A stretch of DNA of 64,000 nucleotides from Kosakonia quasisacchari (GTDB lineage Bacteria; Pseudomonadota; Gammaproteobacteria; Enterobacterales; Enterobacteriaceae). Below the pieces are notes generated by a model that had not been told where the DNA came from, made no database searches, and saw only the letters and a program-made list of their open reading frames with translations. The stretch spans positions 186,001-250,000 of the forward strand of contig NZ_SJOP01000002.1 of the NCBI RefSeq assembly GCF_004331415.1, given 5' to 3'. How positions within the stretch are numbered: the stretch's first letter is position 1; each line of letters opens with the position of its first letter. Shown here piece by piece: positions 1 to 64,000 of this stretch. The position numbers were made by a program, and so were the translations under genes.

Positions 1-1
1 G

Positions 2-103
2 TTTCTGGAAAAAGGGCTGCTAATTGAGAAAGCACCGCCGGAGAAATTTTTCACCAACCCGGATTCGGACAGGGTGAGAAAGTTTTTGCAATCCAGCCGG
101 TGA
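2..103 (+). CDS. C-terminal fragment of an ABC transporter ATP-binding protein (cut by window edge)
   Basis: Only the last 33 codons are inside the window; the gene begins upstream. The visible residues contain the pattern E..PPE.FF.NPDSDRVR.FL at the end of the protein. This is the standard tail of ATPases of polar amino-acid importers (the HisP/GlnQ/ArtP group), where NP.s.R...FL follows the last strand. The stop is TGA at 101-103, and a strong hairpin with a T run lies about 90 bases downstream. Substrate cannot be told from this fragment. Confidence 0.7.
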   Translation, partial: FLEKGLLIEKAPPEKFFTNPDSDRVRKFLQSSR

Positions 104-194
104 GGGCAGTGATTCAGAACCGAAAAAACAGACCGCTAATCGGTATTTTCGCGCGGTGCCGCACGTTGAAACATCCGACAGACAACTTTTACAG

Positions 195-218
195 GCGGAG
201 CTCAGGCTCCGCTTTTTT
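195..218 (+). terminator. Rho-independent terminator after the ABC ATPase gene
   Basis: A perfect 7-bp stem GCGGAGC/GCTCCGC with a TCAG loop is followed by six T. It sits downstream of the plus-strand partial gene. A second hairpin, AACCCCC paired with GGGGGTT at 229-251, follows without a clear T run. Confidence 0.85.
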
Positions 219-305
219 GTCTATAGAAAACCCCCTGCCAGGCTGGGGGTTGCGGAAAACTTTCAGCTTTAAGCCAGTTATTTACCTAATGACAGGGAGT
301 TGTCT

Positions 306-434
306 ATGGAGATCAGCCCGACAGCGTGGCAAGTCATCTTCACTATTTCTGCGATACCTGCGCCTGAGTCGCTGTATGTGAGAACGTTGCCCGGTAAGTG
401 GAGTCTCACCGGGCCCGGTATTAAAGCTCGATAA
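306..434 (+). CDS. Possible 42-residue ORF, unrecognised
   Basis: An ATG preceded by GGGAG at a workable distance opens a 42-codon frame ending in TAA at 432-434. I see no membrane segment, metal motif or similarity to a protein I know, and its last codons overlap the 3' end of the oppositely oriented gene. It could be chance. The rest of 219-420 holds only hairpins. Confidence 0.2.
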   Translation: MEISPTAWQVIFTISAIPAPESLYVRTLPGKWSLTGPGIKAR

Positions 435-867
435 CGTCATTCCCTTGTTTTAACCAGCGCGGTGCTTTTAGTGTATCGGCAAAAAACGCCACCAGCATAT
501 AGAGCAAATCCCGCAGTACGCTTTCGGATGCAGGCGCAAGCGTGTTGCTCATCAGTAATTGCGTTAGCACCTGGCAATAGCGGCACAACTGGTCGGATTC
601 AGGTTCAAATGAGGGAACATACGCAGGAATATTCTCTACGGTCAGGCTGGCTTTCAACGCCTGCGGAACAGGTTCGAGAAGCGTCGGTTGCAACAGAGCA
701 AGGCAGGCGGAAAGCCTGCCGCAAAGCGCCATTTTTTGCTGTGGTTCGTCGCATTCCGCCAGCACTTCCGCAAAACGCTCGCAGTTATCAGCAAGCTCGG
801 TGAAATCGGTCGCGTGATTGAACGGTGAAGTCAATAACGCCTGAGTCAGGGTTGGGGTAGTAGCCAT
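421..867 (-). CDS. Hypothetical 148-residue protein
   Basis: Unrecognised. I start it at the ATG at 867 (MATTPTLTQALL) because GGAGG lies about 8 bases upstream. A longer reading from 921 would add a hydrophobic stretch ending in LIGGC that resembles a lipoprotein signal, but no ribosome site precedes that ATG. The protein is leucine-rich and probably helical. It contains four cysteines spread through the middle (AENCERF-, AECDEP-, ALCGRL-like and QLCRYC-like positions), the last two forming a C..C pair. It stands alone between noncoding stretches, so context gives no function. Confidence 0.6.
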   Translation of the reverse strand: MATTPTLTQALLTSPFNHATDFTELADNCERFAEVLAECDEPQQKMALCGRLSACLALLQPTLLEPVPQALKASLTVENIPAYVPSFEPESDQLCRYCQVLTQLLMSNTLAPASESVLRDLLYMLVAFFADTLKAPRWLKQGNDVIEL

Positions 868-1023
868 AAGGCAGCCTCCGATAAGTGATAAAAACACCAC
901 CACCGGAAATGCTAATTTCATGGGTGGCGGGCTGAACGGAGTTAGCATTACCGGCCTTATCGGAAACCGGCGCACCTTGCGGTGCCCCCGCTCAGCCCAC
1001 CATTGAGATGTGGCAGAGCACAC

Positions 1024-1637
1024 GACAGAAAATGTCGCCGATAAGGTTAATCAGGATGCTAAACCCGACGCCTGATTTTGCAGGCGCGGAGAGAACATAT
1101 GACTAACACGTACAAGCGGCAAGGGATTATAGCTAACCTGATGAAGGGATTACCATTCCTGGAAGCAGCTTCGCAAAACTTTTGTTTTTTAGTGAAAGAA
1201 TGAAAAGCACGTGCGAGCCATATCGCGGGACGTCGTTCCTGCCGCGATAAAGGATTTTTATAAGCAGCGATATTACAGCGGCGGGGTTGTGTCCCCGCTG
1301 AAATCGGCGAGCCGGAGCACCGACGACAAGGTCTGGGCGCCAGGGATGGTGACCAGAGGCGAAACGAGACAGGACGTCGAGTCGAGCCGGCCGAAGTCGG
1401 AGATGCGGGAGGTGAGCGCAGTGCGAAGCACCGATTTCCCGCGGGGCCGCGGGGATTGAAAAGGGGGGCGCGGCAAGCTCCCCTTTTCCCGTTCACATGC
1501 GGTGATGTTCAGGTGTCTGCCGAATGTCTGGTGAACGGAACAATTCCACAATGCCAATGAGTGGAACAATTCCTCAGAGGCAAACATTCCACAATGCCAA
1601 ACCATTCCACCAAACACCGTCGAAATCTCCATCTCCC
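1024..1637. other. GC-rich structured intergenic block plus short repeats; no gene recognised
   Basis: About 610 bases without a convincing gene, though frames are open on both strands. From about 1270 to 1500 the DNA is very G-rich on the plus strand. It contains nested inverted repeats, including the near-palindrome CCCGCGGGGCCGCGGG and an AAAAGGGG...CCCCTTTT hairpin. From 1537 to 1612 there are two copies of ATTCCACAATGCCAA (1543-1557 and 1586-1600) and two copies of GGAACAATTCC (1537-1547 and 1563-1573). I cannot name the element. Confidence 0.45.
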
Positions 1638-2405
1638 TCAATGCTGAACATTTTCCGATGAAAGCCCTATTTTCACCTGCGGACGAAAAAAATCCTCATG
1701 CAGCGCCACCTGATTACGCCCGCGCTTTTTCGCGTGATACAGCGCCGCATCGGCTGTGCAATACAGCGTTTCGAAATCGCTGTCTTTATGCCCCAGGCTG
1801 ACGCCAAAACTGGCGGTCACCCGTTGCTGGGGTAATACCTCAAGCGGTGAGGCGTTCAGCGAAGAGTGAATATAACTGGCCGTGATCATCGCCTCTTCAA
1901 CACGCGCTTTTGGCAGCACAATGGTGAATTCCTCACCGCCGACGCGACCAATCGCCGCGCTTTGCGGTACCGCACGGCGAATACGCGCCACCAATGCGCA
2001 AATCACGCGGTCGCCCATTGGGTGACCATATTCATCATTAATGCGTTTGAAATGATCAATATCGAGTAGGATCAGCGCCACATGGCCTGTCGTCAGACCC
2101 TGGTTAATGTGATTAATGATCGCGCTGCGGTTAAACACTGCAGTCAGCGGGTCGTGCGTCGCCTCATATTCAAGGCGTGCCGCCAGTTGTTGCAACTGCT
2201 CATTCATACGGTTCAGTTCGCGCTCTGCGCGGTCACTGCGCGAAATCAGACGATACGATTCACGAATTAAGCGCTGGTAGTTTTTCGCCAGCGCCCACAA
2301 TTTTTCACGGCAGGCATCCGCCGTTAGCCTGTCGTCGGCAGCGGCCAGACGAGCAGCTTCGAGGACGGAATAGTCCTCCTTGAATAGCTCATTGATATCT
2401 AGCAT
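1638..2405 (-). CDS. siaD: Diguanylate cyclase, SiaD-like
   Basis: Last gene of a four-gene SiaABCD-type cluster. It is expected to condense two GTP into cyclic di-GMP. The first ~80 residues are helical with a probable coiled coil (RAERELNRMNEQLQQL), then a GGDEF domain begins at the typical THDPLTAVFNR. The active-site motif is GGEEF, which is usually catalytic, and the GHPMGDRVI and DIDHFKRINDEYGH motifs are present. No RxxD product-inhibition site precedes GGEEF. No membrane segment is seen, so the protein should be cytoplasmic. In Pseudomonas aeruginosa SiaD is switched on by the unphosphorylated SiaC protein; the same order of genes here supports the same wiring. The start overlaps the siaC stop. 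Confidence 0.88.
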   Translation of the reverse strand: MLDINELFKEDYSVLEAARLAAADDRLTADACREKLWALAKNYQRLIRESYRLISRSDRAERELNRMNEQLQQLAARLEYEATHDPLTAVFNRSAIINHINQGLTTGHVALILLDIDHFKRINDEYGHPMGDRVICALVARIRRAVPQSAAIGRVGGEEFTIVLPKARVEEAMITASYIHSSLNASPLEVLPQQRVTASFGVSLGHKDSDFETLYCTADAALYHAKKRGRNQVALHEDFFRPQVKIGLSSENVQH

Positions 2406-2815
2406 GCGTGAATGTCCGGGATCAGAAAAACGGTCAGCGACGGGAAATCAATGCGCAGCTCCTGGCCAAATTCCTCAGAAATATCGTCTTCCGCGTCATA
2501 GTACCAGTGCAGCTCACACGCAGCGCCGTCTCTGGCGTAATCATTCAGGCTTTCGAACAGCGTAAATAACAGCTTGGTGCTGGAGCTGTTGAAGTAGCTC
2601 AGTGCGACATGTAACTGGAGCGGCGCGTCCGTCTGTTGGCCACTCTGCAACCACCCTTCCAGCGCATCCATCAGCGGGCGGAAAAACGCGGCGGCATTTT
2701 CCGGGTAGGCTTCGCCTTTCAGTATCAGGCGCTGGACGGCAAAATCAAACTTCACCTCCGGCGTTGCGGCGGTGGCGGGCAATTCAATAGTCGGCGTCAG
2801 TGTCATATCAGTCAT
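2399..2815 (-). CDS. siaC: SiaC-family regulatory phosphoprotein (DUF1987)
   Basis: A 138-residue protein of the SiaC/DUF1987 family. In Pseudomonas the homologue binds and activates the cyclase SiaD when unphosphorylated. It is phosphorylated by SiaB and dephosphorylated by SiaA. The conserved central segment YFNSSSTKLLF, which carries the phosphorylatable Ser/Thr cluster, is visible at about residues 63-73, and TPEVKFDF near residue 20 matches the family N-terminal strand. The gene overlaps siaB upstream and siaD downstream by a few bases, which indicates coupled translation in one transcript. Confidence 0.85.
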   Translation of the reverse strand: MTDMTLTPTIELPATAATPEVKFDFAVQRLILKGEAYPENAAAFFRPLMDALEGWLQSGQQTDAPLQLHVALSYFNSSSTKLLFTLFESLNDYARDGAACELHWYYDAEDDISEEFGQELRIDFPSLTVFLIPDIHAC

Positions 2816-3389
2816 GGCAGAACGTTGCCTTTAAGTGAAAGGCGGACAGAGAACTCGCCGCCAGAGGGTGAATGCGATATTCCAGCGGTAAGCTGGTATC
2901 CCGCGCCATGGTCAACAAACCGATGTTTGCGCCTTTACTGGTCGCCGGGGCTTCACTGCGCAGCCCCTGTTTCCAGGCATCGCGGATTTCCGCCTGCGAC
3001 ATACCGCGCAAGACATCGAGATTTGTCTGCAATAACGTGGAAGCTTCAGGCCCCACAAGATTTGCGGTTTCGAGGTAATAGTGGGTTTGATCCATATGAA
3101 AGCAGACCGAACCGAAGCGCAGCTCTTGCTGTTCCGTCGATAAATACCGGTCGTCTGAGGAGTAGCGCACAATGTTTTGTCCCATCTCGATAAAAGCCGA
3201 GAATAGCTTTCTGCGCGTTACCGCTGAGGATTCGTGTTTATCCAGCCATGTACGAATGACTTCGCCCAGCGAAACAATATGCTGCTGGGAAAAATAGCCC
3301 GTATAAAAGAGCTCAACAGCGTTCTGTCGTTGCAGCGTGAAAAGGGGTAACAGAACGGCTTCTTTGACCTGCAGGTCGTTTATTTGCAT
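2808..3389 (-). CDS. siaB: SiaB-family protein kinase
   Basis: A SiaB-type kinase that is expected to phosphorylate the SiaC-like protein encoded next. It is related to histidine-kinase/anti-sigma ATPases; a segment FIEMGQNIVRYSSD resembles the N box (E..xN...H/Y) that binds ATP and magnesium. A second conserved piece, SKGANIGLLTMAR near the C-terminus, matches the G1 box position. I chose the ATG at 3389 (MQINDLQ) because GGTGA precedes it; an upstream ATG at 3416 lies inside siaA. The kinase opposes the phosphatase encoded upstream. Confidence 0.82.
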   Translation of the reverse strand: MQINDLQVKEAVLLPLFTLQRQNAVELFYTGYFSQQHIVSLGEVIRTWLDKHESSAVTRRKLFSAFIEMGQNIVRYSSDDRYLSTEQQELRFGSVCFHMDQTHYYLETANLVGPEASTLLQTNLDVLRGMSQAEIRDAWKQGLRSEAPATSKGANIGLLTMARDTSLPLEYRIHPLAASSLSAFHLKATFCHD

Positions 3390-3394
3390 GTTGT

Positions 3395-4603
3395 TCACCA
3401 GCGAAAACCAAACCATGTCATGTCATCGCGCGACGCTTGCTGCCCCTGCCAGGCTTTCAACGCCGCGAGCAGGGCGTCAGAAAGCGCAGGCATCGGCAGC
3501 GTGCGGTTCTGCGCTAACAGTGACTGAATACGTTTTTTGCCAAACATGACATTGCGCGGGCCGCCTGGTTGGTCGGTCGCGCCATCAGAAACAATTAAAA
3601 ACGTGTCGCCGCGGCGCAATGGTGCCTGATAGCGCTGCCACTGGTAGTCCACCGGCGTGTCGGTGTAGCCGATGCCTTTGCGGCAACTCGCAAGCATCGC
3701 TGTATTGTCCGTTTCCGCGCTGAGCACAAAAGCGTGCATACGGGCGCTCGCCCAACTGACCTGCTCATTTTGCGTATCGACAAACAGAACAATGGCGTCA
3801 CATCCATCGTTGGACTGGCTGCGATCGGCAGAAGGATGCACCTGGCTGAGCGTCTGTTTGATATGTTGGTTAATCAGGCTGAGCAGTTGCTCCGGCGCGT
3901 TCGCAGGTGCGAGGCTGAGCGCTTTTTCCAGCGCCGAGGAGAAAATAAACGTCATAAACGCGCCGGGAACGCCGTGCCCGGTGCAGTCTGCCAGCACCAT
4001 CAGCCAGCCATTTTCCACGCGCTGAAAAGCATAGATATCGCCGCCAACACAGTCGCGTGGGTGCCAGTGCAGGCACCAATCTTCAAGTGTTTTTTCAATG
4101 GTGTTGCGCGAGCGGCTCAGCATTGACTCCTGAATAATGCGCGCGTATTCAAGGCTTTGCATAATTTGCAGATGCTGTTTGGCCTGTAAATCAGATACTG
4201 TGCGGATAAGGTCAATGCCCAGGCCAATACCGATGTATTGCCCCTGTTGGGTGAGAATAAACCCTTCGGTGACGGCTTTATCGCCGGTTTCAATCACCCG
4301 CTCGGACAGGTATTCGAGACCGGAATCGGCATCGACAATCAACGGGTTTTTATCCATAAACGCGATGCAGCTTTTCTGATCATACAGTTCATGGAAAAAC
4401 GGACGGCTCATCTGCGACAGAAAAATATGCCGGTTAATCATGCCAATAGGGCGGTTATTTTCCAGCACTGGCAGGCCAATCAATGCTTTATGTTCATTGA
4501 ACAACGACATGACCTGTACGTTATTGGTATCCGGCGTCACGTGCGGGACGGTAAGGCGCAAGATACCAGCGTTAAGCTGTCGCGAAGAGAGCGGTATATC
4601 CAT
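3395..4603 (-). CDS. siaA: PP2C-type (SpoIIE) phosphatase with N-terminal CBS-like region, SiaA position
   Basis: First gene of the cluster, 402 residues. The C-terminal half is a SpoIIE/PP2C serine-threonine phosphatase: GGDIYAF at 187-193, ADCTGHGVPGAF at 205-216, a later DGATDQ and a final RDDMTW supply the metal-binding aspartates. The first ~140 residues look like a CBS-domain pair (LIGLPVLENNRPIGMINRHIFLSQM; GFILTQQGQYIGIGLGIDLI), followed by a helical linker. Pseudomonas SiaA is instead a membrane protein with an extracytoplasmic sensor and HAMP domain; here no membrane helix is seen. This points to an intracellular signal, perhaps a nucleotide bound by the CBS pair (inference). It should dephosphorylate SiaC and thereby raise cyclase activity. 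Confidence 0.85.
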   Translation of the reverse strand: MDIPLSSRQLNAGILRLTVPHVTPDTNNVQVMSLFNEHKALIGLPVLENNRPIGMINRHIFLSQMSRPFFHELYDQKSCIAFMDKNPLIVDADSGLEYLSERVIETGDKAVTEGFILTQQGQYIGIGLGIDLIRTVSDLQAKQHLQIMQSLEYARIIQESMLSRSRNTIEKTLEDWCLHWHPRDCVGGDIYAFQRVENGWLMVLADCTGHGVPGAFMTFIFSSALEKALSLAPANAPEQLLSLINQHIKQTLSQVHPSADRSQSNDGCDAIVLFVDTQNEQVSWASARMHAFVLSAETDNTAMLASCRKGIGYTDTPVDYQWQRYQAPLRRGDTFLIVSDGATDQPGGPRNVMFGKKRIQSLLAQNRTLPMPALSDALLAALKAWQGQQASRDDMTWFGFRW

Positions 4604-4754
4604 GGTTCAAACAGCATCTCAATATAAGAATAATCTTAGGTTAAAGCGGGTTTGTGACGGTTTGATTTCAATTAAGTAAGCCGATGAATAACGGGAGATT
4701 ATTGCTACCTAAGTGAAACCATAGCCATATCTGCGGCGGTGAGTGAGGTGCGGT

Positions 4755-4783
4755 AAAAAAAAGCCCGCACTTGTCAGGCGGGC
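4755..4783 (-). terminator. Rho-independent terminator of the candidate small RNA
   Basis: A 6-bp GC stem GCCCGC/GCGGGC (4783-4778 with 4768-4763) is followed by eight T on the minus strand. No minus-strand protein gene lies immediately upstream of it. Confidence 0.8.
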
Positions 4784-4853
4784 AAATAATACTGGAAGCA
4801 ATGTGAGCAATGTCGTACCGAATACCTGAGTGATTTGCTCAACTATTCGGTAA
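4755..4853 (-). ncRNA. Candidate small RNA with its own promoter and terminator
   Basis: The minus strand carries a complete small transcription unit of about 98 bases. It has a near-consensus promoter, then a stem-loop with arms ACCGAATA and TATTCGGT. A single-stranded stretch follows, with the repeated words ACATTGCTCACATTGCTTCC. It ends in a terminator hairpin GCCCGC/GCGGGC and eight T. No open frame fits. This layout matches Hfq-dependent small RNAs of enterics. I could not match it by memory to a named one. Confidence 0.6.
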
Positions 4854-4858
4854 TGCGA

Positions 4859-4887
4859 AAGATAATCTTTATCATCTTTGCGGTCAA
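4859..4887 (-). promoter_or_regulatory. Sigma-70 promoter of the candidate small RNA
   Basis: On the minus strand TTGACC (4887-4882) and TATCTT (4864-4859) are separated by exactly 17 bases. Each differs from the consensus hexamer at one or two positions. Transcription would begin near 4853. Confidence 0.6.
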
Positions 4888-5127
4888 CCCCAAATTTTGT
4901 GCGACTTCACTGGCTTAATTCTCGGGTTTTAAAAATTCGCGCCAGCTCACATCTCAATATAAATACCTTCCTGATGCTGATAAGCACGGCATGAAGGCTC
5001 GCTGGCAAATACCTTGCGTTTCCTTTCCCTTGCCGATATTGCCGATTAAACAGTGATCCCTGTTAATGCTTTTGTCAGGTTTTGTCAGTACTATCCTCTG
5101 CGGGTAAAAACAGACAACGAGTAAGCG

Positions 5128-5514
5128 ATGACCCTCTTCTGGTGTGTAGTACCAATATTGTTGCTGTTCTTTGGAAAAGCGTGGAGTTCGGCGAAAATTC
5201 GCGAGTATTACAGTCGCTCGCAACGTGCCCTGGAAGCGACCGTAGCCAGCGAGATGGATAATCAGCAGCCTTCCTGGATAAACGATGCCGCTCAGCGTGC
5301 GCAATTTACCGCCTCGCTGTGCGAACTGTGCCTGAAAAAAGAGGTGCCAGACTGGTTTCTGGAGAGCATTGCCGGTAACGAAGAGGGAATGGCGTTTCTG
5401 ACTCGGCACGCCGCGCTGATGGAAACCTTTGGCGCGCCATTTTGCGACCAGGTGCAGGCTGCCGCTGAGCTGGTCGACAGTGCATGGCAACGTTCAAAAT
5501 TACGCGGTTACTGA
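5128..5514 (+). CDS. Hypothetical 128-residue protein with N-terminal membrane anchor
   Basis: Unrecognised. The first ~16 residues (FWCVVPILLLFFGKAW) form a membrane segment or uncleaved signal, and the remainder is helical and soluble-looking. Two cysteines occur as CELCLKK near residue 68 and one more near the end. The upstream gap of about 270 bases back to the small RNA carries no other gene. The gene stands alone on the plus strand, divergent from the sia cluster. Confidence 0.6.
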   Translation: MTLFWCVVPILLLFFGKAWSSAKIREYYSRSQRALEATVASEMDNQQPSWINDAAQRAQFTASLCELCLKKEVPDWFLESIAGNEEGMAFLTRHAALMETFGAPFCDQVQAAAELVDSAWQRSKLRGY

Positions 5515-5994
5515 TAGATAGGACCATACCGCCCTTATCAATAACGGTGCTCGCCTTGCATTATTAGGGCAGTTGGCTGTCATCTTTTGCTGGGCGTCGG
5601 CAAAGTTAGCGCTTCAACACCGCTGGCCGGTAGATCAATCGTTTCATCATTTCGTCGAAAACTTGCCCCGCCTGGCATTCCCGCTTTTCACGCTGAATGT
5701 CCGCATATCTGGCGTTTTTCACTTTTTTAATACTCCACTTTTCCACAACAGCGAAATGAAACGATAGTGCTTGCCTGACATTAAAGAATGCGTATAGTTC
5801 TCATTCTCTTTAGTGTTTGTGGGTGCAGCAAGGAAATTTCCCGCAATAACAGTGAGCGTGAAGGCTGACAGGGAACACTAAAAAGCCGTGACGAGCTGCG
5901 CCGGGCCGTATCTGCTCTCATCGTAAGATCGCGCACATGATGCGTGGCATGGGCGCTCGTCTGCCTTGATGACATTAACGGTAAAGGATCCCCC
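5515..5994. other. Intergenic region upstream of the siderophore genes; weak Fur-like site
   Basis: About 480 bases without a convincing gene. Near 5789-5803 the sequence TGCGTATAGTTCTCA reads on the other strand as TGAGAACTATACGCA. This matches the 7-1-7 Fur box at about 9 of 14 positions, in a setting where Fur control would be expected. The match is weak. Confidence 0.35.
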
Positions 5995-7080
5995 ATGAAG
6001 ATGAAAACCTCCGTGCTGGCTCTGCTGGCGGCGATGGCGCTTGCCGGTTGCAGCGCACATCACACCAGCAGTGCGCAGCCTGCGGCACAAGTACAAAAAA
6101 CTGCGGCGACGCCGTTGCCTGCGAACGTGGTGAAACGCTCTCTTGCCAGCGGACTGTATGAAATGGCGCTCAGCCCGCAGGGTGATGCGCTGTATGTTTC
6201 CAGCGCGGAAGGCTTTAAAGATGTGCAGGGCGGGGTGATTTACAAACTGGATCCGAAGACGCTAAAAACCCTCGGCGCGACCCATACCGATCTGAAAAAC
6301 TTTGGCATGGCTATCTCCCCGGATGGCAAAACCGTGTATGTCACTAATTCGCTGGACGGCGGTGTGAGCGCCATCGACACCCGCAACGGTAAAGTGCTTT
6401 CCCGCACGCTGTTCCCGGAACGCAACGAGAAAGGCCTGCCCTACGGTGCGCGTGAAATTGTGCTGCATAACGGCAATTTGTATATCGGCGCCGTTGCCGA
6501 TCCGGCGCTGGTGTGGGTGGTGGACGCGAAAACCCTGAAGGTCAAAGCGCGTATCAAAAACGCGGGCAAATGGGTGACTGGCCTGCACTTCTCGGCGCAG
6601 ACGCAACGTTTGTACGTGGCGAATGGCGGCGGTGAAATTCTGGTGGTCAACCCGCGCAATAACCGTATCGAGCAACGCTGGAAACCGTTGGGGGACAAAC
6701 CGGCGCTGCTGTTGAATATCGCTGAAGATGAGGCCACCGGCCGCCTGCTGGTAACGGACAATTCAAAAGCCAAAACCACGCTGGTGCTGGATATCCACAG
6801 CGGCAAAATAGTGAAACAGATTGAGGGCGATGCGCTGGCGGTGAAATTCAATGCCAAACGTCATGAAATCTATATTACCCAGCGTGAGTCCGGCAACGTG
6901 CTGAGCCTCGATGCAACCAGCTATGCCGTAAAACAGCGCTGGGATCTGCCGCCACATCCGAACAGCCTGCTGCTTTCTGCCGATGGTCAGACGCTGTTTG
7001 TCACCGTTAAACAGGCGTTTAACAAAGATCACTCCACTAACGGCCCGGATAGTGTCGTCAGGATCGATCTGAACAAGTAA
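5995..7080 (+). CDS. YncE-like beta-propeller lipoprotein
   Basis: A 361-residue protein with a lipoprotein signal (LLAAMALAGC, lipidation at Cys18), so it should sit on a membrane facing the periplasm. The body consists of repeated blades of the YncE/seven-bladed propeller type, seen as repeated LYVSS, VYVTNS, LYIGAV, LYVANG and TLFVTV strands each followed by an IDxxxGK turn. I start at ATG 5995 after AAAGGA, not at the longer in-frame start. The TonB receptor gene begins 50 bases downstream in the same direction. E. coli yncD/yncE are also neighbours, so the propeller probably assists the receptor. Unlike what I recall of E. coli YncE, this one carries a lipobox. Confidence 0.78.
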   Translation: MKMKTSVLALLAAMALAGCSAHHTSSAQPAAQVQKTAATPLPANVVKRSLASGLYEMALSPQGDALYVSSAEGFKDVQGGVIYKLDPKTLKTLGATHTDLKNFGMAISPDGKTVYVTNSLDGGVSAIDTRNGKVLSRTLFPERNEKGLPYGAREIVLHNGNLYIGAVADPALVWVVDAKTLKVKARIKNAGKWVTGLHFSAQTQRLYVANGGGEILVVNPRNNRIEQRWKPLGDKPALLLNIAEDEATGRLLVTDNSKAKTTLVLDIHSGKIVKQIEGDALAVKFNAKRHEIYITQRESGNVLSLDATSYAVKQRWDLPPHPNSLLLSADGQTLFVTVKQAFNKDHSTNGPDSVVRIDLNK

Positions 7081-7130
7081 TGATACTGGCCTGGAAACGG
7101 GCCATTTCCTTTTTATTTCAATAGTTAATA

Positions 7131-9344
7131 ATGATGAATAATCGCAGAAAACATTCGATACCTTTGCGCAAAACGTTGCTTGCGCTGGCCATTGGCGCGG
7201 CTGCGCATACCACACAGGCAGCAACGGCTGACGCCAGCATAAAATCAACTCACGAAGACACCATTGTCGTGCAGTCCACAACGCACAGTGATTTCAAGCC
7301 CGGTGGCAGCGAACTGGTTCCCGCGTTTCTTGACGGACAAGTGGCGCACGGCGGCCGCCTTGGCGTGCTCGGCGAGCAAAAAGCGATGGATGTGCCGTTT
7401 AACGTCATCGGTTACACCTCGAAGCTGGTACAGGATCAACAGGCGAAAACCATCGCCGATGTGGTCAGTAACGATGCGGGCGTGCAGGTCGGACAGGGTT
7501 ACGGCAACTTCGCCGAAACGTACCGTATTCGCGGCTTTCAGCTTGATGGCGATGATATGTTGATGGGCGGTCTGGCGGGCATTGTGCCGCGACAGATTGT
7601 CGATACCCAGATGCTGGAGCGCGTGGAGATTTTTAAAGGTTCGAACGCGCTGATGAACGGTTCTGCGGGTTCGGGTGTTGGCGGGATGATTAACCTCGAA
7701 CCGAAACACGCCGACGACACGCCGCTCACCCGCGTGGGTGTCGATTACACCACCCGCTCACAAGTCGGCGGTTCGCTGGATGTGGGGCGTCGGTACGGCG
7801 ATAACAATCAGTTCGGCGTGCGTATGAATCTGCTGCACCGCGAAGGTGATGCCGCAGTCAAAGATGACCATCGCCGCACGACGGCGGCATCGATTGGTCT
7901 GGATTATCGTGGCGAGCGCTTGCGCACGTCGCTGGATCTCGGTTACCAGAACAAAACAGTTCACGGCGGCGAAATGGGCGTCAATATCAGCGCCGTCGAC
8001 TTTATTCCAGCGCTGCCGGATACCCGTAAAAACTACAGCCAGCGCTGGGCGCACAGCGATATCGAGAACGAATTTGGCCTGGCGCGCGCCGAATACGATC
8101 TGACCGATGACTGGACAGCTTATGGTGCGTTCGGTGGCCAACATGCCCATGAAGACGGCACGTACGGCGCGCCTAAACTGTTCAATCAAAACGGTGACGC
8201 CACCTTTAGCCGCATGGATACAGTGCGTATTTCCGACTCCTGGAGCGGCATGGCCGGACTGCGCGGTAACTTCGATACCGGTTTTATTTCCCATAAAGTG
8301 AACGTCGGTTATTCGGCGAACATCAAGCGTGACCGCGTTGCCTGGACCCAGTCCGATCAAAAAAATCTGCCGGTGGTGAACATTTATGATCCCTCGGCGA
8401 TCCCGCTGCCGGACAATTTAACCCATAGCGGCAACTACAGTGACCCGCTGACAACCGCGCGCTACCGCTCGCAGGGTTATACCCTGAGCGACACGCTCGG
8501 CGTATTCGAGGATCGGCTGCTGTTTACCGTGGGCGCGCGTCACCAGAAATTGTGGGTGCGCAACTACAGCAATGCCACCGGTGCGGAAACCACCACGGCG
8601 CGTTATACCCAGGATCGCTGGATGCCGACGTACGGCGTGGTCTATAAGCCGTGGGATGTCGTCTCTTTCTACGCCAACCATACCGAAGCGCTACAACCGG
8701 GCGGCGTGGCACCGAAGACGGCGGAAAACCGCTATCAAAGCGTGGGCATTGCGCATTCTAAACAGAACGAAATCGGCGTGAAAACGGACTTTGGTCGCAT
8801 TGGCGGTACGCTGGCGCTGTTTGAAATCAAAAAGCCGACCGGCATTCTTAACAGCACGACTAATGTTTACGGGCTGGACGGTGAGCAGCGTAACCGTGGC
8901 GTGGAGTTGAATCTGTTTGGTGAGCCGGTGCTCGGCCTGCGCCTGAACGGCAGCGCGACCTGGCTGGATGCGGAGCTGACGAAAACCAAAGATGGCATCA
9001 ATCAGGGCAACCGACCAATTGGTGTGGCGAAATTCTACGGGGTGATGGGTGCCGAGTATGACATCAAACCGGTCGATGGCCTGACCGCCACGGCACGTGT
9101 GAACTATACCGGCTCGCAATATGTAAACACCACCAATACCCGCAAACTCGACAGTTACACCACGCTGGATCTCGGCTTACGCTACCGTATGCAGCTGAAT
9201 GCGGAGAAAAACGAGATGGTCTGGCGCGTGGGCGTGGATAACGTCACCAATGAGAAATACTGGGCCAGCGTTGAAGACAACGGCACCTATATTTACCAGG
9301 GCGACCCGCGCACCGTGAAAGTCTCAATGAGCTACGACTTCTGA
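7131..9344 (+). CDS. TonB-dependent siderophore receptor, FcuA-like
   Basis: A 737-residue outer-membrane receptor. A signal peptide (TLLALAIGAAAHTTQA) leads to a TonB box DTIVVQ near residue 43. A plug domain follows (FNVIGYTSKLVQDQQAKTIADVV, then RIRGFQLDGDD and ERVEIFKGSNALMNG). A 22-strand-type barrel ends in an aromatic residue (SMSYDF). The closest family I recall is the ferrichrome-type receptor FcuA of Yersinia; substrate is therefore probably a hydroxamate siderophore, but this is inference. There are two adjacent ATGs at 7131 and 7134 with a poor ribosome site. The convergent LysR gene ends 8 bases after the stop. Confidence 0.85.
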   Translation: MMNNRRKHSIPLRKTLLALAIGAAAHTTQAATADASIKSTHEDTIVVQSTTHSDFKPGGSELVPAFLDGQVAHGGRLGVLGEQKAMDVPFNVIGYTSKLVQDQQAKTIADVVSNDAGVQVGQGYGNFAETYRIRGFQLDGDDMLMGGLAGIVPRQIVDTQMLERVEIFKGSNALMNGSAGSGVGGMINLEPKHADDTPLTRVGVDYTTRSQVGGSLDVGRRYGDNNQFGVRMNLLHREGDAAVKDDHRRTTAASIGLDYRGERLRTSLDLGYQNKTVHGGEMGVNISAVDFIPALPDTRKNYSQRWAHSDIENEFGLARAEYDLTDDWTAYGAFGGQHAHEDGTYGAPKLFNQNGDATFSRMDTVRISDSWSGMAGLRGNFDTGFISHKVNVGYSANIKRDRVAWTQSDQKNLPVVNIYDPSAIPLPDNLTHSGNYSDPLTTARYRSQGYTLSDTLGVFEDRLLFTVGARHQKLWVRNYSNATGAETTTARYTQDRWMPTYGVVYKPWDVVSFYANHTEALQPGGVAPKTAENRYQSVGIAHSKQNEIGVKTDFGRIGGTLALFEIKKPTGILNSTTNVYGLDGEQRNRGVELNLFGEPVLGLRLNGSATWLDAELTKTKDGINQGNRPIGVAKFYGVMGAEYDIKPVDGLTATARVNYTGSQYVNTTNTRKLDSYTTLDLGLRYRMQLNAEKNEMVWRVGVDNVTNEKYWASVEDNGTYIYQGDPRTVKVSMSYDF

Positions 9345-9352
9345 TCGTTGTT

Positions 9353-10249
9353 TTATCCGGCGGGCATGATGCCCGCCTGTTGCAGGCTATTCAACACTTC
9401 CCGCATTCCCCGGCTCACCACTTTGTCCTGACGCATCACCAGCGCTAACTGGCGCTGGAGCGGCGGTTGCACCGATTGTACGCGCAAACCCTGGCGGTCT
9501 TCTTCAGCCTGAACCGCCACGCCGGGCACGATGCTGTAACCCAACCCGGCGCGCACCATGCGTTTTATCGCTTCAATACTGCCCAGCTCCATTACCGGCG
9601 CGAGGGCGACGCCGCCTGCGCTAAACCACTGTTCAATGAGCAGGCGAGTGCTGCTGCCGGATTCGAAAACAATCAGCGGCAGGGGCGCAAGCGACGCAGG
9701 TGTCGGTAATGAAACATCGTCAGCGCCCAGAGCTGCGATCGCCACGAATTCTTCGGTAAATAACGGTGAAATCGCCAGATTACGCCCGTTGGCGGGCAGC
9801 GTTACAAGGCCGATATCGATACGGTTTTCTTCTACCGCGCGCACAATATCGCTGGTGTTGCCAGTGCGCACCCCGACTGACAGTCGCGGGAAATCGAGGT
9901 GCAACCTTTGCAACAGCGGCGGCAACAGGTGAATGCAGGTCGTCGCCCCGGTGCCAATCGTTACGCTGCCGCTGACAGCGTGCTGATGCTGCGCCACTGA
10001 CTGCACCGCGGCGCTGACGGCATTTTCGATCTCTGCGCAATGCGCCAGAAAGGTTTCCCCCGCGGCGGTAGCGCGTAGACCGCGCCCGGAACGTTCAATC
10101 AGTCGAACGTGCAATGCCTGTTCAAGCTGGCGGATTTGCAGGCTGACTGCGGGTTGCGAAATGCCTAACACTTCTGCGGCGACGGTAAAACTTCCCCGGG
10201 CGAGCACCAGCTTAAACGTCGCTAACTGGTCAAAGCTGAAGCGTGGCAT
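9353..10249 (-). CDS. LysR-family transcriptional regulator
   Basis: A 298-residue LysR protein. The winged HTH is at residues 1-60 (FKLVLARGSFTVAAEVLGISQPAVSLQIRQLE) and the periplasmic-binding-like effector domain at about 88-290 (GSVTIGTGATTCIHLLPPLLQRL; RIDIGLVTLP). The pattern is of the CysB/Cbl-like and YeiE-like branch, but I cannot name the ortholog. It is transcribed away from a GNAT gene 97 bases off and may regulate that gene and itself through the shared promoter gap. Confidence 0.85.
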   Translation of the reverse strand: MPRFSFDQLATFKLVLARGSFTVAAEVLGISQPAVSLQIRQLEQALHVRLIERSGRGLRATAAGETFLAHCAEIENAVSAAVQSVAQHQHAVSGSVTIGTGATTCIHLLPPLLQRLHLDFPRLSVGVRTGNTSDIVRAVEENRIDIGLVTLPANGRNLAISPLFTEEFVAIAALGADDVSLPTPASLAPLPLIVFESGSSTRLLIEQWFSAGGVALAPVMELGSIEAIKRMVRAGLGYSIVPGVAVQAEEDRQGLRVQSVQPPLQRQLALVMRQDKVVSRGMREVLNSLQQAGIMPAG

Positions 10250-10345
10250 GGCAAAGTTTTCCTTATAACGGTGATAAGCGCAGCCCAGTGCCGCTCTGGC
10301 GGTGTTACCGGTAGCCTATAGATATCAGCAAACGGGGAACAGTTT

Positions 10346-10861
10346 ATGGAAATTATTGACGCGCAAGAACACCATCTTAGCGCGATTGTGCAGATTTATG
10401 CTTATCACGTGATGCAGGGTAACGCCACGTTCGAAACCGAAGCGCCAGACGTGGATGAAATGCGCACACGGCTGGCGAAAACCCGCCGCAATGGCTTGCC
10501 GTGGTATGTCGCTGTGCATGAAGGGCAGGTCCGGGGATACTGTTATTTATCGCGCTACCGCGAGCGGCGGGCGTATCAGTACACGCTGGAAGATTCCATC
10601 TACGTTGATGACAGCTTCCGCCAGCAAGGCGCAGGCAAAGCACTACTCGCCCACGCGGTGGCCTGGGCAGAGCAAAATGGCTACCGCCAGCTCATCGCCA
10701 ACGTCGGCAACAGCGAAAATGTAGGTTCATTACGCCTGCACAGCCGTGCCGGTTTTGTGATGATCGGCACGCTGAAAAGCGTCGGCATGAAACACGGGCG
10801 CTGGCTGGATACGGTACTGATGCAGCGCCCGTTGGGGGAAGGTGATGTAACGCTCCCCTAG
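10346..10861 (+). CDS. GNAT N-acetyltransferase, phosphinothricin acetyltransferase type
   Basis: A 171-residue GNAT acetyltransferase of the Pat/Bar/MnaT group, which acetylate phosphinothricin or methionine sulfone-like amines using acetyl-CoA. The family features are visible: GNATFETEAPD near residue 25, YCYLSRYRERRAYQYTLEDSIYV in the centre, the CoA pyrophosphate loop RQQGAGKALL at 93-102, and a C-terminal GRWLDTVLMQRPLG. The start at 10346 follows GGGGAAC. It is divergent from the LysR gene and convergent with relE. Confidence 0.85.
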   Translation: MEIIDAQEHHLSAIVQIYAYHVMQGNATFETEAPDVDEMRTRLAKTRRNGLPWYVAVHEGQVRGYCYLSRYRERRAYQYTLEDSIYVDDSFRQQGAGKALLAHAVAWAEQNGYRQLIANVGNSENVGSLRLHSRAGFVMIGTLKSVGMKHGRWLDTVLMQRPLGEGDVTLP

Positions 10862-10893
10862 CCTGGGTAATGGAGTAGCCTACGCAAAGTGGG

Positions 10894-11181
10894 CTATTTC
10901 AGGCGATTTGCAGCAATAGCATATACAGTGTTGCGTTCTCGTTTTCCGACAGAGACAACGAATACCACAACCCGGCCATCGTTCACCTGGTAGACAAGAC
11001 GATAACCTGAAGCACGCCGTTTGATTTTGTATCAATCAGGTAAGTGGCTGAGTCTGTTTGCTTCAATCCTCGGCGCTTTAAGCACCTGAGCCATTTTCTT
11101 CTTAAACTGCTCGCGAACAGAGCTGCCCAGCTTTCGCCACTCTTTCAACGCGCGTTCATCGAAATCCAGTTGATAAACCAT
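10894..11181 (-). pseudogene. relE: relE toxin gene interrupted by one in-frame TGA at codon 50
   Basis: The reading frame from ATG 11181 (AAGGAGG just upstream) encodes a RelE mRNA-interferase very close to E. coli RelE (MVYQLDFDERALKEWRKLGS). It stops at TGA 11034-11032 after 49 residues. The same frame then continues as YKIKRRASGYRLVYQV and VVVFVVSVGKRER to a TAG at 10896-10894, giving exactly 95 codons, the length of E. coli RelE. The TGA falls where E. coli RelE has Cys50 (from memory). The C-terminal half, lost by termination, holds the catalytic basic and tyrosine residues, so the truncated product should be non-toxic unless the stop is read through. Confidence 0.85.
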
Positions 11182-11242
11182 ACAACCTCCTTGTTTGCCA
11201 AAAGCAGCCTTTCCCTGGCCGCCTTCATGTATCAGCGTTTCA

Positions 11243-11482
11243 TCACAAATCGTCAAGTGTCACACGAACCGGTTTCGGATCACGCAAACGCTCACGCACG
11301 ATTTCGATCAGTTGCCGATCTTCATCATTAAGCAGTGTGCGGTGAAAGGGTAGCTTGCCGTTCTCGGCGACATATTCGAGCGTCTGTCGTAAGAGCTCGG
11401 AAGGTGTTACGCCAAGCTTTTCCAGAGCGGCAAAGGAACGCGCTTTTAAATCGTCATCAATACGAACATTTAAATTGCCCAT
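11243..11482 (-). CDS. relB: RelB-family antitoxin
   Basis: A 79-residue antitoxin, the same length as E. coli RelB and highly similar (MGNLNVRIDDDLKARSFAALEKLGVTPSELLRQTLEYVAENGKLPF). The first ~50 residues form the ribbon-helix-helix DNA-binding domain; the C-terminal half (LIEIVRERLRDPKPVRVTLDDL) would wrap and neutralise RelE. I start at ATG 11482 rather than the upstream start, matching the family length. The toxin start lies 61 bases beyond the stop, an unusual gap because relB and relE are normally adjacent. Confidence 0.9.
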   Translation of the reverse strand: MGNLNVRIDDDLKARSFAALEKLGVTPSELLRQTLEYVAENGKLPFHRTLLNDEDRQLIEIVRERLRDPKPVRVTLDDL

Positions 11483-11493
11483 GCAATTACCTC

Positions 11494-11515
11494 TGTCATT
11501 ACGTTTGTGATGACA
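11494..11515. promoter_or_regulatory. Probable RelBE operator
   Basis: Inverted repeat TGTCATTAC-GTTT-GTGATGACA, 8 of 9 arm positions paired, 12 bases upstream of the relB start. It resembles the E. coli relO core in sequence and position. Confidence 0.6.
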
Positions 11516-11558
11516 TGATGGCAAGGTTAAGACACTGATGCAACTGCTGTCAGGCAGA

Positions 11559-12968
11559 TCAGGACAATTCTTCTGCCGTCACAATGCGCTCAAACGCGTT
11601 CAGTTCCGCCATCTTGCCGTGATACCACTGTTCGCAAAACGCGGTGCCTAAATGGTCTGCCAGGTAAGCGCATTGGCGGAATTCCTCCAGCGCGGGCTGC
11701 TGGAACAACGGCAGAGCGGGCGAGGCGTGGGTGAAGTTTGCCAGCGCGTCATCATCAATACGTTCCAGGCCGTATAACATGCCAGTCAGTAACGTCGCCA
11801 TCACCAGATAGGGGTTGGCGTCTGCACCGGCGAGACGATACTCGATCCGCCGGTTGTGGGCATCAGAGCAGGGAATGCGCAGTGCGGCGTTGCGTTTGTT
11901 GTAACCCCAGGAGTGAAAAAGCGGTTCGTCCAGATTCTTACGCAACCGTCTAAACCCATTCACGCCCGGCGCCATGATTGCCAGCGACGCGGGCATCAGT
12001 TCCAGCATGCCGGCAAGAGAGAGTCGCAGCATCTCATTGGGTACCTCCACCGGGCTGGCAAACACATTTTCATCATTTACACCATTAAGGCTGACGTGAA
12101 AATGCAGACCATTACCGGCCAGTTCCGAGAATGGCTTTGCCAAAAAATTGGCTTGATAGCCAAACTTCTCAGCCACGGTGCTGGTGAGTTTGCGCAGTGC
12201 CAGCACCTGCTCGCAAATCTCCACCACGTTGTGTGAATGGCACATATTCAGCTCAAACTGCCCGGCCTCGGCTTCACTCACGATCCCGGATAAGGGAAGA
12301 CGCTGCGCTGCCGCCATGCTTTCCAGCTCCTCAATAAAATCAGAGTAGGTGGACGGCACGGCCAGATGGAAACAGCCCTGCGGGCGGTGTTGCTGCGCAG
12401 CGGGGCCAACAAGGTAGAACTCCATTTCCGCCGCCACCACCGGGTAGAGGCCATGTTGATGAAACTGACGCAGCACATTTTGCAATATGACTCTCGGCTC
12501 CAGCGGCCAGGGCATATTATCGCTGTCGAGCATGGTTAATAATAATTGCGCGTTATGGCGTGGATCGTGCGCGCTCGGGCGTAGCGTGCCGGAAACGGGT
12601 AAACATAAATTATCGGGCTCTTCGTTAATAAGCCTGTCCGGTGAAGAGGTGATTATTTTCCCTTCGCGGTTCATGGCGTAAACAGATTGCGGGAAATAAC
12701 AGCCCGTGCTGAGAGAAAATACGTTCTCGACGGCCACTCTTTTTCCCCGGAATGTGCCATGCGTATCGTTAAGATAAATGTCGACATGTTTCGTTTGCGG
12801 GTATTTGTTCAGATACTCTTTGATTTCGTAAGGGAATCTCTGCTGAAGCTGGCTGATTTCCTGATCCACCATTTGCGCAGAGCGCGAATTTAACGGTGTT
12901 GGAAATGTTGTGGCGGTAAAAAAAGTACGGATATTTTTCAGCAGCGAAATAGTCATCGGCGAGTTCAT
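11559..12968 (-). CDS. Glutamine-synthetase-family ligase, gamma-glutamylputrescine synthetase-like
   Basis: A 469-residue enzyme of the glutamine synthetase superfamily, PuuA-like branch. The N-terminal beta-grasp (about 20-120) is followed by the catalytic domain with AAEMEFYLVGPAA, EAEAGQFELNM, GNGLHFHVSLNG, NKRNAALRIPCSDAHNRRIEYRLAGADANPYLVMA, all characteristic metal, glutamate and ATP-binding elements. Such enzymes join glutamate to an amine such as putrescine using ATP. No puuBCD genes are nearby, so the amine is unknown. ATG 12968 follows GAAAG; a start at 13010 is possible but lies upstream of that site. Confidence 0.82.
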   Translation of the reverse strand: MNSPMTISLLKNIRTFFTATTFPTPLNSRSAQMVDQEISQLQQRFPYEIKEYLNKYPQTKHVDIYLNDTHGTFRGKRVAVENVFSLSTGCYFPQSVYAMNREGKIITSSPDRLINEEPDNLCLPVSGTLRPSAHDPRHNAQLLLTMLDSDNMPWPLEPRVILQNVLRQFHQHGLYPVVAAEMEFYLVGPAAQQHRPQGCFHLAVPSTYSDFIEELESMAAAQRLPLSGIVSEAEAGQFELNMCHSHNVVEICEQVLALRKLTSTVAEKFGYQANFLAKPFSELAGNGLHFHVSLNGVNDENVFASPVEVPNEMLRLSLAGMLELMPASLAIMAPGVNGFRRLRKNLDEPLFHSWGYNKRNAALRIPCSDAHNRRIEYRLAGADANPYLVMATLLTGMLYGLERIDDDALANFTHASPALPLFQQPALEEFRQCAYLADHLGTAFCEQWYHGKMAELNAFERIVTAEELS

Positions 12969-13091
12969 GTTTTTTCTTTCTGTCAGGCCTTTTGGCGGTG
13001 AACTCAGCATAAAAGAGCGCTTTTTATTTTGATATAAACGCCGCGTAAAAAGGAAATACGCGGCGATAAAAATAATATAAAAATGGCGCGT

Positions 13092-13240
13092 TCAATGCGC
13101 AGACGGCATTTTTAGCAGCGGTGAGGGCACGTTGTCCGCGAAATGCATTTTTACCCAGTCGAGCGATTTGCGCTGGCCTGGAAACGTGAGCAATTTGTGG
13201 GCTTCAGCAAAGCAGAACCAGCGGTATTCGTTGTGCTCAT
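13092..13240 (-). pseudogene. NUDIX hydrolase C-terminal remnant
   Basis: On the minus strand a 49-codon stretch reads HEHNEYRWFCFAEAHKLL and DWVKMHFADNVPS before a TGA at 13094-13092. This is the usual C-terminal pattern of NUDIX hydrolases, where HEHxEYRWF leads into the last helix. A stop codon lies two codons upstream in the same frame and no GX5EX7REUXEEXGU box is nearby, so this is a fragment. Confidence 0.55.
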
Positions 13241-13339
13241 GGTTTCACGTAAATGGCCTTTTTCCTGATTTTTCACAACAACCAGGCAGCAGATCGGTTA
13301 CACTCGCGGCACAGAAAAGCCACATGACAGGAGGTTTAT

Positions 13340-13600
13340 ATGCTGGAAAAATTGCGTACCCGCGAGGGGAAAAAATTTATCATTGCGGTGGTGATTGTAT
13401 TCCTGGTTGCCGTGAGCGTCATTTCGAAAGTGACCTTCGAGGGCGTTGAAGATCAGTACAATTTGCCGATGGAAAACTGGACGGTAACGATGTTTATCAT
13501 GCAGGGCGCATGGGTTGCCATCTACAGCCTGATGTTCACCATTATTGGTTCTTTGCCTTTTGGTTTTTATTTCCTCGGCCCGAAAGACGACCGCGGCTAA
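13340..13600 (+). CDS. Small membrane protein, unrecognised
   Basis: An 86-residue protein with a strong ribosome site (GGAGG) before ATG 13340. It has two hydrophobic segments, about 14-30 (FIIAVVIVFLVAVSVI) and 52-76 (MFIMQGAWVAIYSLMFTIIGSLPFGFYFLG), with a short loop between them. The ends are charged (MLEKLRTREGKKF; GPKDDRG), so both termini are probably cytoplasmic. I do not recognise a family. It lies alone between the NUDIX remnant and the chemoreceptor. Confidence 0.7.
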   Translation: MLEKLRTREGKKFIIAVVIVFLVAVSVISKVTFEGVEDQYNLPMENWTVTMFIMQGAWVAIYSLMFTIIGSLPFGFYFLGPKDDRG

Positions 13601-13810
13601 TCCCTCCCGCCCTGGCGTGCTGCCGGGGCTGTCTGCCTTGATCTCTTAAGCCTGATCGAAATCGTTACCTGCAACGTCCTCAGCGTAAAGCTCTGTGGTA
13701 AGCCGCAGTGACCGATAACTTAACTGCCACTACATTCATCGGCCCGTGCAGGCTGCTATTTCTCGCTTTAAAAAGCGTTTTTACCCCGCAATAACACTTT
13801 TACTAACAAT

Positions 13811-13837
13811 TAAAGATCAAAAAATAATCGCCGATAG
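13811..13837 (+). promoter_or_regulatory. Sigma-28 (FliA) promoter of the chemoreceptor gene
   Basis: TAAAGATC, an 11-base spacer, then GCCGATAG. This matches the flagellar class 3 consensus TAAAGTTT-N11-GCCGATAA at 13 of 16 fixed positions. It ends 68 bases before the start codon of the chemoreceptor. The rest of 13601-13905 shows no gene. Confidence 0.8.
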
Positions 13838-13905
13838 AGATCTCACAGGGAGCCCGTGCTGAAAGGAAGATGACGACGTAAAAGGCTGACTCCAGGAGAG
13901 CCGTA

Positions 13906-15846
13906 ATGGCCAAAGAATTTGTGACCAAAAAAATGAGCACCCGCGCGCAAATGTTGCTGACGGGGGCCATCACCATCACCCTCGGTTTTGTAGTCACTAT
14001 TGGGGTACTAAGCTGGCAGTCCAGCAGTGAACAAAAACACCGTGCCGAACAATATCTGCAAAAAATTGCGGAAAGCCAGGCGCTGAATATCCAGCAGCAA
14101 CTGAATTATGCCCGCGATGTGGCGCATAACCTCGGTCACAGCTTGATTGCGTTACCTGAAGCTGGGATCACCGACCGCCAGGTGGCGGATAAACTGCTTA
14201 TCTCCGCCCTGCGCGATAATCCTGACTATCTCTCTATCTCCGTTATTTTTGAAGAAAACGCTTATGACGGCCGCGATGCGGAGTTCGCCGACAAACCCGA
14301 TCAGGCGCCTAAAGGCCGCTACGCCTTTTTTGTCGATCACGATCAATCCGGTAATTTTAAACTCCATCCGCTGGCGTCGATCCTGACGCCAGGCCAGGGC
14401 GACTATTATCTGCTGCCGCAAAAAAGCCAGAAAGACACGTTAATTGAGCCCTATAGCTACGCCTATAACGGCGTGCCTACTTTGCTGACGTCAGTGGCGG
14501 CACCGATTGTCAGCGGTGGCAAACTGCATGCCGTCGTGACATCGGATATCTCGCTGGCTTCACTGCAGCAAAAAGTGAATCAGATTAAACCGTGGGAAGG
14601 CGGCGGCTATGCGGTGCTGCTCTCTACCGCCGGAAAGGTTATCTCTTATCCGGATAAAAGCCTGACCAGCAAACCTTATCCGGGTAAAACGGAGGGTTTC
14701 ACCAGTAGTGTGGTGGAACAAGATGATCCGATCCTCGGCGAAAAAGCGCTGATTACCTGGCAACCTGTCTCTATCGGCAACAGCACCGATAAGTGGTATC
14801 TCGGCGTCGTTGCGCCAGTGAGTTCGGTGATGGCGGCGGCCAACCGTCAACTGCTGTACGCCATTATTATGGGCGTTATCAGCATTCTGTTGGTGTGTAC
14901 GCTGCTTGGTCTGATCTTCAGCCGCAAAGTGTTGAAACCGATTGGTGGCGAGCCGCTGGAAGGGGCGAATATCGCGCTGGCAGTCGCAGACGGTAAACTC
15001 GATAACACTATCCCGGTGAAAGATAATGACCGCAGCAGCCTGTTCTATGCCTTGCATACCATGCAGGCGCAGTTACGGCAGATTGTCGGGCAGATAAAAG
15101 AAGCCAGTGACTCGGTGCGCCAGGGGGCAGGGGAGATTGTCAGCGGCAACATTAATCTCTCTTCGCGTACCGAACAGCAGGCCGCGGCGCTGGAACAGAC
15201 CGCCGCCAGTATGGAGCAGTTTAGCGCCACGGTGAAACATAACGCCGCCAACGCCCACCAGGCGACAGCGCTGACCGCCAATGCCACGCAGATTGCCAGC
15301 CGGGGTGAAACGCTGGTCGGCCAGGTGGTAGAAACGATGGCGAAAATTGACGAAAGTGCGAAGAAAATCGGCGATATTACGGCGATCATTAACAGCATTG
15401 CTTTCCAGACCAATATCCTGGCGTTGAACGCAGCGGTAGAGGCGGCGCGCGCCGGTGAACAAGGGCGTGGTTTTGCCGTGGTGGCGTCTGAAGTGCGTAA
15501 CCTGGCGCAGCGCAGCGCCGACGCGGTGAAAGATATCGGCGCGTTGATTGAGGAGTCCAGCAAACGCGTCGAAGCCGGGGTGCAACAGGTGAACGATGCT
15601 GGTCACACCATGCAGGAGATGACACAGGCGGTGAATTCCGTGCAGGCCATCATCAATGAGATTGTCAGCGCGTCGGATGAGCAAGCCAAAGGCATCAGCC
15701 AGGTGACGATTGCCGTCAATGAAATGGACGGTGTGACGCAACAAAACGCCTCGCTGGTGCAAGAAATGGCCGCGGCGGCAACCTCACTCGAAGATCAGGC
15801 GCAGCAGCTGGCGCAGACGGTGCATCAGTTCCGCATCGAAGCGTAA
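13906..15846 (+). CDS. Methyl-accepting chemotaxis protein with periplasmic Cache domain
   Basis: A 646-residue chemoreceptor. Membrane segments lie at about 16-37 and 305-327. The periplasmic region between them looks like a double Cache sensor ([30 protein letters not shown], then [14 protein letters not shown]), which typically binds amino or organic acids. A HAMP region follows, with [25 protein letters not shown]. The signalling hairpin tip [11 protein letters not shown] and the core [39 protein letters not shown] are intact. It ends QFRIEA, with no NWETF pentapeptide, so adaptation would depend on CheR/CheB tethered to other receptors. A sigma-28 promoter precedes it. Confidence 0.93.
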
Positions 15847-15851
15847 CCTAA

Positions 15852-15879
15852 ACAGGGAGCCTGGCATCAGGCTCCCTGT
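15852..15879. terminator. Strong hairpin between chemoreceptor and VOC gene
   Basis: Perfect 12-bp stem ACAGGGAGCCTG/CAGGCTCCCTGT with a GCAT loop between two convergent genes. The flanking T runs are short, but it probably ends transcription from both sides. Confidence 0.7.
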
Positions 15880-15884
15880 CTTCC

Positions 15885-16271
15885 TTATCCGGCAACCAAT
15901 TCGATACGGTTATTATCCGGATCCAGAATCACGGCTTCATAAAAACCATCTCCCGTCCATCGCGCGGCGCTGGCTAACCGGCTCTGCTGGCGGGCTTTTT
16001 CTGCCATCTCATCAACCGCCTCGACATTCCCGACATGAATAGCGATATGCGCCCAGCCAACAAATTCCGCAGCACCCGGCGCATCGGCCAGTTCCGGTAC
16101 GGTCATGAGTTCAATGGTTGGCCCGTTGTGCAGCGACATAAAATAGGATGCAAAACCGGCGCGGTTCTGACTGACATATTTCTCGTTGCTGGTGGCGGAA
16201 AAAAAGTCGCGCCAGAATTCGCGCTGTGCGTCGAGATGGCGTGTCCAGAGTGCGACATGGGCAATGTTCAA
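15885..16271 (-). CDS. VOC-family (glyoxalase/bleomycin-resistance fold) protein
   Basis: A 128-residue protein with the paired beta-alpha-beta-beta-beta modules of the vicinal-oxygen-chelate family. It begins MNIAHVALWTRHLDAQREFW and ends ILDPDNNRIELVAG, the classic C-terminal metal-ligand strand (E at position 125). The His near the start (NIAHVALW) and HIAIHV near residue 80 are likely metal ligands. It could be a glyoxalase-like lyase or dioxygenase; substrate unknown. Confidence 0.8.
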   Translation of the reverse strand: MNIAHVALWTRHLDAQREFWRDFFSATSNEKYVSQNRAGFASYFMSLHNGPTIELMTVPELADAPGAAEFVGWAHIAIHVGNVEAVDEMAEKARQQSRLASAARWTGDGFYEAVILDPDNNRIELVAG

Positions 16272-16368
16272 GGTGACCTCCAGGGAGTAAGGGATGTGAA
16301 TTGACAGCCTGATTCATTTGCATGATCATGCTCATTATTGCTCGATTTAAATTTTAAAAAGAGGATTT

Positions 16369-17139
16369 ATGCTCGATTATGCAGCTTTCCCGGATCAACG
16401 ACAAGCTCTGATCCGCCAGCGTCTTCAGGCGCAGGGACGTGTAGTGTGTGCAGAGTTAGCCGTTGAATTGCAGGTTTCAGAGCACACCATTCGCCGGGAT
16501 TTGCAGGAGCTAAGTAAAGAGGGCATCTGCAAAAAAGTGTATGGCGGCGCAGTGTTGCAGCTGGCGGCCACCGGGAGCTTTACGGAAAGGAAAGAGCAGG
16601 ACAGAGCAAGAAAAAGCATTATCGCGCAGCGCTGCGTGCCACTGCTCAAGCACGGTACCTGCGTGTTTATTGATAGCGGCACCACCAATCTCGAACTGGC
16701 GAAAGCGTTGCCACCCGAGCTGAACCTGACGCTAGTGACCAACTCACCGGAAATCGCCGCTGTCGCGTGTAAACATCCACGCTGCGAAGTGATCATGCTG
16801 GGCGGGCTGGTGCAGAACAGCACCGGCGGTTGCGTGGGCGGCCCGGCCATTAGTCAGCTTAACGGGATCATTTTTGATCAGGCGTTTATCGGCGGCTGCG
16901 CAATGTCGCCGGAGATGGGTTTGACCGGGTTTGATTATGCCGACTGCGAATTTAAAAAGGCGGTAATTGCTCAGAGTAACCAGGTGGTGGTGGCATTAAC
17001 GGCGAATAAGATCCCAGGCGTGGCCCGCTACATTGTTGCCGCCAGCCAGCAGATTGATGTGCTGGTGGTCGAAACCGATCTCAGTAAAGCGTTTTACCAG
17101 GCCTTTAGCGCAGAGAATATTGAGATCCTGACGGTTTAA
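16369..17139 (+). CDS. DeoR-family transcriptional regulator
   Basis: A 256-residue DeoR-type repressor. The N-terminal winged HTH (RQALIRQRLQAQGRVVCAELAVELQVSEHTIRRDLQEL) ends by residue 60. The sugar-phosphate-binding DeoRC domain follows, with FIDSGTTNLELAKAL, LVTNSPEIA, and DYADCEFKKAVIAQS, which include the conserved aspartate and lysine. Such proteins repress sugar or nucleoside catabolic genes. No sugar operon lies beside it; the nearest downstream gene is pheP, so its target is unclear. Confidence 0.88.
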   Translation: MLDYAAFPDQRQALIRQRLQAQGRVVCAELAVELQVSEHTIRRDLQELSKEGICKKVYGGAVLQLAATGSFTERKEQDRARKSIIAQRCVPLLKHGTCVFIDSGTTNLELAKALPPELNLTLVTNSPEIAAVACKHPRCEVIMLGGLVQNSTGGCVGGPAISQLNGIIFDQAFIGGCAMSPEMGLTGFDYADCEFKKAVIAQSNQVVVALTANKIPGVARYIVAASQQIDVLVVETDLSKAFYQAFSAENIEILTV

Positions 17140-17199
17140 ACATCACCGGACGCTCAGGGTTCATTTCTTGCCAGCCCACAGCGGAGATGTTAAAAGGTG

Positions 17200-17225
17200 C
17201 CCCTTTAAATAAAACCACAAAGGGG
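17200..17225 (+). promoter_or_regulatory. Hairpin next to the pheP ribosome site
   Basis: CCCCTTT (17200-17206) can pair with AAAGGGG (17219-17225) across a 12-base loop. The right arm touches the GGGGAAGGA ribosome-binding stretch 6 bases before the GTG start. In RNA it could mask that site. Confidence 0.35.
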
Positions 17226-17231
17226 AAGGAC

Positions 17232-18629
17232 GTGAAAAACGCGTCACAGGCAGCGGGAAGCAGCACCGACGCCGTGTCGGAAGCCGGGCCGACACTACAA
17301 CGAGGTTTAAAAAACCGCCATATTCAGCTGATTGCGCTGGGCGGCGCGATCGGCACCGGGCTTTTTCTGGGCATTGGTCCCGCTATTCAGATGGCCGGGC
17401 CAGCCGTTTTGTTGGGCTACGGCATTGCCGGGGTTATCGCTTTTCTGATCATGCGCCAGCTTGGCGAAATGGTGGTTGAAGAGCCGGTGTCCGGTTCATT
17501 TTCCCATTTCGCCTATAAATACTGGGGCCCGTTCGCCGGTTTCCTCTCTGGCTGGAACTACTGGGCGATGTTTGTGCTGGTGGGGATGGCGGAACTCACC
17601 GCCGCCGGTATTTACATGCAGTACTGGTTCCCGGACGTGCCGACCTGGATTTGGGCCGCCGTTTTCTTTGTCATCATCAATGCCGTCAACCTCGTTAATG
17701 TGCGCCTGTACGGCGAAACCGAGTTCTGGTTTGCGCTGATCAAAGTACTGGCAATTATCGGCATGATTGGTTTTGGCTTGTGGATGCTGTTTACCGGTCA
17801 CGGCGGTGAGCGCGCCAGCTTCGATAACCTCTGGCGCTATAACGGCTTTTTCGCCACCGGCTGGCACGGACTGATCCTCGCGCTGGCAGTGATTATGTTC
17901 TCTTTTGGCGGCCTGGAGCTGATCGGCATTACTGCCGCAGAAGCCAGCGAGCCGCACACCACCATTCCGAAAGCGGTTAACCAGGTGGTGTACCGTATTT
18001 TACTGTTTTATATCGGCTCACTGGTCGTGCTGCTGGCGCTCTATCCGTGGATTGACGTCAAAGCCAACAGCAGCCCGTTTGTGATGATTTTCCACGAACT
18101 GGATAGCAACCTGGTGGCATCGGTGCTGAACTTCGTGATTCTGGTGGCTTCACTGTCGGTCTATAACAGCGGCGTTTATTCCAATAGCCGTATGCTGTTT
18201 GGTTTGTCGGTACAGGGCAATGCACCGGCCTTTTTGACGCGAGTCAGCCGCCGCGGCGTGCCGGTAAATTCCCTGTTCCTCTCGGGTGCAATCACGTCGC
18301 TGGTGGTGTTGGTCAACTACCTGCTGCCGCAAAAAGCCTTCGCGATGCTGATGGCGCTGGTGGTGGCGACGCTGCTGCTTAACTGGATCATGATTTCGCT
18401 GGCGCACCTGAAATTCCGCGCGGCGATGCGCCGCAAAGGGCGCGATCCGCAGTTTAAAGCGCTGCTTTTCCCGGCGGGCAATTATCTGTGCATTGGCTTC
18501 ATGCTGATGATCCTCGTTTTGATGTGCACCATGGACGATATGCGCCTGTCGGCGGTGCTGCTGCCAGTGTGGATCCTGTTCCTGTTCGTAGCGTTTAAAG
18601 TGCTGCGCCGCACGCCGAAGCGCGCGTAA
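17232..18629 (+). CDS. pheP: Phenylalanine permease PheP
   Basis: An inner-membrane amino-acid/proton symporter of the APC family, 465 residues with twelve predicted membrane helices. Sequence is near-identical by recall to E. coli PheP over the whole length (NRHIQLIALGGAIGTGLFLG, SGSFSHFAYKYWGPFAGFLS, SVYNSGVYSNSRMLFGLS). I chose the GTG at 17232 (VKNASQ), which aligns with the E. coli start and has AAGGA upstream; an in-frame start at 17187 would add 15 unconserved residues. It takes up phenylalanine, and to a lesser degree tyrosine, under TyrR control in E. coli. Confidence 0.92.
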   Translation: MKNASQAAGSSTDAVSEAGPTLQRGLKNRHIQLIALGGAIGTGLFLGIGPAIQMAGPAVLLGYGIAGVIAFLIMRQLGEMVVEEPVSGSFSHFAYKYWGPFAGFLSGWNYWAMFVLVGMAELTAAGIYMQYWFPDVPTWIWAAVFFVIINAVNLVNVRLYGETEFWFALIKVLAIIGMIGFGLWMLFTGHGGERASFDNLWRYNGFFATGWHGLILALAVIMFSFGGLELIGITAAEASEPHTTIPKAVNQVVYRILLFYIGSLVVLLALYPWIDVKANSSPFVMIFHELDSNLVASVLNFVILVASLSVYNSGVYSNSRMLFGLSVQGNAPAFLTRVSRRGVPVNSLFLSGAITSLVVLVNYLLPQKAFAMLMALVVATLLLNWIMISLAHLKFRAAMRRKGRDPQFKALLFPAGNYLCIGFMLMILVLMCTMDDMRLSAVLLPVWILFLFVAFKVLRRTPKRA

Positions 18630-18747
18630 TTCGCTTCGTTTCCCACCCAATCCGGCGAGCTGCGGTTCGCCGGGCTTACGATGTTGTCGATGACTTAACC
18701 GTGATAGCCTCGAACCTTAGGCACTAACCGCAGGGTATGTTGTTGTT

Positions 18748-19728
18748 ATGTCGATTCAAAAAATTGCCAGGATGGCGGGCGTTTCCGTTGCAACAGTCTC
18801 ACGCGTGCTGAATAACAGCGAATCGGTGAAACCGAAAAATCGCGAACGGGTATTGCAGGCCATCAAGGAATGCCAGTACCAACCCAACTTATTAGCCCGC
18901 CAGTTGCGCACCGCGCGCAGTTCAATGATTCTGGTGTTGGTCTCTAACATCAGTAACCCGTTTTGCGCCGAAGTAGTGAAGGGCATTGAAGAAGAGGCGG
19001 AAAAAAACGGTTACCGTATCCTGCTGTGTAACTCCGGTGCGGATATGGCGCGCTCGCGCTCAGCGCTCAAATTGCTGTCGGGCAAGATTGTTGACGGCAT
19101 CATCACCATGGATGCGTGTGCGAAATTGCCGGAGCTGGCCACCATGATCGGTGCCGCGCCTTGGGTGCAGTGCGCCGAGTACGCCGATAACGGTGAAGTC
19201 TCCTGCGTGGGCATTAACGATGCCGACGCCGCCCGCTGCGTAATTGATCGGCTGGTCGAGCGCGGTTGCCAGCGCATTGCCATGATTAACCACGACCTGA
19301 GCTATAAATATGCCCGGCTGCGTGAATGCGGCTACCAGAGCGGTTTACAGGCACAATGTCTGAGTTATGGAAAAGTGGAATACGCTTGTGATTTGAGTTT
19401 CAGCGCCGGGAAAACCGCCATGCAGCACCTGCTTAATGCGCCGGAACGCCCGGACGCGGTGTTTGCCGTTTCCGATACGCTGGCCGCCGGGGCGCTGCTG
19501 GCGATCCATGAAGCCGGGTTGAAAATGCCGCAGGATATCGCGGTGGTCGGTTTCGATGGTACGGAGTTGGCAGAGATGGTTACGCCGCCGCTCAGCACCA
19601 TTGAGCAACCTTCACAGGCGATGGGGCGTGAAGCAGTACGGCTACTGCTGAACCGCATTGATAACCCGGATAGCCCACCAGAAAGTGTAATCATGGACTG
19701 GCGTTATATTTCCCGCGCCAGCGCCTGA
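18748..19728 (+). CDS. LacI-family transcriptional regulator, CytR-like
   Basis: A 326-residue LacI-type regulator. The HTH IQKIARMAGVSVATVSRVLNN and hinge YQPNLLARQLRT cover residues 1-60. The periplasmic-binding-like core contains ILVLVSNISNPFCAEVVKGIEEEAE, DGIITMDA, RPDAVFAVSDTLAAGALLAIHEAGLKMPQDIAVVGFDGTELAEMVTPPLSTI. It is closest in feel to CytR, but the true cytR lies in another chromosomal place in enterics, so I leave it unnamed. It stands alone after pheP. Confidence 0.87.
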   Translation: MSIQKIARMAGVSVATVSRVLNNSESVKPKNRERVLQAIKECQYQPNLLARQLRTARSSMILVLVSNISNPFCAEVVKGIEEEAEKNGYRILLCNSGADMARSRSALKLLSGKIVDGIITMDACAKLPELATMIGAAPWVQCAEYADNGEVSCVGINDADAARCVIDRLVERGCQRIAMINHDLSYKYARLRECGYQSGLQAQCLSYGKVEYACDLSFSAGKTAMQHLLNAPERPDAVFAVSDTLAAGALLAIHEAGLKMPQDIAVVGFDGTELAEMVTPPLSTIEQPSQAMGREAVRLLLNRIDNPDSPPESVIMDWRYISRASA

Positions 19729-19758
19729 CATTTCAGGCATGATGTCTGTAAAGATTTC

Positions 19759-19783
19759 GCCAGCCGCCCCGCTGGCTTTTTTA
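19759..19783 (+). terminator. Terminator after the LacI-type regulator
   Basis: GCCAGC/GCTGGC stem with a CGCCCC loop followed by six T. Confidence 0.8.
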
Positions 19784-19802
19784 TTGCCCTGGGAGCCTTG
19801 CC

Positions 19803-20672
19803 ATGACCCGGCAACGACAAGCTGATTTATTTCTCGTTCTGACCACGCTGATTGCCGCCTGCGGGTGGATTTTCTCGCGTGAAGCCATTAGCGGGATGCC
19901 GGTTTTCGCCTTTCTTGGGCTGCGCTTTTTTGGCGCGGCGCTGGTGCTGCTGCCTTTTTGTCGTGGACAACGCATTGCGCTGGAAAAAGTGCGCCAGGTA
20001 GTGATAAGCGGATTATGGATGGCGCTCAACCTCTGCCTGTGGATCTGGTCGGTCTCGACCACGCCATCGTTGGGCGAGGGGGCATTTATCATGAGCCTGT
20101 CGATGCTGTTCGTGCCGCTGGTGGCCTGGGTGATGCTAAAAACCCGCCCGGCGCGCGCTTACTGGGAGTGTTTACCGGTCGCCATTATTGGGTTAGCGCT
20201 GCTGAGCCTGCACATGCCCATCACGTTTCATGCCAGTCAGGGCTGGTTTTTGCTGACGGCGTTCGTGCAGTCGATCTATTTTTGCTACACCAGCCGCTGT
20301 GCCAGAGAAGTGCCGCTGCTGCCGCTTACAGCGGTACAGCTCGCGATCACCGGGATTGCCGGGCTGGTAATTTCCGCGTTGTTTGAATCCTGGACTCAAC
20401 CTTTTAGTAGCACCACGGCGATGTGGCTGGCGGCGAGCATTTTAATTGCCACTAGCCTCAGGTTTGGCCTGCAACTGCAAGGGCAAAAATATGCCGCTGT
20501 CGCCAGCGCCGCCATCATTATGGTGCTGGAACCGTTACTGACGGTGGTTGCCGCCTCGATTTGGTACGGTGAGCGCTTACCGCTGCAAAAAATCCTTGGC
20601 GGCATGTTGATCCTGCTGGCGCAGATTTGGTTTCGCTGGCGGATGATTGCGCGTTTACCGTCAAAGCCGTAA
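19803..20672 (+). CDS. DMT-superfamily (EamA) transporter
   Basis: A 289-residue inner-membrane protein with about ten hydrophobic segments in two EamA repeats (residues ~8-135 and ~147-280). The second repeat shows AAVASAAIIMVLEPLLTVVAASIWYGERLPLQKILGGMLIL, the typical EamA ending. Such proteins export amino acids or metabolites. ATG 19803 lies just after GGGAGCC. It overlaps the phzF-like gene, which runs the other way, by 12 bases at the 3' ends. Confidence 0.87.
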   Translation: MTRQRQADLFLVLTTLIAACGWIFSREAISGMPVFAFLGLRFFGAALVLLPFCRGQRIALEKVRQVVISGLWMALNLCLWIWSVSTTPSLGEGAFIMSLSMLFVPLVAWVMLKTRPARAYWECLPVAIIGLALLSLHMPITFHASQGWFLLTAFVQSIYFCYTSRCAREVPLLPLTAVQLAITGIAGLVISALFESWTQPFSSTTAMWLAASILIATSLRFGLQLQGQKYAAVASAAIIMVLEPLLTVVAASIWYGERLPLQKILGGMLILLAQIWFRWRMIARLPSKP

Positions 20673-21458
20673 CGTGCCGCTCAGTACCGTATGCGCGCCG
20701 CCGCCGATCACCACGCGGCCATTTTCCCTGAGCGCCAATGCTAAAACGCCGCCGCGCGTCGAAGCCTGGTAGGCCGTAAGCGAGTGCTTACCCAGCCGCG
20801 CCGACCAGTATGCCGCCAGCGCGCAGTGCGCCGAGCCAGTCACCGGATCTTCATTCACCCCTACCCACGGAGCGAAGTAGCGCGACACGCAATCATACTC
20901 ATCCTGACCGGGCGCGGTGATCGCCACGCCGCGGCCTGGCAGAGCGCGTAATGCCGCAAAATCAGGTTTGAGTGCGTAAACTACCTGCGCATCCTCGACC
21001 ACCACCAGTTGCTTTGCGCCGAACAAACCGTAACCACTCACTTGCTCATGTGCCAGCCCGAGTGCCTTCAGTAATTCCACTGGCGCTTCAGGCTGCATTT
21101 GCGGCGTCAGTAGCGGGAAATCAAGCGCAATGCCCTGCGCCACGGCGGTTGCGGTCAGCGGGCCGGAAAGAGTGTGAAAGGTGATGGCATCGCCCTCTGC
21201 GAGCCGCCCGTTCTGGCGCAGAATATGCGCGGTTGCCAGCGTGCCGTGGCCGCATAAATCGACTTCGGCCTGCGGCGTAAACCAGCGAAGGTTATTATCC
21301 GCCAGGTTTAAAAACGCGGTTTCTGATACCGCCATCTCTTCGGCTATCTGCTGCATTAACGCGGCATCCAGCCCTTGCGGCGTAATACATACTGCTGCCG
21401 GGTTACCGGAAAAAGGACGCGTGCTGAACGCGTCCACCTGGTAAATATCGAGTTCCAC
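20661..21458 (-). CDS. PhzF-family isomerase/epimerase-like protein
   Basis: A 265-residue protein of the diaminopimelate-epimerase fold PhzF family, like E. coli YddE. Recognisable parts are VDAFSTRPFSGNPAAVC at the N-terminus, MAVSETAFL with the catalytic glutamate, LCGHGTLATAHIL, and PVTGSAHCALAAYWSARLG in the second half. I chose GTG 21458, preceded by AAGGGTG, over the TTG 24 bases earlier. Function in cells is not known for most family members. Confidence 0.85.
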   Translation of the reverse strand: MELDIYQVDAFSTRPFSGNPAAVCITPQGLDAALMQQIAEEMAVSETAFLNLADNNLRWFTPQAEVDLCGHGTLATAHILRQNGRLAEGDAITFHTLSGPLTATAVAQGIALDFPLLTPQMQPEAPVELLKALGLAHEQVSGYGLFGAKQLVVVEDAQVVYALKPDFAALRALPGRGVAITAPGQDEYDCVSRYFAPWVGVNEDPVTGSAHCALAAYWSARLGKHSLTAYQASTRGGVLALALRENGRVVIGGGAHTVLSGTLRL

Positions 21459-21525
21459 TACGACGCACCCTTTTGTTAACAAAGAGATAACATTATCCCC
21501 TTTTTAATCTTGCGGGTAGCGTTAA

Positions 21526-22950
21526 TCAGGAGTTCGCCGGACAGCGCGGTGCCAGTTGATGGCGTGCGCTAACCGCTGCCGCCGCCAGCACCAGCATCAT
21601 CACTACTTCTGTTGTCAGAAAACCACTCAGCGCCGTGCTGTAGTTACCTTGCGACTGGCCGACAAGATGCAAAAACAACCCGCCGAGTACCGCAGGACCC
21701 AAGCCGAGCGTGGCCTGCTGGAGCGTGCTGAGCAGTGCGCTACCTGCGCCTGCATCATGGGTGGTGATATCGCGCATTCCGATGCGGTAAAAGCTGTTCA
21801 CAATCAGCGCCTGGCCGTAGCCAATCAGCGCGGTAGACGGCGCGAGCGCCAGCGCACCCACCATCCGCCCGGAGAGTTGCAAGGTCGCAATTAATGCCAG
21901 CAGTCCACTGACCTGAATCACCAACCCGGTGAGCAAAATGGTACGCATGTTATAGCGACCAATCAGTTTTGGCGCATACCAGGCAGAGATAAAATAGGCG
22001 ACGCCCAGCGCGACAAAGCTGTTGCCCGACTGGTACGGCGTCATGCCCATTCCGGCTTGCAAGGTGAGCGCCATGCAAAACATAAAACCCGACCACGCGC
22101 TAAAGAACAGGAACGCAATCAGCAGCCCGAAACGGATGCTGTGCAGCTTGAGTAAACGCGGTGGTAGCAGCGGCATAAAACCCGCTTGCTGCTGCTTCAG
22201 GGCGTTTGTGCGCATCCACCACGCCAGCGGAACCAGCGCCAGCAACGCCACTTTTGTTTCCCACGGCCAGTGCAGTTCCGGCCCCAGTGCCAGCGGGAAC
22301 AGCAGGCAGCAGAGGATCATCGCCAGGGCAACAGTGCCTTGCCAGTCAATGCGTGTGCGCGTTTCACTTTGTGTTTCCGGTACATAACGGTGGCTGAGCA
22401 CCAGCACTAACAGACAAATAGGCACATTGATAAAAAAGGCGTTGCGCCAGCCAAGACCGGCGATATCCGCTGAGACCAGCCAGCCGCCACCCATCTGACC
22501 AATGATAAATGCCACGCCGCCAATACCGCCGTAGAGACTGATGGCGCGCGCGTGGGCGGTGCCTTTTAGCGTGACATGCAATGTCGCGAGGATCTGCGGC
22601 ACAATCAGCGCCGCACCCATACCTTGCAGAGTTCGTGCGGCAAGCAGTGCGGAGACCGAATTCGCCAGCCCACACAACAGCGAAGCGATACCAAACAGGG
22701 CTACGCCCCATAAAAACACCCGCCTGCGACCGAGGTTGTCTCCCAGCTTACTGCCCATCGCCAGACAGACGGCGAAAGCCACGCCGTACAGCGCGACAAT
22801 TAACGCCAACTGCGTGGCAGAAGTGTGCAGCGATAGGGTGATGGAATCGAGTGCGACATTAGTAATTGAGGTGTCAATCAATGGCAGCATCTGCCCGGTC
22901 AGCAGAAGGATCAGGCCTGCCCGGCCCGGAGAAACAGCAGACGTTTTCAT
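21526..22950 (-). CDS. MFS multidrug efflux transporter, DHA2 (14-helix) type
   Basis: A 474-residue inner-membrane proton antiporter. Motif D1-like DTSITNVALDSI at residue 26, motif A GSKLGDNLGRRRVFLWG near 70 and motif C GQMGGGWLVS near 150 are present. Length and the number of hydrophobic segments fit the DHA2 family of 14-helix drug exporters. The start follows GGAGTTACC. It is transcribed divergently from an XRE-type regulator with an inverted repeat between them, which suggests local repression. Confidence 0.88.
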   Translation of the reverse strand: MKTSAVSPGRAGLILLLTGQMLPLIDTSITNVALDSITLSLHTSATQLALIVALYGVAFAVCLAMGSKLGDNLGRRRVFLWGVALFGIASLLCGLANSVSALLAARTLQGMGAALIVPQILATLHVTLKGTAHARAISLYGGIGGVAFIIGQMGGGWLVSADIAGLGWRNAFFINVPICLLVLVLSHRYVPETQSETRTRIDWQGTVALAMILCCLLFPLALGPELHWPWETKVALLALVPLAWWMRTNALKQQQAGFMPLLPPRLLKLHSIRFGLLIAFLFFSAWSGFMFCMALTLQAGMGMTPYQSGNSFVALGVAYFISAWYAPKLIGRYNMRTILLTGLVIQVSGLLALIATLQLSGRMVGALALAPSTALIGYGQALIVNSFYRIGMRDITTHDAGAGSALLSTLQQATLGLGPAVLGGLFLHLVGQSQGNYSTALSGFLTTEVVMMLVLAAAAVSARHQLAPRCPANS

Positions 22951-23007
22951 GGTAACTCCATTGCGTCATTCATCGGATGGTCGTAGCATCGCTTAACAGA
23001 AAAACGG

Positions 23008-23033
23008 GTACCAGTTCTTGCCTATACTGGTAC
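23008..23033. promoter_or_regulatory. Inverted repeat in the MFS/regulator divergent promoter
   Basis: GTACCAGT and ACTGGTAC are separated by 10 bases in the 108-base gap between the two divergent genes. This is a likely operator of the adjacent HTH protein. Confidence 0.5.
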
Positions 23034-23058
23034 TGGCACTACCATGCTGGAGAGTGTT

Positions 23059-23931
23059 ATGACGCTGATGGTCGAAAAGCACCCGGAACTGACGGTGTTG
23101 GATGAGAACCGCAAACAGCTTGGTGCATTTTTACGTGCGCGGCGGGAAAGCCTCGATCCGCAGCGGCTGGGGCTGCCGCGCAGCACGCGTCGTCGCACGC
23201 CTGGATTGCGGCGTGAAGAGGTGGCATTGCTGGCGGATGTGGGTGTCACCTGGTACACCTGGCTTGAACAGGGCAGGGACGTCAACCCTTCCGCTACCGT
23301 GTTGCAGGCGATTGCCGCTGCTTTGCAATGTTCGCCAACGGAAACCCGCCATCTGTTTTTGCTGGCCGGGCTGACGCCAACGGAAGCGCTGAATACGCCG
23401 CAATGCGAAGGGATCAGTGAAGGCACCCGGCGCTTACTGGATAGCCTGTTGCCACAACCGGCCAGTATTCAGAAAACCAACTTTGACATTGTGGCGTGGA
23501 ACGTTGGTTTTGAGCGCCTGATGGGCATTAATTTCAGCGAAATCCCCGACGACGATCGCAACTGCATTTACCTCTATCTCACCCACCCGCAATGGCGCAG
23601 CCGGCTTGGCTATGATGAGAGCGTATTACAGACCTTTGTTGCCTATTTCCGCGCGGCCATGGCGGAGCACCGGGGTGATGCGGTGTGGGAAGCGAAGCTG
23701 GCGCGGTTTTGTGCGGCATCGGCGGAATTTGAAACGCTGTGGCGCAAGCATCTGGACGTGCGCGGCGTGGAAAATAAGGTAAAAATCTTTAACCACCCGC
23801 AGCTGGGAGAGTTTTCTCTTCAGCAGATGTACTGGTTCTCGGCACCGCGTAACGGCTCGCGGCTGCTCGTTTATCTGCCGGTGGATGAAGCGGGTGAAAA
23901 GGCATTGAAGTGGCTGGCGGAAAACGCTTAA
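23059..23931 (+). CDS. Helix-turn-helix regulator with MmyB-like ligand domain
   Basis: A 290-residue protein. An XRE-type HTH occupies residues ~10-80 ([43 protein letters not shown]). A C-terminal MmyB-like domain follows ([26 protein letters not shown]). I start at ATG 23059, 7 bases after GGAGAG, and not at 23044. These regulators usually control the divergent transporter or dehydrogenase. It overlaps the convergent ybdF stop by 4 bases. Confidence 0.85.
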
Positions 23932-24293
23932 GGGCGCAGGCGCTTTTGATCTTTGCGCGGCAAGCCGTCAACCACCCGATCCCATGACGCCTGAATCAGA
24001 AATGCGAGCAGGGATTCGTCGATGTCATCGCCGGCAAATACGGAAATCCAGTGCTTTTTATTCATGTGATACCCCGGCTCAATGCTGGGGTAGATCTGCT
24101 GGTTGAGCAGCGATTTTTGCGGCTCGGCTTTCATTGTCACCATCGGCCTGCCGTGAGCGGTGGTGGTCATCATAAAAATCTTCCCGCACACTTTGAACAC
24201 GTCATGTTCTGGACCAAACGGCCAGCAATGCTCGGTGAATGGCAGTTCGAGCGCAATACGGTGTGCGCTCGCTTGCAGGGTTTTACTGTCCAT
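23928..24293 (-). CDS. ybdF: YbdF, MmcQ/YjbR-type protein
   Basis: A 121-residue protein very close to E. coli YbdF ([40 protein letters not shown]). It has the CyaY-like double-wing fold of the MmcQ/YjbR family, proposed to bind DNA, with no defined role. The start is ATG 24293, inside the 3' end of ramR; a longer frame upstream lies entirely inside ramR and is a shadow. The ramR-ybdF adjacency matches other enterics such as Salmonella. Confidence 0.9.
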
Positions 24294-24873
24294 TATTTTC
24301 CTCAACGGCCAGCGCGCGCCACATGGCTTCGAAGCCAAGGCGCTTAAATTCGGTGACGCGAGAAGCATCGCGACTGGCGAAGGTAATCGTGGTGTCCGCC
24401 ATCGACAGGAAAATTGCATCGCCAAAAGGGGAGTATTCATCGGTCAGAAACACGGGGCGTACCGAGCGATGGCATAGCTCATGCAGCTCCGGAAAAATTT
24501 CGGCGACTTGCTGACGGGTCGCGTCGGTGAGTTTGTCGCTAATGGCAATCTGGCGCACGGCGCAGTGACCATTCGGGTGACGGATCCCCCAGTCGATATA
24601 GCTGTTCCAGATGCATTGCGTGTGGTGCCTGGAATCGTTGATCGAGAGATCGATATTCGCCAGCATGGTCCCGCACAGATCGCTTTTCAGATGCAGATAA
24701 AGTGCGTTGAGCAGGTCGTCTTTGGTGGCGAAGTAACGAAACAGCGTCCCTTCCGCGACACCCGCATTGCGGGCGATTAACGCGGTGGAGGCAGCGATCC
24801 CCGACTGTGCAATGGCTTCGGTAGCCGCTTCCAGTAACGCCAGTTTTTTATCTTCACTCTTTGGACGAGCCAC
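24283..24873 (-). CDS. ramR: RamR, TetR-family repressor of ramA
   Basis: A 196-residue TetR-family regulator that begins with GTG after GAGGAAAA. The HTH region [28 protein letters not shown] is nearly the same as Klebsiella and Salmonella RamR. RamR represses ramA (and romA) and lets go when it binds bile salts, dyes or other multidrug ligands. The divergent gap before romA holds the recognised RamR operator. Its position opposite romA-ramA follows the Klebsiella layout. Confidence 0.93.
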
Positions 24874-24987
24874 TACACTTTTCCTCTCACATTATAAAAA
24901 CCACGATTGAAACATGCCCTCTGTAACGCTGCAACGTCGAATGTCAAAGATCAAAATGATCTTGACGGTTGAGCGTTGCTTTCTATA

Positions 24988-25007
24988 ATGAGTGCTTACT
25001 CACTCAT
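24988..25007. promoter_or_regulatory. RamR operator
   Basis: ATGAGTGCTTACTCACTCAT, an imperfect palindrome with ATGAGTG/CACTCAT arms, agrees with the RamR site I recall upstream of ramA/romA in Klebsiella and Salmonella. It lies between ramR and romA. Confidence 0.88.
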
Positions 25008-25064
25008 AATCAAGTTTAAACAGCGTCGTATCTACGGAATGGATCGATTTTGTCGGGTCAGGAT

Positions 25065-26165
25065 ATGAAGCGTCTCATTTTTAGCGTGGTTCTCGTTATG
25101 CTCGTTGCTTCTGCCGCAAGTTTACCTTTTGTTCTGAATGCCGGATTTGGCCAACTTCCACAGGGCGAACAGCTTACTGAAGTCGAAAAATCACCGCATT
25201 ATCGTGACGGAAAGTTTCAAAACCAGTTGCCGACTCCGGGTTTCACCGGGAAGAAAAATATGCTGGCAGCATGGTGGGATTTTTTAGTCACTAAACGCGA
25301 GAACGCGCGCCCGCAGCAGCCATTGCCGACGGTGCACACCGATCTCGCCAGCCTGCCGCTTGAGCAGGATACGCTGGTGTGGATGGGGCACTCCTCCTGG
25401 TATTTGCAACTGGCGGGTAAGCGCATTCTGATCGACCCGATCCTGAGTAATTACGCAGCGCCGTTTTCATTCCTCAATAAAGCGTTTGCCGGAAACGATC
25501 TCTGGATGGCACAAAATATTCCGGAGATTGATCTGCTGATTATTTCGCACGATCACTACGACCACCTGGATTACGCCACCATCAAGGCGCTGATGCCGAA
25601 AATCAAAAAAGTGGTGACGCCGCTCGGTGTGGGCTCGCACCTGCGTTACTGGGGAATGAACTCGGCAATTATTCAGGAAGCTGACTGGCAGCAGAAAGTG
25701 GTGATCAGCGACGATTTGGCCGTGCACGTTTTACCCGCGCGCCATTTTTCCGGGCGTGGTCTGAAACGTAATCAAACGTTGTGGGCCAGCTTTATGTTCA
25801 CTACCGCTACGCAAAACGTTTATTACAGTGGCGATAGTGGTTACGGCCCTCATTTCAAAGCAATTGGCGAACAGTTTGGCGTGGTTGATCTGGCCATTAT
25901 GGAAAATGGCCAGTACGACGAAGACTGGAAGTACATTCATATGATGCCGGAAGAGACCGCGCTGGCAGCGCAGGAACTTAATGCTCGCGCGGTTCTGCCG
26001 GGCCATGCGGGGCGTTTTGTGTTGGCAAAACACACATGGGACGATCCGTACAAACGGCTGGCGGCAGCAAGCCGGGACAAAAGCTATCGCTTACTGACAC
26101 CGAGGCTGGGCGAACCGGTGCTTGCGGACAACAATGCGCAAGTTTTCCACGCCTGGTGGGAATAA
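25065..26165 (+). CDS. romA: RomA, metallo-beta-lactamase-fold protein
   Basis: A 366-residue MBL-fold hydrolase. After an N-terminal membrane anchor (LIFSVVLVMLVASAASLPFVL) come WMGHSSWYLQLAGKRILIDPI, the metal motif SHDHYDHLDY (HxHxDH), ARHFSGRG, YYSGDSGYG and LPGHAGRF. This is the UlaG/NAPE-PLD-like branch. RomA lies upstream of ramA in Klebsiella and Enterobacter; its substrate is unclear. I start at ATG 25065 with GTCAGGA upstream; TTG at 25050 is an alternative. Confidence 0.9.
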   Translation: MKRLIFSVVLVMLVASAASLPFVLNAGFGQLPQGEQLTEVEKSPHYRDGKFQNQLPTPGFTGKKNMLAAWWDFLVTKRENARPQQPLPTVHTDLASLPLEQDTLVWMGHSSWYLQLAGKRILIDPILSNYAAPFSFLNKAFAGNDLWMAQNIPEIDLLIISHDHYDHLDYATIKALMPKIKKVVTPLGVGSHLRYWGMNSAIIQEADWQQKVVISDDLAVHVLPARHFSGRGLKRNQTLWASFMFTTATQNVYYSGDSGYGPHFKAIGEQFGVVDLAIMENGQYDEDWKYIHMMPEETALAAQELNARAVLPGHAGRFVLAKHTWDDPYKRLAAASRDKSYRLLTPRLGEPVLADNNAQVFHAWWE

Positions 26166-26203
26166 ATCCGTTTATTAATCGAAGAGCAGAGGGGGAGCGC
26201 AGT

Positions 26204-26545
26204 ATGACTATTTCCGCTCAGGTTATCGACACCATCGTCGAGTGGATCGACGACAATCTTCATCAACCATTACGTATTGATGATATTGCAGCGCATGCGG
26301 GCTATTCCAAATGGCATCTGCAACGGCTTTTCTTGCAATATAAAGGGGAGAGTTTGGGGCGCTATATTCGCGAGCGCAAATTATCGCTCGCTGCGCGCGA
26401 TTTACGTAATACCGATCAGAGGGTTTACGATATCTGCCTGAAGTACGGTTTTGATTCGCAGCAGACGTTTACGCGCATCTTTACCCGCACCTTTAATCTG
26501 CCGCCGGGCGCGTACCGGCGGGAGAATCATCAGCATACCCATTGA
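26204..26545 (+). CDS. ramA: RamA, AraC-family global activator
   Basis: A 113-residue single-domain AraC/XylS activator with two HTH motifs: IDDIAAHAGYSKWHLQRLFLQYKG and VYDICLKYGFDSQQTFTRIFTRTF. It matches Klebsiella RamA in length and sequence (MTISAQVIDTIVEWIDDNL; NLPPGAYR). RamA binds marboxes and raises acrAB-tolC and lowers porin expression, giving multidrug tolerance when RamR is released. GGGGGAG precedes the ATG. A terminator follows directly. Confidence 0.95.
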   Translation: MTISAQVIDTIVEWIDDNLHQPLRIDDIAAHAGYSKWHLQRLFLQYKGESLGRYIRERKLSLAARDLRNTDQRVYDICLKYGFDSQQTFTRIFTRTFNLPPGAYRRENHQHTH

Positions 26546-26556
26546 TGGAAAACAGA

Positions 26557-26588
26557 TAAAAAATCGGCCTGTATTAGGCCGTTTTTTT
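26557..26588. terminator. Bidirectional terminator between ramA and yfeD
   Basis: CGGCCT/AGGCCG stem with a 5-base loop, an A run on the left and seven T on the right. It serves both convergent genes. Confidence 0.88.
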
Positions 26589-26976
26589 ATTCTGCCAGCG
26601 TTTTCTCGATGCCTAAACGGCTTAAAAGCCCGCTAATACCTTCGCGCGCCAGCAGTGTCGAAAGCTGCTTTTGTTCTTCTGCGGTCATGTTTTGCAGCAC
26701 TTTGATAATTTCATGCAGCGCGTTGTTTCCGCTGACGTAGACCGGCGCGGGTTCGGCAATCGAATAGGGAGAATTAGGGTGGCGCATAGAGGGCGTTTTC
26801 ATAATGAAACTGCGCACCTCTTTCGTGAGGTGAATCAGTCTGGCGCGACCGCCTTTAACACCGGGTAACGGTTCTGTTGACCAACCTTGCTGGCGGATCC
26901 AACGATTTACCGTCTGTCTGGCGACGCCGAGAAACTCCGCTAATTCTTCGGTGGTCATTTTGTTAGGTAATTTCAT
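26587..26976 (-). CDS. yfeD: YfeD, small HTH-domain protein
   Basis: A 129-residue protein related to E. coli YfeD. The N-terminal MerR/excisionase-like winged helix reads MTTEELAEFLGVARQTVNRWIRQQGW, followed by PGVKGGRARLIHL; the C-terminal half is helical (MTAEEQKQLSTLLAREGISGLLSRLGI). A similar C-terminus and HTH occur in the adjacent yfeC product, so the two are ancient duplicates. I use the second of two adjacent ATGs (26976), matching E. coli. It is presumably a DNA-binding protein; targets unknown. Confidence 0.88.
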   Translation of the reverse strand: MKLPNKMTTEELAEFLGVARQTVNRWIRQQGWSTEPLPGVKGGRARLIHLTKEVRSFIMKTPSMRHPNSPYSIAEPAPVYVSGNNALHEIIKVLQNMTAEEQKQLSTLLAREGISGLLSRLGIEKTLAE

Positions 26977-26980
26977 CATA

Positions 26981-27340
26981 TTATTTTTGATCGCGGAGCC
27001 CCAGACGTTGTAACAAGCCGGAAATGCCGTCGCGTAATAAAAGTGAAGAGAGTTGTTTTTGTTCCGCGTCGGTCATCTCTTTTGCCAGCCGCATTAATAA
27101 CGCCTCGAGTGAGGTATCACCTGCGGTAAGAGTGGCTTTGGGTTGGTCTTCAGTGCGCTGTGCGCTGCGAATAAACGCGCGGACTTGTTCATTTATATGG
27201 ACCAGACGGGCTTTACCTCCTTGTACGCCGGGTTTTGGTGAAGTCACCCAGCCTTCTTTGCGCACCCATTTATTGATGGTTTGTCGGCTGTATCCTGTAA
27301 GGCTGGCCAACTCTTCTGGCGTCATTCGTTCCTTGAGCAT
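26981..27340 (-). CDS. yfeC: YfeC, small HTH-domain protein
   Basis: A 119-residue paralogue of YfeD with the HTH MTPEELASLTGYSRQTINKWVRKEGWVTSPKPGVQGGKARLVHI and tail EMTDAEQKQLSSLLLRDGISGLLQRLGLRDQK. By recall it matches E. coli YfeC closely. It is four bases from yfeD, so both are in one transcript. E. coli YfeC is reported to influence extracellular DNA; that link is from memory and not visible here. Confidence 0.88.
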   Translation of the reverse strand: MLKERMTPEELASLTGYSRQTINKWVRKEGWVTSPKPGVQGGKARLVHINEQVRAFIRSAQRTEDQPKATLTAGDTSLEALLMRLAKEMTDAEQKQLSSLLLRDGISGLLQRLGLRDQK

Positions 27341-27560
27341 GTAATTTCCCGAATTGTTGTAAGGGTAATTAATGGCTTATGTTATAGCACCATTTTACGG
27401 GAAAATGTGACATGTTTAACTACTGGCTGCGAGGGCGTTCGCAATGTCTTTCATTTGCATGCTTTTTCAGCGATTGAATAATGCGGCGCGATTTTGCCGT
27501 TGACACCTGGCAAGGGAATTCATATTATGCCGCCCGTCAACACGACACGCTTTACGCGAT

Positions 27561-27636
<76 letters not shown>

Positions 27637-27677
27637 AATTCCGCACCCAACGGAATTGGCGCATAAAAGCATATTGT

Positions 27678-27753
<76 letters not shown>

Positions 27754-27762
27754 AAATTCAAA

Positions 27763-27789
27763 CCCTCGCGTTTACGCGGGGGTTTTTGT
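27763..27789 (+). terminator. Terminator after the tRNA-Ala pair
   Basis: A CCCTCGCG/CGCGGGGG-type stem with a short TTTA loop is followed by five T, about ten bases after the second tRNA. Confidence 0.8.
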
Positions 27790-27963
27790 TTTTATCTTCC
27801 TCTTTTACCAAATTCTTTCTGCTATACCTAAATAAGCATATGTCCGGTAAGGCGGCAGTAATGCGCGTTATTCGAGCCTCTGATAGCTTGATTCGTACTA
27901 TGAATGAATCTATCATCTCGGCGACTCATTTTTTGACCAGTTGGGAGCATTTAATTAACGCTG

Positions 27964-30159
27964 ATGAAATACAGTAAATACAGTGCGGTAAGAAAATTCT
28001 TCCTCGCGTTAATTTTATGCCTGGTGGCTATTCCGGTTTCACGCTTTATTTCCCCACGCACTCTTGTTGATGCCAGTGAGGTTTATCTTGCCTGGTTACC
28101 GTTGAGTGTAGCGCTGGCAATAATTTTTTTATTCGGACGACACGGAATACTGCCTGTTATTATTGGTTTTGCTCTGGTAAATGAGGCTTTTTTTCATTTA
28201 TCTTCTGCCGAGGCAGCAGTGCTTTTGTTTTGTCAGTTGTTTTTTGTGTTTCTGTTCTGCGGTGTGGTTCGCTGGCAACTGGGCTCCCGCTGGCGGTATA
28301 GCCTGACAAACAGAGCTAAAGACATGGGCACTCGTATCCTGTGGTTAGGTGTTATTGCCCCCATAGGTATAAAAATTTCGATGTATACTGCTGGCGTTTG
28401 GTTTAATTATCCGTTTAGTTTGTCTAATTATTTTGGCCCTGCATCAGTTATTTATTCTATCATCGATATTCAAAGCTTGATTTGCTCTGCGATTATTTTT
28501 ACCACGTGTGCCTATTACTTTTTACGGATGATCCTCAATCCACGATTTGCCCGTGCATTATGGTTAAGAAGCATTGAACCGTGTTTTTCAAAAAAGAATC
28601 GTGTATTTATATTAGGTTGGATTTTTTCGCTGGTCGTTATTGTTACTATTTTGTGTATTCCATATAAAAATGATTATATTGCTGGCTATTTAGTGCCTAT
28701 TGTTTTTATTCTTTTCACCTTTGGCATCAGCAAGTTAAGTTCAACGTTGTTGTTATTAAGCTGGGATATTGCGGCGTTTATGCTACTGGCATACAACGAT
28801 AATTTCCTGCATGGTGTGCGTTCCGATTATTCACTGGCATTTGTCATGTCCGTTTTTATCAGCTTTACCATCTGCATGCTTTATATGATGCGCGTTTTTA
28901 ACCGTAGCGAGTGGTTGAAAGCGCGCTGGGAGGTGCAGGCGATGAGCGATCCATTAACGGGCCTGCCCAACCTGCGTGCGCTGGAACAGCAGATGGAGCA
29001 GCAGCCTAATGGCATCGTGTGCTGTCTGCATATGAAAAACCTGGAATTTCTCAGCCGCCATTTTGGCATGATGATGCGTGTACATGTCAAACGCAGCGTG
29101 ACGCGTGAGCTTCAGCCCTTACTACTGGAGGGAGAACGCTTTTTCCAGCTTCCCGGTAGTGAGCTTTTATTGTTACTCGATGGGCCAGAAATCCTGGCGC
29201 GTTTACATCATATGCTGGATTACCTGAACAGCCGCCGCATTTGCTGGAACAATGCTGCTCTGGATATTGAGTTTGGTGCTTCCTGGGGTGAGTTGCAGGG
29301 CTCGGGTGAAGAACTGCACCAGACGTTGGGCCAGTTAAGCTGGCTTTCAGAGCAGGCAAGTGCGGAGCACCAGGTACTGGCGCTGACAAACAGCCTGCAA
29401 GTGGTTACCGATCAGACCACGGAGCGCGTGTTACAGCTGAACAAGGTGAAACGTGCGCTCAATGAAAATGGCATTGTCCTCTATGGACAGCCGATTGTGA
29501 ATGCCGAGGGGCGCGGTTACCAGGAAGTCCTCTCACGGCTGGTGGTTGATGGAGAATTTATTACGCCAGATCTTTTTATTCCCGTTATTGCCCAGTTCAA
29601 TCTTGGCGCACGGTTTGACATGCAGGTTATAGAGTGCCTGCTTCAGTGGATGCAGGCGCACCCGCAGCCTGGCGATTCGGCGCGTTTTTCGGTGAATTTA
29701 ATGCCACTCACCCTGATGCAAAAAGAGTTTGCCTCGCAGTTTCTGGCACTTTTTGCACGCTATGCGGTATTGCCGCAGCAGGTGATCATCGAGATAACGG
29801 AAGAGCAGGCTTTCTCCAATTCGGAAATCAGTATTCATAATATTAAGCAGTTGCGAAAGGCGGGCTTCAAAATCGCGATTGATGATTTTGGTACTGGCTA
29901 TGCCAACTTTGAACGTTTGAAAGGGCTCCAGGCGGATATCATCAAAATCGACGGCTGTTTTGTCCGGGATATTTTGCAGGACAAGCAGGACGCGATGATC
30001 GTCAAAGCGATATGCGAACTGGCGAAGGCCAAATCGCTGACTGTTGTTGCGGAGTATGTGGAGAATGAAGCGCAGCGCGAATTGTTGCTGAATGCTGGCG
30101 TCGATTACTTGCAGGGGTATTTGCTGGGTAAACCGCAGCCGCTGGCAAAAGCCGAATAA
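27964..30159 (+). CDS. pdeA: Cyclic di-GMP phosphodiesterase PdeA (YfeA)
   Basis: A 731-residue membrane protein. The N-terminal ~310 residues are a multi-helix (MASE1-like) sensor. A degenerate GGDEF domain follows (SDPLTGLPNLRALE, but no GGDEF signature). Then comes an EAL domain beginning VLYGQPIVN. The signature reads EVL instead of EAL (E521), as I recall for E. coli PdeA. The catalytic loop elements EITEEQAF, IDDFGTGYA (from residue 639) and KIDGCFVRDI are intact, so it should hydrolyse c-di-GMP. The start codon has a weak ribosome site. Position beside alaWX and nupC matches E. coli. Confidence 0.92.
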   Translation: MKYSKYSAVRKFFLALILCLVAIPVSRFISPRTLVDASEVYLAWLPLSVALAIIFLFGRHGILPVIIGFALVNEAFFHLSSAEAAVLLFCQLFFVFLFCGVVRWQLGSRWRYSLTNRAKDMGTRILWLGVIAPIGIKISMYTAGVWFNYPFSLSNYFGPASVIYSIIDIQSLICSAIIFTTCAYYFLRMILNPRFARALWLRSIEPCFSKKNRVFILGWIFSLVVIVTILCIPYKNDYIAGYLVPIVFILFTFGISKLSSTLLLLSWDIAAFMLLAYNDNFLHGVRSDYSLAFVMSVFISFTICMLYMMRVFNRSEWLKARWEVQAMSDPLTGLPNLRALEQQMEQQPNGIVCCLHMKNLEFLSRHFGMMMRVHVKRSVTRELQPLLLEGERFFQLPGSELLLLLDGPEILARLHHMLDYLNSRRICWNNAALDIEFGASWGELQGSGEELHQTLGQLSWLSEQASAEHQVLALTNSLQVVTDQTTERVLQLNKVKRALNENGIVLYGQPIVNAEGRGYQEVLSRLVVDGEFITPDLFIPVIAQFNLGARFDMQVIECLLQWMQAHPQPGDSARFSVNLMPLTLMQKEFASQFLALFARYAVLPQQVIIEITEEQAFSNSEISIHNIKQLRKAGFKIAIDDFGTGYANFERLKGLQADIIKIDGCFVRDILQDKQDAMIVKAICELAKAKSLTVVAEYVENEAQRELLLNAGVDYLQGYLLGKPQPLAKAE

Positions 30160-30185
30160 AAAACCGGGGAAATCCCCGGTTTTTT
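30160..30185. terminator. Bidirectional terminator between pdeA and nupC
   Basis: ACCGGGGA/TCCCCGGT stem with an AA loop, flanked by A and T runs. Confidence 0.9.
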
Positions 30186-30197
30186 AGCCTATGACAA

Positions 30198-31385
30198 TCA
30201 GATAACCAGCGCAGCGATAGCCGCAGACAGCACGCTCACCAGCGTGGAGCCATACACCAGTTTCAGACCGAAACGGGAAACCACGTTACCTTGTTCTTCA
30301 TTCAGGCCTTTGATTGCACCAGCGATAATGCCGATAGACGAGAAGTTCGCGAAGGACACGAGGAACACGGACAGGATGCCTTCTGAACGCGGAGAGAGGT
30401 TCGCCGCGATTTTCTGCAGATCCATCATCGCCACAAATTCGTTAGAAACCAGTTTGGTCGCCATGATACTGGCAACCTGCAGCGCTTCGTGAGCCGGCAC
30501 GCCCAGCACCCAGGCAATCGGGTAGAAAATATAGCCCAGAATCCCCTGGAAGGAGATACCCAGCACGGCGGCAAACAGCGCGTTCAGGCCGGAAATCAGA
30601 GCAATAAAACCAATCAGCATTGCCGCAACGATAATGGCAACTTTGAAGCCCGCCAGAATGTATTCACCCAGCATTTCGAAGAAGCTCTGGCCTTCGTGCA
30701 GCTTCGCCATTTGCAGGTTTTCTTCGCTCTCATCCACGCGGTACGGGTTGAGAATCGACAGCACAATAAAGGTACTGAACATGTTCAGCACCAGTGCCGC
30801 AACAACATATTTCGGCTGGAGCATGGTCATGTACGCGCCGACGATGGACATCGAAACAGTCGACATTGCTGTCGCTGCCATGGTGTACATACGGTTGCGG
30901 GACATTTTGCCGAGGATGTCTTTATAGGCGATGAAGTTTTCAGATTGCCCCAGAATCAGGGAACTGACGGCGTTAAACGACTCCAGTTTGCCCATGCCAT
31001 TCACTTTGGACAGCACCGTACCGATGGCGCGGATAATGATCGGCAGCACACGAATGTGTTGCAGAATACCAATCAGAGCGGAAATAAAGACAATCGGGCA
31101 CAGCACTTTCAGGAAGAAGAACGCCAGACCTTCATCATTCATTTTACCGAAGACGAAGTTGGTACCTTCGTTGGCGAAACCGAGCAGCTTTTCGAACATC
31201 TCTGAGAAGCCTTTAACGAAGCCGAGGCCGACATCAGAGTTCAGGAAGAACCAAGCCAGTAAAACTTCAATCACCAGCAGTTGAATAACAAAACGAATGC
31301 GGATCTTCTTGCGATCGCTGCTTACGAGCAGGGCAAGCAGCGCCACAACAGCAAGCGCCAGGACAAAGTGCAAAACGCGGGACAT
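30198..31385 (-). CDS. nupC: NupC, concentrative nucleoside transporter
   Basis: A 395-residue CNT-family proton/nucleoside symporter of the inner membrane, taking up pyrimidine nucleosides and adenosine. It is near-identical by recall to E. coli NupC ([62 protein letters not shown]). I start at ATG 31385 after GGAGC. The product is five residues shorter than E. coli NupC because a short loop before ISFQGILGY is missing. A CRP-type site lies upstream. Confidence 0.94.
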
Positions 31386-31480
31386 ATTTGCTCCAAATAT
31401 GAGACGGGTAGGAATTTCGTGCACATTCTATGTAACAAGACAAAAGAAAACGAGATCAAACACACACTATATTAATGACC

Positions 31481-31496
31481 TGTGACCAGACTCAAA
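31481..31496. promoter_or_regulatory. CRP-type site upstream of nupC
   Basis: TGTGACCAGACTCAAA matches TGTGA-N6-TCACA at 9 of 10 arm positions, 96 bases upstream of the nupC start. nupC is CRP/CytR-controlled in E. coli. Confidence 0.6.
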
Positions 31497-31677
31497 ATTA
31501 GTGATCCAACATACATTTCTGTTATGTTAAGTAAAAGCGTGAAAAGTTGCGTCATGCTGCTAGACTCTTAACATAACGCGGCGGCAAAAGCTGTTGTCGC
31601 CGTCACCATCCTTGACATCCGACCCTTCTATCGTTTCTGGCTATCAGAGAAATCAGGTTAATCCATTTTAATGATCT

Positions 31678-31692
31678 TGATAATCATTCTCA
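31678..31692. promoter_or_regulatory. Fur box upstream of mntH
   Basis: TGATAATCATTCTCA matches the 7-1-7 Fur motif TGATAAT-N-ATTATCA at 13 of 14 positions. E. coli mntH is repressed by Fur with iron. Confidence 0.85.
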
Positions 31693-31705
31693 TTTTGGTA
31701 GCATG

Positions 31706-31727
31706 AAACATAGCAAAGGCTATATCT
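31706..31727. promoter_or_regulatory. MntR box upstream of mntH
   Basis: AACATAGCAAAGGCTATATC (from 31707) is nearly the MntR palindrome AACATAGCAAAGGCTATGTT known upstream of E. coli mntH. It lies just before the start codon. Confidence 0.9.
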
Positions 31728-31738
31728 AGGGGCAATAA

Positions 31739-32977
31739 ATGAACAGTAGTCGCGTTGAGAATAGTAATGGGCGTGCAGCGCGCAAGCTACGGTTTGCCTT
31801 AATGGGACCGGCGTTTATTGCTGCTATTGGTTATATCGACCCGGGCAACTTCGCCACCAATATTCAGGCGGGTGCCAGTTTTGGCTATCAACTGCTGTGG
31901 GTGGTGGTCTGGGCCAATATCATGGCGATGTTGATCCAACTGCTTTCTGCCAAACTGGGGATTGCCACCGGGAAGAACCTCGCAGAGCAGATCCGCGATC
32001 ACTATCCGCGCCCGCTCGTGTGGTTCTACTGGGTACAGGCGGAAATCATCGCCATGGCAACCGATCTGGCCGAATTTATCGGTGCCGCCATCGGATTTAA
32101 GCTCATCCTCGGCGTTTCGTTACTGCAAGGTGCGGTGCTCACTGGCGTGGCGACGTTCTTGATTTTGATGTTACAACGGCGGGGGCAAAAACCGCTGGAG
32201 AAGGTAATAGGTGGCTTGCTGCTGTTTGTCGCGGCTGCTTATATTGTTGAGCTGGTTTTTTCTCAGCCGAAACTGGCTCAGCTGGCCGAAGGTATTGTGA
32301 TCCCGAGTTTGCCGAGTAGCGAAGCGGTGTTTCTCGCGGCTGGCGTACTGGGCGCAACCATTATGCCGCACGTCATTTATCTGCACTCGTCTCTGACACA
32401 GCATCTGCATCAGGGCACGCAGCGCGAGCGTTACTCCGCTACAAAATGGGATGTCGGTATTGCAATGACTATCGCTGGGTTTGTGAACCTGGCGATGATG
32501 GCGACAGCGGCAGCGGCGTTCCATTTTAACGGTCATACCGGTGTTGCCGATCTCGACCAGGCGTACCTGACGCTGGAGCCGTTATTAAGCCATGCGGCAG
32601 CGACCATCTTTGGTCTTAGCCTGGTGGCGGCGGGGCTTTCTTCAACGGTCGTGGGGACGCTGGCCGGACAGGTGGTGATGCAGGGATTTGTGCGTTTTCA
32701 TATTCCCCTGTGGGTGCGGCGTACCATCACCATGATGCCGTCGTTTATTGTTATCTGGCTGGGGCTGGATCCGACAAAGATCCTGGTAATGAGCCAGGTA
32801 CTGCTCAGTTTCGGTATCGCGCTGGCGCTGGTGCCGCTGCTGATATTCACCAGCAACCGCAAATTAATGGGCGAGTTAGTTAACACAACATTAATTAAAC
32901 GGGTCGGCTGGGTGATTGTGGTGCTGGTGGTCAGTTTAAATGGCTGGTTGTTAATCGGCAGTGCGGTGGGTCTGTAA
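31739..32977 (+). CDS. mntH: MntH, manganese transporter (NRAMP)
   Basis: A 412-residue proton-coupled Mn2+/Fe2+ importer of the inner membrane, the same length as E. coli MntH. The metal-binding motif DPGN in helix 1 ([11 protein letters not shown]) and MPH in helix 6 ([13 protein letters not shown]) are both present. Eleven hydrophobic segments are visible. Transcription should be repressed by MntR with manganese and by Fur with iron through the upstream boxes. It is divergent from nupC as in E. coli. Confidence 0.96.
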
Positions 32978-32987
32978 ATAGCATAAG

Positions 32988-33013
32988 AAAAAGGAGCGCT
33001 TGCGCTCCTTTTT
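32988..33013. terminator. Bidirectional terminator between mntH and ypeC
   Basis: AAAAAGGAGCGC/GCGCTCCTTTTT stem with a two-base loop between convergent genes. Confidence 0.9.
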
Positions 33014-33017
33014 GGAT

Positions 33018-33332
33018 TTAGTGGTGGTGTCCACGGCCACGATGATCGTCGCGGTCGCGCCAGCCTTCACGGTAGCCGCGCTCATACGCGTCGTGTTTGT
33101 CCCAGCCGCGATGCCAGCCGCGGTCATGTCTGTACCAACGATTGCCGCGCCACTCATAGTTGCGGCCCCAGTAGTCACGGTCGCGCCAGCGGCCACCGTC
33201 CCAGTAGTTACCGTAATTATCGCGATCGCCAATTTGTAATTTCACAGATGGCAACAGGGTGATTTCGCCAGCATTTGCGACCAGCGGCGCAGAAGCCATT
33301 AACACAGCTGCCAGAATCAGTGACCTGAACAT
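33018..33332 (-). CDS. ypeC: YpeC, secreted DUF2502 protein
   Basis: A 104-residue exported protein. A cleavable signal peptide ([17 protein letters not shown]) precedes a conserved segment [25 protein letters not shown]. The rest is very rich in W, R, H, Y and D and ends in HHH. By recall it matches E. coli YpeC in sequence and place. The periplasmic role is unknown. Start ATG 33332 has AAGGAG; the frame upstream is not conserved. Confidence 0.92.
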
Positions 33333-33455
33333 ACTCTTCTCCTTCACGATCGGGCCGAAACGGCCTGTTACAACAATATTACGGGGCGGCCAAACCCCGT
33401 ATTATTGGCGGAACTCCTAAATCATGAATGGCAGCATTTTTTGCTAAATTTGCTG

Positions 33456-36285
<2,830 letters not shown>

Positions 36286-37521
36286 TTACTTACTGCGCCG
36301 GGGGACAATCATCATTGGTTTTCCGGCCAGCACTAACCAGGCGGGCAGGATCACGATACACAGCAGCGGCAACAAGGTGGTGTCCGGTACGACGACAGCC
36401 GCCAGAAACAGGCTCAGCCAGCCGTCGCGCGTCACCACCAGCACCAATCCTAATACCGCGCAAGATACGGTGACCGCAGCCGGAACGGCATCGACATGTT
36501 CATGCAACATTAAACCTAATGCCACGCCGACAAATACCGCCGGAAATATACGCCCACCGCGAAAACCGCAGGCGGCGGCAATCACTAGCGCGGCGAGCTT
36601 CACCAGGGCAAACAGCAGATAATCGGTAACGGTATAGGTATGTGCGAATGCCAGCTGCTGCATCTCATCCAGCCCCTTAAATAAGGTAACGTGGCCGCCA
36701 ATCATGCCCAGAATCCCCAGCAGAAAGCCGCCAATACCCAACGCCAGCACCGGGTTGTTCAGGCGTTGCATTAGTTGATGCAGACGCGGTAAACACCAAA
36801 CCGCCACCATTCCGAGCGCAATGGCGAACAGCGTCACGACTGCGCCGCTAAAAATATCAACGATGTGCATCTGCGGATAATGGGGAATGGGCAGTGCGAA
36901 ATGCGGTTGCAAAAAGAGGCTGGTAGTTAGTGCGCCTGACGCAGCAGCCATCAACGGCGCGAACAGGCGATCCCACAGGGGTACATCTTCGCTGGCTTTC
37001 AGGGTTTGCGAGAAGATAAGCGCCGCCGCTACAGGTGTGCCAAACAGCGCACCGAGTGTGCCGGCGGAGGCAAGAATTGTCCAGTCCAGCGGTGCAACAC
37101 GCGGGAAAATGCGCGCGCCAAGTGCGACGGCAAGGGCGATATTCAGCACCATCACCGGTTGCTCCGGGCCAAGACTTACGCCGCCCGCCAGACCGAGGAT
37201 CATCGCCAGCGTCAGCCCCGGTAGCGCGTTGACAGCAACCGGCGAGCCAATCAGCGGCACCGTCGCCGGATCCGGCCCACCGTGACCGGCACTAAAACGG
37301 ATAACCAAACCAACAGCAATGCCAGTGAGTGTCAGAACGACCAGTATCCACCAGGGGGAATCAGGCGAGATACCGAGCTGCCACGGTACACCGCTCCACA
37401 ACACCGTTTGCAGCAGGGCGGCGATTTTCATTACCAGCGCTAAGATCAGACTCGACGCAACACCGATAATGAGCGCAGGCAGCGACAGTAAGAGCAGTGT
37501 TCTCGCACGCGGATGGAGCAT
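36286..37521 (-). CDS. yfeO: YfeO, ClC-family ion channel/transporter
   Basis: A 411-residue integral membrane protein of the ClC chloride channel family, matching E. coli YfeO in place (between glk and ypeC). Family landmarks are a [10 protein letters not shown] filter-like loop near residue 113, [17 protein letters not shown] and [16 protein letters not shown]. It is shorter than ClcA and lacks its gating-glutamate context GREGP, so its transport mode is uncertain. It abuts ipdC with no gap at the 3' ends. Confidence 0.87.
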
Positions 37522-37699
37522 CTTTTTATCCTTGTAACGAAGCCCGGTAACTCAGGATGCAACCGAGCTGAAACCTTTAAGTAATCTGTGACGAAGATCG
37601 ATAATCCTGGGGCACTCATGATATGGTCATTGTTGTTACAGCGCCTTGAATTTACAGTGTGCCAAAGATTTATTCTGACTTTAGCGGAGCCGTAAAAGA

Positions 37700-38665
37700 A
37701 TGACAAAGTATGCTTTAGTGGGAGACGTGGGTGGCACGAATGCGCGCTTAGCGCTGTGTGATGTCGATAGCGGTGACATCTCCCGTGCCAAAACCTACTC
37801 CGGCCTCGATTATCCCAGCCTGGAAGCCGTGGTGCGTGTGTATCTTGAAGAGCACGACGTCAAAGTGGAAGACGGCTGTATCGCCATCGCCTGCCCAATA
37901 ACCGGTGATTGGGTTGCAATGACCAATCACACCTGGGCGTTTTCGATTGCCGAAATGAAGAAAAACCTCGGTTTCGCACATCTGGAAATCATTAATGATT
38001 TCACCGCCGTATCGATGGCGATCCCGATGCTCAAAGCCGAACACGTCATCCAGTTTGGCGGTTCTGCTCCCGTTGAAGGTAAACCGATCGCCGTTTACGG
38101 CGCTGGCACCGGGCTTGGCGTTTCGCATCTGGTGCATGTGGATAAGCGCTGGGTGAGCCTGCCGGGCGAAGGCGGCCATGTCGATTTCGCACCAAACAGC
38201 GAAGAAGAGGGGATTATTCTTGAAGAGTTACGCGCGGAAATCGGTCACGTTTCCGCTGAACGCGTGCTCTCCGGGCCTGGTCTCGTTAACCTGTATCGCG
38301 CGATCGTCAAATCAGACGGACGCCTGCCAGAAAATCTGCAACCGAAAGATATTACCGAACGCGCGCTGGAAGACAGCTGCATTGACTGCCGTCGCGCATT
38401 GTCACTGTTTTGCGTCATTATGGGGCGCTTTGGCGGCAACCTCGCGCTCAATCTCGGCACTTTCGGCGGCGTTTACATTGCAGGTGGTATTGTGCCGCGC
38501 TTCCTCGATTTCTTTACCGCTTCCGGTTTTCGCGGCGGTTTCGAGGATAAAGGACGTTTTAAATCCTACGTCCAGGATATTCCGGTATTTCTGATCGTGC
38601 ATGACAATCCGGGGTTGCTGGGCTCTGGCGCTCATCTGCGCCAGACGCTGGGACACATCCTTTAA
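37700..38665 (+). CDS. glk: Glucokinase
   Basis: A 321-residue cytosolic kinase converting glucose and ATP to glucose 6-phosphate. The ATP site [12 protein letters not shown] is at residues 8-19, with [25 protein letters not shown] and [10 protein letters not shown] in the active centre, as in E. coli Glk. GGAGCC precedes the ATG. The stop overlaps the ypdB stop on the other strand by 4 bases. E. coli has ypdC nearby; here it is absent. Confidence 0.96.
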
Positions 38666-39390
38666 AGATTCATTAACTGACGAAACTCTTTAACTTTGCT
38701 GCGGCTGACGGGCACCTGAAACTCCAGGTCTCGCAGCCGCAGAATATAGGTGTTGTTAAACCAGGGTTCGATCTCGCGGATTTTATCCAGGTTGACGCAG
38801 TAAGAGCGGTGGCAGCGAAAGAAGTGCGCCGCCGGCAGTTTGCTGCAAAACTCGGTGATGTTCATCGGCATCACATAAGATTCCCGCTTCGTATAGACGA
38901 ACGTCATCTTCTCATGCGCTTCCGCATAATAAATATCATGAATACTGGTGACGATAATACGCTCGTCTTTGACCAGGTTAATGGTCGCATTTTCCCGTGG
39001 CTGCGGGGTGGCTACCGGGCCAGATTGTTGCTGCCAGGCCGTTTCCAGTTTTTGCAGCATGCTAATGATGCGTGACTCCTGGTACGGTTTCAGGATGTAG
39101 TCGAACGCTTCCAGTTCAAAGGCTTCCACCGCATGCTCTTTCCAGGCGGTAATAAAGACGATAAACGGCTTATGGGCGAACTGGCTGATATTCTGCGCCA
39201 GCAATACGCCATCCAGAGAAGGGATATTGATGTCGAGAAAAATGGCGTCGACCTTGTTGTGCTGTAAATACTTCAGCACGTCGAGGCCATCGTCAAAAGT
39301 GCCGACAATTTCCATCTGGCTATGCGCTTTAATCAGCCAGCTCAGCTCCTGTTGCGCCAGGATCTCATCTTCTACAATGATGACTTTCAT
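38662..39390 (-). CDS. ypdB: YpdB (PyrR), LytTR response regulator
   Basis: A 242-residue response regulator. The receiver domain ([29 protein letters not shown] with the phospho-accepting Asp; FITAWKEHA) is followed by a LytTR DNA-binding domain ([30 protein letters not shown]). In E. coli YpdA/YpdB sense extracellular pyruvate and switch on yhjX. The gene lies 13 bases after ypdA, so both are cotranscribed. Confidence 0.94.
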
Positions 39391-39402
39391 AGAGCTCTCC
39401 TG

Positions 39403-41088
39403 TTAAGGCAACAATGCGGCAGGTGACGGTTGGCGCTGGACAAAGAACGCGATCTCCGTGCCCGGCGTTAAACGGCGGATATGCAACCCTTCGCCATACA
39501 GCAACTTCACGCGCTGGTGCACATTCAGCAGGCCAATTTTGTTGCCGGGCATCTCATCGGCTTCAACGCGGGCAATCATCTGCAGATCGATACCGTTGCC
39601 CGTGTCGCGCACGGCGATACGCACCCGGTTGCCACACTCTTCCACGCTGATAGTGACCACGCCTTTGCCTTTACACGGCTGAATGCCATGCACAATCGCG
39701 TTTTCGACCAATGGCTGGATCAGCAGACTTGGGATCACGCAACTGACGTCTTCGTCAATGTTATAAATCACCGTTAACTTATCGCCAAAACGGGCCTGCT
39801 CAATGGCGATATAGTCTTTGATTTGATAGAGCTCTTTTTTAATATCGATTTGCTCATCATCTTTTAATTCAATGTTATAGCGAAGATAACGCGACAGATT
39901 GTAAATGAGCTGTCGGGCGGTGTCCGGATTCAGGCGAATCGATGATGAGATAGCATTCAGGGCGTTAAACAGGAAATGCGGGTTGATCTTGCTTTGCAAG
40001 GCGCGCAGTTCCGCTTTATTCGCCATTTCCCGCAACTGTTCGGCGCGGGAAACTTCCAGTTGTGTCGAGATAATCTGCGATAAGCCAACGGCCATCTCCT
40101 GCAAGGAAGAGGTAATTTGGTGTGCGTGGCAGTAATAGATCTTCAACGTGCCGGTCACAATGCCCTGTTCTCGCAGCGGGATCACCAGCATGGAGTGGAT
40201 TTCGGGCGTACGGTGGGCTTCATCATTGTTTTTAATGATGATTTCGCCAGTGTTAATCGCCTGGTGAGTGGTCGGGCTGATAATATCGTCGCTGTCGCGG
40301 TAATTATTCTCCCCCACGCCAACGTAAGCCAGCACATGGTCGGTATTGGTGATAGCCACAGCATCGGCTTTGATATCCCGGCGAATGATGTCACATACTT
40401 TACGCAGGGACTCACTATTCACATTGCGAAACAATGGCAGTGTTTTATTGGCAATATCCAGCGCCAGCTTCGCCTGACGACCGGCAATCGCCTCTTTTTC
40501 CCCTTCTACGCTTTGCACCAGCAGCACAATAAAGCCGATGCAGACGCTACCGAGGATCATCGGCACACCAATTTTGGAGACAATATCCAGGCCAAGCGCG
40601 GTGGTCGGCGCCCACAGTACGACCAGCGTCATGGTCAGGCTTTCGCAAATCATGCCGCCGATAATACCCACGCGCCAGTGCTGCGCTTTGGGAACCTTGC
40701 GGTTAATCATCCCGGACATCACCCCGGCAATAATGCTGGTAATAAAGCAGGGGATCGCCGTCACGCCGCCAATATCAATCAGATAGCGGTGCACCCCGGC
40801 AATCACGCCGGTGATAATGCCAACCCACGGGCCGAACAAAATCCCCCCAGACATCACCGCAATGATACGCACGTTAACCAGTGAGCCTTCCACCGGTACA
40901 CCGGACCAGGTGCTGAACAGGGCAAACATCGAGAAGATGGCCGTCACGCCCAGCAGCTCTTTTGGCGAGTGCGCCGTTTTATGCAGCAGTTCGCGGAACA
41001 GGCGGATGCGGATCAAGAAAAACAGGCAGATCAGCATTAGCGCCGCTCGGTCAAAAACTGCCAGCAGCATGTCGAATATTTCGTGCAC
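39403..41088 (-). CDS. ypdA: YpdA (PyrS), LytS-type histidine kinase
   Basis: A 561-residue membrane sensor kinase. Six or so helices of the 5TM-LYT sensor fill residues 1-195 ([49 protein letters not shown]). A GAF domain (about 215-345) and the His-kinase/ATPase ([19 protein letters not shown] with the conserved His; [32 protein letters not shown]) follow. It matches E. coli YpdA nearly throughout. Together with YpdB it responds to pyruvate. Confidence 0.94.
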
Positions 41089-41478
41089 GGGGGACTCATA
41101 TGAATAGCGTCAAAACGCTATGATAAAAAACCCCGACGCAGATGACCAGCCGCAGTATTCATTCGCTGAATGAGGAAAAACCACTTTTCCAAAAGGGGAT
41201 TGAAAAGCGCTGAAAGAAGAGACGTGACGCTGTGCTAACGAGTGAATTTTTAAGGTGATTTTATCTTTATTTTATTGTTAAAATATATGATGGATTTTTC
41301 TATAAGAGGATAATTTTGCTTTCCCTTTCCTAAATTTTCCTTCCTCTTTTATATCGTTGCGTTATTTTTGCGCTTACCTCTCGACAGCGAGATTTTTTTC
41401 GGGCTATGTTCTAAACACGCCGCAAATGTGGCGACGTCGCTCGGACGGTCCGGGCGCTAACGTTAATCCGAGGAATCT
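41089..41478. other. ypdA/alaC divergent intergenic region
   Basis: About 390 bases without a gene. The middle (41240-41350) is AT-rich and probably contains the alaC promoter; the last 80 bases before alaC can fold through the G+C-rich CGCTCGGACGGTCCGGGCG stretch. No recognised operator or riboswitch. Confidence 0.4.
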
Positions 41479-42720
41479 ATGGCTGACTTCAGTCCTGAAC
41501 GCCGTTTTACGCGTATCGATCGTCTCCCCCCGTATGTTTTTAATATCACATCTGAACTGAAAATGGCTGCGCGACGCCGCGGCGAAGACATTATTGATTT
41601 CAGCATGGGCAACCCTGATGGCGCGACGCCGCCGCATATCGTTGAGAAACTTTGTACCGTGGCGCAACGCCCGGATACGCACGGTTACTCCACGTCGCGC
41701 GGGATTCCGCGTCTGCGCCGGGCGATTTCCCGCTGGTATCAGGATCGTTACCAGGTGGATATTGATCCGGAAACCGAAGCGATTGTCACCATTGGTTCGA
41801 AAGAGGGTCTGGCGCATCTGATGCTGGCGACGCTGGATCACGGTGATACCGTGCTGGTGCCGAACCCGAGTTACCCGATTCATATTTACGGTGCGGTGAT
41901 TGCGGGAGCGCAGGTGCGTTCTGTGCCGCTGGTGGAAGGTGTCGACTTCTTCAATGAACTGGAGCGTGCGATCCGCGAAAGCTACCCGAAGCCGAAGATG
42001 ATGATTTTAGGCTTCCCGTCTAACCCGACGGCGCAGTGCGTTGAACTGGAGTTCTTCGAAAAAGTGGTCGCGCTGGCAAAACGTTACGATGTGCTGGTGG
42101 TTCACGATCTGGCCTACGCCGACATTGTCTTTGACGGCTGGAAAGCACCGTCGATTATGCAAGTGCCGGGCGCGCGCGATGTCGCCGTTGAGTTCTTCAC
42201 CCTGTCGAAAAGTTACAATATGGCGGGCTGGCGTATCGGCTTTATGGTCGGTAATTCGGTGCTGGTCAACGCGCTGGCGCGGATCAAAAGTTATCACGAT
42301 TACGGCACCTTTACGCCGCTACAGGTGGCAGCGATTGCTGCGCTGGAAGGGGATCAGCAGTGTGTGCGCGATATTGCCGCTCAATATAAACGCCGTCGCG
42401 ATGTGCTGGTAAAAGGGTTGCATGAAGCGGGTTGGATGGTGGAGATGCCGAAAGCGTCGATGTACGTCTGGGCGAAAATCCCAGAACCGTACGCGGCGAT
42501 GGGCTCGCTGGAGTTTGCCAAAAAGCTGCTGAAAGAGGCGAAAGTGTGTGTTTCGCCGGGTATCGGCTTTGGCGATTATGGTGATACGCACGTGCGTTTC
42601 GCGCTGATTGAGAACCGCGATCGTATTCGCCAGGCGGTACGCGGTATTAAGGCCATGTTCCGCGCCGATGGGCTGCTTCCGGCGGCGCAAAAGAGCGCGG
42701 CGGAAGATCTGGAACCATAA
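41479..42720 (+). CDS. alaC: Alanine aminotransferase AlaC
   Basis: A 413-residue PLP-dependent class I/II aminotransferase that makes alanine from pyruvate and glutamate, equal to E. coli AlaC (YfdZ). Motifs: [49 protein letters not shown], the PLP-binding lysine in [18 protein letters not shown], and [23 protein letters not shown] with the substrate-carboxylate Arg. A strong terminator follows. Confidence 0.95.
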
Positions 42721-42762
42721 ACGTGTATTGCCTGCCCGACGATTCTGAGTGTTGTCGGGAAA

Positions 42763-42794
42763 ACAAAAAAGGAGCCTTTTGGCTCCTTTTTTGT
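42763..42794. terminator. Bidirectional terminator after alaC
   Basis: ACAAAAAAGGAGCC/GGCTCCTTTTTTGT stem, 14 bp, with a TTTT loop between alaC and ypdK. Confidence 0.92.
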
Positions 42795-42813
42795 ACAGCA
42801 CGATATGCTCAGG

Positions 42814-42885
42814 TTAGATCATCAGGGCGAATGTGCCGGCCCACACAATAACCATCACCGAAATGCCCATAAAGAAATATTTCAC
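42814..42885 (-). CDS. ypdK: YpdK, 23-residue membrane protein
   Basis: A tiny gene giving VKYFFMGISVMVIVWAGTFA plus LMI, a single membrane helix. It differs from E. coli YpdK by about one residue by recall, and sits next to alaC as there. I choose GTG 42885, nine bases after GGAG; an ATG two codons earlier (42891) is too close to that site. Function unknown. Confidence 0.88.
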   Translation of the reverse strand: MKYFFMGISVMVIVWAGTFALMI

Positions 42886-42891
42886 GTTCAT

Positions 42892-43391
42892 CGCTCCGCA
42901 CACCTAAGTATGCATTCATGACCATTCAGGACTGAGTATAGAGAGGTGAAACTACGCCAAATCGAAAATGAGAATTATCTCTTTTTCGGCCACAGCTCCA
43001 TCTCAGAATTTCGGGTGAATTCCTCACCAAACGGGGCTAATGTACGCTTAATTTTTAGGCCTTACAAGAGCCTTTTTTCTATTTAATTTTAGTAACTTAC
43101 AATGTGTCGGGCTTTGGCGACACAATACTTTCACTGCTAAATAAATAGCTATTGAGCGACGAAAAAAATGGCCTGCTGAAACGGTTCATTTCCGCTTGAA
43201 TTATAAGGCTAATTTTTTGAAGTGGGTCACAACTTATGCAATTTGGTTGGAAAAATGCGTCGGCCTGTTTGTGCAATGACATGCCTAAAAAAATGAGAGT
43301 GAGGCGGGAAAAGCATAACCCTGCGGCGAAAAAAACCAGCTAAGGGAAGAGGAGGTTGAGGAAAACTTGCGAGGTACGATGCGATTATCAA
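42892..43391. other. Intergenic stretch, left edge of the island
   Basis: About 500 AT-rich bases with no convincing gene or RNA that I recognise. A minus-strand frame of 61 codons (43097-43282) has no ribosome site or known motif and looks like chance. Confidence 0.4.
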
Positions 43392-43417
43392 AAAAGCGCA
43401 AGCCAGGCCTGCGCTTT
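43392..43417. terminator. Terminator after the small zinc-ribbon gene
   Basis: AAAAGCGCA/TGCGCTTT stem with a short loop, giving a T run on the minus strand downstream of the 43-residue gene. Confidence 0.75.
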
Positions 43418-43449
43418 GCCTTTAAAACCGTTACTGCAAACTCTTGCGT

Positions 43450-43581
43450 TTAGCCGATTGGGCTTGAGGTGATCCGGCGGCTGCGGCATTTCGGGCAGTA
43501 ATCCGGAGTACCAAAACCAGAGCGGCTGGTCCATTCGTGTTTGCAGTCCAGACATTTTGCCCGGTAAATTGTTGGTGCCAT
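43450..43581 (-). CDS. 43-residue zinc-ribbon protein
   Basis: ATG 43581 opens a 43-codon gene with two CxxC knuckles: AKCLDCKHEW at residues 8-17 and DYCPKCRSR at about 27-35. Spacing fits one zinc ribbon of the FmdB/YfgJ kind. The end (ITSSPIG) is unstructured. Too short for most gene callers, but the codon pattern, paired CxxC and following terminator support a real gene. Role unknown; perhaps nucleic-acid binding. Confidence 0.7.
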   Translation of the reverse strand: MAPTIYRAKCLDCKHEWTSRSGFGTPDYCPKCRSRRITSSPIG

Positions 43582-43641
43582 TTGTTCTTACCTCTCAACA
43601 TCGCTAAGGTTTGCTGTTACGTAATCTGTCGGTGTGTCAGT

Positions 43642-44283
43642 TTAAATTCGTGCAATTTCAGCCTGCAGGGATTTGACGCGCGAAATATGGGATTTAATAT
43701 CTGAAAGATCGTTTTCCAGTTTTTCTTTATCTTCCCCGCTGGCTGTTGCTATCTCTTCTTCCACTTTCATTATTTGCTCTTCATTTTTTTGAAGATCTTT
43801 TCCCAGCATGGTTAGCATGTTTTCTTTTTTGCCAAGATGTGAAGAGAGGCGAGATTTGCATTGTGCGACATAGTTTTGGTCGCTTCCTTGTGCGCGGATC
43901 TGCTCTTTTTCTCTTAGCGCTCGCTCTTTTGATGGCAGCTCATTTTGTAAGCTTCTACGACGTTGCTGATCGTCCGTACTATTGATTTCACTGCGGATTT
44001 TGCGGATTGCATCCTGCAGCATCGCGATATCATTAGCTATTTTATTGCGCCAGACATCGGTTGGGTGATGCGCTATTTCATTTTCAAGATTCTTTTTGAC
44101 TTTAAGAAACATCTCCGCGCTGGTAATGGCGGATTTCTCGATAATAAATTTAAAGGCATTTGTGGCTGTAGCAACAATGGTTTTGCCCGCAACTTCCGCT
44201 ATGCCTGCTATTTTTCCCATGAGTTCGTCATTTTCGATGACTTTTTCTTTAAACGTCTTTTTGATGTTATTCCATGAAAACAT
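43642..44283 (-). CDS. Hypothetical coiled-coil protein
   Basis: A 213-residue, strongly helical protein with a good AAGGAGG before ATG 44283. Residues ~85-213 are almost continuous heptads rich in K, E, R and L (MLQDAIRKIRSEIN; ELPSKERALREKEQIRAQ; KDLQKNEEQIMKVEEEIA), so a long coiled coil is likely. Residues 24-55 contain a mildly hydrophobic part (GIAEVAGKTIVATATNAFKF). No family recognised. It is more AT-rich than the hut genes beside it, in keeping with acquired DNA. Confidence 0.65.
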   Translation of the reverse strand: MFSWNNIKKTFKEKVIENDELMGKIAGIAEVAGKTIVATATNAFKFIIEKSAITSAEMFLKVKKNLENEIAHHPTDVWRNKIANDIAMLQDAIRKIRSEINSTDDQQRRRSLQNELPSKERALREKEQIRAQGSDQNYVAQCKSRLSSHLGKKENMLTMLGKDLQKNEEQIMKVEEEIATASGEDKEKLENDLSDIKSHISRVKSLQAEIARI

Positions 44284-44579
44284 ATGCCCTCCTTATTTAT
44301 TTTCGTTTTATCTTACTCTTGTTTATTTGACACTTAATACTTCTTATTTTTAAAAATTTTAATTGCCATTAGGTTGGTCTTAAATTTTTAAAAAATAGAT
44401 AAACAGGCATCACTGGAGATGAATGACCTATTTTTGTTCGATAAGGAAGAGGTAAATAAAATTTCAATGCGGTTGAGTATGTGTCCCCGCTGCTGAAGCC
44501 TCGTCGGGTTGACAATTCATAGATTATGCAAATAGATGTCTATACAACCTGGGCAGACAAAATGTTGACCGCCCTGGCA

Positions 44580-44740
44580 TATCATCGAAGCCGTGAGTGC
44601 CGCCTGTTGCACATCAAAGAGCACGATCCCTGCCTGCTTATACGCCGCCGTACATGGTCAACCCCGCATATTGTCTCCAACGTCAGCCTGCTTTTCCCTG
44701 GTGACCGTTACCGTTTACAGCGCCATTTCGCTTTTGATCT
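44580..44740 (+). pseudogene. hutC C-terminal remnant, frameshifted
   Basis: The plus strand encodes ECRLLHIKEHDPCLLIRRRTW and VSNVSLLFPGDRYRLQ, which match the C-terminus of the intact HutC in this window (SECVHLEIDEQTPCLQVNRRTW; VTSVRLVYPGSRYRLEG). Just upstream, in another frame, HIIEAV also matches HutC, so a frameshift or small deletion separates the two parts. The rest of the gene is gone. Confidence 0.72.
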
Positions 44741-44818
44741 TTTGCGTCAGCAAAAGCGTGATTGCTGGCGCACTATAATAAAATTGTATCTTTTTTGTTA
44801 AACCTCGCCTTGCGCGCA

Positions 44819-44832
44819 ATTGTATAGGCAAG
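44819..44832. promoter_or_regulatory. HutC-type operator before the decayed hutU
   Basis: ATTGTATAGGCAAG agrees with the HutC motif CTTGTATATACAAG at 11 of 14 positions, 47 bases upstream of the decayed hutU start. Confidence 0.5.
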
Positions 44833-44878
44833 TATATGTGTTTACACGTCCAGGCGATATCCTCAGGAGAGAGCACCG

Positions 44879-45388
44879 ATGCCGCACAGTCTCAACCGCC
44901 AGCAGGCCCCCAAAGGTCTGAATGCGAAAAACTGGCTCGCCGAAGCGCCGCTGCGCATGCCGATGAATAACCTTGATCCCGATGTTGCCGGAAACCCGAA
45001 CGCGCTGGTGTATGGCGGAATTATTGGGCGCGACCATCTTGATTCTGGCTCGCTGGCAAGCCCGAACCATGAAACCGAAGCGATGCGCTACGGTACTGAC
45101 GCTATATCTGGCTGGTCACTGCTAAATGCCGTAAGCGGCGCGACCTGGGTCTCGGCGCACCACGGCGGTGGCGTGGGGATGGGCTTTTCCCAGTATGCGA
45201 GCATGGTGATTGACTGTGATGGCAGCGATGAAGCGGCGGCGCGCATTGCGCGCGCGCTGCATAACGATCCGGCAACCGGCGTGCTGCGTCATGCTGTCGC
45301 CGGGTATGAGATTGCGATTGAGTGCGCCGCAGAGCAGGGACTCAATCTTCCTATGGTTGCTGCAACGCAGGGGCAGGGCAAAGCATGA
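44879..45388 (+). pseudogene. hutU: Urocanase gene with large internal in-frame deletion
   Basis: The 169-codon frame joins the first ~50 residues of urocanase ([21 protein letters not shown], ending LVYGG) directly to the C-terminal ~120 ([21 protein letters not shown] to LNLPM). Compared with the intact 558-residue HutU in this window, about 380 residues are missing, including the NAD-binding core. The frame survives and its TGA overlaps the hutH start (ATGA), so it may still couple translation to hutH. GGAGAG precedes the ATG. Confidence 0.9.
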
Positions 45389-46911
45389 AAAATTTCACCC
45401 TTATTCCGGGCCAACTCACCCTCGCGCAGCTGCGCGAAATCTACAGCCAGCCTCTTCATCTTTCACTGGATGATGGCGCGTTTGCGGCTATTAATGAGAG
45501 CGTTGCCTGCGTCAACACGATTATGGCGGAAGGCCGCACCGCCTATGGCATCAACACGGGCTTCGGTTTGCTGGCACAAACGCGTATCGCGACGGAAGAT
45601 CTGGAGAATTTGCAACGCTCGCTGGTGCTGTCTCACGCCGCAGGTGTTGGCGAACCGCTGGATGACGCGCTGGTTCGCTTAATTATGGTACTCAAGATCA
45701 ACAGCCTGGCGCGCGGTTTTTCCGGCATTCGCTTACAGGTGATCCAGATGCTGGTGGCAATGGTCAACGCGGGGGTTTATCCGTGGATCCCGGCGAAAGG
45801 TTCGGTAGGCGCTTCGGGTGATCTGGCGCCCTTGGCGCATATGTCACTGACGCTGCTGGGCGAAGGGAAAGCGCGCTGGCAGGGCGAATGGTTACCGGCG
45901 AGTGAAGCGCTGAGAAACGCGGGCCTTGAGCCGATTACGCTGGCGGCGAAAGAGGGGCTGGCGCTGCTGAACGGCACGCAAACGTCGACCGCGTTTGCTT
46001 TGCGTGGCCTTTTTGAAGCCGAAGATCTGTTCGCATCCGCTGTGGTTTGCGGTGCGCTAACCACTGAAGCGGCACTCGGTTCGCGTCGTCCCTTCGATGC
46101 ACGTATTCATGATGTCCGCGGTCAGCGCGGGCAGATGGACGCAGCAGCGTTATATCGCCATGTGTTAACCGATGACAGCGCAATCTCTCAGTCTCACCAC
46201 AACTGCAATAAAGTGCAGGATCCTTACTCCCTGCGCTGCCAGCCGCAGGTGATGGGCGCATGCCTGACGCAGCTGCGTTTTGCTGCAGAAGTGCTGTTAA
46301 CCGAAGCGAATGCGGTTTCCGATAATCCGCTGGTTTTTGCCGCCGAAAATGAAGTGATCTCCGGGGGGAATTTCCACGCAGAGCCAGTGGCGATGGCGGC
46401 AGACAACATTGCACTGGCGATTGCGGAAATAGGTTCGCTTGCGGAGCGCCGCATTGCCCTGCTGATGGACAGCCATATGTCGCAACTGCCGCCGTTCCTC
46501 GTGAAAAACGGCGGTGTCAATTCCGGCTTTATGATTGCCCAGGTCACCGCAGCGGCGTTGGCGAGCGAAAACAAAGCGTTATCGCATCCGCACAGCGTGG
46601 ACAGTTTGCCTACCTCGGCAAACCAGGAAGATCACGTCTCGATGGCCCCGGCTGCCGGGCGTCGTCTGTGGGAAATGGCGGCGAACACGCGTGGCATCAT
46701 TGCCGTTGAATGGCTGGCCGCCTGTCAGGGGCTGGATATGCGCGAAGGTTTAACCAGTAGCCCGCTACTGGAACAGGCACGCCATCTGCTGCGCGAGCAG
46801 GTTACGCATTATGAGAAAGACCGTTATTTCGCCCCGGATATTGAACGTGCGATTGCGCTGCTGGAGGCGCGTCATTTGACGACATTGCTGCCGGGAATAG
46901 TGTCTTGCTGA
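45385..46911 (+). CDS. hutH: Histidine ammonia-lyase
   Basis: A 508-residue MIO-dependent lyase that converts histidine to urocanate and ammonia. The cofactor triad Ala143-Ser144-Gly145 lies in [15 protein letters not shown]. The catalytic residues known from Pseudomonas putida HutH are all present: Tyr54, His84, Asn196, Tyr281, Arg284, Phe330 and Glu415 (QEDHVSM). The ATG at 45385 overlaps the decayed hutU stop. It is the only canonical histidase in the window and stands convergent to hutG, apart from the hutUIG operon, so it probably feeds that operon from a separate promoter. Confidence 0.95.
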
Positions 46912-47293
46912 AGAAGATAGCGGTATTGCTGGTCTCCCCTGTAGAGTTCGAGCGTGACGAGTTAAATATTTGAAATTTAATAAATTTTCCTGTTATGAAA
47001 ATTACGGCGGCCTAATAAGGCCGCATCGTGCTTTTGGTGTCAGGGGCAGGCGTCGTGCCAGTAATGGGTTAAGTGATAAACGGTGTCTGGAAATATAGGC
47101 TCAAATACACGGTAACGAATACCGTCATTCGAACGTAAAAAAGCTCGCTCGGGGAACCATCCGTTTCTCATCTCTGTAGCACTACACGAAAAGTTCACTG
47201 GAGCCTTTATTGAATGCTTCTACCTAAATGGCTATCTCGGTTTTCTTTTTTATGCACATATATTTAAGGGATGCTTGCGCATCCCTTTTTGTG
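46912..47293. other. Gap between hutH and hutG
   Basis: About 380 bases. A GGCGGCC...GGCCGC hairpin follows hutH near 47008. On the minus strand an unrecognised 43-codon frame (47171-47040, MRNGWFPERAFLRSNDGIRY...) has only a poor ribosome site and may be a fragment of a lost gene. A GATGCTTGCGCATCCC hairpin with T run at 47269-47290 probably terminates hutG. Confidence 0.4.
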
Positions 47294-48094
47294 TTAACGG
47301 GGCAGTTGTCGCTTACTCCAGTTGAGCGCGGTATTGATCAGTGTATTCAGTAGCTGGCGGAAATCTTTACTCTTCTCTTCGGAGAAAGCAAAACTCGTTT
47401 CATCCATGTAGCAGCATTGCGCCACTTCCAGTTGTATCGCATGGATGTTCTGTTGCGGTGCGCCGTAATGGCGGGTGATATATCCGCCTTTGAAGCGGCC
47501 GTTGAGCACTTTCGTGTAGTGCGGAAATGCCTCGCAGCAGTCCAGCAATGCGGCGCTGAGTCCTGGCGCACAGCTTGCGCCATCGGCAGTGCCGAAGTTC
47601 AAATCCGGGAGTTTGCCGTCAAACAAACGCGGAACCACCGATTTGATGGAGTGCGCATCCCACAGTAGCGCGTAGCCGAAAGTGTCGCGCAACCGCGCCA
47701 GTTCCTGCGCCAGTGCCTGGTGATAAGGCTGCCATACATTATGCAAAATAGCGTTTTTCGTGGCGTCATCCGGCGCTTTGCCCGCTTCGAACAGCGGTTC
47801 GCCGTCAAAAAATGTGTCCGGAAACAGGCCGGTGGTCGCCGTGCTGTATAACGGTTTGTCATCTGCCGGGCGGTTTAAATCCACCACATAGCGGGAATAA
47901 TTAGCGCTCAGCACGCTGGCGCCAAGCTCGCGAATCGGCTGATACAGCAGCGGAATATGCCAGTCCGTGTCCTCCAGTCGCAGCGCCCGTGTGGTGAGGC
48001 TGCTGGCTATTTCCGGTGTAAGCTGCGTACCGGGATGGGGCATGCTGACCAGTAGCGGTAGCCGGCCCTGATGTAATTCGAATCCGTTAGTCAT
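47294..48094 (-). CDS. hutG: N-formylglutamate deformylase
   Basis: A 266-residue enzyme of the N-formylglutamate amidohydrolase family that splits N-formylglutamate into glutamate and formate, the last step of the five-step histidine pathway. Visible features: [12 protein letters not shown] at the N-terminus, [30 protein letters not shown], and [16 protein letters not shown] with probable zinc ligands. This is not the formiminoglutamase type found in Klebsiella hutG. It overlaps hutI by 8 bases. Confidence 0.92.
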
Positions 48095-49295
48095 GCCAAA
48101 CTTCCTCCCCCTGATAAATCACCTGTTTTGACAGTGTTCCTCCCAGCCAGTAGCTGAGTTCTGCCGGATGCGCCACATCCCACGCGACAAAGCTGGCCTC
48201 TTTACCCGCCTGTAGCGTACCGCAGCGTTCGCTGATACCTAATGCGCGGGCGGCATGACAGGTCACTCCCGCCAGCGCTTCTTCAGGCGTCAGACGGAAC
48301 AACGTGCAGGCCATATTCATCATCAGGCGCAGAGATAATACGGGCGAGGTACCGGGGTTCAGATCGCTGGAAATGGCCATCGGCACCTGGTGCTGACGCA
48401 GCAGCGCCACCGGTGGCTGCTGGCTCTCGCGTAAAAAGTAAAAAGCGCCCGGCAGCAGCACGGCCGTGGTGCCGTGCTGCGCCATCAGCACGATATCTTC
48501 TTCACACAAATACTCGAGATGATCGGCGGAAAGCGCATTGTAGCGGGCGGCCAGCCCTGCGCCGTGCAGCAGAGATAGCTGTTCGGCATGCAGTTTTACC
48601 GGTAAGCCAAGCTGCTGCGCTTTGTGAAAAACCCGCTCCACTTGCTGCGGCGAAAAGGCCAGATGTTCACAAAAAGCATCGACTGCATCGACCAGTCCTT
48701 GTGCGTGCCAGGCGGGCAGCCAGTGCTGGCAAATCTCGTCGATGTAGTCGTCAGCGCGCCCCTGATACTCGCCTGGCAAAGCATGCGCTGCGAGACAGGT
48801 ACTGAAGATAGTGAGCGGCATTTCTGCGCCAAGCGCGCGAATCACCTGCAACATTTTGCTTTCATCAGCAAAGCTGAGGCCGTAACCGGATTTGATCTCA
48901 AGCGCTGTAACGCCGTCTTTGCGCAGCGCGTCAATGCGCTTGCGGGCGCTTTCCAGCAGTTGTTGCTGGCTGGCCTTGCGGGTGGCATTGACGGTACTGA
49001 TAATGCCGCCGCCTGCTGCGGCGATTTCCGCGTAGCTCGCGCCGTTGAGTCGCATCTCAAACTCCTGACTGCGATCGCCGCCAAACACGCTATGGCTATG
49101 GCAATCGATCAACCCTGGCGTAACCAGCCGTCCCTGCAAATCCACTTCACGATCGACTACATTGTCCGGCTGCGTTCCCTCTTCGCCCAACCATGAAATC
49201 TGCGGCCCGTCGGTGATCAGTGCGCCGCGAGGGATCAGGTTGTATTTGCCCGCTTCCATCGTGGCAATCTGGCAGTGACGCCATAAAATGCGCAT
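48087..49295 (-). CDS. hutI: Imidazolonepropionase
   Basis: A 402-residue amidohydrolase-superfamily enzyme that opens 4-imidazolone-5-propionate to formiminoglutamate. Metal-binding HSH in [40 protein letters not shown] and [11 protein letters not shown] mark the active site. I start at ATG 49295 (MRILWRH) after GGGAGAA; the longer frame is not family-like. It lies 49 bases after hutU. Confidence 0.94.
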
Positions 49296-49344
49296 CCGCG
49301 TTCTCCCGTCATGGTTCGGCGCGGCCATCACCGCGCCGCCGGTT

Positions 49345-51021
49345 TTACTTTGAAATCATCGGCAAGTTAAGGCCGTGCTCTTTGGCACAGGCGACAGCTG
49401 AATCATAGCCTGCATCGGCATGGCGCATCACGCCCGTCGCCGGATCGTTATGCAGTACACGGGCAATACGTTCTGCCGCTTCATCCGTACCATCGCAGAC
49501 GATAACCATCCCTGAATGCTGTGAGAAGCCCATGCCGACGCCGCCACCGTGGTGCAGGGAAACCCAGGTTGCGCCGCTGGCGGTATTAAGCAACGCATTG
49601 AGCAAAGGCCAGTCGGAAACGGCATCGGATCCATCTTTCATCGCTTCGGTTTCGCGGTTCGGGCTGGCAACGGAGCCGGAGTCCAGGTGATCGCGGCCAA
49701 TGACAATCGGTGCGGAGACTTCGCCGCTACGCACCATTTCGTTAAACGCCAGCCCCAGGCGAGCGCGCTGCCCCAGACCAACCCAGCAAATACGCGCAGG
49801 TAAGCCCTGGAAACTGATGCGCTCTTTCGCCATATCCAGCCAGCGGTGCAGATGCGCATCATCCGCGATCAGCTCTTTTACCTTTTCATCGGTGCGATAG
49901 ATATCCTCTGGATCGCCGGAGAGCGCGGCCCAGCGGAATGGCCCGATACCGCGGCAGAAGAGCGGGCGAATATAGGCGGGCACAAAACCCGGAAAATCGA
50001 AGGCGTTGCTGACGCCCATCTCTTTCGCCATCTGGCGAATGTTGTTGCCGTAATCGAAGGTCGGAATGCCCTGCTGCTGGAAGGCGAGCATCGCTTTAAC
50101 GTGCTCCGCCATTGAGGCTTTCGCCGCCTGACTCACTACTGCGGGTTCACTCTTCGCGCGTTCGCGATAGTCTTCCCACTGCCAGCCAATCGGCAGATAG
50201 CCATTCAGCGGATCGTGGGCGCTGGTCTGATCGGTCACGATATCCGGACGCACACCACGTTTAACCAGTTCCGGTAAGACTTCTGCCGCATTGCCGTGCA
50301 GCGCAACAGAGATGGCTTTGCCTTCGCGGGTGTAGCGTTCGATACGCGCCAGCGCATCGTCCAGATCCGTTGCCTGCTCATCCACATACCCGGTACGCAG
50401 GCGGAAATCAATACGAGATTGCTGACACTCAATGTTCAGCGAGCAGGCGCCCGCCAGCGTGGCGGCCAGCGGCTGCGCGCCGCCCATGCCGCCCAGACCA
50501 GCGGTCAGTACCCAGCGGCCAACCAGCGAACCGTCATAGTGCTGGCGGCCCGCTTCGACGAAGGTTTCATATGTACCCTGAACGATCCCCTGGCTGCCGA
50601 TATAGATCCAGGAGCCTGCAGTCATCTGGCCGTACATCGCCAGCCCTTTGGCGTCCAGCTCGTTGAAGTGCTCCCAGTTGGCCCAGTGGGGAACCAGGTT
50701 GGAGTTAGCGATCAGTACGCGTGGTGCATTGCTGTGGGTTTTAAACACGCCGACCGGCTTGCCGGACTGCACCAGCAGCGTTTCGTCATCATTAAGCTCC
50801 TTCAGCGCTTCAACCATTTTGTCAAAGCACTCCCAGTTACGTGCAGCCCGTCCAATCCCACCGTAAACCACCAGCTCTTTCGGGTTTTCCGCGACTTCGG
50901 GATCAAGATTATTCATCAGCATGCGCAGCGGCGCTTCGGTCAGCCAGCTTTTCGCATTCAATGTTGTGCCGCGCGGCGCTCTGATCTCAACATCACGATA
51001 ACGGGATAATTCACTACTCAT
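49345..51021 (-). CDS. hutU: Urocanate hydratase
   Basis: A 558-residue NAD+-dependent urocanase converting urocanate to imidazolonepropionate, full length. Segments seen: [39 protein letters not shown], the dinucleotide loop [31 protein letters not shown] with the conserved active-site Cys, and [21 protein letters not shown]. First gene of hutU-hutI-hutG. A HutC-type operator sits about 70 bases upstream. Confidence 0.96.
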
Positions 51022-51088
51022 GCGGTTTACCTTCTTTGTTTGATAGCCGAATAAATGCTTACTGACGTTGCGATGCTGTTGTATACGT

Positions 51089-51102
51089 CTTGTATATACA
51101 TG
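51089..51102. promoter_or_regulatory. HutC operator upstream of hutU
   Basis: CTTGTATATACATG, 13 of 14 positions of the HutC consensus CTTGTATATACAAG, 68 bases before the hutU start. Confidence 0.8.
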
Positions 51103-51424
51103 ATAAGCACATATGGTGCCACTTTAATCGATTTATTTATTTTTCATATAAAACATGATGTTGTTATTAATCATTGTTTCCATGGTGCTGAGATAAAGGA
51201 TTTTAGCGCGCTTTTGTGCACCATTATTGTGCTTAACGACAGAAAAACGATCGTTTTTAGTGCGTTTGTGCGCTTTTTTTAAGTGAGCAGGTGGAGCGGT
51301 AAGGCCGGGGAAATCGGCAGGTTTATACTGATTTCATTAACTTCATGTAATTATTTTATTGTTTTTTAAGCGTTTTTATTTTAGTGATAAATGTTGCGAT
51401 TACGTTATGGCACATGGTTTGCAG

Positions 51425-51438
51425 GTTGTACATACAAG
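51425..51438. promoter_or_regulatory. HutC operator upstream of the importer-lyase operon
   Basis: GTTGTACATACAAG agrees with the HutC motif at 12 of 14 positions, 68 bases before the ATPase start. It indicates that the importer operon is induced with the hut genes. Confidence 0.72.
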
Positions 51439-51505
51439 GATATACATAAAGTATTTTGCATTGCTGTCACAAAGGGGCGGCAAATGATGACCATAAGGCG
51501 TAACG

Positions 51506-52603
51506 ATGATTACTTTCAACAATGTGACCAAGCATTACCACGACGGTACCGTCGTGGTCGATGGCCTGAGCCTTGTCGCGCCAGGAGGCAAAATTACTGT
51601 GCTGGTGGGGCCGTCAGGTTGCGGAAAAACGACCTCATTACGCATGATCAACCGGCTGGTGGAACCCTCTTCCGGTACGATTTTGCTCAATGGCGAATCC
51701 ACCGCGCAGATGGATGTCGTACAGCTGCGTCGCCGTATTGGTTACGTGATCCAGAATGCCGGGTTGTTCCCGCATAAAACCATCATCGATAACATTGCCA
51801 CTACCGCCATCCTTAATGGCGCGGCGAAAAGCAAAGCCAGGGTCAGAGCGGCGGAATTACTGGAAGTGGTTGGTCTGGCACCGCAACTGGCAAAACGCTA
51901 CCCGTGGCAGCTCTCCGGCGGACAACAGCAGCGCGTCGGCGTGGCGCGTGCGCTGGCTGCCGACCCGGAATTTATGCTGATGGACGAACCCTTCAGCGCC
52001 GTTGATCCCGTTGTGCGTGAACAGTTGCAGGAAGAGTTTCTGCGCATTCAGAAAGAGGTCAGCAAGACCATCATTATGGTCACGCACGATATTGATGAAG
52101 CGATGAAACTTGGTGATTGTGTTGCGGTGCTGAAACCTGGCGGTAAGCTGGCGCAACTGGCGACGCCGGGCGAATTACTGAATGCGCCACAGAGCGAATT
52201 CGTTGCCGATTTCATTGGCCGCGACCGCGGTTATCGCAAACTCAGTTTCCATACCTCCGCGCCGCTGACGGCATTGCAGGCGGAACCGGCTATCGAAATA
52301 GGCGCGACACTTGCGCAGGCACGAAATATCAGCGCACAACGTTGGCTGCTGGTGACGCAACAGGGCAAAGCTTGCGGCTGGTTTGACACGCATCAGCAGG
52401 TAACGGTGATAGCGCCGGAAAACGTGAACCTCGGCGCGACGTTTTCTCCACAGGGCGGCACGCTGCGTCAGTTGCTGGATTCGGCACTCAGTTCTCCCTG
52501 TCACCGCGCCGTGGTGGTGGATGAACAACTTGTCCCGCAGGGATCGCTGGCGCTGGAAAATGTACTGGATGCCTGCAAATCGCTAACGCAGGAGGCGCTA
52601 TGA
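51506..52603 (+). CDS. Betaine-type ABC importer ATPase (OpuCA/OsmV-like)
   Basis: A 365-residue ATPase of the osmoprotectant (quaternary amine) importer family. Walker A GPSGCGKTTS at 36-45, Q loop VIQNAGLFPHKT, signature LSGGQQQRVGVARAL, Walker B LMDEPF and switch HDIDEAMKLGD are intact. A C-terminal ~120 residues look like a degenerate CBS pair (RWLLVTQQGKACGWFD; HRAVVVDEQLVPQGSLALENV), as in OpuCA. It overlaps the first permease gene by ATGA. The hut setting and HutC site suggest the substrate is a histidine derivative, not a stress osmolyte. Confidence 0.88.
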   Translation: MITFNNVTKHYHDGTVVVDGLSLVAPGGKITVLVGPSGCGKTTSLRMINRLVEPSSGTILLNGESTAQMDVVQLRRRIGYVIQNAGLFPHKTIIDNIATTAILNGAAKSKARVRAAELLEVVGLAPQLAKRYPWQLSGGQQQRVGVARALAADPEFMLMDEPFSAVDPVVREQLQEEFLRIQKEVSKTIIMVTHDIDEAMKLGDCVAVLKPGGKLAQLATPGELLNAPQSEFVADFIGRDRGYRKLSFHTSAPLTALQAEPAIEIGATLAQARNISAQRWLLVTQQGKACGWFDTHQQVTVIAPENVNLGATFSPQGGTLRQLLDSALSSPCHRAVVVDEQLVPQGSLALENVLDACKSLTQEAL

Positions 52604-53244
52604 GAGTTGACTGGCTGTGGGGGCAAAGCGACAGGATCCTCAGCCTGCTGCTCTGGCACTGCTATTTGTCGATTACGCCGATCCTGATCGGCCTGCTGTT
52701 GGCAATCCCGGTTGGCTGGGCAGTGAACAACCTGCCGAAAGTGAAAGGTATCATCCTGAACCTGTTCGGCTTGCTGTACACCATTCCTTCGCTGGCGCTG
52801 TTCGTACTGTTGCCACCGCTGCTGAATACGCAAATTCTCGACCCGATCAACGTGGTCGTGGCGCTGACCATTTACAGCTTTGCGCTGCTGGTAAGAACCG
52901 TGTGCGACGGGCTGGATTCCGTTGCCGAAGATACCCGCCAGTCTGCTTTCGCGTTGGGGTACAAACCGCTTCAGCAATTTTTGCAGATCGACCTGCCGCT
53001 CGCTGTGCCGGTGATTGGTTCCGGGCTGCGCGTGGCCGTGGTTTCTAATGTCAGCATTGTGTCGGTTGCCGCGCTGATTGGCGCGCCGCAGCTAGGTTCG
53101 CTGTTTACCCAGGGGTTTCAGCTTCAATTCCTTACCCCGATTATCGCCGGGATTGTGCTGTGCATTGCGCTGGCCTTCATTCTGGATTGCCTGGTGGTGA
53201 CCATTACCCGTTCTTTAAGTCGCTGGCAACCGCAAAGGGGATAA
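52600..53244 (+). CDS. ABC importer permease, OpuCB-like
   Basis: A 214-residue inner-membrane permease with about six helices. The conserved BPD permease loop reads DGLDSVAEDTRQSAFALGYKPLQQFLQIDLPLAVPVIGSGLR (EAA motif), with YTIPSLALFVLLPPLL upstream, both typical of betaine/choline permeases. It is translationally coupled to the ATPase and followed by a second permease, giving a heterodimeric channel. Confidence 0.88.
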   Translation: MRVDWLWGQSDRILSLLLWHCYLSITPILIGLLLAIPVGWAVNNLPKVKGIILNLFGLLYTIPSLALFVLLPPLLNTQILDPINVVVALTIYSFALLVRTVCDGLDSVAEDTRQSAFALGYKPLQQFLQIDLPLAVPVIGSGLRVAVVSNVSIVSVAALIGAPQLGSLFTQGFQLQFLTPIIAGIVLCIALAFILDCLVVTITRSLSRWQPQRG

Positions 53245-53247
53245 TTG

Positions 53248-53928
53248 ATGAGTGAATGGTTTTTCGATCTCAGCCACTGGTACGGCGATGACGGCATTGT
53301 GCCGTTGCTGTTGCAGCATATCGGTTACAGCGCGGTGGCGCTGGCGATTGCCGTCGCCATTGCTTTTCCGGTCGGCTGCTACACCGGTCATACCGGGAAA
53401 GGGGAGGCGCTGCTGATTGGTACCACCAACGCCCTGCGTTCGTTGCCCTCTTTTGGTCTAATTATTTTGCTGGTGATCCTGCTGGCGGGCTATTTTGAAT
53501 CGGATCTGGCCTTTGTTTTGCCCTGCATCATCGTGCTGGTGGTACTGGCGCTGCCGCCCGTGGCGCTGGGCGTACATGCGGGTATCCGTTCTGTCGATCC
53601 CAGCGTGCATGACGCGGCAAAAGGGATTGGTCTAACGCCGCTTCAGGTGCTGTTGCAGGTCGAACTGCCCTGTGCCATGCCGCTGATCCTCTCCGGGATC
53701 CGCAGTGCCGCACTGCAAATTGTCTCTACTGCGACCATCGCGGCATATGTTTCACTCGGCGGCCTGGGGCGATTGATTATCGACGGGCGTGCCGCCAACG
53801 ACTTTGCGCAGATGACCGCCGGGGCCATCCTCGTCGCGCTGCTGGCATTGATCATTGATCTCTTTTTTTCGCTTTCAGGGAAAGTCGTGGTTTCACCGGG
53901 CATCACCCGGAAAACCAAAAACCAGTGA
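53248..53928 (+). CDS. ABC importer permease, OpuCD-like
   Basis: A 226-residue second permease. The EAA loop is SVDPSVHDAAKGIGLTPLQVLLQVELPCAMPLILSGIR, and LRSLPSFGLIILLVILLAGYF marks the preceding helices. I start at ATG 53248, 7 bases after AAAGGGG; a TTG just before it is unlikely. It lies four bases from the first permease and 33 from the binding-protein gene. Confidence 0.88.
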   Translation: MSEWFFDLSHWYGDDGIVPLLLQHIGYSAVALAIAVAIAFPVGCYTGHTGKGEALLIGTTNALRSLPSFGLIILLVILLAGYFESDLAFVLPCIIVLVVLALPPVALGVHAGIRSVDPSVHDAAKGIGLTPLQVLLQVELPCAMPLILSGIRSAALQIVSTATIAAYVSLGGLGRLIIDGRAANDFAQMTAGAILVALLALIIDLFFSLSGKVVVSPGITRKTKNQ

Positions 53929-53961
53929 TGTTGAGTCCTTTAATTACAGAAGGTTAATAAG

Positions 53962-54843
53962 ATGATTAAGAAACGCTATTTACCGTTGTTCAGTGCCGCG
54001 CTGCTGTCTGTCGCTTCTTCTGTCTGGGCTGCGGATGCCGGGCAGAAAGTGATTATTGGTTCGGCGGATTTTCCGGAAAACCAGTTGCTGGCGACCATTT
54101 ACGCCGGGGCGCTGGAAGCGCAAAACATCCCGGTCGAGAAAAAACTCAACATTGGTAGCCGTGAAGTCTATATCCCGGCTCTGCTGGACGGTTCAATCAC
54201 CGTGATCCCCGAATACAGCGGCGCGCTGCTGAGCTATCTGGATGCGAAAAACGAAGCACACAGCTCGGAAGATGTGGCGAAAGCGCTGGCCGCTAAGCTG
54301 CCGGAAAAAGTGAAAATGCTGAACACGTCCACGGCGCAGAACAGCGATGTGCTGGCAGTAACGAAGAAAACCGCCGACAAATACAAACTGAAAACCATCG
54401 ACGACCTGAAGCCTGTCGCTGGGCAGTTAGTGCTTGGCGGCCCGGCGGAGTGGAAAACCCGTCATGAAGGCGTTCCCGGCCTGCGTGAAGTTTACGGCCT
54501 GGATTTCAAAACCTTCAAAGTGCTGGATGTCGCTGGTCCGCTGACGCTGACAGCGCTGAAAAATAACCAGATTCAGGTGGCTGACCTGTACTCTACTACG
54601 CCGGAAATCAAAAAAGATCACCTGGTTGCGCTGGAGGATCCGAAACACCTGTTTGCCGCGCAGAACATTGTGCCAATTGTCGCCACCAGCACGCTGAACC
54701 CGACCATTGAAAGCACGCTGAACAAAATCTCCGCGCAGCTCACCACCGAAGATCTGATCGCCATGAACGAACAGCTTGCTGAGTTCGCCAGTATTGATGA
54801 TGTGGCGCACCAGTGGCTGGTTAAACACCAACTGAGCAAGTAA
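53962..54843 (+). CDS. ABC importer substrate-binding protein (OpuAC/OsmF-like)
   Basis: A 293-residue periplasmic protein with a signal peptide (LPLFSAALLSVASSVWA) and the glycine-betaine-binding fold: VIIGSADFPENQLLATIYAGALEAQ, LLDGSITVIPEYSGALLSYL, VLGGPAEWKTRHEGVPGL, VADLYSTTPEIKKDHLVALEDP. This YehZ/OsmF/OpuCC family binds trimethylammonium compounds and includes ergothioneine receptors such as EgtU. No lipobox is seen, so it is free in the periplasm. The lyase gene follows after 14 bases. Confidence 0.87.
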   Translation: MIKKRYLPLFSAALLSVASSVWAADAGQKVIIGSADFPENQLLATIYAGALEAQNIPVEKKLNIGSREVYIPALLDGSITVIPEYSGALLSYLDAKNEAHSSEDVAKALAAKLPEKVKMLNTSTAQNSDVLAVTKKTADKYKLKTIDDLKPVAGQLVLGGPAEWKTRHEGVPGLREVYGLDFKTFKVLDVAGPLTLTALKNNQIQVADLYSTTPEIKKDHLVALEDPKHLFAAQNIVPIVATSTLNPTIESTLNKISAQLTTEDLIAMNEQLAEFASIDDVAHQWLVKHQLSK

Positions 54844-54857
54844 GGAACGGCTGCGAG

Positions 54858-56417
54858 ATGACGACAACAATCCGTTCTTCCATGCCGCATGTGGATGCGG
54901 TCACCTTAGGCACGGATGCCACGACCATTGATGAGCTGGTGCGCATTGCCGATGGCGCACCGGTTGTTCTGGCTGACGAAGCGCTGGCGCAAATGGATAA
55001 GGTCAGCGGGTACATTCGCAAGGCGATTGCTGACGGGAAGGTGATTTATGGCCTGACGACCGGCGTGGGAGACCTGGTAACCGAGCGTCTCTCTGCGGAT
55101 CAAATTGCCAGCGTGCAGCTCAATATGCTGCGCAGTCACGCCTGCGGGATGGGACCGGATCTGTCGGTGCGGGAAGTGCGGTCGATGATGGCGGTGATGC
55201 TGAAATCGCTGTTGCAGGGCTACAGCGGTGTCAGCTCTGAACTGGTGCAGCGTATGTGCCTGATGCTGAACCGGCAGGTGACGCCGTGGTCGCCTGCCAG
55301 TGGTTCCGTGGGGTATCTGATTGCTACCGCGCATATCGGCTTATCGGTGTTTGGCGAAGGGCAGTGCTGGTATCAGGGCGAGTTGTTGCCCTCCGCCGAG
55401 GCGCTGGCGAAAGCGGGCATTGCGCCGCGCATTCCCGGCCCGCGCGAAGGGCACGCGCTGATCAGCGGCACGTATGAAATTACCGCACTGGCCTGTCTGG
55501 CAGTGCGGGATTTCGAGCAGTTGCTGCCAGTCGCGGATATGGCTGGTGGTATGTGTCTCGAAGCGCTGAAAGGCAACACTCGCGGCTACGATGCGCGTCT
55601 GCACGCCCTGCGTCCGCATGACGGGCAACAAGAAACGGCGCAGATTTTGCGCCGCTTACTGCACGGCAGCGAAATCCTTCAGCGTTACCGCGACCACCGG
55701 GTGCAGGATGCACTCAGCTTGCGTTGCATCCCGCAAATCCATGGTGCGGTGCGCGATCAACTGGCGCATTGCCGTCATATCGTCACCACCGAACTCAATT
55801 CGGTAACCGACAACCCGGTGTTTTTAATTGAAGACGATGCGCTGGTGATTTTGCCTGGCGGTAACGGTCACGGTGCGCCGCTGGCGCTGGCACTCGATGC
55901 GCTGGCGGTGGCTATTGCGCAACTGAGCACGGCGTCGCAAGCGCGTTCTGACCGTATCACTAATGTGCATCTCAGCGGCTTACCGGCGTTTCTGGTCGGC
56001 ACAAGCGGAGCCAATTCCGGGATGATGATCCCACCCTATGTCGCCGCCGCGCTGGCCGGTGATAATCGCAGCCTGGCGGCACCCGCCAGCGTACATACGG
56101 TTTCCACCTGTGCCGGGCAGGAAGACCATATCAGCATGGGCGTCTCTTCGGCGCGAAAAGCGATGCAGGCGGTGGCAAACGCAGTGGATATCGTGGCTAT
56201 TGAGCTGCTGTGCGCTTGTCAGGCGATTGAATTTCACCGCCCGCTGCGCGCCTCGGTGGGAACGGAACTGACGCTGTCGCAGGTGCGCCGGCAAGTCGCG
56301 TTTCGTGAAACCGATACGCCGCTGTACACGGATATGCATGCCGTCCGGGATCTGATTGCTGATGGCGAACTGAGCCGCCAGCTTGCTTTACTGATTAAGA
56401 AGGGGGCTGATGAGTGA
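54858..56417 (+). CDS. Aromatic-amino-acid-lyase homologue without the canonical MIO site; candidate histidine-betaine lyase
   Basis: A 519-residue member of the histidine/phenylalanine ammonia-lyase superfamily. Relative to the true HutH in this window it keeps Tyr64 (VIYGLTTGVG), His94, Arg289 and Glu422 (QEDHISM). It lacks the normal cofactor loop: HutH has [14 protein letters not shown], this protein has PASGSVGYLIATAH (146-159), three residues shorter. HutH Asn196, Tyr281 and Phe330 correspond to Ser203, Leu286 and Gly337. It is therefore unlikely to be a histidase. It lies in one operon with a betaine-type importer. Ergothionases are MIO-free relatives that release trimethylamine from ergothioneine; a similar reaction on hercynine or ergothioneine is my inference. 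Similar paralogues (PA5093) occur in Pseudomonas hut loci. Confidence 0.85.
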   Translation: MTTTIRSSMPHVDAVTLGTDATTIDELVRIADGAPVVLADEALAQMDKVSGYIRKAIADGKVIYGLTTGVGDLVTERLSADQIASVQLNMLRSHACGMGPDLSVREVRSMMAVMLKSLLQGYSGVSSELVQRMCLMLNRQVTPWSPASGSVGYLIATAHIGLSVFGEGQCWYQGELLPSAEALAKAGIAPRIPGPREGHALISGTYEITALACLAVRDFEQLLPVADMAGGMCLEALKGNTRGYDARLHALRPHDGQQETAQILRRLLHGSEILQRYRDHRVQDALSLRCIPQIHGAVRDQLAHCRHIVTTELNSVTDNPVFLIEDDALVILPGGNGHGAPLALALDALAVAIAQLSTASQARSDRITNVHLSGLPAFLVGTSGANSGMMIPPYVAAALAGDNRSLAAPASVHTVSTCAGQEDHISMGVSSARKAMQAVANAVDIVAIELLCACQAIEFHRPLRASVGTELTLSQVRRQVAFRETDTPLYTDMHAVRDLIADGELSRQLALLIKKGADE

Positions 56418-56834
56418 AGCCATTAAGCTGCTCAATGGCAAATGGGGACTTGATCTGTCGCGCATGTTGGCTGGCCCGTGGTGCGCCTCGCTATTACCTG
56501 GCGCACGCAGCGACTGTTGCATGCTCCAGGGAGATCACTGGCGATGCTGCGTTGCGCCAGACGTATTAATGACGAAGAGGCACGCCAGTCGGGGCTGATT
56601 AGCCTGTTGTTTCAGTTTGATGGACGAGCAGGCGCAGGCGCTAAGCTGAGCGTGAGTCATCACCAAAGCCGCGCCGCTGGCGGCCGTAATGATCAAAAAA
56701 CGGTGCAGACCCGCGACGAAATGCCGCTACGTACGGGAGTTGTTTATGAGTGGGGGCTCTCGGCGCTGATTGCCAACCGTGAAGATCGCGCCGCCGGGCG
56801 GGCGGCGTTTCAGAAGGTCGACGCTGCAGTTTAG
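56410..56834 (+). pseudogene. Decayed fragments: CaiB/BaiF CoA-transferase start and a possible enoyl-CoA hydratase end
   Basis: The frame opening at 56410, overlapping the lyase stop, reads KWGLDLSRMLAGPWCASLL. This is the N-terminal signature of family III (CaiB/BaiF) CoA-transferases, but homology ends after ~30 residues. In another frame, INDEEARQSGLIS and EWGLSALIANREDRAAGRAAFQK resemble internal and C-terminal pieces of enoyl-CoA hydratases. The two seem fused by deletion. They hint that CoA-linked catabolic genes once followed the lyase; the second identification is tentative. Confidence 0.5.
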
Positions 56835-57385
56835 CGGGATGTCAGCGTCACGCAGGCGAAAAGCGTGTCGCCGCCTGCGTTGACGGTAACCGTCGCCGGG
56901 TTCTCGATCAGCAGGCTGTCGTAATGTTGCAGAGCATGGCGTTCCCCTTCGACGGTGACATCAAGAAGATTTCCGGCATTGAACAGCAGCATTGTTCCCT
57001 GTGGATGTTGCCATGTGCCAGCGCGCAGCCAGCGCACCGTTGCCTGGGTGGTTTCGCGGCGGTAAATCACGTTGAAATCGAGTAACGGCGCGCCGACGAC
57101 CTCGCAGAACACCTCGCTATCGCCGTTAAAATCCGTTGCCTGAAACGGTGGAATTAACGCGCTGCGCTGGTTATCAACCGTCAGAAACATGCCTTAGCCT
57201 TCCAGCACACTGATGTTTCGCAGATAACCGGAGAAACGGGAGAACGCCCCGTCTTCGCGGATCGTCGCAACCGATATGCGCCAGTCATACTGTTCGCTGG
57301 CGGGAAAACGGCATACTTCTCGGGTGACACCCTGGCCATTTTTCCAGCGCATCTCAGCGTAGCCGCTATAAGGCAGCAGCCTCAT
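56831..57385 (-). pseudogene. hutD: hutD interrupted by one in-frame TAA
   Basis: From ATG 57385 the frame encodes the start of HutD (MRLLPYSGYAEMRWKNGQGVT; RISVATIREDGAFSRFSGYLRNISVLEG), then TAA at 57196-57194. The same frame goes on with GMFLTVDNQRSALIPPF to a stop at 56831, giving about 184 codons in all, the usual HutD length. HutD is a cupin-like protein of unclear role in hut regulation (a proposed governor in Pseudomonas fluorescens). A restart at MFLTVD is possible but no ribosome site is seen. It overlaps hutC by 4 bases. Confidence 0.85.
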
Positions 57386-58143
57386 TTGCGCATGCTTCCT
57401 TCCAGACGGTAGCGAGAACCCGGATACACCAGGCGCACGCTGGTGACGATTTTCTTGTCCTGACGACCGGTCCAGGTGCGGCGGTTCACTTGCAGGCAGG
57501 GGGTTTGCTCATCTATTTCCAGGTGAACGCACTCGCTGCGGGGCACGTTCACGGCTTCGATAATGTGCTCGCCCTCGACAATCGGTGCGATGGAAGAGAG
57601 ATAGGCATTCGGGGTGATACGGGTGAAATCCTGTTGCAAATAGTCCGGCACAATCAGCGAATTTACCAGCCTGTCTTCCAGCATCACCGGAACGCCGTTT
57701 TCATAATGGCAAATCAGCGAATGAAACAGGCGGCTGCCTTTCGGCAGATTAAAAGACAGCGCTTGCTGCGCATCTGCATGCAGTTGGGTCAGCTCCAGCA
57801 CTCTGGCGTGATGGCGATGGCCGCGGCTGGCAATCTCATCGGCAATGTTGTTGATTTCCAGCAATGCCGACTGCCCGCGTACTTCGGCGACAAAGGTGCC
57901 AACGCCCTGCATACGCACCAGCAGCCCTTCGGCGGTCAGTTCACGCAGTGCGCGGTTAATGGTCATCCGACTGTAGCCAAACTGGCTGACCAGCTCGCTT
58001 TCGGACGGTACGCGGTAGTTCACCGGCCAGGCGCCGCTGTGGATATTGGTTTTGATCATGCTCTTCACCCTTTCATAGAAAGGGGCGGGCTGATCGAGAC
58101 GCGTCTCGCCTGCGGCTGCTTTAAAAATATCGCTTTGCTCCAT
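57382..58143 (-). CDS. hutC: HutC, GntR-family repressor of hut genes
   Basis: A 253-residue repressor. The GntR winged HTH (about 30-95) shows WPVNYRVPSESELVSQFGYSRMTINRALRELTAEGLLVRMQGVGTFVA. The UTRA ligand domain (about 110-245) ends LQVNRRTWTGRQDKKIVTSVRLVYPGSRYRLEG. HutC is released from DNA by urocanate. Several matching operators lie before hutU, the importer operon and hutF, so it likely coordinates all of them. It is divergent from hutF. Confidence 0.94.
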   Translation of the reverse strand: MEQSDIFKAAAGETRLDQPAPFYERVKSMIKTNIHSGAWPVNYRVPSESELVSQFGYSRMTINRALRELTAEGLLVRMQGVGTFVAEVRGQSALLEINNIADEIASRGHRHHARVLELTQLHADAQQALSFNLPKGSRLFHSLICHYENGVPVMLEDRLVNSLIVPDYLQQDFTRITPNAYLSSIAPIVEGEHIIEAVNVPRSECVHLEIDEQTPCLQVNRRTWTGRQDKKIVTSVRLVYPGSRYRLEGSMRK

Positions 58144-58194
58144 TAACCCTTTCCTCGACCGGATGACCGTTGAAGTTTACTCTACGCATTTTTG

Positions 58195-58226
58195 GATGTA
58201 TATATATAAGCATGTATATACATATT
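58195..58226. promoter_or_regulatory. Tandem HutC operators between hutC and hutF
   Basis: Two AT-rich sites lie side by side: TGTATATATATAAG (58197-58210) and the palindrome ATGTATATACAT (58212-58223). Both contain the TGTATA half of the HutC motif. They would control hutF and hutC itself. Confidence 0.7.
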
Positions 58227-58253
58227 AAATGACGGCAGGCGGTGAGGGGATAT

Positions 58254-59621
58254 ATGACGGTATATTTCGCGGCAAAAGCATTGTTGCCGCAGGGCTGGGC
58301 GGAGAATGTCCGCATTACGGTTTCCTCACAGGGCATCATCACCGCGCTCGAAAGCGGTAGCCCGCCAGACGACACAACGATTCGCCTGGAAGGTTTCCTG
58401 GTGCCGGGCATGCCAAACCTGCATTCGCACGCTTTTCAGCGCGCAATGGCCGGGCTGACCGAAGTGGTGGGCGATCCGGCTGACAGCTTCTGGACATGGC
58501 GCGATTTGATGTATCGGATGGTGGACAAAATCACCCCCGAACAGCTGGAAATCATTGCCAGCTATCTGTATATCGAAATGCTGAAGGCCGGTTATACCTC
58601 GGTTGCCGAATTTCACTATTTGCACCACGATCGTGGCGGGAAACCTTACGCGCAGCCAGCCGAGCTGGCGTTGCGTATTGCACAGGCGGCGAAAACGGCA
58701 GGCATTGGCCTGACATTGCTGCCGGTGCTTTACAGTTTCTCCGGTTTTGGCGGGCAGCCAGCGACCGCCGGGCAGAGCCGCTTTATTCACGATACGGAAA
58801 GCTATCTGGCGCTGCATGAATCGTTGACGTCGCAGCTTGCTGCTGAGCCGATGCAGCGTACCGGGTTGTGCTTTCACTCGCTACGAGCCGTTACGCCGGA
58901 ACAAATGCAGAGCGTGTTTGAGGCCAGCCCGCAACCGCAGCCGGTGCATATTCATATTGCCGAGCAGCAAAAAGAGGTTGATGACTGCGTGGCCTGGTCT
59001 GGATTGCGTCCAGTGGAGTGGCTTTATCAGCATATACCGGTAGATGAACAGTGGTGCCTGATCCATGCCACGCATCTTACGCCGCAGGAAACCCAGCAGA
59101 TTGCCGCTTCCGGTGCCGTGGCGGGCCTGTGCCTGACCACCGAGGCCAATCTTGGCGATGGTATTTTTCCGGGGCCGGACTATCTTGCGCAGCAGGGGCG
59201 CTGGGGGATTGGCTCTGACAGCCATATCAGCGTCAGCGTCAGCGAGGATTTGCGCTGGTTTGAGTACGGGCAACGGTTAAACAAACGGCGGCGCAACTTA
59301 CTGTATTTGCCGGATGAACCTTATATCGGCAATGTGCTGTATCAGGGGGCATTGCAGGGCGGGCGCCGTGCGCTGGGGCAGGCTATTGGTCAACTGGCGG
59401 TAGGCGATCGCGCGGATATGCTGTTGCTCGACAGCCGCGATCCCTTCCTTGCTGCCGCAGGCGATCGTGAACGTCTGAATCGCTGGATTTTCGCCTGTTC
59501 GACGAACCCGATAAAAAGGGTGATGACGGGAGGACGCTGGGTGATTGAAGAGGGGCGTCACGCGCAGGAAGAGCAGGTGACCTCCGCGTTTATTAAGGTC
59601 ATGCAGCAACTGATGGCGTAA
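58254..59621 (+). CDS. hutF: Formimidoylglutamate deiminase
   Basis: A 455-residue amidohydrolase that turns formiminoglutamate into N-formylglutamate and ammonia, the fourth step of the five-step pathway. Metal ligands are in GMPNLHSHAFQRAMAG, FHYLHHD, VHIHIAEQQKEVDDC, IHATHL and GIGSDSHISVS. ATG 58254 follows GAGGGGA. With HutG of the deformylase type, this shows a Pseudomonas-style route instead of the four-step route of Klebsiella and Salmonella. Confidence 0.95.
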   Translation: MTVYFAAKALLPQGWAENVRITVSSQGIITALESGSPPDDTTIRLEGFLVPGMPNLHSHAFQRAMAGLTEVVGDPADSFWTWRDLMYRMVDKITPEQLEIIASYLYIEMLKAGYTSVAEFHYLHHDRGGKPYAQPAELALRIAQAAKTAGIGLTLLPVLYSFSGFGGQPATAGQSRFIHDTESYLALHESLTSQLAAEPMQRTGLCFHSLRAVTPEQMQSVFEASPQPQPVHIHIAEQQKEVDDCVAWSGLRPVEWLYQHIPVDEQWCLIHATHLTPQETQQIAASGAVAGLCLTTEANLGDGIFPGPDYLAQQGRWGIGSDSHISVSVSEDLRWFEYGQRLNKRRRNLLYLPDEPYIGNVLYQGALQGGRRALGQAIGQLAVGDRADMLLLDSRDPFLAAAGDRERLNRWIFACSTNPIKRVMTGGRWVIEEGRHAQEEQVTSAFIKVMQQLMA

Positions 59622-59741
59622 TACTAACCATCATGTCGTTGATAAAGAGTAATGGCGGTTGGTAGCCGAAGAAAGTTATTTAACTTACTGAATTAGTAGG
59701 AGAATAATGATTTTGAATGATGTTTGCAGAACGTGGGATAT

Positions 59742-59813
59742 TGTCCCCTGCAGGAATCGAACCTGCAACTAGCCCTTAGGAGGGGCTCGTTATATCCATT
59801 TAACTAAGGGGAC
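59742..59813 (-). tRNA. argW: tRNA-Arg (anticodon CCU), no encoded CCA
   Basis: The minus strand folds as a cloverleaf. Acceptor GTCCCCT/AGGGGAC is closed by discriminator A, and the anticodon loop CTCCTAA has CCT at 59780-59778. T arm is GCAGG-TTCGATT-CCTGC. After the discriminator the sequence is AATA, so CCA is not encoded, unlike E. coli argW, which encodes it. argW is a known integration site for phages and islands in enterics. Confidence 0.95.
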
Positions 59814-59888
59814 AAAGCGGCGGGAGTATAACGTTATTTATGTCTCGCGTTAAGCTCACAGGCCGCCAAGTGATTAAACTGTCACCGT

Positions 59889-60830
59889 TTATGCCTCTTT
59901 TTCTGCGCCGTCGCGTTGCTGTTTTTGCTCGTCGGCGCGGGCTTTTGCTTCGGCTTTACGTGCGTTGCTCATATCGTTGCGGATTTGTGCGTGGCTGAGC
60001 AGGGCAAAAATAAACGTGCCGCCGCAAATATTCCCGGCGAGTGTCGGCAGGGCGAACGGCCAGATAAATTCGCTCCAGTGCAGCGTACCGTTAAACACCA
60101 GGTAGAAAATCTCCACTGCGCCCACCACGATATGCGTGGTGTCCGCCAGCGCGATAAGCCACGTCATTAAAATGATCACCACAATTTTCGCCGCACCCGC
60201 CGATGGGAACATCCACACCATAGTTGCGATTATCCAGCCGGAGATAATGGCGTTAGAGAACATCTCCAGCGGCGTGTTCTTCATCACCTCCATGCCGATT
60301 TTGACAAAAGCGTCGCGGGTGGCTTCATCGAATATGGGCATATACTCGAACGCCCAGGCAGCAATAGCCGTACCTACCAGGTTCCCGAGTAAAACAACGC
60401 TCCATAAGCGCGTCATCAGACCAAAATTAACCCAACTGGGCTTCTGCATCACTGGCAATACGGCCGTGACGGTGTTCTCGGTAAACAGCTGCTGGCGCGC
60501 CATGATGACAATAATAAAGCCAAAGGTGTAACCGAGGTTCTCCAGCAGGAAACCGCCGGGAACACCATCGAGCTGTACGTGGAAAATCCCTTTTGCCAGC
60601 AGCGACGCGCTCATCGATAAGCCCGCCGCAATCGCTGACCAGAACAGCGCCATCGCGTCGCGTTCCAGTTCTTTTTCGCCGTCCTGGCGAATATGTTCAT
60701 GAATCGCCATCGCACGTGAGGGCAGGCGCTCTTCATCAAGTTCTATTTTCTTCCCGCTTTTTTTCTCGTCGCTCTCTACTTGTATGTCATCGCTGTGTTT
60801 GTCGAGTTTCTCTTCTTCTATATTGTCCAC
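59889..60830 (-). CDS. yfdC: YfdC, formate/nitrite-transporter-family membrane protein
   Basis: A 313-residue inner-membrane protein of the FNT (FocA/NirC) family, close to E. coli YfdC. A charged N-terminus of about 80 residues (ELDEERLPSRAMAIHEHIRQDGEKELERDAMALFWS) precedes six helices and a basic C-tail. Substrate not known. I use GTG 60830 (VDNIEEEKLDKHSD), which aligns with the E. coli start and has GAGG upstream. Next to argW as in E. coli. Confidence 0.92.
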   Translation of the reverse strand: MDNIEEEKLDKHSDDIQVESDEKKSGKKIELDEERLPSRAMAIHEHIRQDGEKELERDAMALFWSAIAAGLSMSASLLAKGIFHVQLDGVPGGFLLENLGYTFGFIIVIMARQQLFTENTVTAVLPVMQKPSWVNFGLMTRLWSVVLLGNLVGTAIAAWAFEYMPIFDEATRDAFVKIGMEVMKNTPLEMFSNAIISGWIIATMVWMFPSAGAAKIVVIILMTWLIALADTTHIVVGAVEIFYLVFNGTLHWSEFIWPFALPTLAGNICGGTFIFALLSHAQIRNDMSNARKAEAKARADEQKQQRDGAEKEA

Positions 60831-61135
60831 GATGGCCTCGCTTGGTGTTGGCGGCAAAATTTAAGCGTAGCGGTTTTTACCTCCATTCCGTGACGGCATC
60901 GTCCTAAATTGCGCGAAAAGCAATAATGGCAATACGATATTGAGGAAGTTTGTATAGAATTGTTAACGAGCCGTAAAGGTGAGTTCGGTTAGGCTGAGTG
61001 AGATTGGTTCGCTACGTGGACATCAGAATACGTGCTGATACAATGCGTTGCGCATTGTCTGCGCAAAATCGGTTTCCGCGTTTGCGTTATTCAGAATGGC
61101 ATTCAGCGATGGCCATTTTCTTCAGGGAGACACCT

Positions 61136-61891
61136 ATGAAATTCCGCCTGTCGGCGCTTGCGCTGGCAACCACTGTGCTGGTCGGTTGTGCCAGTTCCGG
61201 TAAAGATTCGCAGGGACGTTCAGACCCGCTGGAAGGGTTCAACCGCACCATGTACAGTTTCAACTTCAATGTACTGGATCCGTATGTTGTCCGGCCCGTT
61301 GCCGTTGCCTGGCGTGATTATGTGCCGCAGCCTGCGCGTAATGGCCTGAGCAACTTCACCAGCAACCTTGAAGAACCTGCGGTGATGGTGAACTTCTTTT
61401 TACAGGGCGATCCGTACCAGGGGATGGTCCACTTTACGCGCTTCTTCCTGAACTCCCTGCTCGGTATGGGCGGCTTTATGGATGTCGCCGGTGCGGCGAA
61501 TCCGAAATTGCAGCGTGTTGAACCGCATCGTTTTGGTAGCACGCTGGGGCATTATGGCATGGGATACGGCCCTTATATGCAACTGCCGTTCTATGGCAGT
61601 TTCACGCTGCGTGAAGACGGTGGTGATATGGCGGATACGCTTTATCCGGTGCTGTCGTGGCTGACCTGGCCGCTGTCGGTGGGTAAATGGACGGTGGAAG
61701 GCATTGAATCGCGTGCGCAACTGCTGGATTCAGATGGCCTGCTGCGCCAGTCTTCAGATCCGTACATTCTGGTGCGTGAAGCCTACTTCCAGCGCCACGA
61801 TTTTATCGCCAACGGCGGTAAGCTGAAACCGCAAGAAAACCCGAACGCGCAGGCGATAGAGGGCGATTTGAAAGACATCGACTCGCCATAA
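61136..61891 (+). CDS. mlaA: MlaA (VacJ), outer-membrane lipoprotein
   Basis: A 251-residue lipoprotein (ALATTVLVGC, lipidation at Cys18) that removes misplaced phospholipids from the outer leaflet and passes them to the MlaBCDEF system. The VacJ signatures DPLEGFNRTMYSFNFNVLDPYVVRPVA and GVAGAANPKL-like segment are visible, followed by LGHYGMGYGPYMQLPFYG. The start at ATG 61136 follows GGGAG. Convergent with fadL. Confidence 0.95.
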   Translation: MKFRLSALALATTVLVGCASSGKDSQGRSDPLEGFNRTMYSFNFNVLDPYVVRPVAVAWRDYVPQPARNGLSNFTSNLEEPAVMVNFFLQGDPYQGMVHFTRFFLNSLLGMGGFMDVAGAANPKLQRVEPHRFGSTLGHYGMGYGPYMQLPFYGSFTLREDGGDMADTLYPVLSWLTWPLSVGKWTVEGIESRAQLLDSDGLLRQSSDPYILVREAYFQRHDFIANGGKLKPQENPNAQAIEGDLKDIDSP

Positions 61892-61902
61892 GTAAATCAA
61901 AT

Positions 61903-61934
61903 AAAAAAGGTGAGCACTGCGCTCACCTTTTTTT
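61903..61934. terminator. Bidirectional terminator between mlaA and fadL
   Basis: AAAAAAGGTGAGC/GCTCACCTTTTTT stem of 13 bp with a 5-base loop. Confidence 0.92.
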
Positions 61935-61948
61935 ATGCCTGATGGTTA

Positions 61949-63310
61949 TCAGAACGCGTAGTTGAAGTTCGCGCCGTACAGCCATGCACGACCTTCAGAA
62001 CTGAAGGTGTATGGGCCTTCGGTGAATTTCACTTTCTGACCGTGCATATAAGAAACGCCGACGTCGACAGAAGCATCTTTATTAAATGCATAAGTCGCAC
62101 CAGTACTCAGCCAGAGGCGATCCTGATCCGGGATGGAAATGGAGCGTTTGTCTGCCGGAACCGGGCTGTCATCGAAGGCGATACCGGCACGGAAGGTCCA
62201 GTTATCATCCATGTAATAGGTCGTACCCAGCGCGATACGGTAGGCGTCTTTAAAGCTTTCATCTTTATAGAACAGCGTCTGGCCGTTGTTACCGGTCGCT
62301 TTCAGCTCCTGGAACTGGCTCCAACTGGTATACGTCAGGCTATAGTGAACGGCCCACTGCGGATCAACACGGTTGTAGCCCGACACTTCCCACATTTCCG
62401 GCAGGTGCAATGAGAGCGAACCGTTGGTGGTGGAACCGCCAGTGCCATACGGCAAGCCCAGACCCAGCGCGGCATTGATCGGGTTCAGCGTCGCAGGCAG
62501 GCTGCTCTTATAATCGCCGTCGAAGTCGACTTTTACTTCAGAGCGATAAGTGAAGGCGTAGCGGTTGTTTTTATCCAGCTCGTAGAGAATACCGGCGTTC
62601 CAGCCAAAGCCCCATTCATCACCTTTCAGGTGGGCGATTTGCGTATCGCGGCTAATGCCGCCAGCCTGCGCACCAATCGCGGCAGCCTGTTGCGCGCTCA
62701 ACTGACCGGATTGCACCAGCCCTGGCAGACCTGCGCCGATGATTTGCGGCAGATCGCCCGCGTAGCGCTCAACTTTCGCTTTGGCGTAAACGGCGTCGAA
62801 ACCGAGGCCGAAGCTCCAGTGGCTATCCAGACGATACGCGCCGCTCAGGTTGAGGTTCAGCGTTTCGAGGTCGGTTTTACCGCCCATCGAACCGGCGGCG
62901 TAGTTGTTGTTGAACTCGGTGGCCAGACCGTAGTTAGAGGTCACGGACGCGCCCCAGCCAAATTGATCGTTAATCGGTGCAACAAAGTGCAGGTTCGGTA
63001 TCCACGCGGTTGGAGCAATATTGTCCTGGCTGGCATTGTTGCCAATCGCAGAACGGCCCGTCACGTTAACATCCGGATCGACAAATACCGCACCGCCAGA
63101 GAAAGTTGGGCGATCGAACATTGTGATCAGCGCCGGGTTGCGGCTGACGTTGCCCGCATCATCAGCGATGGCACCTTCACCGGAATAAGCTCGGCCAAGG
63201 CCAGAGGATGAAAACTCGTTGAGTTGAAAGCCTGCAGACCAGGCCTGGGTAGAAACGATTGCCACTGCGACTGCCAGAGCAGACTTGGTAAACCGGGTTT
63301 TCTGGCTCAT
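61949..63310 (-). CDS. fadL: FadL, long-chain fatty acid outer-membrane transporter
   Basis: A 453-residue 14-strand barrel of the outer membrane that admits long-chain fatty acids. The signal peptide ([17 protein letters not shown]) leads to the hatch [34 protein letters not shown] with its NPA motif, then barrel strands ending in FNYAF. The sequence follows E. coli FadL closely, with variation in one outer loop. ATG 63310 is eight bases from GAGG. Two FadR boxes upstream suggest repression without fatty acids. Confidence 0.96.
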
Positions 63311-63402
63311 GACCATAACCTCATTCGAAATCGATTTATTTTTATTCAAACTATGTTACGCGGTGTAACAGGAGCGCGAAGTGTAGGGTCTGAGGTACAT
63401 CT

Positions 63403-63419
63403 GAGAAATCAGACCAGTG
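63403..63419. promoter_or_regulatory. FadR operator 1 upstream of fadL
   Basis: On the minus strand CACTGGTCTGATTTCTC matches the FadR motif AACTGGTCNGACNTGTT in the core ACTGGTC.GA. Confidence 0.7.
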
Positions 63420-63426
63420 GCGGAAG

Positions 63427-63443
63427 TATAGGTCTGACCAGAG
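63427..63443. promoter_or_regulatory. FadR operator 2 upstream of fadL
   Basis: On the minus strand CTCTGGTCAGACCTATA matches the FadR core CTGGTCNGACNT exactly. E. coli fadL also has paired FadR sites. Confidence 0.78.
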
Positions 63444-63688
63444 GAGATGTTGCAAGTATGTATATAAGTTTTTTCAATTGTGATCTTCGAAACGGGATCT
63501 GCTCAGCAAAATTACCCCTGGTGTTAATCAGTCGATTAGCTGATTCTTGTTTTAGATCATTTTTAAGTGTGATTTCGGTCACTTATCACCACTTGCGGAA
63601 TTAACGACTGGAGCCACATTCCCTCGCGGCGTAAAATATGCGCAACGTTTATTTGGCACCTTGGGTGCGAATTCAGAGGAAATCTACC

Positions 63689-63973
63689 ATGAGTAAATGC
63701 AGTGCTGATGAAACCCCGGTTTGCTGCTGTATGGATGTTGGCACCATTATGGACAACTCCGACTGCACCGCCTCTTACAGCCGCGTGTTCACTAACCGCG
63801 CCGACGCTGACGAAACTCTGGCTGCGTTGAGCGCCAGAGCTCGCAGCGTGGAATCCGATCCTTGCCAAATCACCTCTACGTTTACAGAAGTAGCCGAAGG
63901 TGTGCGCCTGGATATCGATTTTGTCTTCGCTTGTGAAGCCGAAACGCTGATTTTCCAGCTTGGTCTGCGTTAA
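63689..63973 (+). CDS. yfcZ: YfcZ family protein
   Basis: A 94-residue protein near-identical by recall to E. coli YfcZ, including the cysteine-rich start ADETPVCCCMDVGTIMDNSDC. It belongs to the YfcZ/YiiS family of unknown function; the clustered cysteines could bind metal. ATG 63689 has AGAGGAAA upstream; the longer frame is not conserved. In E. coli it likewise stands divergent from fadL. Confidence 0.94.
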   Translation: MSKCSADETPVCCCMDVGTIMDNSDCTASYSRVFTNRADADETLAALSARARSVESDPCQITSTFTEVAEGVRLDIDFVFACEAETLIFQLGLR

Positions 63974-64000
63974 TTATCCCCGCCAACGCTCCCGCCCAAC

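Follow-up and report, generated by a model that had tools for sequence, protein, structure and literature searches.

An operon for an ABC importer and a MIO-less HutH-like lyase, with a HutC-type operator, in the hut cluster of Kosakonia quasisacchari

MIO is considered essential for the expulsion of ammonia. The elimination of trimethylamine without MIO is known from ergothionase (PMC13405746). In the Pseudomonas hutH1/HutXWV module (type P), a MIO-less lyase of the GYL type is associated within a hut cluster with a dedicated importer of the ProX/ProV type, whose HutX keeps Trp residues aligning with those of 7yle; in other genera, type P is accompanied by a BCCT or polar-amino-acid importer instead. 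The quaternary-amine binding proteins of the OpuC/EgtU group (cluster F-III), whose cage positions were taken from PMC9732360, hold trimethylammonium in an aromatic cage.

Within a hut cluster, the window analyzed here (the whole stretch of 64,000 nucleotides) encodes an importer and a HutH-like lyase without MIO, preceded by a conserved operator of the HutC type. No description of this operon was found in the titles and abstract openings listed by searches of the open PMC literature, nor any work there on a hercynine lyase giving urocanate; what these searches brought up on hercynine catabolism and on MIO-free enzymes was a review and a paper on a phenylalanine ammonia-lyase, respectively. 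The lyase resembles HutH (TIGR01225, PF00221) in that it belongs to the same fold family, shares most residues on the substrate side and is found in a hut setting under predicted HutC control, but it is devoid of Ala-Ser-Gly (MIO), is 35% identical to the HutH encoded in the window and scores below the NCBIfam HutH cut-offs (518 vs 524; 505.5 vs 539.15). Like the Treponema denticola ergothionase (6s7j), it is a MIO-free HutH relative in which Asn195 and Tyr280 are replaced by Ser and Leu; however, the two share 27% identity and occupy separate clades, MIO was lost in ergothionase through a different change (SSIGEGDI), and the ergothionase Lys at HutH position 386 is Tyr in the window lyase. 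Identity to the type-P lyase reaches 41%, with an importer of a different type. The binding protein is modeled with the EgtU/OpuC fold (Z 27-28), but its trimethylammonium cage is broken and partly replaced by polar residues.

Organization and control of the operon

The features of the locus are as follows.

45388..46911, + strand: ordinary HutH, Ala-Ser-Gly intact (ORF, NCBIfam, motif reading)
47294..48094, - strand: HutG N-formylglutamate deformylase (NCBIfam)
48087..49331, - strand: HutI imidazolonepropionase (NCBIfam)
49345..51021, - strand: HutU urocanase (similarity to HutU of relatives and annotated records)
51090..51101, unstranded: another operator-like site, TTGTATATACAT, located 5' of hutU and imperfect (one mismatch)
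51426..51437, unstranded: HutC-type operator TTGTACATACAA, predicted from sequence, 68 bases 5' of the ATPase gene
51506..52603, + strand: ABC ATPase, OpuCA/ProV-like (ORF; TIGR01186 1.8e-86, under its cut-off)
52600..53244, + strand: ABC permease 1 (ORF and NCBIfam profiles), 4-base overlap with the ATPase gene
53245..53928, + strand: ABC permease 2 (ORF and NCBIfam profiles)
53962..54843, + strand: binding protein of OpuC/AfProX/EgtUC fold with broken cage (PF04069), 33-base gap after permease 2
54858..56417, + strand: MIO-less HutH-family lyase, clade E (PF00221, motif, tree), 14-base gap after the binding protein gene
56418..56492, + strand: scar, start of a CaiB/BaiF CoA-transferase gene (LSRMLAGPWCASLL read in frame), body lost
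56503..56813, + strand: scar, continued, 3' remnant of an enoyl-CoA hydratase gene (103 hydratase residues match from 56505)
56831..57385, - strand: hutD with an in-frame stop inside (DNA comparison)
57382..58143, - strand: HutC repressor (TIGR02018, 297.8 bits, cut-off 220)
58242..59621, + strand: HutF formimidoylglutamate deiminase (NCBIfam)

The overlap and short gaps agree with the original prediction of a single operon of ATPase, two permeases, binding protein and lyase, and HutU, HutI, HutF and HutG do adjoin it. A second hutU survives as a remnant (44879-45388) adjoining the ordinary HutH gene.

Two operator sites with at most one mismatch were observed in the window where 1.05 are expected by chance, so that a single site constitutes little proof. 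However, an exact operator is located about 55-129 bases 5' of the ATPase gene in 20/21 enterobacterial copies (window counted) and the last one (L048) carries it with one mismatch, a conservation which rules out a chance match and confirms the operator initially proposed. None of the five Sodalis and rhizobial copies tested (0/5) carries it. Together with a repressor scoring well over its cut-off, the conserved site, a predicted binding site, argues for the HutC-type control put forward at the outset. Full operons located apart from hut genes occur in Rhizobium, Agrobacterium, Neorhizobium, Sodalis, Rahnella, Serratia and Rouxiella, and most, but not all, are accompanied by a HutC-family gene. 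Such a gene adjoins 6/9 of these stand-alone operons, and all those scored exceed the equivalog cut-off of 220 bits (L181, 246 and 233; L182, 251; L183, 248; L046, 293; L050, 286). No HutC-family gene lies nearby at the three others (L047, L048 and Sodalis L180) or at the Acidisoma locus, which runs counter to the explanation preferred below; L047 and L048 keep the operator although the gene is missing nearby.

In many relatives, the lyase gene is followed by genes encoding a CoA-transferase, a hydroxyacyl-CoA dehydrogenase and an enoyl-CoA hydratase; in Kosakonia sacchari, these CoA genes and the hut route stand side by side. The window copy is truncated by a 2.4-kb deletion which left the scar listed above. 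Its first part aligns to K. sacchari L033 up to 11635 and the alignment resumes at 14068 (window 56503-57500 against L033 14068-15083); L033 11636-14067 is therefore missing. This deleted part was not visible to the original prediction. Short forms are found inside hut clusters in 11/12 cases and long forms in 7/15 (Fisher p 0.019, a value that ignores kinship and leaves out the broken L051 and Acidisoma L052). A candidate CoA-transferase remnant 3' of the lyase gene in Pectobacterium L042 was not supported by DNA comparison.

The lyase and its product

The lyase is assigned to the PF00221 fold family with 545 bits and displays the motif GSVGY---LIATAH at the MIO site. Ala-Ser-Gly is missing from every copy read of its clade, designated clade E, which confirms that the enzyme is a HutH relative without the normal active site. 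By alignment, the lyase retains the equivalents of HutH Tyr53, His83, Gln277, Arg283 and Glu414, which include residues of the imidazole side, but not those of Asn195 (Ser/Gly instead), Tyr280 (Leu) and Phe329 (Gly). Tyr153 and Tyr394, which are not found in HutH, align with HutH positions 142 (MIO triad) and 386. The dN/dS values of 0.04-0.20 obtained for 6/7 pairs (the seventh gave no value) indicate that the lyase is kept by selection and rule out a decaying pseudogene. The structure model has pLDDT <50 around the active site (66-75, 147-151, 241-293 and 369-422) and was left unused.

Clade E forms a deep separate clade in the tree, which was built quickly, without bootstrap, and contains a long-branched ergothionase-type group. 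The six ergothionase-type rows occupy one side of a branch without clade E (SH-aLRT 99); another branch, with a support of 90, has clade E plus this group on one side. Type P, type S and clade E may share one MIO loss: their union in a single GYL clade is not rejected (p-AU 0.465), and the grouping of all MIO-less rows gives a p-AU of 0.433. The position outside the clade holding the T. denticola enzyme, the 27% identity and the Lys to Tyr replacement lead us to reject membership among the ergothionases.

As for the product, the clade-E lyase is the sole PF00221 protein in 3/20 lyase-bearing genomes (Pectobacterium betavasculorum, Rosenbergiella epipactidis and Tatumella morbirosei), where the motif GSVGYLIATAH was read, the adjoining hutU, I, F, G, C and D are free of stops and the CoA genes are absent. 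Acidisoma possesses two HutU, one adjoining a MIO-type HutH and one adjoining the clade-E lyase. Both observations support urocanate, which would enter HutU/I/F/G, as the probable product. The remaining 17/20 genomes keep a MIO-type HutH and hutU could also act on imported urocanate, two points that count against the preferred explanation. A scan of 23 loci, of which 20 are from enterobacterial genomes, two from plasmids and one from Acidisoma, revealed no MIO-type HutH inside them, in favor of the preferred explanation; no HutH-less case was found among further lyase-bearing genomes of the family, which speaks against it.

The lyase could alternatively split another ring amino acid into a different acrylate whose side chain is shortened by the CoA genes, the hut neighborhood being secondary. 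The rhizobial, Sodalis, Rahnella, Serratia and Rouxiella L046 operons, located apart from hut genes and provided with CoA genes, would fit, as would a Rhizobium ruizarguesonis operon in which a FadX-like CoA-transferase, an SDR and a MaoC protein (the latter per record annotation) accompany an ergothionase-type lyase. However, the retention of HutH-type imidazole-side residues, the HutC-family genes at six of the nine stand-alone loci and the HutH-less genomes, whose hut genes are intact and which lack the CoA genes, make this improbable. Each of the stand-alone enterobacterial genomes L046, L047, L048 and L050 contains one HutU elsewhere; in these and in K. sacchari, CoA genes are odd in the presence of HutU if urocanate is the product, which also speaks against the preferred explanation.

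A MIO-independent histidase served by an importer of plain histidine would explain the replacement of HutH in three genomes, and the polar, acidic binding pocket fits a free alpha-ammonium group. This reading is very improbable nonetheless, as MIO is considered essential for ammonia expulsion and most lyase-bearing genomes retain the MIO-type enzyme. Moreover, hutH1 is not needed by P. fluorescens SBW25 for growth on histidine (PMC8871633), whereas deletion of hutH alone impairs such growth in P. aeruginosa (PMC12772324); the extra HutH-like genes of both organisms would be of type P, judging from gene order.

The importer and its substrate

The original prediction of an OpuC/Osm-type trimethylammonium importer stands as far as the fold is concerned: besides PF04069, the best PDB sequence match of the binding protein is EgtUC (8.5e-29), and its ligand-free model reaches Z 27-29 to AfProX, EgtUC and OpuBC, with residues 207-213 of low confidence and site positions derived from sequence alignment. 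The cage does not follow. Three of its four aromatic sides appear lost in 27 relatives and two in the window protein, which seems to retain Y85 and Y210, a point against the preferred explanation. Asp and Gln occupy the vacated positions, D129 being present in 22/22 relatives and Q234 in 21/22 (exception, the broken copy L051), while position 210 is Tyr in 0/22. Cage loss extends to four rhizobial proteins and Sodalis; all cage positions are intact in a homologue adjoining an ergothionase-type lyase. Two of the three carboxylate ligands, K242 and T296, are Ala, and EgtU positions G244, F293 and K242 correspond to F37, Y85 and A35. Given a cage dismantled in the relatives and incomplete in the window protein itself, we doubt that the ligand is a betaine and regard ergothioneine as unlikely. 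We somewhat favor a substrate other than a trimethylammonium betaine, a weaker inference than the urocanate product.

Ergothioneine, yielding thiourocanate, is hardly credible. The EgtUC match and the retained equivalents of E375 and R379 would favor it, but homologues whose partners are flavin monooxygenases have both residues too, and neither the EgtU cage nor the EgtU-specific K242, I243, G244 and T275 are retained. On the enzyme side, the lyase lies outside the ergothionase clade and the Lys common to TdErg and L127 is Tyr in the window lyase. Thiourocanate has a separate degradation route; the neighbors here are HutU and HutI.

Hercynine (N-alpha-trimethylhistidine), from which the lyase would expel trimethylamine to give urocanate, is a rather unlikely substrate that nonetheless draws equally on the HutH-less genomes and the second HutU of Acidisoma. 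Tyr153 and Tyr394 could also speak for it, as does the pairing of GYL-type relatives with HutXWV or BCCT transporters; since type-P relatives adjoin HutX with its Trp residues or BCCT transporters, quaternary substrates are favored for the wider GYL group, a further point against the preferred explanation. Ergothionase provides the precedent for MIO-free trimethylamine elimination (PMC13405746). The lost cage aromatics, replaced by Asp and Gln, and the Ala residues at two carboxylate ligands argue against it. Of the histidine-betaine uptake to urocanate originally proposed, the product is thus supported by the HutH-less genomes, while the betaine importer is undermined by the broken cage.

Proposed pathway and distribution

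Our preferred reading, with a probability of about 0.45, is a HutC-repressed catabolic operon for Nα-substituted histidine. The ABC importer would take up a polar histidine-derived compound with a substituent on the alpha-nitrogen, quaternary or, more likely, not, and the MIO-free lyase would release the substituted nitrogen by beta-elimination to form urocanate. The latter would be converted to glutamate by HutU, HutI, HutF and HutG in this genome and also act as the inducer lifting HutC. In the long operon, the CoA-transferase, enoyl-CoA hydratase and 3-hydroxyacyl-CoA dehydrogenase would provide a second disposal route for the acrylate, presumably redundant within hut clusters and deleted in the window. 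A more specific version is quite unlikely as a whole: a distinct cofactor-free C-N lyase of enterobacteria and rhizobial plasmids, acting on a non-quaternary N-alpha-substituted histidine, able to replace HutH, fed by a re-tooled OpuC-type importer and, in the full operon, offering urocanoyl-CoA as an alternative to urocanase.

The clade-E lyase is present in 8/246 genomes of the family sample, its own included. Besides the window's own, none was found among 197 genomes of the order, 369 of the class and 398 of the phylum, where the next matches score less than half of the lyase's bits and none of those inspected belongs to clade E. For the order to which the type-P-bearing genome G757 of this phylum belongs, the binding-protein profile gave no match in 17 genomes, a small set that carries little weight. 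Of 72,556 plasmid records, 178 have a match to the lyase of 60-80% identity, and 314 match at any identity, 192 of them from Klebsiella. Given how common the lyase is on plasmids, the nutrient that it acts on may be relevant in plant and animal settings.

If true, the preferred reading would provide a new, HutH-independent entry into the histidine pathway. It would also place another group of MIO-free lyases alongside ergothionase and add an importer family with a doubtful betaine annotation. In some bacteria, the operon seems to replace the usual first step of histidine breakdown, and the three HutH-less genomes make the question of the substrate directly testable.

Operon, operator and host genome

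The original prediction of a single operon with four importer genes and a lyase was borne out by reading of the open reading frames, and the HutC-type operator TTGTACATACAA is present 68 bases upstream of it. This operator is exact in 20 of the 21 enterobacterial copies tested, with one mismatch in the remaining copy, and is absent from all five Sodalis and rhizobial copies checked.

51506-56417, forward strand: operon of ABC ATPase, two permeases, binding protein and MIO-less HutH-like lyase
44879-45388: second hutU, reduced to a remnant that lacks approximately residues 59-439, directly 5' of hutH
56831-57385: hutD broken by a stop codon in frame, with some relatives carrying intact copies

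The host is an enterobacterial genome of 5.15 Mb whose nearest named relative found was Kosakonia sacchari (lyase 96% identical), in a search that possibly omits records of the window itself or of its closest kin. At the equivalent place in K. sacchari (locus L033) neither hutH nor a hutU remnant is present and a topoisomerase-like gene adjoins hutG.

The lyase and its relatives

The lyase belongs to PF00221 and its MIO site has lost three residues (GSVGY---LIATAH), a motif common to every copy read of its own group, clade E. On alignment it keeps the positions of HutH Tyr53, His83, Gln277, Arg283 and Glu414 and is altered at those of Asn195, Tyr280 and Phe329. In a rapidly built 57-row tree, clade E (14 rows, SH-aLRT 99) stood apart from six ergothionase-type rows, Treponema denticola 6s7j included, which made up one side of another branch (SH-aLRT 99, long branches). 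The ergothionase type was recognized from a gene of locus L127 (best PDB match 6s7j, 1.4e-78). Two other sets of MIO-less relatives have lost the same three residues: the Pseudomonas hutH1-like type P and, from Salinicoccus and Priestia, type S. A single clade uniting these with clade E, the GYL group, was neither rejected nor demonstrated (p-AU 0.465). A gene of locus L133 (9169-13000), with GSVGYLGPEGHLAL at the MIO site, the equivalents of Asn195, Tyr280 and Phe329 kept and a polar-amino-acid ABC importer adjoining, looks like an intermediate MIO-less lyase.

MIO-less lyases are accompanied by importers. The survey started at each locus from whichever lyase scored best, covered 7 kb on either side of it and counted OpuC-type binding proteins (caged or not), HutX, BCCT carriers and polar-amino-acid binding proteins. 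Such importers were found at 27 of 28 clade-E loci (the exception being Acidisoma), at one of two type-S loci, at two of three ergothionase-group loci and at L133. They were also found at 10 of 11 type-P loci, a class in which L127, bearing both type-P and ergothionase-type lyases, was tallied and in which the top score went at several loci to the adjacent HutH and at L127 to its ergothionase-type gene. None was found within this distance at 20 MIO-type HutH loci, these controls being taken from the order and class samples rather than at random across bacteria and including no HutH whose cluster, like that of the window, also holds a MIO-less lyase. HutXWV directly adjoins the type-P lyase in L128, L129, L130 and L134, and BCCT or polar-amino-acid importers occur with it in L091-L093 and L127. 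The retention of HutX Trp residues or the presence of BCCT carriers in type-P relatives suggests that the GYL-type group at large acts on quaternary substrates, a point against the pathway proposed below.

Several of these neighborhoods deserve description. In L127 (104-6744) the ergothionase-type lyase is found with a full-cage OpuC importer and an ornithine-cyclodeaminase-family gene, and the adjoining hut cluster also has the type-P lyase and a BCCT carrier. In Salinicoccus (L053, 8364-11518) the type-S lyase lies directly 3' of a BCCT transporter with a TM8 Trp box unlike that of BetP. In the Pseudomonas-like L129 (9242-10774) the type-P lyase has hutI on one side and HutXWV on the other. 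If L129 corresponds to PAO1, this gene order fits poorly with the hutG label given to PA5093 in PMC12772324.

The binding protein and its cage

The modeled binding protein (mean pLDDT 75.5) shows a cluster F-III fold, with Z of 28.9 to AfProX, 27.8 to EgtUC and 27.7 to OpuBC. The trimethylammonium site of EgtUC is formed by F293, Y341, Y419 and Y443 over N339, and its carboxylate ligands are K242, T296 and R379 (PMC9732360), whereas the window protein presents Y85, D129, Y210 and Q234 over N127 at the aligned positions, two of the four sides being still aromatic, and A35, A88 and R167. D129 is invariant in 22 relatives and Q234 in 21 of them (the exception, L051, is a broken copy), none of the 22 has Tyr at 210, and the same cage pattern is shared by four rhizobial proteins and Sodalis. 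Through these replacements the deep pocket that normally takes N(CH3)3 is polar and acidic in window-type proteins, and the betaine importer initially proposed is not supported. All cage residues are kept in a homologue adjoining an ergothionase-type lyase. According to PMC9732360, the affinity of EgtUC for hercynine is approximately 10,000-fold weaker than for ergothioneine, so that the EgtU match alone is no argument for hercynine.

Broken-cage homologues were also found with NtaA/DmoA-type flavin monooxygenases (Agrobacterium tumefaciens CG920, Klebsiella SB612) and with a further MIO-less lyase (Rhizobium jaguaris), position 210 being Phe in CG920 and R. jaguaris.

L200, 6469-11182: OpuC-type broken-cage binding protein with NtaA/DmoA-family flavin monooxygenase
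L201, 8923-11289: OpuC-type broken-cage binding protein with NtaA/DmoA-family flavin monooxygenase

At the R. jaguaris locus (L203, 525-9843) the lyase, again a PF00221 member without MIO, is very divergent (23% identity) and is accompanied by a related broken-cage importer and by amidohydrolase, M20-family and UbiD genes.

Distribution, probable product and proposed pathway

The lyase was found in 8 of 246 family genomes, the window's own included. A near-identity search of 5,426 E. coli genomes gave two carriers, each with the lyase on a plasmid. Matches at E <=1e-80 were obtained in 314 of 72,556 plasmid records (178 at 60-80% identity), two loci being read with annotation.

Urocanate is the likeliest product, because HutH-less genomes with intact hut genes, the lack of a nearby HutH and a second HutU in Acidisoma concur. 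Whole-genome search identified the lyase as sole PF00221 member in three of 20 lyase-bearing genomes (Pectobacterium betavasculorum, Rosenbergiella epipactidis, Tatumella morbirosei), these genomes being mostly drafts where a hutH could be missed in any single one. All three have one HutU and stop-free hutU, I, F, G, C and D; the L049 permease has one stop. MIO-type HutH is present in the other 17, in the window itself and in seven further family-sample entries, three of which are likely duplicates as judged by coordinates. No MIO-type HutH was found nearby in 23 loci scanned, the window, with an ordinary hutH beside its hutU remnant, being the exception. In Acidisoma one HutU adjoins HutH and the other the MIO-less lyase. 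Four stand-alone enterobacterial genomes (L046, L047, L048, L050) have one HutU each, elsewhere in the genome, and one of four plasmid records searched (Neorhizobium) carries HutU, the search in those hosts covering the plasmids alone.

Ten of 21 loci (L033, L035-L039, L041, L046, L048, L050) continue beyond the lyase with family III CoA-transferase, 3-hydroxyacyl-CoA dehydrogenase and enoyl-CoA hydratase genes, families that were assigned in L035 and L050. All three genes are missing from nine loci, and L051 is broken; in Acidisoma (L052) dehydrogenase and hydratase are 3' of the lyase and a CoA-transferase is on the opposite strand. Relative to K. sacchari, the stretch equivalent to L033 11636-14067 is missing from the window, the CoA-transferase start being fused to the hydratase end. 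Of 12 short forms 11 lie within hut clusters, against seven of 15 long forms (Fisher p 0.019, kinship ignored; window, plasmid and rhizobial copies included, L051 and L052 left out). Long forms devoid of hut neighbors occur in Rahnella, Serratia, Rouxiella (L046), Sodalis praecaptivus, Rhizobium (twice), Agrobacterium and Neorhizobium, and these eight with the short L047 make up nine stand-alone loci. The CoA genes are a possible sign that, in rhizobia at least, an acrylate other than urocanate is formed. A HutC-family gene adjoins six of the nine stand-alone loci, and those scored (L046, L050, L181-L183) are all above the HutC cut-off; none was found adjoining L047, L048 and Sodalis, a further point against the pathway proposed below. 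A Rhizobium ruizarguesonis operon (L202, 3356-14039) with CoA-transferase, SDR, MaoC protein, HutC, ergothionase-type lyase and cage-bearing binding protein looks, by analogy, like the same pathway logic with other CoA enzymes.

The operon is most likely repressed by urocanate-responsive HutC. According to PMC12772324, urocanate detaches HutC from the hut operators of P. putida. The importer would bring in a polar histidine derivative. Ammonia is a poor leaving group when MIO is absent, and a substituted alpha-nitrogen is therefore expected; the leaving group may be trimethylamine, as originally predicted, or, should the binding pocket be indicative, an amine that is less substituted or bears a carboxyalkyl group. 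The CoA genes may provide a second route for the acrylate.
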